Shown here piece by piece: positions 1 to 20,052 of a stretch of DNA of 20,052 nucleotides. The DNA comes from a virus: positions 1 through 20,052 of the IMG/VR virus record IMGVR_UViG_3300042448_000170; one strand, given 5' to 3'. How positions within the stretch are numbered: the stretch's first letter is position 1; the number at the start of each line of letters is the position of its first letter. The position numbers and the translations under genes are program-made. Under the pieces are notes generated by a model that worked only from the letters and a program-made list of their open reading frames with translations, ran no database searches and was not told the DNA's origin.

Positions 1-617
1 ACGCTGAATTTGCTGCTGCTATTGGAATCAATCAGAGTGTTGCGGTTACGGCTATTAAGCCCGAAGGAACTGTATCACAACTCTGTTCTACCGCCTCTGG
101 CATTCATCCTCAGCATAGTCAGTATTACATTCGTCGTGTACGAGCTGATAACAAAGACCCACTGACACAGTTCATGCTGAAGTCAGGGTTTATTGGTGAG
201 CCTTGTGTGATGAAGCCTGAGTCTACAACAGTATTTAGTTTCCCTGTTGCAGTAGCTGAAGGTGCTTTACTTCGTGAGGACTTGACTGCTGTTGAGCACT
301 TGCGATTGTGGTTGATTTACCAGCGTCACTACTGTGAGCACAAGCCATCAGTCACTATCTCTGTCTTAGAGAAGGAGTGGATGGAAGTAGGGGCATGGGT
401 GTACAAGCACTTCGATGAGGTTACTGGTGTGTCTTTCCTTCCAATGGATGGAGGAACATATCGACAAGCACCATATGAAGAGTGTACTGAAGAGGACTAC
501 AAGAAGTTACTTGCTCAACAACCTACTGGTATTGATTGGGATAACTTCCAGGAGTATGACGATAATGTCGAAGGAGCGCAGATGCTAAGCTGCACAGCTG
601 GAGGATGTACAATATGA
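1..617 (+). CDS. nrdJ: Adenosylcobalamin-dependent (class II) ribonucleotide reductase, C-terminal part
   Basis: The reading frame is open from base 3 at the left edge, so only about the last 204 residues are present. Class II reductases turn ribonucleotides into deoxyribonucleotides using coenzyme B12 instead of an oxygen-dependent partner subunit, which supplies a phage with DNA precursors. Visible signatures are a KPEGTVSQL segment (the conserved KPxGTVS loop of the reductase barrel), a YIRRVRADNKDPL stretch typical of phage NrdJ proteins, and a C-terminal tail with a C-x4-C pair (CTAGGC). That pair matches the redox shuttle cysteines that re-reduce the active site in monomeric Lactobacillus-type enzymes. 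The tail is intact, so the enzyme is probably functional. The stop codon overlaps the next start (ATGA). The gene lies on the strand opposite to the structural genes, as expected for a metabolism module. The start codon and catalytic N-terminal half lie outside the window. Confidence 0.9.
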   Translation, partial: AEFAAAIGINQSVAVTAIKPEGTVSQLCSTASGIHPQHSQYYIRRVRADNKDPLTQFMLKSGFIGEPCVMKPESTTVFSFPVAVAEGALLREDLTAVEHLRLWLIYQRHYCEHKPSVTISVLEKEWMEVGAWVYKHFDEVTGVSFLPMDGGTYRQAPYEECTEEDYKKLLAQQPTGIDWDNFQEYDDNVEGAQMLSCTAGGCTI

Positions 618-742
618 TTTTAGAACTACACTTTATATTCGGTTTTATGATTGGTTTTGAATATGTAGATGAAGACGATGTTAAGTATTATGTTCTTGAT
701 CTAGGTATAGTACGATTAATGTTAGCCTCTCCCAAAGACTAG
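614..742 (+). CDS. 42-residue acidic/hydrophobic protein coupled to nrdJ
   Basis: A 43-codon frame starts at an ATG that overlaps the reductase stop codon (ATGA) and ends at TAG 740-742, nine bases before a strong terminator. The upstream sequence GCTGGAGGATGTACAATATG holds a GGAGG ribosome-binding site inside the end of nrdJ. The product begins MILELHFIFGFMIGFEY, so its N-terminal half is hydrophobic and could be a short membrane segment. An acidic patch (DEDD) and a second hydrophobic patch follow. The overlap and the good ribosome-binding site argue that it is translated as the last gene of the nucleotide-metabolism unit. I do not recognise a family and give no function. Confidence 0.6.
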   Translation: MILELHFIFGFMIGFEYVDEDDVKYYVLDLGIVRLMLASPKD

Positions 743-750
743 CACTTTAT

Positions 751-776
751 GGGGACTCTTCGGAGTCCTCTTTTTT
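751..776 (+). terminator. Rho-independent terminator with UUCG tetraloop
   Basis: The stem GGACTC (753-758) pairs with GAGTCC (763-768) around the loop TTCG and extends by a G-T and a G-C pair at its base. It is followed directly by TTTTTT (771-776). A C(UUCG)G loop is one of the most stable RNA hairpin caps. The T tract lies only on the plus-strand side, so the signal ends the nrdJ transcript. It is not a terminator for the converging late transcript. Confidence 0.9.
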
Positions 777-798
777 ATGTTACTTAAAGCGCACATTT
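777..798. repeat. 22-base direct repeat, copy 1
   Basis: The first of two copies, made of ATGTTACTT, four variable bases (AAAG) and CGCACATTT. Both nine-base halves are identical in the second copy at 818-839. It lies in the non-coding junction between the converging transcription units, just after the terminator T tract. The function is unknown. Confidence 0.7.
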
Positions 799-817
799 GT
801 TGCTATTCACACACATA

Positions 818-839
818 ATGTTACTTTTGACGCACATTT
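818..839. repeat. 22-base direct repeat, copy 2
   Basis: The second copy, ATGTTACTT then TTGA then CGCACATTT, starts 41 bases after the first. The two outer nine-base blocks match copy 1 exactly and only the central four bases differ. Such a two-block pattern suggests a bipartite protein-binding site, but no known site is recognised. The rest of the 743-867 junction is AT-rich with no convincing gene and no clear minus-strand terminator. Confidence 0.7.
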
Positions 840-867
840 ATGCACTTATTGTAAATAATACTACACA

Positions 868-1302
868 TTACTCATAAGGACGAGTCCCTTTTTTATCAAT
901 GATTAGGGCTTGTTTCCTTGGAGGTGTACTAGGAGTTAAAGGTACACTGATATGAGTCCAGCTATCAAACTCTCTGATTAGCTGGTCGTAGGGCAAACCC
1001 TTCATAATTAATGTAGCTACAACCTGATCAGGGGTCATCCCCGATACACGAATATCTGCAGCACATCCTACCCTATGTTGACTAGAATCCTTAGATCCAA
1101 CTGCATCGTTCACTTCCTTAGACCTATACCCACTAGTAACAGTAATAGTCCTACCTAACTCAGCTCTTACAGTCTCTAAGAACTCACACAGTCTTACCAG
1201 GTTCTGATACTCTATGTCAGTAGGCTTATTGAGCCAACCATTACGAGCAGCTGTCTGAGATGCAGTCATCTCTTCGTAGGTAAAGTTAGGTGTAATGTTC
1301 AT
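868..1302 (-). CDS. Endolysin, M15-family peptidoglycan peptidase
   Basis: A 144-residue protein of the peptidase M15 (M15_3) family, zinc metallopeptidases that cut peptide cross-bridges in cell-wall peptidoglycan. Its length fits single-domain phage endolysins. Conserved features are SGYRS (57-61), the block SSQHRVGCAADIRV containing zinc ligands H76 and D83, and WTHIS with the third ligand H117. There is no signal peptide, so it would depend on the holin encoded just upstream, whose gene overlaps this one by four bases (ATGA). The start has a good AAGGA site eight bases upstream. It is the last gene of the late region, and no obvious minus-strand terminator follows it. The product is expected to act in the periplasm at the end of infection. 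Confidence 0.92.
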   Translation of the reverse strand: MNITPNFTYEEMTASQTAARNGWLNKPTDIEYQNLVRLCEFLETVRAELGRTITVTSGYRSKEVNDAVGSKDSSQHRVGCAADIRVSGMTPDQVVATLIMKGLPYDQLIREFDSWTHISVPLTPSTPPRKQALIIDKKGTRPYE

Positions 1303-1703
1303 TGTTTTTCCTTAGCTTTCATATCCATAATCTTCTCAAGTGTACGACCACCAAAGTAAAAGGACATAATCAACATACCCCATTGACCTAAGAGTTCTAC
1401 ATAAGCTTTGTTTGTATCGTAGTCAAATGCACTCATCATAGCAAATACAAAATAGCCACCAAGTATAAAGAGTAGAGTCATAGGACGGATGTTCTTAGAC
1501 AACCAGCTATCGCTAGTCATATCAGCTTGCAGTCGTGCAGTCAGCTCTTGTTGCTCTGCGGTATCTGCTGCAATCTTAGCTAACTCGCCATTTTGTTGCA
1601 TCTCTAGTAGCTTTAGCTTAGCCTGTTCAGCTTGTGCTGGGTCAGGAAAGACCTTGTCTAAAATCTTACCACCAATATCTAGTATCGCACCTAATGGAAA
1701 CAT
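1299..1703 (-). CDS. Holin of the GTA/3TM-holin type
   Basis: A 134-residue protein resembling the phage and gene-transfer-agent '3TM holin' family. The N-terminal part (about 1-20) is hydrophobic and amphipathic (MFPLGAILDIGGKILDKVFP). A charged helical stretch rich in A, E, Q and K follows (22-62). Two clear membrane segments come next, around 73-92 (after NIRPM) and 103-119, and the tail is lysine-rich (KAKEKQ). Holins open the inner membrane at a set time so that the endolysin can reach the wall. Pairing with the downstream endolysin by a four-base overlap supports this role. The start has a strong GGGAG site seven bases upstream. The match is by overall pattern, so the family name is likely but not certain. 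Confidence 0.8.
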   Translation of the reverse strand: MFPLGAILDIGGKILDKVFPDPAQAEQAKLKLLEMQQNGELAKIAADTAEQQELTARLQADMTSDSWLSKNIRPMTLLFILGGYFVFAMMSAFDYDTNKAYVELLGQWGMLIMSFYFGGRTLEKIMDMKAKEKQ

Positions 1704-1722
1704 TATTTCTCCCTCTTCATTT

Positions 1723-2163
1723 TCACTTGTATCCCCAGACTATAAAATAAGAAACTACTGCAGCAGCTAAGAAGCAGTACAACTGTACTCTCTTAACTGC
1801 TTGCATATCTGCATCAAACAGCTTTTTGTTTTGTATATCTTCTTTAAGCATTCGCTGCTTGATAGCTTGTATATCATCCCAGGCTTTAGCACCATGCTTG
1901 TTTATTACTTCAGCCTTCATACGGAGTTCCATCTTCTTTACTTCTTGGATGATCTCGTACTCTTTAAAGGCTTTCATTACTGTAGTGTCTACTTGATACT
2001 GCTGTGCTTTCCGTCTTTCAGCAGCCTTCTGTTGGGCTACTTCAGCTCCATCCTTCTGGATATTTTCAATACTTTTAGTTAATGATTTTGCACTCTCACG
2101 AGCAACATCTAAGCTACCTGTGAGAGTCTTGACTCCTTCGTTTATTCCATATTGGTCTGCCAT
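1723..2163 (-). CDS. Tail-anchored coiled-coil protein of the lysis block, function unknown
   Basis: A 146-residue protein with a long charged helical region (about 15-120, rich in K, E, Q and A, for example RESAKSLTKSIENIQKDGAE) and one hydrophobic segment near the C-terminus (about 127-143, LYCFLAAAVVSYFIVW). This topology is that of a C-tail-anchored membrane protein. It lies between the last ejection protein and the holin, where phages often carry a spanin or holin regulator. A classical Rz spanin has its membrane segment at the N-terminus, so this protein is inverted relative to Rz. Alternatives are a virion protein, a holin partner or an unusual spanin. The start has a GAAGAA site six bases upstream. 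I do not recognise a named family. Confidence 0.75.
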   Translation of the reverse strand: MADQYGINEGVKTLTGSLDVARESAKSLTKSIENIQKDGAEVAQQKAAERRKAQQYQVDTTVMKAFKEYEIIQEVKKMELRMKAEVINKHGAKAWDDIQAIKQRMLKEDIQNKKLFDADMQAVKRVQLYCFLAAAVVSYFIVWGYK

Positions 2164-2180
2164 AGTTCTTCATCGTGTGT

Positions 2181-2196
2181 ATAATATAAATATTAT
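2181..2196. repeat. AT-only perfect palindrome between late genes
   Basis: ATAATAT, AA, ATATTAT is a perfect inverted repeat with seven-base arms. It covers the stop codon of the large ejection-protein gene and part of the 29-base gap before the tail-anchored protein gene. It has no GC clamp and could arise by chance in AT-rich DNA. It might aid mRNA folding or act as a weak promoter region. Confidence 0.35.
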
Positions 2197-4844
2197 TGTA
2201 CAAAGCTTCCGAAAGGTACATTCTGAACTGGCTCTTGAGGAGCAGCCTCTGGAAGAGTAGACTCTTTAACAATACCATACATGTAACGTGGCAGGGTTGA
2301 ATCAAGAGCATCTATTACTTGCTTTATACTGGCAGGGTTCTGTAACTTAAAGTCCATAGTGTTTTTAGCTGCTAGTACTTTTTGCATTCCATTACGATCT
2401 AGCAGAAGCTCTTTTATAGCTAAGTCTGTGTCTGTTCTTAGCTGAGCTGTTTTCGCTTTACTAAGAAGCCTTACAGCCTTCTGAAAGTGACTTGAAATTT
2501 TATCTCGTAATGTTGAAGTAACAAACGGAACATCCAAACCAGGAACAATCTGACCAAGCACATCTAAATCACTTGTTTTAATTGCAGCGGTTATTTTAGA
2601 GACATCTGCTTTCTGTAAGGCATCAGACATAGTTAAGATATCTTTTACTTCTTGCTGATATCCTTTACCAAACACCTTGTCAATCACAGTCTTGTTCTTA
2701 GGGCTTGTTAAGAAACCAATACCACCATCAGTACTGTTACGAGCCTTCTCTACTACCTCAGCTTGGATGTTACGCATCACTGCTGCAGATGTCTGCTTAT
2801 CCAACTGAGATAAGTCCTTAGTAATCTTGCCAAAGAATCGTGGATCAGTGAATAAGCGACTAGCTAGTTCAGAGTAGTTAGGAACAGCAATACCATCAGA
2901 ATCCTTAACACTTAAAACAAAGTTATCAGCTACTTGTTTCTCAGCCAAGGCAACCTTGTCATCCAAGTCCTTACGAGTAAGCTTAAGAGTGCTATCATCA
3001 AACAGAGTTGCTTGTAGCTTCTCACGCATACCAGGAATCTGATCAATAACAGCAGACTTATCCTTGATATACTTGCTTAATGCTCGTGGATCTACAGCAT
3101 CATTCTTGATTACCCGCTTGTACACTTCAGACATGATTGCATTGTCAGCGATAGTAACACCTTCATCTCCACCAGCTTTGAGGAATTGACGAAGACTATC
3201 AGCATTCTTAACAATCTGAGGAGCTACCTGCTCTGTATACTTCCTAGAACCAATGTCTTTAATCCCTTGTGCGCCAAACGGAACACCAATCTTCTCGTAG
3301 TACTGCTTATCAGCATTTACTAGAGCTTGATTCCAATTACCAGGAATCTGTTGACGAGCAGCATCAACTACATCCTCTAGCTCATTGAGACGCATCTTAG
3401 CTACTTCGTCCATCTTAACAGAACGCTGAACACGATTAATCTCTTCTTTGAGCGAGATAACATCCCTAAAGGCAACAGGGAAGTACTCTCCGTTCTGAGG
3501 AGCAAAGTTCTTGGTAATGAGGTTATCTAAACGAGTACGACGACCAAAGATATCTTGCATGTTGTTTGCTACTACAAAGCTATGGATATCACGAACACCT
3601 GTATCAGGCAGCGTAGCACCAGCCTTAGAAGCACCATCTTTGATAGCATCATACATAGGTGTCATCTCTGCTTTAGCAGCTTTAGAACGGATATCAACCA
3701 ATCTTTGAGTATCAAGACCTAACTGAACATTATCAGGCTCAGGGAAACGAGTAGTCAAATCATCCAGCTTCTCGTCTACTGCTTGACGAAGCTTAATGTT
3801 CTTGTTGATTTGAGTTGTTAATGGGGTCTTAGCACCAGATATAGGTGTGTAACGATTACCAAACAAATCAGTGCTCTTTTGATCTACGTTCTGTAAGAAT
3901 GTATTTAATTCGCTGTCAATCTCTTGTCGTATACCAGGATAAGTTTTAACTAAACGAGTTACTTCTGTTTGAACTAGTGGGTTATCACTCATTGCTACAA
4001 GTAAAGGAACATCACCTGTACCAACTACTTGACCAACACGCTTAAACTCATCCATGATAGCATCAAGATTCTTACTAGGTGTGCTTTTCGCTATCAAGTC
4101 TATTAGACGCTTTGCTGCGCCAGTAGCATATGATTTACTGGCTGCATCAGGATCTGCTTTAACCATATCAAACTTTGTTTTAAGTTGCTTAGCAAAGTTA
4201 GACAAAGTACTAATGCTTGTCTCTAAAGCTGCAGCAGGGGCAATACCAGCAGCAATCCCAGCCACTTGACCGATAGCTTTACCAGTCCCTGTGTCTTCTC
4301 CAGTGATTGCTTTCTCTGCTTCTTGACCTACAACACCACCACCACCAGCTGAGACACCAATACCAAATAAACCAGTAGCTCTTCCTACTGCAGGAGCAAC
4401 TCGTTCTACAACAGAAGCACCTGTTTTCAAAGCACCACTGCCAAAGTATCCTAAAGGATCTGTAAGCATACGAGCACCACTACCCGCTATTTCAGCAAAA
4501 GCACCAGGAGCGACCATCTCTGTCTCAGCACCAGTAACAGTACCAGCAGCTTGTTGTAGACGCTTTACATTCTTACCAAATCGCTCAACAATACCGCCCT
4601 TCTCGCCTTTACCAACTAAGTTAGCAAAAGGATCAATAGCAAAGGTATCAATGATAGCTTCGCCTAAGACAAGACTGTCTGTAAGACCTAGTTTAGCTTG
4701 ATTAGCAATGTACTGAAAGTTACTGATCTTGTCTTCACGAGTAGGTTGATCAACAACCTGTCCTTGATATTCTGTCCAAGGCTCTACAGATACAGTTCCT
4801 GTTCGTGTAGGTGCTGCTTGATATTCTTCCCATGGATTAGCCAT
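2193..4844 (-). CDS. Large internal virion / DNA-ejection protein candidate (883 aa)
   Basis: The largest gene of the window, in the place where podoviruses keep the internal proteins that form the DNA-ejection channel. It begins with two copies of a short motif, PWEEYQ (4-9) and PWTEYQ (22-27). A glycine- and alanine-rich, mildly hydrophobic region follows (about 113-205) that could insert in a membrane. The remaining 650 residues are mostly charged helix, as in T7 gp15/gp16-type proteins. I see no transglycosylase motif and no other catalytic signature. The start overlaps the previous stop by one base (TAATG) behind a strong GGGAGG site. It follows two other ejection-type genes, and the three probably act together. 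Function rests on position, size and composition. Confidence 0.72.
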   Translation of the reverse strand: MANPWEEYQAAPTRTGTVSVEPWTEYQGQVVDQPTREDKISNFQYIANQAKLGLTDSLVLGEAIIDTFAIDPFANLVGKGEKGGIVERFGKNVKRLQQAAGTVTGAETEMVAPGAFAEIAGSGARMLTDPLGYFGSGALKTGASVVERVAPAVGRATGLFGIGVSAGGGGVVGQEAEKAITGEDTGTGKAIGQVAGIAAGIAPAAALETSISTLSNFAKQLKTKFDMVKADPDAASKSYATGAAKRLIDLIAKSTPSKNLDAIMDEFKRVGQVVGTGDVPLLVAMSDNPLVQTEVTRLVKTYPGIRQEIDSELNTFLQNVDQKSTDLFGNRYTPISGAKTPLTTQINKNIKLRQAVDEKLDDLTTRFPEPDNVQLGLDTQRLVDIRSKAAKAEMTPMYDAIKDGASKAGATLPDTGVRDIHSFVVANNMQDIFGRRTRLDNLITKNFAPQNGEYFPVAFRDVISLKEEINRVQRSVKMDEVAKMRLNELEDVVDAARQQIPGNWNQALVNADKQYYEKIGVPFGAQGIKDIGSRKYTEQVAPQIVKNADSLRQFLKAGGDEGVTIADNAIMSEVYKRVIKNDAVDPRALSKYIKDKSAVIDQIPGMREKLQATLFDDSTLKLTRKDLDDKVALAEKQVADNFVLSVKDSDGIAVPNYSELASRLFTDPRFFGKITKDLSQLDKQTSAAVMRNIQAEVVEKARNSTDGGIGFLTSPKNKTVIDKVFGKGYQQEVKDILTMSDALQKADVSKITAAIKTSDLDVLGQIVPGLDVPFVTSTLRDKISSHFQKAVRLLSKAKTAQLRTDTDLAIKELLLDRNGMQKVLAAKNTMDFKLQNPASIKQVIDALDSTLPRYMYGIVKESTLPEAAPQEPVQNVPFGSFVQ

Positions 4845-6100
4845 TACTTAACTGCCTCCCAGTTCTTTTCATCTGCAGGATTTCCACCTTTAAATCTAAA
4901 TCCACCTTTTACTGTTCCAACCTTTGGAGCTGGTATTGGAAGCTTATATTCTTTAGGTAAAATAGCTGCTTGTGATTTAGCATCAATATTGCCTAATTCT
5001 AACACTCGTTTGGCTTCTTCTCTGCCTCTGTTATATTGATTAGCTGTGTATATTTCTAAGGCTTTAACACCTTCAAGAACATCATCAATCTTAACATTAG
5101 TAGGTTTACCAGTTAAGAAGCTATTAACACCGTTAATTACATCAGAAGCAATACCAGCATTACCAAGAATAGCTTTAACTTCATTCTGACCAATCTGACT
5201 GTCTCCTGCAAGCTTAACTAACTCACGCTTAAACTGAGGCAATACAGTAGGATTCCTTTTAACCTCTTCACCAATAGCAGCAATACGACCAATATTGTTT
5301 AAAGCTGTTTTAGGGACTTTAGTATATTTATCAGTAATCTCAATAGCTTGATTAACTACAGTTAAAGGAATAGCACCAGACTGAAGAACACCAGCTCTAG
5401 CTACTTTTTGTTTCTCGTCTAACTCTCTTTGATTGTAAATAGTTGCAGCTAGTTCTTCATTTCCGTTAGCTTCTTTAAGAGCTTGTGCATATAATCCACG
5501 ATTTACACGCTCAGTAGTTGCAGGAGCTTGCTTAGCTACACCAGCTTCTTGAGCAGATGTCAATCCTACTAGTTGTTGATACTGAGGAGAAGCCTGTAAT
5601 GCAGCAATCTGTTGCTCATTCAATGGCTGTCCACCAGTAGACATACGAGCAATCTGAGACTGAACCTGAGATGAGATAGGTGCAGAAACAATACCCAACT
5701 GTTGTGGGTTCTCAGTAACTGTCTTAACTCTATCGAGATACATCTTCTGAGCAGCTGCTTCAGCTTTCATTGCTTCTTGTGCAGCATAGGCTCGTGAGTC
5801 AGCATACTCTGCGGGTAAGTTTTCAGCTACAAAGCGGAAGTACTCAGCACTGCCAGGAGTAAACTGTGAATCAGCTTGCTGCTTGATTTCCATTACAGCT
5901 TTTTCTTTCTTCTGAGCAGGAGTTTCACCCATTAGACCGCCAATCAAAGCACCGCCTAATTGACCAAGACCAATACCCATCTTTTCATAAGGAGACGAAG
6001 CTTGACCGTATAGGTTAGCCCATAACTTCTGTTGCTGTAGTTGTTCTTCTCTAGGGTTGTATCCTAGTAAACCTGTAGTAAAGTTTGGTGCAATAGCCAT
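4844..6100 (-). CDS. Internal virion / ejection protein candidate (418 aa)
   Basis: I start this gene at 6100 (MAIAPNFTTGLLGYNP), 22 codons inside the longest frame. This ATG has an AAGGA site eight bases upstream and lies ten bases after the previous stop, whereas the longer form would run far into the previous gene without a ribosome-binding site. The product has a short glycine-rich hydrophobic segment (GIGLGQLGGALIGGLMG, near residues 42-58). Long A/Q/E-rich helical stretches and a basic, proline-containing C-terminus follow. Composition and position between the Q/A-rich 488-residue protein and the 883-residue protein suggest a virion protein delivered with the DNA. No catalytic motif was seen. 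The stop overlaps the next start (TAATG). Confidence 0.7.
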   Translation of the reverse strand: MAIAPNFTTGLLGYNPREEQLQQQKLWANLYGQASSPYEKMGIGLGQLGGALIGGLMGETPAQKKEKAVMEIKQQADSQFTPGSAEYFRFVAENLPAEYADSRAYAAQEAMKAEAAAQKMYLDRVKTVTENPQQLGIVSAPISSQVQSQIARMSTGGQPLNEQQIAALQASPQYQQLVGLTSAQEAGVAKQAPATTERVNRGLYAQALKEANGNEELAATIYNQRELDEKQKVARAGVLQSGAIPLTVVNQAIEITDKYTKVPKTALNNIGRIAAIGEEVKRNPTVLPQFKRELVKLAGDSQIGQNEVKAILGNAGIASDVINGVNSFLTGKPTNVKIDDVLEGVKALEIYTANQYNRGREEAKRVLELGNIDAKSQAAILPKEYKLPIPAPKVGTVKGGFRFKGGNPADEKNWEAVK

Positions 6101-6110
6101 TATATTTTCC

Positions 6111-7577
6111 TTATCCTCTTGCTCGTCCAGCACCCAAAGATGCACCGTATGCTTGAGATCCACCACTGATTAAACCACCCCAGAACTGAGCATTAGCAGC
6201 GTTAGCAGCTTGAGTAGCACCATACTGAGTCTGAGCAGCTTGATTCATGCCAGATTGATACATCTGAGCACCTTGAGATTGACCAGGCTGTTGAGCTTGA
6301 CCTAACTGGATACCTAACTGATAAGGCATCTGAGCCATCTGTTCTACTTGACCCGCTATGCCTAACTGAGTCTGTAATGGAGCATAAGCACCAGCCATTC
6401 CTGCAGCTTGAGTACCAAGTAATCCAGCACCTGTACCAAATAGACCAGCACCTAAACTAATATCTGCAGCAGAACGCTGACGAGCAAGGTCTTCAGCAGA
6501 AGCAGTAGTCTGGTAGGCTTGTTGACCGAAGCCTAAGCTTAAGCCTAAGTTCTGGAGCATATTCTGACGGGCTAGTTCTTGAGCTTGAGAAGTTGTTTGA
6601 TATCCCTGACCTAACATTCCTAAACCAAGAACCTGACGCTGTTGAGCAGCTTGTTCTGCACCTGCACCTATGTTTAAGTTCTGCTGTGCTAATGAGTTAT
6701 AGTAAGCAGCTAACTCAGGGTTAGTCTGTTGCATTCCACCTGCTACTGTACCGCCTGTAGCTAATCCACCACGACCAGTTTGAAATAACTGATTACGGAT
6801 ACCAGCTAGTTGTTGTTCTTGACCAGGAGCTAAAGCAGCTTGTTGTGTACGAATGTATTCAGCACGAGCCTGTTCAGGAGATTGAGATAAATAACCTGCT
6901 CCAGTCTGTTGTAACTGCTGAGCATATGCTTGTGCTTCAGGAGAAGCTTGTGTCTGGAATGATGTAGGCATCAAACCTTGCTGAGCTTGTTGAAACTGAG
7001 AAGATAATAATTGAGCTTCAGCTGAAGGAGCAGTTTGATAGGATGTAGGTAGAATCTGTCCACCTAATCCAAAGAGTTGCTGAGCTGCTGGAGCAAGAGC
7101 ACCTAACTGATTTGCTTGTTGCTGAGCATATCCATAGCCTCCACCAAACCCACCAAAGAGTTGGTTCTGTAATCCAGCTAACTCAGGAGCAGCAGTGTAG
7201 CCAGCTGAAGAAACATAAGGCATCCCAGTTGCAGGATCAATCTCACGAGTAAACTGAGATGTACCAAAGCGAGTTGTCATCCCTACTGGACGAAACGCTG
7301 CAGCTGCTGATGCATCTTTAGCTGCTTGGGATTGCTGTGCTGCAGCTCGTTCACCAGCTGCTTTAGTACTATCAGCACCTGTAAAAAGATTAGCTATCTT
7401 ATCAAGAAAATACTCAGGCAGACCAGTCTTGGGGTTAATAGTTCCAGAACCGCCCACACTCTTTAGAAGTTGTGCTTCTTTAGGAGTGATGTGCGCCAGC
7501 ATAGTGTCGCCATTGCGACCATACGTTTCTAACTTAGCTGCTGTTTGTTTAATATTATTCATATCTCTCTTACTCAT
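6111..7577 (-). CDS. Gln/Ala/Gly-rich virion protein with internal repeats (488 aa)
   Basis: The N-terminus (about 5-56) carries a segment I recognise as recurring in podovirus genomes, NGDTMLAHITPKEAQLLKS followed by GSGTINPKTGLPEYF. The rest is very rich in Q, A and G. At least four degenerate copies of a short unit, roughly [YF]QTxxSxEAQxLAxQ, lie at about 180-194, 207-220, 326-338 and 355-367. Two weaker relatives are near 126-140 and 228-241. This looks like a helical repeat protein of the tail-tip or ejection apparatus. A small hydrophobic Gly/Ala stretch at 374-395 (GAGLFGTGAGLLG) could contact membrane. The start overlaps the needle-gene stop by one base (TAATG). I assign virion/ejection by context. 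The exact role is unknown. Confidence 0.72.
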   Translation of the reverse strand: MSKRDMNNIKQTAAKLETYGRNGDTMLAHITPKEAQLLKSVGGSGTINPKTGLPEYFLDKIANLFTGADSTKAAGERAAAQQSQAAKDASAAAAFRPVGMTTRFGTSQFTREIDPATGMPYVSSAGYTAAPELAGLQNQLFGGFGGGYGYAQQQANQLGALAPAAQQLFGLGGQILPTSYQTAPSAEAQLLSSQFQQAQQGLMPTSFQTQASPEAQAYAQQLQQTGAGYLSQSPEQARAEYIRTQQAALAPGQEQQLAGIRNQLFQTGRGGLATGGTVAGGMQQTNPELAAYYNSLAQQNLNIGAGAEQAAQQRQVLGLGMLGQGYQTTSQAQELARQNMLQNLGLSLGFGQQAYQTTASAEDLARQRSAADISLGAGLFGTGAGLLGTQAAGMAGAYAPLQTQLGIAGQVEQMAQMPYQLGIQLGQAQQPGQSQGAQMYQSGMNQAAQTQYGATQAANAANAQFWGGLISGGSQAYGASLGAGRARG

Positions 7578-8443
7578 TAAGTTTTCATGATGTATGCTAA
7601 TGCAAAATACGGAGGACGATTCTCGTGAGCAAGTCCACCACCTGTGCCGTTACCTGTAGTACCTGAAACTGTTACTGTGTGGTTATGGTCTGCAGAGACT
7701 GTAGCAGTAGTACCAGAATAAGTATGACTATGGTCTGCGTTCGCATTACCAATAGACACAGAAATACCTGTAGTTGATGTACCTGTTTGTCTATCCCCAC
7801 CAATATTTATACCACCGTTTGCAAGTGTCTGTGAACCGTCAAAATTATTTACTGCGCTTTCTGTATGGCTGTGTCCGTTGTCTGTCACAGAAGCAGCGTG
7901 TGCGTGAGTGTTGCTTTGTCCAGAGGTAGTACCACTAAATGTGTGAGTATGGTTTGCGCTTTGTCCACCAGTAGTTCCTGTAGCAGATACAGTATGTGTA
8001 TGTGCAGGAATCATTGTAGCGTCAAGCGTTACAGTGTTTGCACCACCTGTAGCATTGACAGCGTAAGTAGAACCAGCACCAACTACAAACCTATCTCGTA
8101 AGTCAGGAGTGCTGTTAGAACCATTACATAATACCCACCCACTAGGGATAGAAGCAGTAGAACCAGACCACAATAAGATAATACCAGAAGGAATCAAAGT
8201 AGTTAATTCACCACGAACATACGCTGTATTAGCTATTTGAGTAGTATTAGAACCAGCAGTAGCTGTTGGAGCAGCAGGAGATCCAGTAAATGTAGGAGAA
8301 GCAATGTCTGATTTAGAACTAATAGCACCAGAGATAGAGTTAAACTCGTTATCTATCTCAGTACCTTTTACAATCTTGTTTGAATCACCAGTAGGTAGTG
8401 TATCTTTAGTTGCAAAGTTAGTTGCTTTGGTGTAATTACTCAT
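7577..8443 (-). CDS. Tail needle / fibre tip protein with collar domain and six HxH motifs
   Basis: A 288-residue protein. Residues 1-80 are a conserved attachment region (SNYTKATNFATKDTLPTGDS, later PTAPTATAGSN-like and QIANTAYV). A phage tail-collar domain follows at about 85-125 (PSGIILLWSGSTASIPSGWVLCNG, then TPDLRDRFVVGAG). Residues 148-255 contain six His-x-His motifs (148, 165, 180, 191, 238, 253) separated by Gly/Ser/Thr-rich strands. The protein ends NRPPYFALAYIMKT, the usual end of collar/short-fibre tips. In the T4 long-fibre tip, similar HxH motifs bind iron along a trimer axis, and I infer the same fold here. Its place after the nozzle gene fits a needle that plugs the tail and touches the host. 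Start by ATGA overlap. Confidence 0.85.
   Translation of the reverse strand: MSNYTKATNFATKDTLPTGDSNKIVKGTEIDNEFNSISGAISSKSDIASPTFTGSPAAPTATAGSNTTQIANTAYVRGELTTLIPSGIILLWSGSTASIPSGWVLCNGSNSTPDLRDRFVVGAGSTYAVNATGGANTVTLDATMIPAHTHTVSATGTTGGQSANHTHTFSGTTSGQSNTHAHAASVTDNGHSHTESAVNNFDGSQTLANGGINIGGDRQTGTSTTGISVSIGNANADHSHTYSGTTATVSADHNHTVTVSGTTGNGTGGGLAHENRPPYFALAYIMKT
7679..8002 (-). repeat. HxH-repeat segment of the needle protein
   Basis: This segment encodes residues 148-255, with six His-x-His units (HTH, HTH, HAH, HSH, HSH, HNH) set in Gly/Ser/Thr-rich linkers such as SGTTSGQS and SGTTATVS. The linkers repeat at the protein level, and the pattern suggests stacked metal sites in an intertwined trimer. 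Confidence 0.75.
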
Positions 8444-10038
8444 AGTGTTTTACCTGTCTTAAGGAAGAAGTCGATCTTCTGAATTGAAAGAGGAGTACCA
8501 TCAATGTCGGACTCAAAGCCTAACTGAAGAACAGTACCAGAACCTGATGCTGGAATGTTAGCAATGTCTAATGCAATACCATTAGTGTATGTAGCTACAT
8601 TGTATTCGGATACATTATACTCAAACACCTCTACACGCTGTAGTACAATACCACGAGAGAAGTAGTTACGGGTGTAATCATATCCCCACTTAATAGCAAT
8701 AGGCTGGTTAGAACCGCCAATAGCAGTTACGTTGATACGCTTAAGAATCTTATTTGTAGTAGCAGAACCAAAGTCAAAGTAGTTAGTGAAGTATGTCATA
8801 CGATACCTAGCACCATCATCTTCATACAAATTGTACTTACCTATGTACCCTGGCTTACCAATCAATAAGTCTCTAGTTTGTGTTACACAGAAAGCTGTAG
8901 GATTAATCTGTTTCCATACAGTAGTTCTAGCTGCTCCATTCTGCAGTACACCTCTAGTGTCAAAGCAGTAGGTAAATCCTGAACTAGGTAAAGACAACAA
9001 GTAGAAAGCATCTGTAGGGAAGTAGGTAGCCTTAATGTTCTTAGCTGTCTCTGATGCCACTAAGGTTAAGAGCTCATCTCGTACATTCTTAGAGATATCC
9101 CTGAATGGTAATGACTTCTCTTGGATTACACGCTGTAAAGACTGAATACCAGTAGAGGACAAGAACAATAAGTCTGTACCAATCGATGCTACAGAGTCTC
9201 TAGCAATACATCCAACACCTACGATTACATCTTGTAGTGTCATTGCAGACGGATCTACAGGATTACTATAAATAACAATGTGCTTAGTACAGAAGATAAT
9301 CAAGAAGCCATTATGATCTGCGATAGCTACGATAGGATCATTGTTAGGAACTACTTCACTAATGTTAAGGTATCCTGATGTACCAGTCTTCCATTCAGCA
9401 GGGTTTAATAAGTCACTGAAGTACACAGTCTGACGACTACCTGCCATATCAGCTACCCAGACACGACCATAAGCAGTCATGACACAGTTAGGAGTAAAGC
9501 TAGTTACAGTCTGTCCTACTGGTAGGTTTGTAGCTACATCGCCTAGACGCTGAAAACCATAAGAACCAGTATGAGCATGAGCAGTAGCACCGAGCTTATG
9601 ATACAATAAAGCAGGATGTCCTTCTTGAACTAAGACAGCATGTCCTGAAGGAGTAGCACCTGTGTCATAAGGCATGCCACTGATCTGCCAGTTATCATCA
9701 GTTATCGTATAGGTTAAGTTACCTGTATCAGTACCGTTACGAACCACAGCCTCTGTTAAGGTAGTAGTTCCAGTGTATAGTTTGTTATTGGCTGCAGAGA
9801 TAACTACAGTACCGTCATCCTTAATAAGCTCATAGATGGCTTTAAACGATCCTGTAGACGCTGCAGATGTGTTGACCTTAGTCCACCCCTTACGAGCACC
9901 AATACGACCGTAGCGATCGATTACGCAGTTATTAGCCTCTAGTGCAAACCCACTGTCTAATTGAATAGAACTATCTTGGGTGTTTAACCCAGAGAATCCA
10001 GGAGCTGCAATCGAGCCAGTTGCTAGAGCTTCAGCCAT
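8440..10038 (-). CDS. Tail nozzle / tubular protein B-like (532 aa)
   Basis: I start at 10038 (MAEALATGSIAAPGFSG) because this ATG overlaps the previous stop (TAATG), as most genes here do. A start five codons earlier has no ribosome-binding site. The N-terminal block APGFSGLNTQDSS, then ANNCVIDRYGRIGARKGW, is common in large podovirus tail proteins placed after the gp11-like adaptor. The body (about 60-480) is beta-rich with repeated aromatic/Gly strands, for example GRVWVADMAGSRQTVYFSD and VGCIARDSVASIGTDLLFLS. This is consistent with a beta-propeller-like nozzle such as T7 gp12 or P22 gp10. I infer that it forms the tail tube end through which DNA leaves. The exact homologue is uncertain. 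Confidence 0.78.
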   Translation of the reverse strand: MAEALATGSIAAPGFSGLNTQDSSIQLDSGFALEANNCVIDRYGRIGARKGWTKVNTSAASTGSFKAIYELIKDDGTVVISAANNKLYTGTTTLTEAVVRNGTDTGNLTYTITDDNWQISGMPYDTGATPSGHAVLVQEGHPALLYHKLGATAHAHTGSYGFQRLGDVATNLPVGQTVTSFTPNCVMTAYGRVWVADMAGSRQTVYFSDLLNPAEWKTGTSGYLNISEVVPNNDPIVAIADHNGFLIIFCTKHIVIYSNPVDPSAMTLQDVIVGVGCIARDSVASIGTDLLFLSSTGIQSLQRVIQEKSLPFRDISKNVRDELLTLVASETAKNIKATYFPTDAFYLLSLPSSGFTYCFDTRGVLQNGAARTTVWKQINPTAFCVTQTRDLLIGKPGYIGKYNLYEDDGARYRMTYFTNYFDFGSATTNKILKRINVTAIGGSNQPIAIKWGYDYTRNYFSRGIVLQRVEVFEYNVSEYNVATYTNGIALDIANIPASGSGTVLQLGFESDIDGTPLSIQKIDFFLKTGKTL

Positions 10039-10685
10039 TAAATAGCCATCCAAGCAGATTCTTCAATGTAACGACCAGACTCAATAGCAATAGCATCAGC
10101 TAAGGACTGGTTATAAATGAATGCCATCTCACCTGCTAAGATACCACCGTCTTCACCACGCTCTGCGATAGCCCTTGCAGCAGCATTGAAAATGACAGGC
10201 TCAGAAGGAACTAATAGTTTATCAGCATCAGCAACTAAAGCTACTTGTGGTTTAATGACGTTAAAACGAACTTCATAAACCCCATTAGGAATAGGGAATA
10301 AGTCTACCTGTGTGTCACCGTTGGAGTTTGTACCGTTGAAGTTGTAGTACGCAGGAGAACCCTTTTGTGCTGAAGTTAAAAGGAACTGGTCGTTCATCCA
10401 ACGAGTAGTGGCATTCTGAACTACAGTATTACTGGTGTCATTTAAGACATCAATAACCCTGAACCGTTGTCCAGAACCAACAAGAATGTAGTTAAAAATA
10501 CCATCAGCAGTTGAAGCAGTAAGGGTATCTGACAATGCATTCCAAGCATAGGCATCTTCTACCTGACGCTTAGCATCGTTAACGAACTCACCAATAAGTT
10601 TAGAGTAAGCATTATCCGCTACAGAAGAAACCTCAGTTTCTCGTAGTCTGCGTAGTACAGAATTTACAAGTTGGATGTAGTTCAT
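10038..10685 (-). CDS. Head-to-tail adaptor / tail tubular protein A-like (215 aa)
   Basis: A 215-residue protein with the features of T7 gp11 and related adaptors. The N-terminus is helical and basic (MNYIQLVNSVLRRLRETEV). A conserved segment YSKLIGEFVNDAKRQVEDAYAWN follows (about 27-49), then a central beta domain (about 50-145) and a C-terminal helical part with EPVIFNAAARAIAERGEDGG. Adaptors of this type form a ring below the portal and join it to the nozzle, which fits the next gene. The ATG has AGGA five bases upstream and lies immediately downstream of a strong promoter, whose predicted start leaves only about five untranslated bases. The gene opens the tail/ejection/lysis unit. Confidence 0.8.
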   Translation of the reverse strand: MNYIQLVNSVLRRLRETEVSSVADNAYSKLIGEFVNDAKRQVEDAYAWNALSDTLTASTADGIFNYILVGSGQRFRVIDVLNDTSNTVVQNATTRWMNDQFLLTSAQKGSPAYYNFNGTNSNGDTQVDLFPIPNGVYEVRFNVIKPQVALVADADKLLVPSEPVIFNAAARAIAERGEDGGILAGEMAFIYNQSLADAIAIESGRYIEESAWMAI

Positions 10686-10696
10686 AGTATCCTATA

Positions 10697-10725
10697 ATTA
10701 TAACACAAAATTGCTTAAAAGTCAA
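10697..10725 (-). promoter_or_regulatory. Sigma-70-type late promoter P2 (tail/ejection/lysis unit)
   Basis: Read on the minus strand: -35 TTGACT at 10725-10720, a 17-base spacer, then -10 TATAAT at 10702-10697. TGT stands just before the -10, giving an extended -10. The 30-base core shares 24 positions with the promoter at 19130-19158, and both have AATAAAG just upstream. It sits in the longest gap between the lysine-rich cluster and the adaptor gene. The predicted start is near 10690. Confidence 0.88.
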
Positions 10726-10734
10726 GCTTTATTT

Positions 10735-10980
10735 CTAGCAGTCCCACTTCTTAAGTGCTAGAGCCTTACGAGTTGGTCTACCCTTCTCATCCTTCATAGC
10801 CCCTTTAACACCACTCATACGAGCACAGAAGCTCTTACGACGACCAGCCGCTACAGGAGACTTCTTAGCCTCCTCAGCAGACACTGGAGGCTTAAGCTTA
10901 GAACCAGTCTTCTTGTTGTAGTAGTCTCTGCCCTTCTGATTGAGTCCACCTTCAGGGTTTTGGAACGCTTTCTTAGGCAT
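10735..10980 (-). CDS. Small lysine-rich phage protein (DUF6321-like, 81 aa)
   Basis: An 81-residue basic protein containing NPEGGLNQKGRDYYNKKTG, RRKSFCARMSGVKGAMKDEKG and a KKWDC end. I recognise this arrangement from small proteins of unknown function in many podoviruses and siphoviruses (likely the DUF6321 family). It has two cysteines (about 52 and 81), no membrane segment and a strong positive charge, so nucleic-acid or membrane-surface binding is possible but not shown. The start overlaps the preceding stop (TAATG) behind an A-rich GAAGAA sequence. It is the last of four tiny lysine-rich genes, and promoter P2 begins just after its stop. Confidence 0.8.
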   Translation of the reverse strand: MPKKAFQNPEGGLNQKGRDYYNKKTGSKLKPPVSAEEAKKSPVAAGRRKSFCARMSGVKGAMKDEKGRPTRKALALKKWDC

Positions 10981-11132
10981 TATTTCTTCTTAGCTGTCTT
11001 AGCAGCATCCTTAAAATCTTTAGCACTAGGAGCACCTTTGCTACCTACCTTACGCATCTTCTCACCAGAGCCAGCAGCGATACGCTTCTTCTTGGCTGCG
11101 ATGTTAGAATACAAACCAGGCTTAGTAGCCAC
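10980..11132 (-). CDS. Small lysine-rich phage protein, GTG start (50 aa)
   Basis: The sequence reads VATKPGLYSNIAAKKKRI, then GSGEKMRKVGSKGAPSAKDF, and ends in AKKK. Small proteins starting (M/V)ATKPGLY with a GSGEKMRKxGSKGAP core are frequent in phage structural regions, which makes this a real gene although it has no ATG. An in-frame TGA stands two codons before the GTG, so GTG is the only sensible start. It overlaps the preceding gene by 11 bases in another frame and the following ATG by one base. The charge is strongly positive with no membrane segment. The function is unknown. Confidence 0.72.
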   Translation of the reverse strand: MATKPGLYSNIAAKKKRIAAGSGEKMRKVGSKGAPSAKDFKDAAKTAKKK

Positions 11133-11265
11133 GACTCATGCCCATCTTCTTAGCTGGTTTAGCTTTAGGAGTAGTCATCTTAGCTCCTGTCTTCTTAGCA
11201 TACGACTTAGCTTCTTTCTTACCTTTAGCTGTGTATGGGAATTTCTTGTCTTTGACCATTGGCAT
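11122..11265 (-). CDS. Small lysine-rich phage protein (47 aa)
   Basis: A 47-residue frame, MPMVKDKKFPYTAKGKKEAK, then SYAKKTGAKMTTPKAK, ending MGMSRGY. The KKFPYTxxGxKxAxxYAKKTG pattern recurs in tiny phage proteins next to those on either side here. A good AAGGA site lies eight bases before the ATG. The gene starts one base after the previous stop and overlaps the GTG gene by 11 bases. About a third of its residues are lysine. It has no cysteine and no membrane segment. The function is unknown. Confidence 0.72.
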   Translation of the reverse strand: MPMVKDKKFPYTAKGKKEAKSYAKKTGAKMTTPKAKPAKKMGMSRGY

Positions 11266-11266
11266 A

Positions 11267-11413
11267 TTATTTCCTTTTCTTTGGTTGGGGTTTAGATTTA
11301 CCTGCTTTTGATAGGGCTATTGCAATTGCTTGTTTCTGTGGTTTACCAGACTTCATCTCTTTACGGATGTTAGTAGAGATAGTCTTCTGTGAAGTACCTG
11401 ATTTCAGTGGCAT
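11267..11413 (-). CDS. Small basic phage protein (DUF6496-like, 48 aa)
   Basis: I start at 11413 ([20 protein letters not shown]), 19 codons inside the longest frame. This ATG has a GGAAG site, lies two bases after the previous stop, and matches the usual beginning of the family. The core [20 protein letters not shown] resembles the DUF6496-type signature (GxPQKQAxAIAL) of short phage and bacterial proteins. The shape is a short basic helix, a turn at GKPQ, a second helix, and a lysine-rich tail (PKKRK). The function is unknown. It is the first of the four tiny lysine-rich genes. Confidence 0.75.
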
Positions 11414-11415
11414 GA

Positions 11416-11760
11416 TTAGCTTCCGTTCTGGTAGGCTGTGGATTGTACAATCTCTACTGTAAAGATACAACTCATAGTAGCTCCTGCTTCAGGAGTAGCA
11501 GTAACATAGTCGAACTCGTCCATAACCATACGACCTTGGTTAAACTGAAGAGCATCTCCTGCACCCAATGACTTAGCTCCTACGATAGGAACAGTGGCAG
11601 CTTCACTAACATCATGCACTGCAGCAGAGATAGCTTTAGTTGATCCACCGCTATTTGCTAGAAACAATAATGTGGCTATCGCTTTACATCCTTTAGGTAC
11701 TGTATAAATAGTATTAGATGAGCCAGCTGTAAGATTAGAAAATACTGTAAGTTCTCTCAT
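11416..11760 (-). CDS. Beta-rich small virion protein candidate (114 aa)
   Basis: A 114-residue protein, [20 protein letters not shown], then [21 protein letters not shown], and [10 protein letters not shown] near the end. The pattern of alternating hydrophobic residues with Gly/Ser turns suggests a small beta-sandwich, as in phage decoration or fibre-accessory proteins. There is no signal peptide and no membrane helix. The ATG lies two bases after the previous stop with no clear ribosome-binding site, so translation is probably coupled. It stands between the XhlA-like gene and the lysine-rich cluster. Its role could be decoration, fibre accessory or tail. I do not recognise a named family. 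Confidence 0.65.
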
Positions 11761-11762
11761 AG

Positions 11763-11969
11763 TTACTTTTTAAATATCATTTCTGAAACATAACTGATGA
11801 AAGCACCAGCAACTGAGGCAACACCCATCAATGCCCACAGAGAACCTTTACTACGCTCTGCCATAGCCACTAATCTTTTAATGTCAGCATCCATTGAGTT
11901 TACTTTATGCTCTAAGTTCTCAACAGCATTAACCAGTTTACCGTACTCTACGGGATTGATGTCGCTCAT
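11763..11969 (-). CDS. XhlA-like small membrane protein, possible accessory holin (68 aa)
   Basis: The N-terminal half is a predicted coiled coil (about 8-36, VNAVENLEHKVNSMDADIKR). It is followed by a single membrane helix (about 44-66, LWALMGVASVAGAFISY) and a KK end. This is the design of haemolysin XhlA-type phage proteins, which help membrane lysis in some phages. It starts by ATGA overlap with the S74 fibre gene behind a strong GGAGG site. A second holin candidate lies far away at 1299-1703 beside the endolysin, so this protein may be an accessory or have a different role in tail or membrane contact. Confidence 0.65.
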   Translation of the reverse strand: MSDINPVEYGKLVNAVENLEHKVNSMDADIKRLVAMAERSKGSLWALMGVASVAGAFISYVSEMIFKK

Positions 11970-12928
11970 ACTGCTGCCTCCAATGCTGCGATTCGTGCCG
12001 CTTGTGCGTCTACGGTTGCTTTAAGTTCTTGAATTGCTTTTACCGCAACGGCAAGGATAGCATCTAAACGCAAATTTTGAATACGATTTTCTTCGTCTTT
12101 AGCGCCTTCTGCGCCACTTGGTATTACTTCTTGTACTTCGTGTGCAATAAAACCTTCTTTAATGTCATCGCCAGCTTTAAACAAATTACCATAATCAGCC
12201 ATTTGATAAGTGACTGGGCGAAGTGCCATAACTCGTTCAATTGCTGGCGCAGTTTGTGTTTCTATATTTCGTTTAATTCGGTAATCTGACTGATATGCTA
12301 TGTTCCCAATAAAAGTAGAATCAATCCACACCCCTGCGTTACCAGTCCAGTTAATGTTAAACACATTAGCCGCGTCCCCCGGAACTCCAGACCCTGCTTT
12401 TGTATAAATACCTGCTGCAGAAAAAGCACCTGCAACTGTTAACTGTGCCCCTGAATATTGTGTAGTAGTTCCAATTAAGGCATTACCACTTTGGTTAATA
12501 CGCATCTTTTCATCACCAGTACCCCAGTTTGCTGCATCTGTGTTGCTGTCTACATAAAATACTAAAGGACCAACACCGTTTGGTGCTTGTCGTAGTTGGG
12601 CTATTGCTGCTTTTGCATAAGTTGAGTCAGAGGAAAACTCTACGCCCGCAAGACCGATATTTGAGTTATTATTTTGAGCCCTAATACCAACAAACCCAGT
12701 TCCATCAGCCCCAGTTGCTTGTAATCTTTGAACAGGACTACTAGTACCAATACCTACATTACCACTAGAATCAATACGCATGGCTTCTGTACCACCTTCA
12801 GAGAACGCAATCGTATCTGCTGCTGGGAAGAAAATACCTGTATTAGTGTCTGTACCTCGTATTGCAGGGGTAGCTGCTGTACCGTCTACATCGGATAAAC
12901 CGTCTGTACCATTTAGTATCAAAGCCAT
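11966..12928 (-). CDS. Tail fibre with C-terminal S74 intramolecular chaperone (320 aa)
   Basis: The N-terminal part (1-65) has the fibre pattern PAIRGTDTNTGIFFPAADTI, then GGTEAMRIDSSGNVGIGTSSP, seen in many phage fibres. Residues 66-210 are beta-rich. The C-terminal domain (about 211-320) is a peptidase S74 / intramolecular chaperone. It has SDYRIKRNI with the Ser-Lys pair S214 and K219, GFIAHEVQEVIP at 259-270, and a terminal coiled coil (289-318). In this family the chaperone folds the trimer and then cuts itself off at the serine. The mature fibre would therefore end near residue 213. Start by TAATG overlap, with GAGG upstream. It is probably a receptor-binding protein. Confidence 0.9.
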   Translation of the reverse strand: MALILNGTDGLSDVDGTAATPAIRGTDTNTGIFFPAADTIAFSEGGTEAMRIDSSGNVGIGTSSPVQRLQATGADGTGFVGIRAQNNNSNIGLAGVEFSSDSTYAKAAIAQLRQAPNGVGPLVFYVDSNTDAANWGTGDEKMRINQSGNALIGTTTQYSGAQLTVAGAFSAAGIYTKAGSGVPGDAANVFNINWTGNAGVWIDSTFIGNIAYQSDYRIKRNIETQTAPAIERVMALRPVTYQMADYGNLFKAGDDIKEGFIAHEVQEVIPSGAEGAKDEENRIQNLRLDAILAVAVKAIQELKATVDAQAARIAALEAAV

Positions 12929-13131
12929 TATACAAGTTCCTCTAAATAAGCTATACCGTCTATTACATTACCTTCTGCGTCTTGAAGTTCAACACCGTCA
13001 GCAAGGTCTTTTTTGAAGTTAGCGTAGTCTGTGTTTTCAAGTGAGAAAGGAATTTGTGCAAAATCAGATAATCGTTGAACATTTTTTTGCTGTCCAAACA
13101 TATCAAGTGGTAGTAGTTTATACATAATCAT
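12928..13131 (-). CDS. Small fibre-accessory protein candidate (67 aa)
   Basis: The start is set at 13131 (MIMYKLLPLDMFGQQKNVQR) because this ATG overlaps the preceding stop (ATGA) with a GGAG site upstream. The longer frame would begin with 40 cysteine- and tyrosine-rich residues that are only the shadow of the fibre gene. A start two codons later (MYKLLPLD) is equally possible. The product is acidic, with FSLENTDYANFKKDLADGVE and ending in IAYLEELV. It lies between two fibre genes, a usual place for fibre chaperones or assembly proteins, but I see no recognised domain. Confidence 0.68.
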   Translation of the reverse strand: MIMYKLLPLDMFGQQKNVQRLSDFAQIPFSLENTDYANFKKDLADGVELQDAEGNVIDGIAYLEELV

Positions 13132-14255
13132 AGCTCCGCAGATGCAGTCCAAGAACCGTAGTACATATAGGCAGTTCCAGAAAATCCCAACGCTGTGTTG
13201 AAACCTTCTGTAGTATATGATTGAGCGACAACACTGGTTGTATTTAACCAACCTGAACCGTTATATACACTCCATTGCCCAGATGTTCCTGGAATTGGAA
13301 GGTTTGTGTTTATAAATGTAATCGTAACAGCATCAGTTCTCATTGTGACTGGGTATTTTATCCAATTACCGTACGCAGCATTAGTGGCATATGTATTAAC
13401 AACTCCAGAACTAAACATTCCCGTTGCTAAGGCTGAGTTATTGGTCGCAACAACGTTTGTTGAGCTGCTTTTGCAGAAATACCGCTGACACAAAGCCAAC
13501 TCAGTACCATAATGTCTGTATTCAAATGAAGTAGCTTGTGTGCCTTTTTCAAGCTGAACCCCAGTAATGTAGAAGGTAGCACCGTTTGTACCGACTACGG
13601 ATGTTGCGCCTGTGGCTGTAACAAAGTTACCTGCCGACCAAGCACCAGCAGTTCCGCTAAATGTGCTACCTGTACCAATACTAAAATCGATACTAATACC
13701 TACACCATTATTTGTTAACCATGTTCCTGATGTATCGCCAGCAATAGTTATTGATTTCTGCTCCCAAGTATTTGCAGAAGATATTGTGTATGAAAAAGGA
13801 TAAGACCGATTTGCAGCGCTATTTCTTAATGCGCCACCAAATGTACCAGTTAATGAACTACGCACCCAAAAAGACAAAGTTACGGTAGCCGCATTCGCAG
13901 TTCCCCAGCCTAAATCTGCTATGTTAAATCCTTCAATTCGCTGGTCTATGAAGTAAAAATCGCTTGCGCCTAATGAGGTTGAGGCAAGTGATGTAGTTCC
14001 TAAATAATTAGTAAAACCAGCTGGCGGTGTTACAGACCCAGCGTTTTGTTGAATACTAAATTTAGATGTTTGAGATAACGCAGCGCTCCATCTATCAAGC
14101 GTATAGGTTGAAACTGAAGGAGTAACACTAGCACCAGCGTATCTTTGGTCAATACGACAGTCGCCATTAATTATTCTATTTTTAAATACTGAACTAATGG
14201 GTGCTAAAACTCCACCGCTTGCATCGTTTATACGATTCACCTGAAGTTGTGACAT
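13128..14255 (-). CDS. Tail fibre / receptor-binding protein, carbohydrate-binding-module-like (375 aa)
   Basis: The N-terminus, MSQLQVNRINDASGGVL, then FKNRIINGDCRIDQRYAGAS and YTLDRW, is common in phage fibres. The middle (about 60-235) has a jelly-roll pattern. It holds FYFIDQRIEGFNIADLGWG, TVTLSFWVRSS, and FYITGVQLEKGTQATSFEYR, all typical of CBM-like domains annotated in fibre proteins. A C-terminal domain (about 255-375) follows RHYGTELALCQRYF and is rich in aromatic and small polar residues, probably the variable tip. It starts by TAATG overlap with a good AGGAG site. Because it is separate from the stalk and S74 proteins, it may be a second fibre or a distal piece. Recognition as a fibre is firm, the receptor is unknown. 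Confidence 0.82.
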   Translation of the reverse strand: MSQLQVNRINDASGGVLAPISSVFKNRIINGDCRIDQRYAGASVTPSVSTYTLDRWSAALSQTSKFSIQQNAGSVTPPAGFTNYLGTTSLASTSLGASDFYFIDQRIEGFNIADLGWGTANAATVTLSFWVRSSLTGTFGGALRNSAANRSYPFSYTISSANTWEQKSITIAGDTSGTWLTNNGVGISIDFSIGTGSTFSGTAGAWSAGNFVTATGATSVVGTNGATFYITGVQLEKGTQATSFEYRHYGTELALCQRYFCKSSSTNVVATNNSALATGMFSSGVVNTYATNAAYGNWIKYPVTMRTDAVTITFINTNLPIPGTSGQWSVYNGSGWLNTTSVVAQSYTTEGFNTALGFSGTAYMYYGSWTASAEL

Positions 14256-14482
14256 TATGCAACTCCTAATAGTGCTTTAACTTCATCGGCAGTTAAACCA
14301 AGTGCAGATAGTTTAGCTAATGCAGAAGTCTTTGTATCAACAGCTACTTGTGCATCCGCTTCAGCTTGTGCAGTTACCGCAGCTAGGTCATAAGTTACTT
14401 CATTGCCTTCTATATCGTAAGCATTATTACCACGAATGGTAACTACTGTTGGGTTTAATTTATAAATAGCCTCGTGGTTCAT
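14255..14482 (-). CDS. Small fibre-associated protein, possible chaperone (75 aa)
   Basis: A 75-residue protein, MNHEAIYKLNPTVVTIRGNN, with AYDIEGNEVTYD. An Ala/Asp/Glu-rich helix (about 32-58, AAVTAQAEADAQVAVDTK) follows, and it ends in a small helical motif GLTADEVKALLGVA. Proteins with this layout usually follow phage fibre genes and are thought to help assembly. The start overlaps the preceding gene by four bases (ATGA), with GGAG nine bases upstream. It has no membrane segment and no catalytic motif. The role is inferred from position. Confidence 0.7.
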   Translation of the reverse strand: MNHEAIYKLNPTVVTIRGNNAYDIEGNEVTYDLAAVTAQAEADAQVAVDTKTSALAKLSALGLTADEVKALLGVA

Positions 14483-15009
14483 ACAGCAATCTCCGTAGCA
14501 GAAAGGGAATACGCAGCTGAAGGGTGTACAATAAACGCTGTTCCACCAGCACTAGCACAAGCCATAAAAATTGCATATGTTTGAGTGCTTGTAGTGCCAG
14601 GACTAAAATACATTGTGCTGCCCATTGAAATGTATGTTCCTGGATTACAATAACCACCACTATATGCACCGCCAGCATTTGTTCCGTTAGAGTATACTTG
14701 TGCAAGAGCAGGAACTACAGAACCTGTAGCCATAGCACTTAGCCAATCAACTCTAATTACACTATTTGCTCTTTTTGGGGTTATTGAAATTGTAATTCCA
14801 GTAGCTACAGCGGATGTTGAAGTTGTTGAAATACCTGCAGAATTTTTATCAGACACTTGAACTACTTGAATAACACTACCTGCTTGAGGGCTTTCAGTCG
14901 TAATAATAGTTCCGTTAGAAGCAGGAAGTGTCTGCGTAAAGTTACTAGCAGTTGCAGGCTCTTGGATGGTTATTTGTCCTCCAGCAGAGGACTGCAGAAC
15001 AATACTCAT
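14479..15009 (-). CDS. Short fibre / tip protein (176 aa)
   Basis: The N-terminal segment SIVLQSSAGGQITIQEPATA, then NFTQTLPASNGTIITT, is a frequent fibre element. It is followed by a beta-rich domain (about 45-176) with SVIRVDWLSAMATGSVVPAL and a Ser/Gly/Tyr-rich end (YSGGYCNPGTYISMGSTMYF). This resembles the separate C-terminal heads seen in many environmental phage fibres. Start by ATGA overlap with the nuclease gene and a good AAGGA site. The protein is short for a full fibre, so it may be a distal tip that joins the stalk protein encoded two genes upstream, or an independent small fibre. The receptor is unknown. Confidence 0.72.
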   Translation of the reverse strand: MSIVLQSSAGGQITIQEPATASNFTQTLPASNGTIITTESPQAGSVIQVVQVSDKNSAGISTTSTSAVATGITISITPKRANSVIRVDWLSAMATGSVVPALAQVYSNGTNAGGAYSGGYCNPGTYISMGSTMYFSPGTTSTQTYAIFMACASAGGTAFIVHPSAAYSLSATEIAV

Positions 15010-15425
15010 ATTGTTTCCTTGTAAGTCTGTAGATATTTAATTGCGCTCTTCATGGTCTGTTCAGATTCTTTAAAATGTTCTATTCCTAAATTACAAGCAG
15101 TGCATAACAAACCTCTAATGCTGCCTGTTGTGTGGTTGTGGTCAACGCATAAAGTATTAAGTTTAATATTACATATCTCACAACAACCCCCTAACTTTTC
15201 ATACTTTACTGCATATTCATCATAAGTAATGTTTATGCCTTGCGCCTTCCATGCTTTTCCACGGTACTTCTTTACACCTGATTCACTCTTTCTTCTTTTA
15301 TTATCAACTACTCGTTGACACATTTTACAACAAGGTCTTATACCTGAAGGTCTATCATATCTTGGCGTGTACTCTGATGCAGGTTTGTCAATTTTACACT
15401 TAGAACATACTTTATTTAAAACCAT
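15006..15425 (-). CDS. Endonuclease VII-like (HNH/treble-clef) free-standing nuclease
   Basis: A 139-residue protein of the recombination endonuclease VII (PF02945-type) group. It has two zinc-binding cysteine sets: C7 and C10 with C33 and C36 in the N-terminal half, and C82 and C85 with C108 and C111 in the nuclease domain (YEKLGGCCEICN and RGLLCTACN). The catalytic segment LCVDHNHTTGSIRGLLC carries the conserved DHNH (95-98) and is followed by N112. Stand-alone proteins of this type in phages are mostly mobile homing-type endonucleases. True resolvases belong with replication genes, while this one is wedged between two fibre genes, two bases after the stalk stop and overlapping the next start. 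It has no clear ribosome-binding site of its own. Confidence 0.85.
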   Translation of the reverse strand: MVLNKVCSKCKIDKPASEYTPRYDRPSGIRPCCKMCQRVVDNKRRKSESGVKKYRGKAWKAQGINITYDEYAVKYEKLGGCCEICNIKLNTLCVDHNHTTGSIRGLLCTACNLGIEHFKESEQTMKSAIKYLQTYKETI

Positions 15426-15427
15426 AT

Positions 15428-16624
15428 TTACAAGATAACCCAGCGACTGTTTGACGGTACAGTTACGGTAACACCAGAAGCGATTGTTAAAGCTCCTACA
15501 GAGTGTGCGTTATTACCTGCAGTGATGGAGTAGCTGGTTGAGATGGTGTTGCTGTGTTCGTATAAACCTTTAGTGGTTTTGTTTGCATCCGTATCTAAAG
15601 GAGACCAAGAAGCAGTAGTACCGTCAGTGGTTAAGTATTCTCCTGCGTTACCAGTCTGAGAAGGTAAAGCATCAACATTAGCCCATGATGTAGCTGTACC
15701 ATTGGTAGTTAAGAACTTACCAGAGTTACCTGTTTGACTTGGTGTGTAGCTTGCTGCTAATGCTTCAGAAGCAGCAGCATTGGTTGCTGAGGTTGCTGCA
15801 GCACTGGCTGAGTTACTAGCATTTGTTGCGCTAGTGGCTGCTGCGCTGGCAGAGTTGCTTGCATTAGTAGCTTGGGTAGAAGCTGTAGTTGCTGAACCAG
15901 AAGCTGCTGTAGCACTAGAGGCTGCGTTACTTGCAGAAGTAGAAGCAGCAGATGCACTGCTCGATGCATTAGTAGCCTGAGTAGTGGCTATACCTGCTTG
16001 AGTAGTAGCTGTTGTAGCTGATGTTGAAGCTGAAGAAGCAGAAGCTGCTGCGTTGGTTTCTGATGTAGCTGCATTGCTTGCAGATGTAGAAGCCGCTGAC
16101 GCAGACGATGCAGCAGCAGTTGCTGACGTAGAAGCATTGGAAGCACTCGTAGAAGCAGCGGTTGCGCTGTTGGATGCATTAGTGGCTGAAGTAGCTGCAG
16201 CAGTAGCTGAGTTACTTGCGTTAGTTGCTTGAGTTGAAGCTGTAGATGCGCTAGAGGAAGCTGCAGAAGCACTAGATGCAGCAGCAGTTTGTGCAGTCTC
16301 TGCGTTTGTTTCTGCTAGTTCAGCAGCAGTTTGAGCTGTCTCTGCAGCCGCTTGTGCAGCCTCAGCCGCAGCTTGCGCTGTCTCTGCATTGGCTTCAGCA
16401 GTCTCTGCGTTAGTTTCTGCAGTTTCTGCATTAGTCTCTGCAGTCTGTGCATTGGTTGCAGCGGTAGAGGCTGTTGATGCAGAACCCGCAGCAGCGGCAG
16501 CACTCGCAGCAGCAGCATCGGCATCAACCTGAGCTTCGGCAACGAGTTCACGAATTAATAGGGCTTCGCTTGAAGAATCCGCTACAGCGTCTCCTGCACC
16601 ACCTGCGCCTCTGTAGATTGACAT
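15428..16624 (-). CDS. Tail fibre stalk protein, Ala/Ser/Thr heptad repeats (398 aa)
   Basis: The N-terminus, MSIYRGAGGAGDAVADSSSE, is a widespread phage fibre anchor that attaches to the tail. Residues about 36-291 are almost only A, S, T, N, E and Q in seven-residue units. Charged heptads such as ETAEANA and ETAQTAA come first, then neutral ones such as SATNASN and SASAAAT, as expected for a long thin parallel coiled coil. Two 20-residue copies of a PSQTGN..G..LTT.GT..SW motif follow (295-314 and 321-340). The end is a short beta domain finishing TVPSNSRWVIL. An AAGGAG site lies six bases before the ATG. It follows the capsid gene after an 89-base gap with two hairpins. The protein probably forms the shaft that carries the distal pieces encoded downstream. 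Confidence 0.85.
   Translation of the reverse strand: MSIYRGAGGAGDAVADSSSEALLIRELVAEAQVDADAAAASAAAAAGSASTASTAATNAQTAETNAETAETNAETAEANAETAQAAAEAAQAAAETAQTAAELAETNAETAQTAAASSASAASSSASTASTQATNASNSATAAATSATNASNSATAASTSASNASTSATAAASSASAASTSASNAATSETNAAASASSASTSATTATTQAGIATTQATNASSSASAASTSASNAASSATAASGSATTASTQATNASNSASAAATSATNASNSASAAATSATNAAASEALAASYTPSQTGNSGKFLTTNGTATSWANVDALPSQTGNAGEYLTTDGTTASWSPLDTDANKTTKGLYEHSNTISTSYSITAGNNAHSVGALTIASGVTVTVPSNSRWVIL
15605..15664 (-). repeat. 20-residue fibre motif, copy 2
   Basis: Encodes residues 321-340 of the stalk protein, beginning PSQTGNAGEYL. It matches the unit at 15683-15742 at most positions. This motif commonly marks the junction between stalk and head in phage fibres. 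Confidence 0.75.
15683..15742 (-). repeat. 20-residue fibre motif, copy 1
   Basis: Encodes residues 295-314 of the stalk protein, beginning PSQTGNSGKFL and ending in a conserved SW. Six residues separate it from the second copy. Confidence 0.75.
15752..16519 (-). repeat. Heptad-repeat stalk region
   Basis: About 256 codons, nearly all GCN, ACN, AGY/TCN or AAY, encode seven-residue units. Longer near-repeats such as TNASNSATAAATSATNASNSA-like blocks occur several times. The low complexity leaves long stop-free frames on both strands, none of them a plausible gene. Such DNA can change length by slippage or recombination. Confidence 0.85.
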
Positions 16625-16651
16625 TTATTCTCCTTGACTTGTTTAAAGACT

Positions 16652-16675
16652 CTTGTTAAAGAACCCTTAAACAAG
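16652..16675 (-). promoter_or_regulatory. Second hairpin between capsid and fibre genes
   Basis: CTTGTT pairs with AACAAG, with two more inner A-T pairs around a loop near GGGTTC. On the minus strand it is followed by AGTCTTTAAAC, which is not a strong T tract. It lies 27 bases before the stalk start codon, just upstream of the ribosome-binding site. It may be an mRNA-stability or attenuation element. Confidence 0.45.
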
Positions 16676-16677
16676 AC

Positions 16678-16695
16678 AGCCCTAATTAAAGGGCT
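16678..16695 (-). terminator. Weak terminator candidate after the capsid gene
   Basis: AGCCCT pairs with AGGGCT around TTAATT, about 19 bases after the capsid stop on the minus strand, and is followed by GTCTTGTTT. The T tract is broken, so termination would be partial. Partial termination after the capsid gene is known in T7-like phages, where it lowers expression of the next genes. Confidence 0.45.
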
Positions 16696-16713
16696 ATCCT
16701 GAGTTGTTACTGC

Positions 16714-17676
16714 TTAGCCGTTTACAGCTAATACAAAGCCAGTGTCTGGACGCAAAGTCTTAACACCGTACAGCGTGTCAGCAGTGTACAAGGTTGAGAG
16801 ATACTCTTGCTTGTACTGAGTCTGTGAACGAACACCCATCTGCTCAGCCAACACCATTGTATCACGGTGAGCCAAGATAGCAGCTTTAACATCGCCACCT
16901 ACATCGTTAGCTGCATCTGTTTCGATAACAGGGCAGTTGCTCGATACATAGATATCGATACCATATAGCTGACCAATCATGCCGTTCTGAACACCACGAC
17001 CATCAACGAAGTCGCTAGAATTGTAGCGATCGATGCCCATGATAGCAGCACGGAGTGATGGAGGAACTGCGAAGAAACGACCATCCATTGGGGTATCAGC
17101 ATCGTCCATACGCTTGATCAAGGCACGGAAACCAGCATCAGTAAATACGTCAGCAGCAACTACAGTGTCAGCAGCGTAAGCTGTCAAACCAGTAGAAGCG
17201 TCGATGTAGAAGCTGTTGCTATGAACCCAGTCAGAACCAGAACCATTGTCATCACCGAAAGTCTTAGCCAATTGGAACAAGGTGTCGTCAATCTTCTTAG
17301 CCAATGCATAGCCAGCATCTTCTGTGTAGAAGCGACGGAGTGATGCCAAAGCCTGAACTTCAACGATGTCCTCAATGAAACGTGAGTACTCAAAGTGCTG
17401 GTCTACAGAAACAAGAACTTCAGTCTCGGTATCAGCTTGGATTGTTACAGTTGTGTTAGCTGCCTTAGCAGTAGCTACACCACGAGTTGGCTTAGGAATG
17501 TGAAGCGTGTCACCTTTCTTGCCCTTCATGGTCATCTTGTTTACGAGGTTAGCGAGAACCAAGTTTTTCTTATAAGCAGCTACTACTTCGTCACTCCAAA
17601 TTTCTGGGATAAACTTGTCTGCTTGTGTCTTTGCTACGATTGTTCCAGATCCACCTGGATAAACTGCTGTTGCCAT
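16714..17676 (-). CDS. Major capsid protein (320 aa)
   Basis: A 320-residue protein directly after the scaffold gene, with a very strong AGGAG site nine bases upstream and a C- and T-rich codon choice suited to high expression. The start MATAVYPGGSGTIVAKTQAD, then FIPEIWSDEVVAAYKKNLVL and VNKMTMKGKKGDTLHIPK, is typical of podovirus capsid proteins with the HK97 fold. Later segments include DADTPMDGRFFAVPPSLRA and GQLYGIDIYVSSNCP (spine-helix and beta-strand region), and the C-terminal GVKTLRPDTGFVLAVNG. No protease gene is visible, so maturation probably occurs without cleavage, as in T7. A consensus TATAAT without a good -35 lies just upstream. Confidence 0.9.
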   Translation of the reverse strand: MATAVYPGGSGTIVAKTQADKFIPEIWSDEVVAAYKKNLVLANLVNKMTMKGKKGDTLHIPKPTRGVATAKAANTTVTIQADTETEVLVSVDQHFEYSRFIEDIVEVQALASLRRFYTEDAGYALAKKIDDTLFQLAKTFGDDNGSGSDWVHSNSFYIDASTGLTAYAADTVVAADVFTDAGFRALIKRMDDADTPMDGRFFAVPPSLRAAIMGIDRYNSSDFVDGRGVQNGMIGQLYGIDIYVSSNCPVIETDAANDVGGDVKAAILAHRDTMVLAEQMGVRSQTQYKQEYLSTLYTADTLYGVKTLRPDTGFVLAVNG

Positions 17677-17696
17677 TTTTAATACTCCTAAATAAA

Positions 17697-17702
17697 ATTA
17701 TA
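17697..17702 (-). promoter_or_regulatory. Isolated TATAAT upstream of the capsid gene
   Basis: A perfect -10 hexamer on the minus strand, 21 bases before the capsid start, inside an AT-rich 34-base gap. No -35 hexamer is found 16-18 bases upstream and no TG extension is present, so it is a weak promoter candidate. The AT-rich gap may simply keep the ribosome-binding site unpaired. Confidence 0.3.
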
Positions 17703-17710
17703 AAATAAAG

Positions 17711-18535
17711 TTACCGAACTCGTCCTTCTGCGTAGGCATTGAGGATTTCATCTGCCATACTTTCATAACGATTCGGATCTTGCATTCTTAAGCGAATTAA
17801 GTCTGCACGACGATATACTGGTTTACCTGTTTCCCCTGTACCACCTTGCTGCACAGCTGCTGCTTTGAGTGCTTTACTGCGACCTTCACTATCTGTCTTC
17901 TTCAGTGCTTCATCTGCAGCTTTAGAGGTTTCCTCTTTTTGCTGCCTTAAACCACGCAACGACTTGTAGTTGTCGAGTAGTTCTAAAGCTGAATCAACAT
18001 CATAGTTATTAGCATCAGCATACAAACGCTGCCTTGCCCGTGAACTTGCAATCCATTGTTGAAAGTCTTCGGACTGTGCTACACTTACAAAATCAGGATG
18101 AGTCTTTTCAATTGATTCAAGAGCTGAACGCTGAGCTTGAACTACTTGTTGCTCTTGCAGCTGTCGTAGAACTGGATTAGACTCTAGTGCCTGGTTAATT
18201 GCCTTTTGGGGATCTTCAAACCAATCAATCTCTTGTGCTGGTTCAGGCTGCTTGTCGTGCTTGGTTTCGAGTTGTTGCCTTAGAAGCGAGTCAGCTAACT
18301 TCCGTACTTCACCTACCTCTTGTGCCTGACGACCGATAAGCTTTTCAGCTTCTTGGTGCATACGAACAATCTCATCAAGAGATTTATTCTTATACTTTTC
18401 AGGTACTTCAACTTCGTTAGCAATCTCTTCAGGTTGTGCTGATTCAGCGTCTGGGATTGTACTTCCTTGTTGGTTTAAGTCGGTTAAAGCTTCGTTAGAT
18501 TCTTCTTCTTGCAGTTCGATAAAATTAGCAGCCAT
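17711..18535 (-). CDS. Capsid scaffolding protein (274 aa)
   Basis: An acidic, highly helical protein just before the capsid gene, the standard place for the scaffold in T7-like and related phages. The first 45 residues are acidic and probably disordered. A conserved segment VPEKYKNKSLDEIVRMHQEA (44-63), with KLIGRQAQEVGEVRK following, is shared by many phage scaffold proteins. The middle is coiled-coil-like and rich in Q and E. The C-terminus holds a basic helix-turn-helix (about 240-274, RRADLIRLRMQDPNRYESMA), the type of element that binds coat protein. It would be lost from the mature head. A strong AGGAG site lies six bases before the start. Confidence 0.88.
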   Translation of the reverse strand: MAANFIELQEEESNEALTDLNQQGSTIPDAESAQPEEIANEVEVPEKYKNKSLDEIVRMHQEAEKLIGRQAQEVGEVRKLADSLLRQQLETKHDKQPEPAQEIDWFEDPQKAINQALESNPVLRQLQEQQVVQAQRSALESIEKTHPDFVSVAQSEDFQQWIASSRARQRLYADANNYDVDSALELLDNYKSLRGLRQQKEETSKAADEALKKTDSEGRSKALKAAAVQQGGTGETGKPVYRRADLIRLRMQDPNRYESMADEILNAYAEGRVR

Positions 18536-18546
18536 ATATACTCCTG

Positions 18547-18557
18547 TCGCAATGCGA
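18547..18557. repeat. Short palindrome before the scaffold gene
   Basis: TCGCA, A, TGCGA is a perfect inverted repeat in the 63-base gap between the zinc-ribbon and scaffold genes. It can form a small hairpin directly upstream of the AGGAG site and could affect scaffold translation. A poor promoter-like pair (TTGATC, 17 bases, TATCCT) overlaps the gap. Neither is well supported. Confidence 0.35.
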
Positions 18558-18598
18558 TTTTAGGATAATTAAAAATAGCTCGGTGATCAAGAGTTCAC

Positions 18599-18844
18599 TT
18601 ATGAGCCGTGATTTGCATTTGTTTTCCTCTCCACAGCCAGCTTCTCAGCTCTCTGTCTAGCCCACTTCGATGTAGCTGAAGGGTGGTCGCCACTGATTGG
18701 ATCTAAATAGATCCTCGGTGGGGTGAGGATACGGGTAGCAGTCCCGTCACATACGCTACACTGAACTTCTTTTGTCTCAACATCTACAAAGGATTCAGTG
18801 ATATGCGAATCTTTACACTTAAAGTCGTACATTCGTCTAGGCAT
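18599..18844 (-). CDS. FmdB-like zinc-ribbon protein (81 aa)
   Basis: An 81-residue protein opening MPRRMYDFKCKDSHITESF, followed by VQCSVCDGTATRIL. This is the layout of the FmdB/putative regulatory zinc-ribbon family, found widely in phages between portal and scaffold genes. The metal ligands would be C10 with H14 (C-x3-H in place of the usual C-x2-C) and C29 with C32. The C-terminal half (about 41-81) is basic and polar (SATSKWARQRAEKLAVERK). The start has a GAGGA site and overlaps the preceding gene by eight bases. The biochemical role is unknown, and transcription control or an assembly role are only suggestions. Confidence 0.8.
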   Translation of the reverse strand: MPRRMYDFKCKDSHITESFVDVETKEVQCSVCDGTATRILTPPRIYLDPISGDHPSATSKWARQRAEKLAVERKTNANHGS

Positions 18845-19082
18845 TATCTTCCTCTACTAGGAGCTGCTCATAAACTTCTGTACTAGACTCTCTTAAAGTC
18901 TTGATCCAGTTCATGATGGACAGTTCGCCCTTCTTGAAGTGGAGTTGTTGTTCTGTATCTAAGCCACCTATACGATCTGTGGCATCTATCATTACTTGGA
19001 TGTCTTCTACTAGGTCTTTCCAACCCTGAGTCGACATCATTGCAAATCTATTCTCGTAGTAATCCTGTAATTCACGATTCAT
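18837..19082 (-). CDS. Small acidic protein, first gene after promoter P1 (81 aa)
   Basis: An 81-residue, acidic and helical protein, MNRELQDYYENRFAMMSTQG, then WKDLVEDIQVMIDATDRIGG and LHFKKGELSIMNWIKTLRES. It has no cysteine and no membrane segment. Short proteins with an ENRFxMMxTxGWxxL pattern recur beside portal and FmdB-like genes in related phages, but I know of no function. The ATG has AAGGA 11 bases upstream within a predicted 41-base leader made by promoter P1. It overlaps the next gene by eight bases. A structural or assembly role is possible from its neighbours. Confidence 0.75.
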   Translation of the reverse strand: MNRELQDYYENRFAMMSTQGWKDLVEDIQVMIDATDRIGGLDTEQQLHFKKGELSIMNWIKTLRESSTEVYEQLLVEEDNA

Positions 19083-19129
19083 TGTAATCTTTTTCCTTGA
19101 CTTTGGAGATTATTTGTGATATAGTAAAT

Positions 19130-19158
19130 ATTATACCACAGTTTTACTCAAAAGTCAA
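19130..19158 (-). promoter_or_regulatory. Sigma-70-type late promoter P1 (head/fibre unit)
   Basis: Read on the minus strand: -35 TTGACT at 19158-19153, a 17-base spacer, then TATAAT at 19135-19130 preceded by TGG (extended -10). The -35 lies five bases after the portal stop, and AATAAAG stands just upstream as in the P2 promoter at 10697-10725. The predicted start is near 19123, giving a 41-base leader before the next gene. Confidence 0.88.
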
Positions 19159-19163
19159 GTACT

Positions 19164-20052
19164 TTATTGCATTTTTCTTTGCATTTGCATAGCAGCGATA
19201 CGCTCATTGGAAGCAATATCAGCCTCTTTGAGGGCTAAATTAGCAATCTTCTCTGCTTTAGTGAACTCATCCATGCCTTGTGTGCTTTGTTGGGCTTTAA
19301 AGGCATTAATTTGCATCTCTACAGGCAATAACTGGGTTTCTACACCTGTTTGCTGTGCTTCAGCCTGTGCTTTAGCTGCTTCTGCTTGTACCTTCTGGAG
19401 ATTAGCCATAGCTGTCTGCATAGCTATCTGTTGCATCTGCTCTTGCATAGGGTCTACAGGCTGCTGAGTCATCTCTTGAAGGGTAGCGATGATCTCTTCA
19501 CGATTAGACATGCTAGAGGACGCTATAATGCCTTGTAGGAGTACTGGAGTAATAGGAGACTGAGCACCTAGGGTAGACATTAAGCCCATCATCTGCTGCT
19601 GTTCGTACTCACGAGCTACCATTCCCATAGTAGAAGTAGGGATAAAGTTAAAGTCTTGGACTGGATAACGCTCAGGATCAAACTGCATGAACCGCCAAGC
19701 AGCCTTATTAATGAACGGCATCAGGAAATCTTCTTGGAAGTTGATCAAGGTACGCTTGTTCTTCTTCATAAGCCCTGAGAGAGCCATAGAGAGTCCTGCA
19801 CCGCTTGCCTCACCAGCAGCTACTTGACCTGGCATTGACGCACTGTCGATCGTTCCTGTGGCTTGCAATAGCATTGATTGGAAGTTCTGTGCTGTTTGGA
19901 AACTCTGTGGATCAGTAACACCAAACTTGAATGGCATCATGATCTCGTTAGGGTTACCGTTAACCAGCATGTTCTTACCTGGACGTACTTCGTACTTAGC
20001 ACCACGAGGAAGCCTTGTAGCATCCATCGCCATCATAGGGGATGTGGTTAGA
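19164..20052 (-). CDS. Portal protein, C-terminal part
   Basis: The frame remains open to the right edge of the window, so about 296 C-terminal residues are present and the start is outside. Portal proteins form the dodecameric ring at one head vertex through which DNA enters and leaves. The sequence has the podovirus portal pattern. It reads RLPRGAKYEVRPGKNMLVNG, then FQSMLLQATGTIDSASMPGQ, a GLMKKNKRTLINFQEDFLMP helix, and a glutamine- and methionine-rich barrel-type C-terminus (about 180-296, for example QEQMQQIAMQTAMANLQKVQ). Position before scaffold and capsid supports this. A promoter begins five bases after its stop. Confidence 0.85.
   Translation of the reverse strand, partial: LTTSPMMAMDATRLPRGAKYEVRPGKNMLVNGNPNEIMMPFKFGVTDPQSFQTAQNFQSMLLQATGTIDSASMPGQVAAGEASGAGLSMALSGLMKKNKRTLINFQEDFLMPFINKAAWRFMQFDPERYPVQDFNFIPTSTMGMVAREYEQQQMMGLMSTLGAQSPITPVLLQGIIASSSMSNREEIIATLQEMTQQPVDPMQEQMQQIAMQTAMANLQKVQAEAAKAQAEAQQTGVETQLLPVEMQINAFKAQQSTQGMDEFTKAEKIANLALKEADIASNERIAAMQMQRKMQ

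Follow-up and report, generated by a model that had tools for sequence, protein, structure and literature searches.

The window analysed here is a virus record of 20,052 bases in which the structural gene block lies on the minus strand. Along the direction of transcription the order was portal, scaffold, capsid (phrog_267), tail-fibre genes, p6, p5, p1-p2-p3-p4, an SU10-type adaptor and a tail protein. The four small genes p1 to p4 together span 679 bases (11413-10735, minus strand): p1 at 11267..11413 (48 residues), p2 at 11122..11265 (47 residues), p3 at 10980..11132 (50 residues) and p4 at 10735..10980 (81 residues), all on the minus strand. The four consecutive frames were thus found exactly as a first-pass annotation had described them, including the claimed overlaps of up to 11 bases and the single GTG start; p2 and p3 overlap by 11 bases, p3 and p4 by 1 base, and it is p3 that begins with GTG. 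The claim that all four products are very basic also held, with pI values of 11.4, 10.4, 10.6 and 10.3 and net charges at pH 7 of +12.5, +12.5, +11.5 and +14.5 for p1, p2, p3 and p4, respectively. Lysine makes up 20-30% of the four proteins and 30% of p2. Directly upstream of the cluster lies p5 (11416..11760, minus strand), which encodes a conserved acidic protein of 114 residues (phrog_1276, E=1.3e-5), and directly downstream lies the head-tail adaptor gene (10038..10685, minus strand; SU10_adaptor, PF24175, Pfam E=5.2e-11). The major capsid protein gene (16714..17676, minus strand; phrog_267, E=5.5e-50) is upstream of both an exchangeable tail-fibre cassette and the cluster.

Among relatives, the capsid gene and the cluster are separated by about 0.5 to 5 kb, a distance that changes via fibre-gene exchange. 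The tail-fibre genes between capsid and p5 (11770-16700) differ among relatives, and in one related locus (L015) the capsid-to-p1 distance is 664 bases, versus about 5.3 kb in the window; from these data, 11770-16700 was deduced to be a hot spot of fibre exchange. A gene of the recombination endonuclease VII family lies within this region (15006-15425, minus strand; PF02945, E=8e-17) and is possibly a homing or mobile endonuclease tied to that exchange. The nearest isolates found were the freshwater cyanopodoviruses CHP58, Pf-WMP3 and A-4L, with capsid proteins 26-33% identical to that of the window, and a megablast search of the whole window against phage records gave no match.

The reading of p1-p4 as chance open frames in A-rich DNA was prompted by their shortness and low-complexity composition. 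The median dN/dS against divergent relatives was 0.15 for p1, 0.20 for p2, 0.12 for p3 and 0.10 for p4, and the differences from these relatives were concentrated, in strong excess, at third codon positions. From these substitution patterns, purifying selection is judged to act on all four frames. The overlaps are also conserved, being −11 or −20 bases for p2/p3 and −1 base for p3/p4 in most loci, and 48 of 88 relatives share the position of the GTG start of p3, a further 6 having ATG there. With dN/dS at 0.10-0.20 and both overlaps and order conserved, the chance-frame reading was rejected and is given a negligible probability. The frames of 47 and 50 residues, for which lack of conservation in relatives had been named as a refutation, are both conserved, p2 in about 50 viral-contig loci. 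The warning that such genes are easily missed in annotation was well founded: a tblastn search located DUF6321, the family of p4, in S-CBP4 (KC310804, NC_025464) and p1 in MED4-184, in each case at a place with no annotated gene.

Dozens of related viral contigs show the same order, p1-p2-p3-p4 immediately before the adaptor gene, which bears out the proposed co-occurrence of tiny basic proteins in a structural region. The adaptor was directly downstream of p4 in 79 of the 83 loci holding both, p5 precedes p1 in many syntenic loci, and the order p1-p2-p3-p4-adaptor is kept while adaptor identity drops to about 38-50%. With p4 as bait, all four genes were found in 43 of 80 loci and p1, p3 and p4 in 19 more, and with p1 as bait, p1 stood alone in 42 of 80, counts that are approximate for p1 and p2 because iterative HMM matches partly crossed between these two in lysine-rich stretches. 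The many loci with p1 alone indicate that this gene also lives elsewhere.

The first-pass annotation held that each protein resembles a recurrent phage protein of no known function, and profile searches supported this for p1, p3 and p4. The p4 protein matched DUF6321 (PF19846) at E=1.4e-27 over positions 2-72 of the 72-position model (96.6 bits; cut-off, 28.5), with a conserved RRKSFCARM core and KWxC end, and by this score it is a full-length member of the family. Likewise, among the PHROG profiles, p1 matched phrog_2423 (E=3e-19, model positions 1-47 of 52) and p3 matched phrog_16028 (E=1.1e-23, positions 2-49 of 50), and by these matches the two proteins are members of those families. The p1 protein shares one motif with DUF6496 (PF20106) and is not a member of that family, scoring 11.7 bits against a cut-off of 24. 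For p2, the resemblance went no further than a borderline match to phrog_33179 (E=0.05, positions 1-42 of 42), and tblastn found no match to it in 50,697 phage records. The same type of search matched p4 in 270 phage records at E<=1e-5, and p1 in 440 and p3 in 84 at E<=0.01, and these families were seen in many viral contigs besides.

Predicted structures did not point to a known fold. The AlphaFold2 model of p4 was mostly helical (pLDDT 84, pTM 0.62), and that of p1 was a hairpin of two helices bearing a flexible basic tail (pLDDT 82), the helices being predicted at residues 9-21 and 26-36 and the tail being lysine-rich. A PDB fold search gave no match at E<=0.001 for the p4 model and short helix hairpins only, none at E<=0.001, for the p1 model. 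PDB sequence searches with p4 and p1 gave nothing significant, and none of p1-p4 matched HU, H-NS or protamine-like DNA-condensing families in Pfam or NCBIfam.

The arrangement of these families in other phages was compared. In the pelagiphage HTVC168P, a basic protein of 35 residues, p3 and p4 lie between scaffold and capsid, with p3 and p4 overlapping by one base; in cyanopodoviruses, p4 and then p3 are found between scaffold or capsid and tail genes; and in the Prochlorococcus phage MED4-184, p1 and four other small basic proteins precede the capsid region. These arrangements indicate that co-residence is not special to the lineage of the window, and it was concluded that p1-p4 belong to a pool of basic modules occurring in unrelated phages. 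The five consecutive MED4-184 proteins (L161:6001-7198) have 42-92 residues and a K+R content of 25-40%; the last of them is phrog_7595, and the CRP-5 relative of this protein additionally matches a portion of phrog_220 ("minor head protein and DNA pilot"). Fusions were also observed. At L142:6001-6342, L125:2474-2827, L106 and L121, p1 is joined to a conserved NYTKPxMRKRxxxxxKAGxKGGxxGQWSARKAQ module (phrog_17747), and a protein of 212 residues at L131:95-730 has p1 at its N terminus together with a CWKDYEMVGMKKG...PVPNCVP module like one in DUF6321 polyproteins, so p1 and p4 appear to have module partners in common. In S-RIP2 (L159:7989-8501), p3 reads through into an outer-membrane-like barrel gene (Phage_OMP, PF24653). 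This was the sole fusion suggestive of membrane contact, one of three jobs that had been proposed for the cluster; in the near relative KBS-P-1A these are two distinct genes (L262:1489-1644 and 1628-2002), so that a stop was probably lost in S-RIP2, and the membrane reading was rejected.

The most informative relatives of p3 and p4 were those of T4-like phages, identified as such by Pfam matches to gp14, gp15, gp16 and gp17 at the leader-bearing loci. There, DUF6321 (to which the PHROG profiles phrog_4689 and phrog_10346 correspond) mostly forms the C-terminal module of longer proteins, which reach about 900 residues and are encoded near gp16/gp17, whereas p4 is a stand-alone protein. The shorter T4-like DUF6321 proteins (92-189 residues) open with leaders such as MKSYSELKNLTE|AAW, MRSYEEFKRLTE|S and MKTFKQYITE|A. 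In five loci (L223, L226, L227, L233 and L242), p3 stands behind a leader of this type, e.g., MREYKEFKELCE|AKRGLYANIHAKRKR, and is followed by DUF6321; phrog_11180 corresponds to this p3+p4 fusion behind one leader, whereas the window encodes p3 and p4 separately, with a one-base overlap. For comparison, T4 IPII and IPIII begin MKTYQEFIAE|A and IPI begins MKTFKEF. Judged from sequence, the leaders on the T4-like DUF6321 proteins match the capsid-targeting sequence of the T4 internal proteins. In T4 IPIII, the first ten residues suffice for head entry, with positions 4 and 7 serving in targeting and 8 and 10 in processing (PMC9026906).

This assignment is supported by the distribution of the leader pattern. 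A start of the form M[KR]x[YF]x[EQK][FLYI] was present in all 15 complete T4-like DUF6321 ORFs shorter than 200 residues when an internal start was allowed (11 of the 15 at the first start) and in only 11 of 2687 other ORFs, 10 of which are one family adjoining DUF6321 genes; the T4-like sequences are mutually related, so Fisher p-values for the pattern overstate independence, and the pattern is plain in the list. An [LIVMF]xE|[AGS] site just before DUF6321 was found in 40 of 66 non-redundant proteins (61%), as against 18% of their other windows and 6% in other ORFs, and prohead-protease cleavage may be proposed at these candidate E|[AGS] sites of the T4-like relatives. In the literature searched, a capsid targeting sequence was brought up in a cyanophage context by a T4 review only. 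The N termini in the window, among them MPKKAFQN, show no capsid-targeting leader with an aromatic residue at position 4, a hydrophobic residue at position 7 and an E|A/S end, nor could a prohead protease gene be recognised in the 20-kb window. Since the proteins of the window have no leader and no protease was recognised, the T4 route cannot be theirs.

Other proteins with leaders of this kind were seen in the same neighbourhoods. A second family adjoining DUF6321 genes, of about 105 residues, begins with the T4-like leader MKSFNQFMTE|SINIAGDFNGTL... and was seen at L174:4059-4379, L182:2468-2797, L210:4373-4708 and seven other loci; its copy in S-SZBM1 (S-SZBM1_191) is acidic, with a pI of 4.7. 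In the same T4-like cyanophage, S-SZBM1_194 (L170:15253-17376, minus strand) is a modular basic protein of 707 residues in which a T4-like YREFIAE|G site (542-549) is soon followed by a Pfam match to S-adenosylmethionine lyase (PF23780, residues 567-675); the protein may be head cargo with an anti-restriction activity. The "virion structural protein" S-SZBM1_190, encoded between gp16 and gp17, was suspected of carrying DUF6321 and on checking did not.

The sister polyprotein S-SZBM1_194 is also one of the facts that favor a reading in which p1-p4 serve host takeover or counter-defence after delivery together with the DNA, the head being only their means of transport. The other is the precedent of T4, whose internal proteins are ejected and whose IPI is anti-restriction and inhibits a type IV restriction enzyme (PMC9026906). 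However, the T4 internal proteins change fast, whereas p1, p3 and p4 have been conserved between phages and hosts that are very far apart, and no enzymatic or known inhibitor fold was found, which makes this reading rather unlikely. Host takeover, another of the three jobs proposed, could at most be a sequel to ejection.

Direct evidence for the presence of these families in virions was available for homologues of p4 and p1. The S-CREM2 protein gp137, encoded between gp16 and gp17, ends in DUF6321 (Pfam E=3.5e-10), and in the proteome of CsCl-purified S-CREM2 virions it was represented by 4 unique peptides giving 4.1% coverage, the part covered being unstated (PMC10665884). ORF22 of SCUT-S1 (S1_022, 12282-12488) is the counterpart of PB1 gp20 (phrog_2423, E=7e-29); mass spectrometry of CsCl-purified particles yielded 7 peptides of it, covering 77% of the protein (PMC6521218). 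While p1 matches the same model, the Pbunavirus protein is extended at its C terminus and contains far less lysine, as does ORF22 itself. The PB1 gp20-type gene of KPP22M1 is annotated as "virion protein." One leader-bearing DUF6321 protein, S-SZBM1_192 (leader MKTFKQYITE), is absent from the list of 30 virion proteins of that phage. Small lysine-rich proteins are poorly detected with trypsin, and the absence is for that reason a weak negative. A term search of the P-SCSP1u cryo-EM paper found no mention of the p3/p4 relatives.

The SCUT-S1 sample consisted of DNA-depleted ghosts (PMC6521218), indicating that ORF22 can be retained by the shell when the DNA leaves. That retention would suit shell- or portal-bound minor head proteins acting as cement or plug on the inner capsid face or the portal, with the charge serving attachment rather than DNA organisation or ejection, and so would the predicted fold of p4 (pLDDT 84) and its conserved residues beyond the lysines. 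Such a role is nevertheless considered quite unlikely, as the T4-like relatives use an internal-protein leader and not a shell-protein architecture, and the p1-p4 sequences are 20-30% lysine. The particle data also bear on a purely assembly-stage role, in which the proteins would act in the prohead, by bridging acidic scaffold, capsid and portal or by starting packaging, and be gone before the mature particle. The position of the genes between or beside scaffold, capsid and adaptor fits such a role, as do the strong acidity of nearby scaffold proteins (pI 4.6 in HTVC168P and 4.1 in S-RIP2) and the fusion of p1 to a protease-scaffold protein, p1 forming the N terminus of the head maturation protease of Obolenskvirus AB1. 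It was judged unlikely because mature particles gave good coverage of the p1 homologue and virions contained a DUF6321 protein.

The positions of the stand-alone genes are for the most part consistent with the head as well. The p3 and p4 genes lie among head genes in the pelagiphage and the cyanopodoviruses, as stand-alone genes of these families mostly do; in CRP-5, p3 is at the end of the structural block. The p1 gene is found outside head genes in Caulobacter phage Ccr34, where it lies among tRNA genes, and in the Zobellviridae phage PP21, where it adjoins a lysozyme-like gene. These two cases would accord with late or early non-virion proteins that act in the infected cell, for instance by binding nucleic acid, and are merely lodged near head genes. 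Against this, homologues were detected in virions, relatives carry targeting leaders, and linkage to head genes was consistent in most lineages examined, and this reading was deemed very improbable.

The relatives of p3, p4 and p1 link these proteins to the inside of the head, p1 also through its place at the N terminus of head-maturation proteases, and p1-p4 are probably packed beside the DNA like the T4 internal proteins. The preferred reading, held at a probability of roughly 0.6, is that p1-p4 are late head-internal proteins contacting the packaged DNA and that they may also be delivered into the host. Of the three jobs originally proposed, it is thus the one inside the head that is favored, by the T4-like leaders, the virion mass spectrometry of homologues and the head-gene neighbourhoods. 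For p2, a role in the head would follow by association only. Under the preferred reading, p1-p4 would be expressed late, together with capsid and adaptor. In the T4-like relatives, entry into the procapsid would be by leader, followed by protease trimming, and in the phage of the window it may be leader-less, e.g., bound to scaffold, portal or DNA. The proteins would then stay in the mature head, where the lysine-rich chains would neutralise and organise the packaged DNA, and some might accompany it into the host. In T4 heads, only the lysines of internal proteins were seen contacting DNA phosphates (PMC3012670).

By this proposal, p1-p4 would be free-standing, leader-less counterparts of the internal-protein cargo that T4-like phages target to the capsid and trim by protease. 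T4 IPI, IPII and IPIII are small, basic and head-associated, and p1-p4 are similarly small (47-81 residues) and basic (pI 10.3-11.4). The T4-like relatives of p3 and p4 share the T4 type of leader ending in E|A/S, but the window proteins do not, and they are for that reason regarded as like the T4 internal proteins in working and not as members of the class. No sequence similarity was detected between p1-p4 and the mature parts of the T4 internal proteins, and the latter are variable whereas p1-p4 are conserved across unrelated phages. As to presence inside the mature head, one of the marks of the T4 class, the virion data for p1-p4 come from homologues alone (SCUT-S1 ORF22 and S-CREM2 gp137). 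A more general scheme is put forward tentatively, as a possibility less likely to be right than wrong: podoviruses, siphoviruses, Pbunavirus, Obolenskvirus and T4-like phages might draw on shared, interchangeable lysine-rich modules to supply the protein component of the packaged genome, a kind of "phage chromatin," with T4-like phages loading them as leader-targeted polyproteins and phages that lack a T4-type prohead protease using operons of leader-less mini-proteins instead.

In the literature searched, no earlier report linked DUF6321, phrog_2423 or phrog_16028 to the head, and DUF6321 itself was unmentioned. These families are widespread and have no assigned function, and a link to the head interior would give many "hypothetical" genes a testable role. 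It would also extend the internal-protein idea from T4 to small podoviruses without the T4 targeting system, and it raises the question of how these phages load basic proteins. Finally, the leader-bearing relatives draw attention to a class of head cargo among marine T4-like phages; at least one of these phages may have an anti-restriction enzyme on board.
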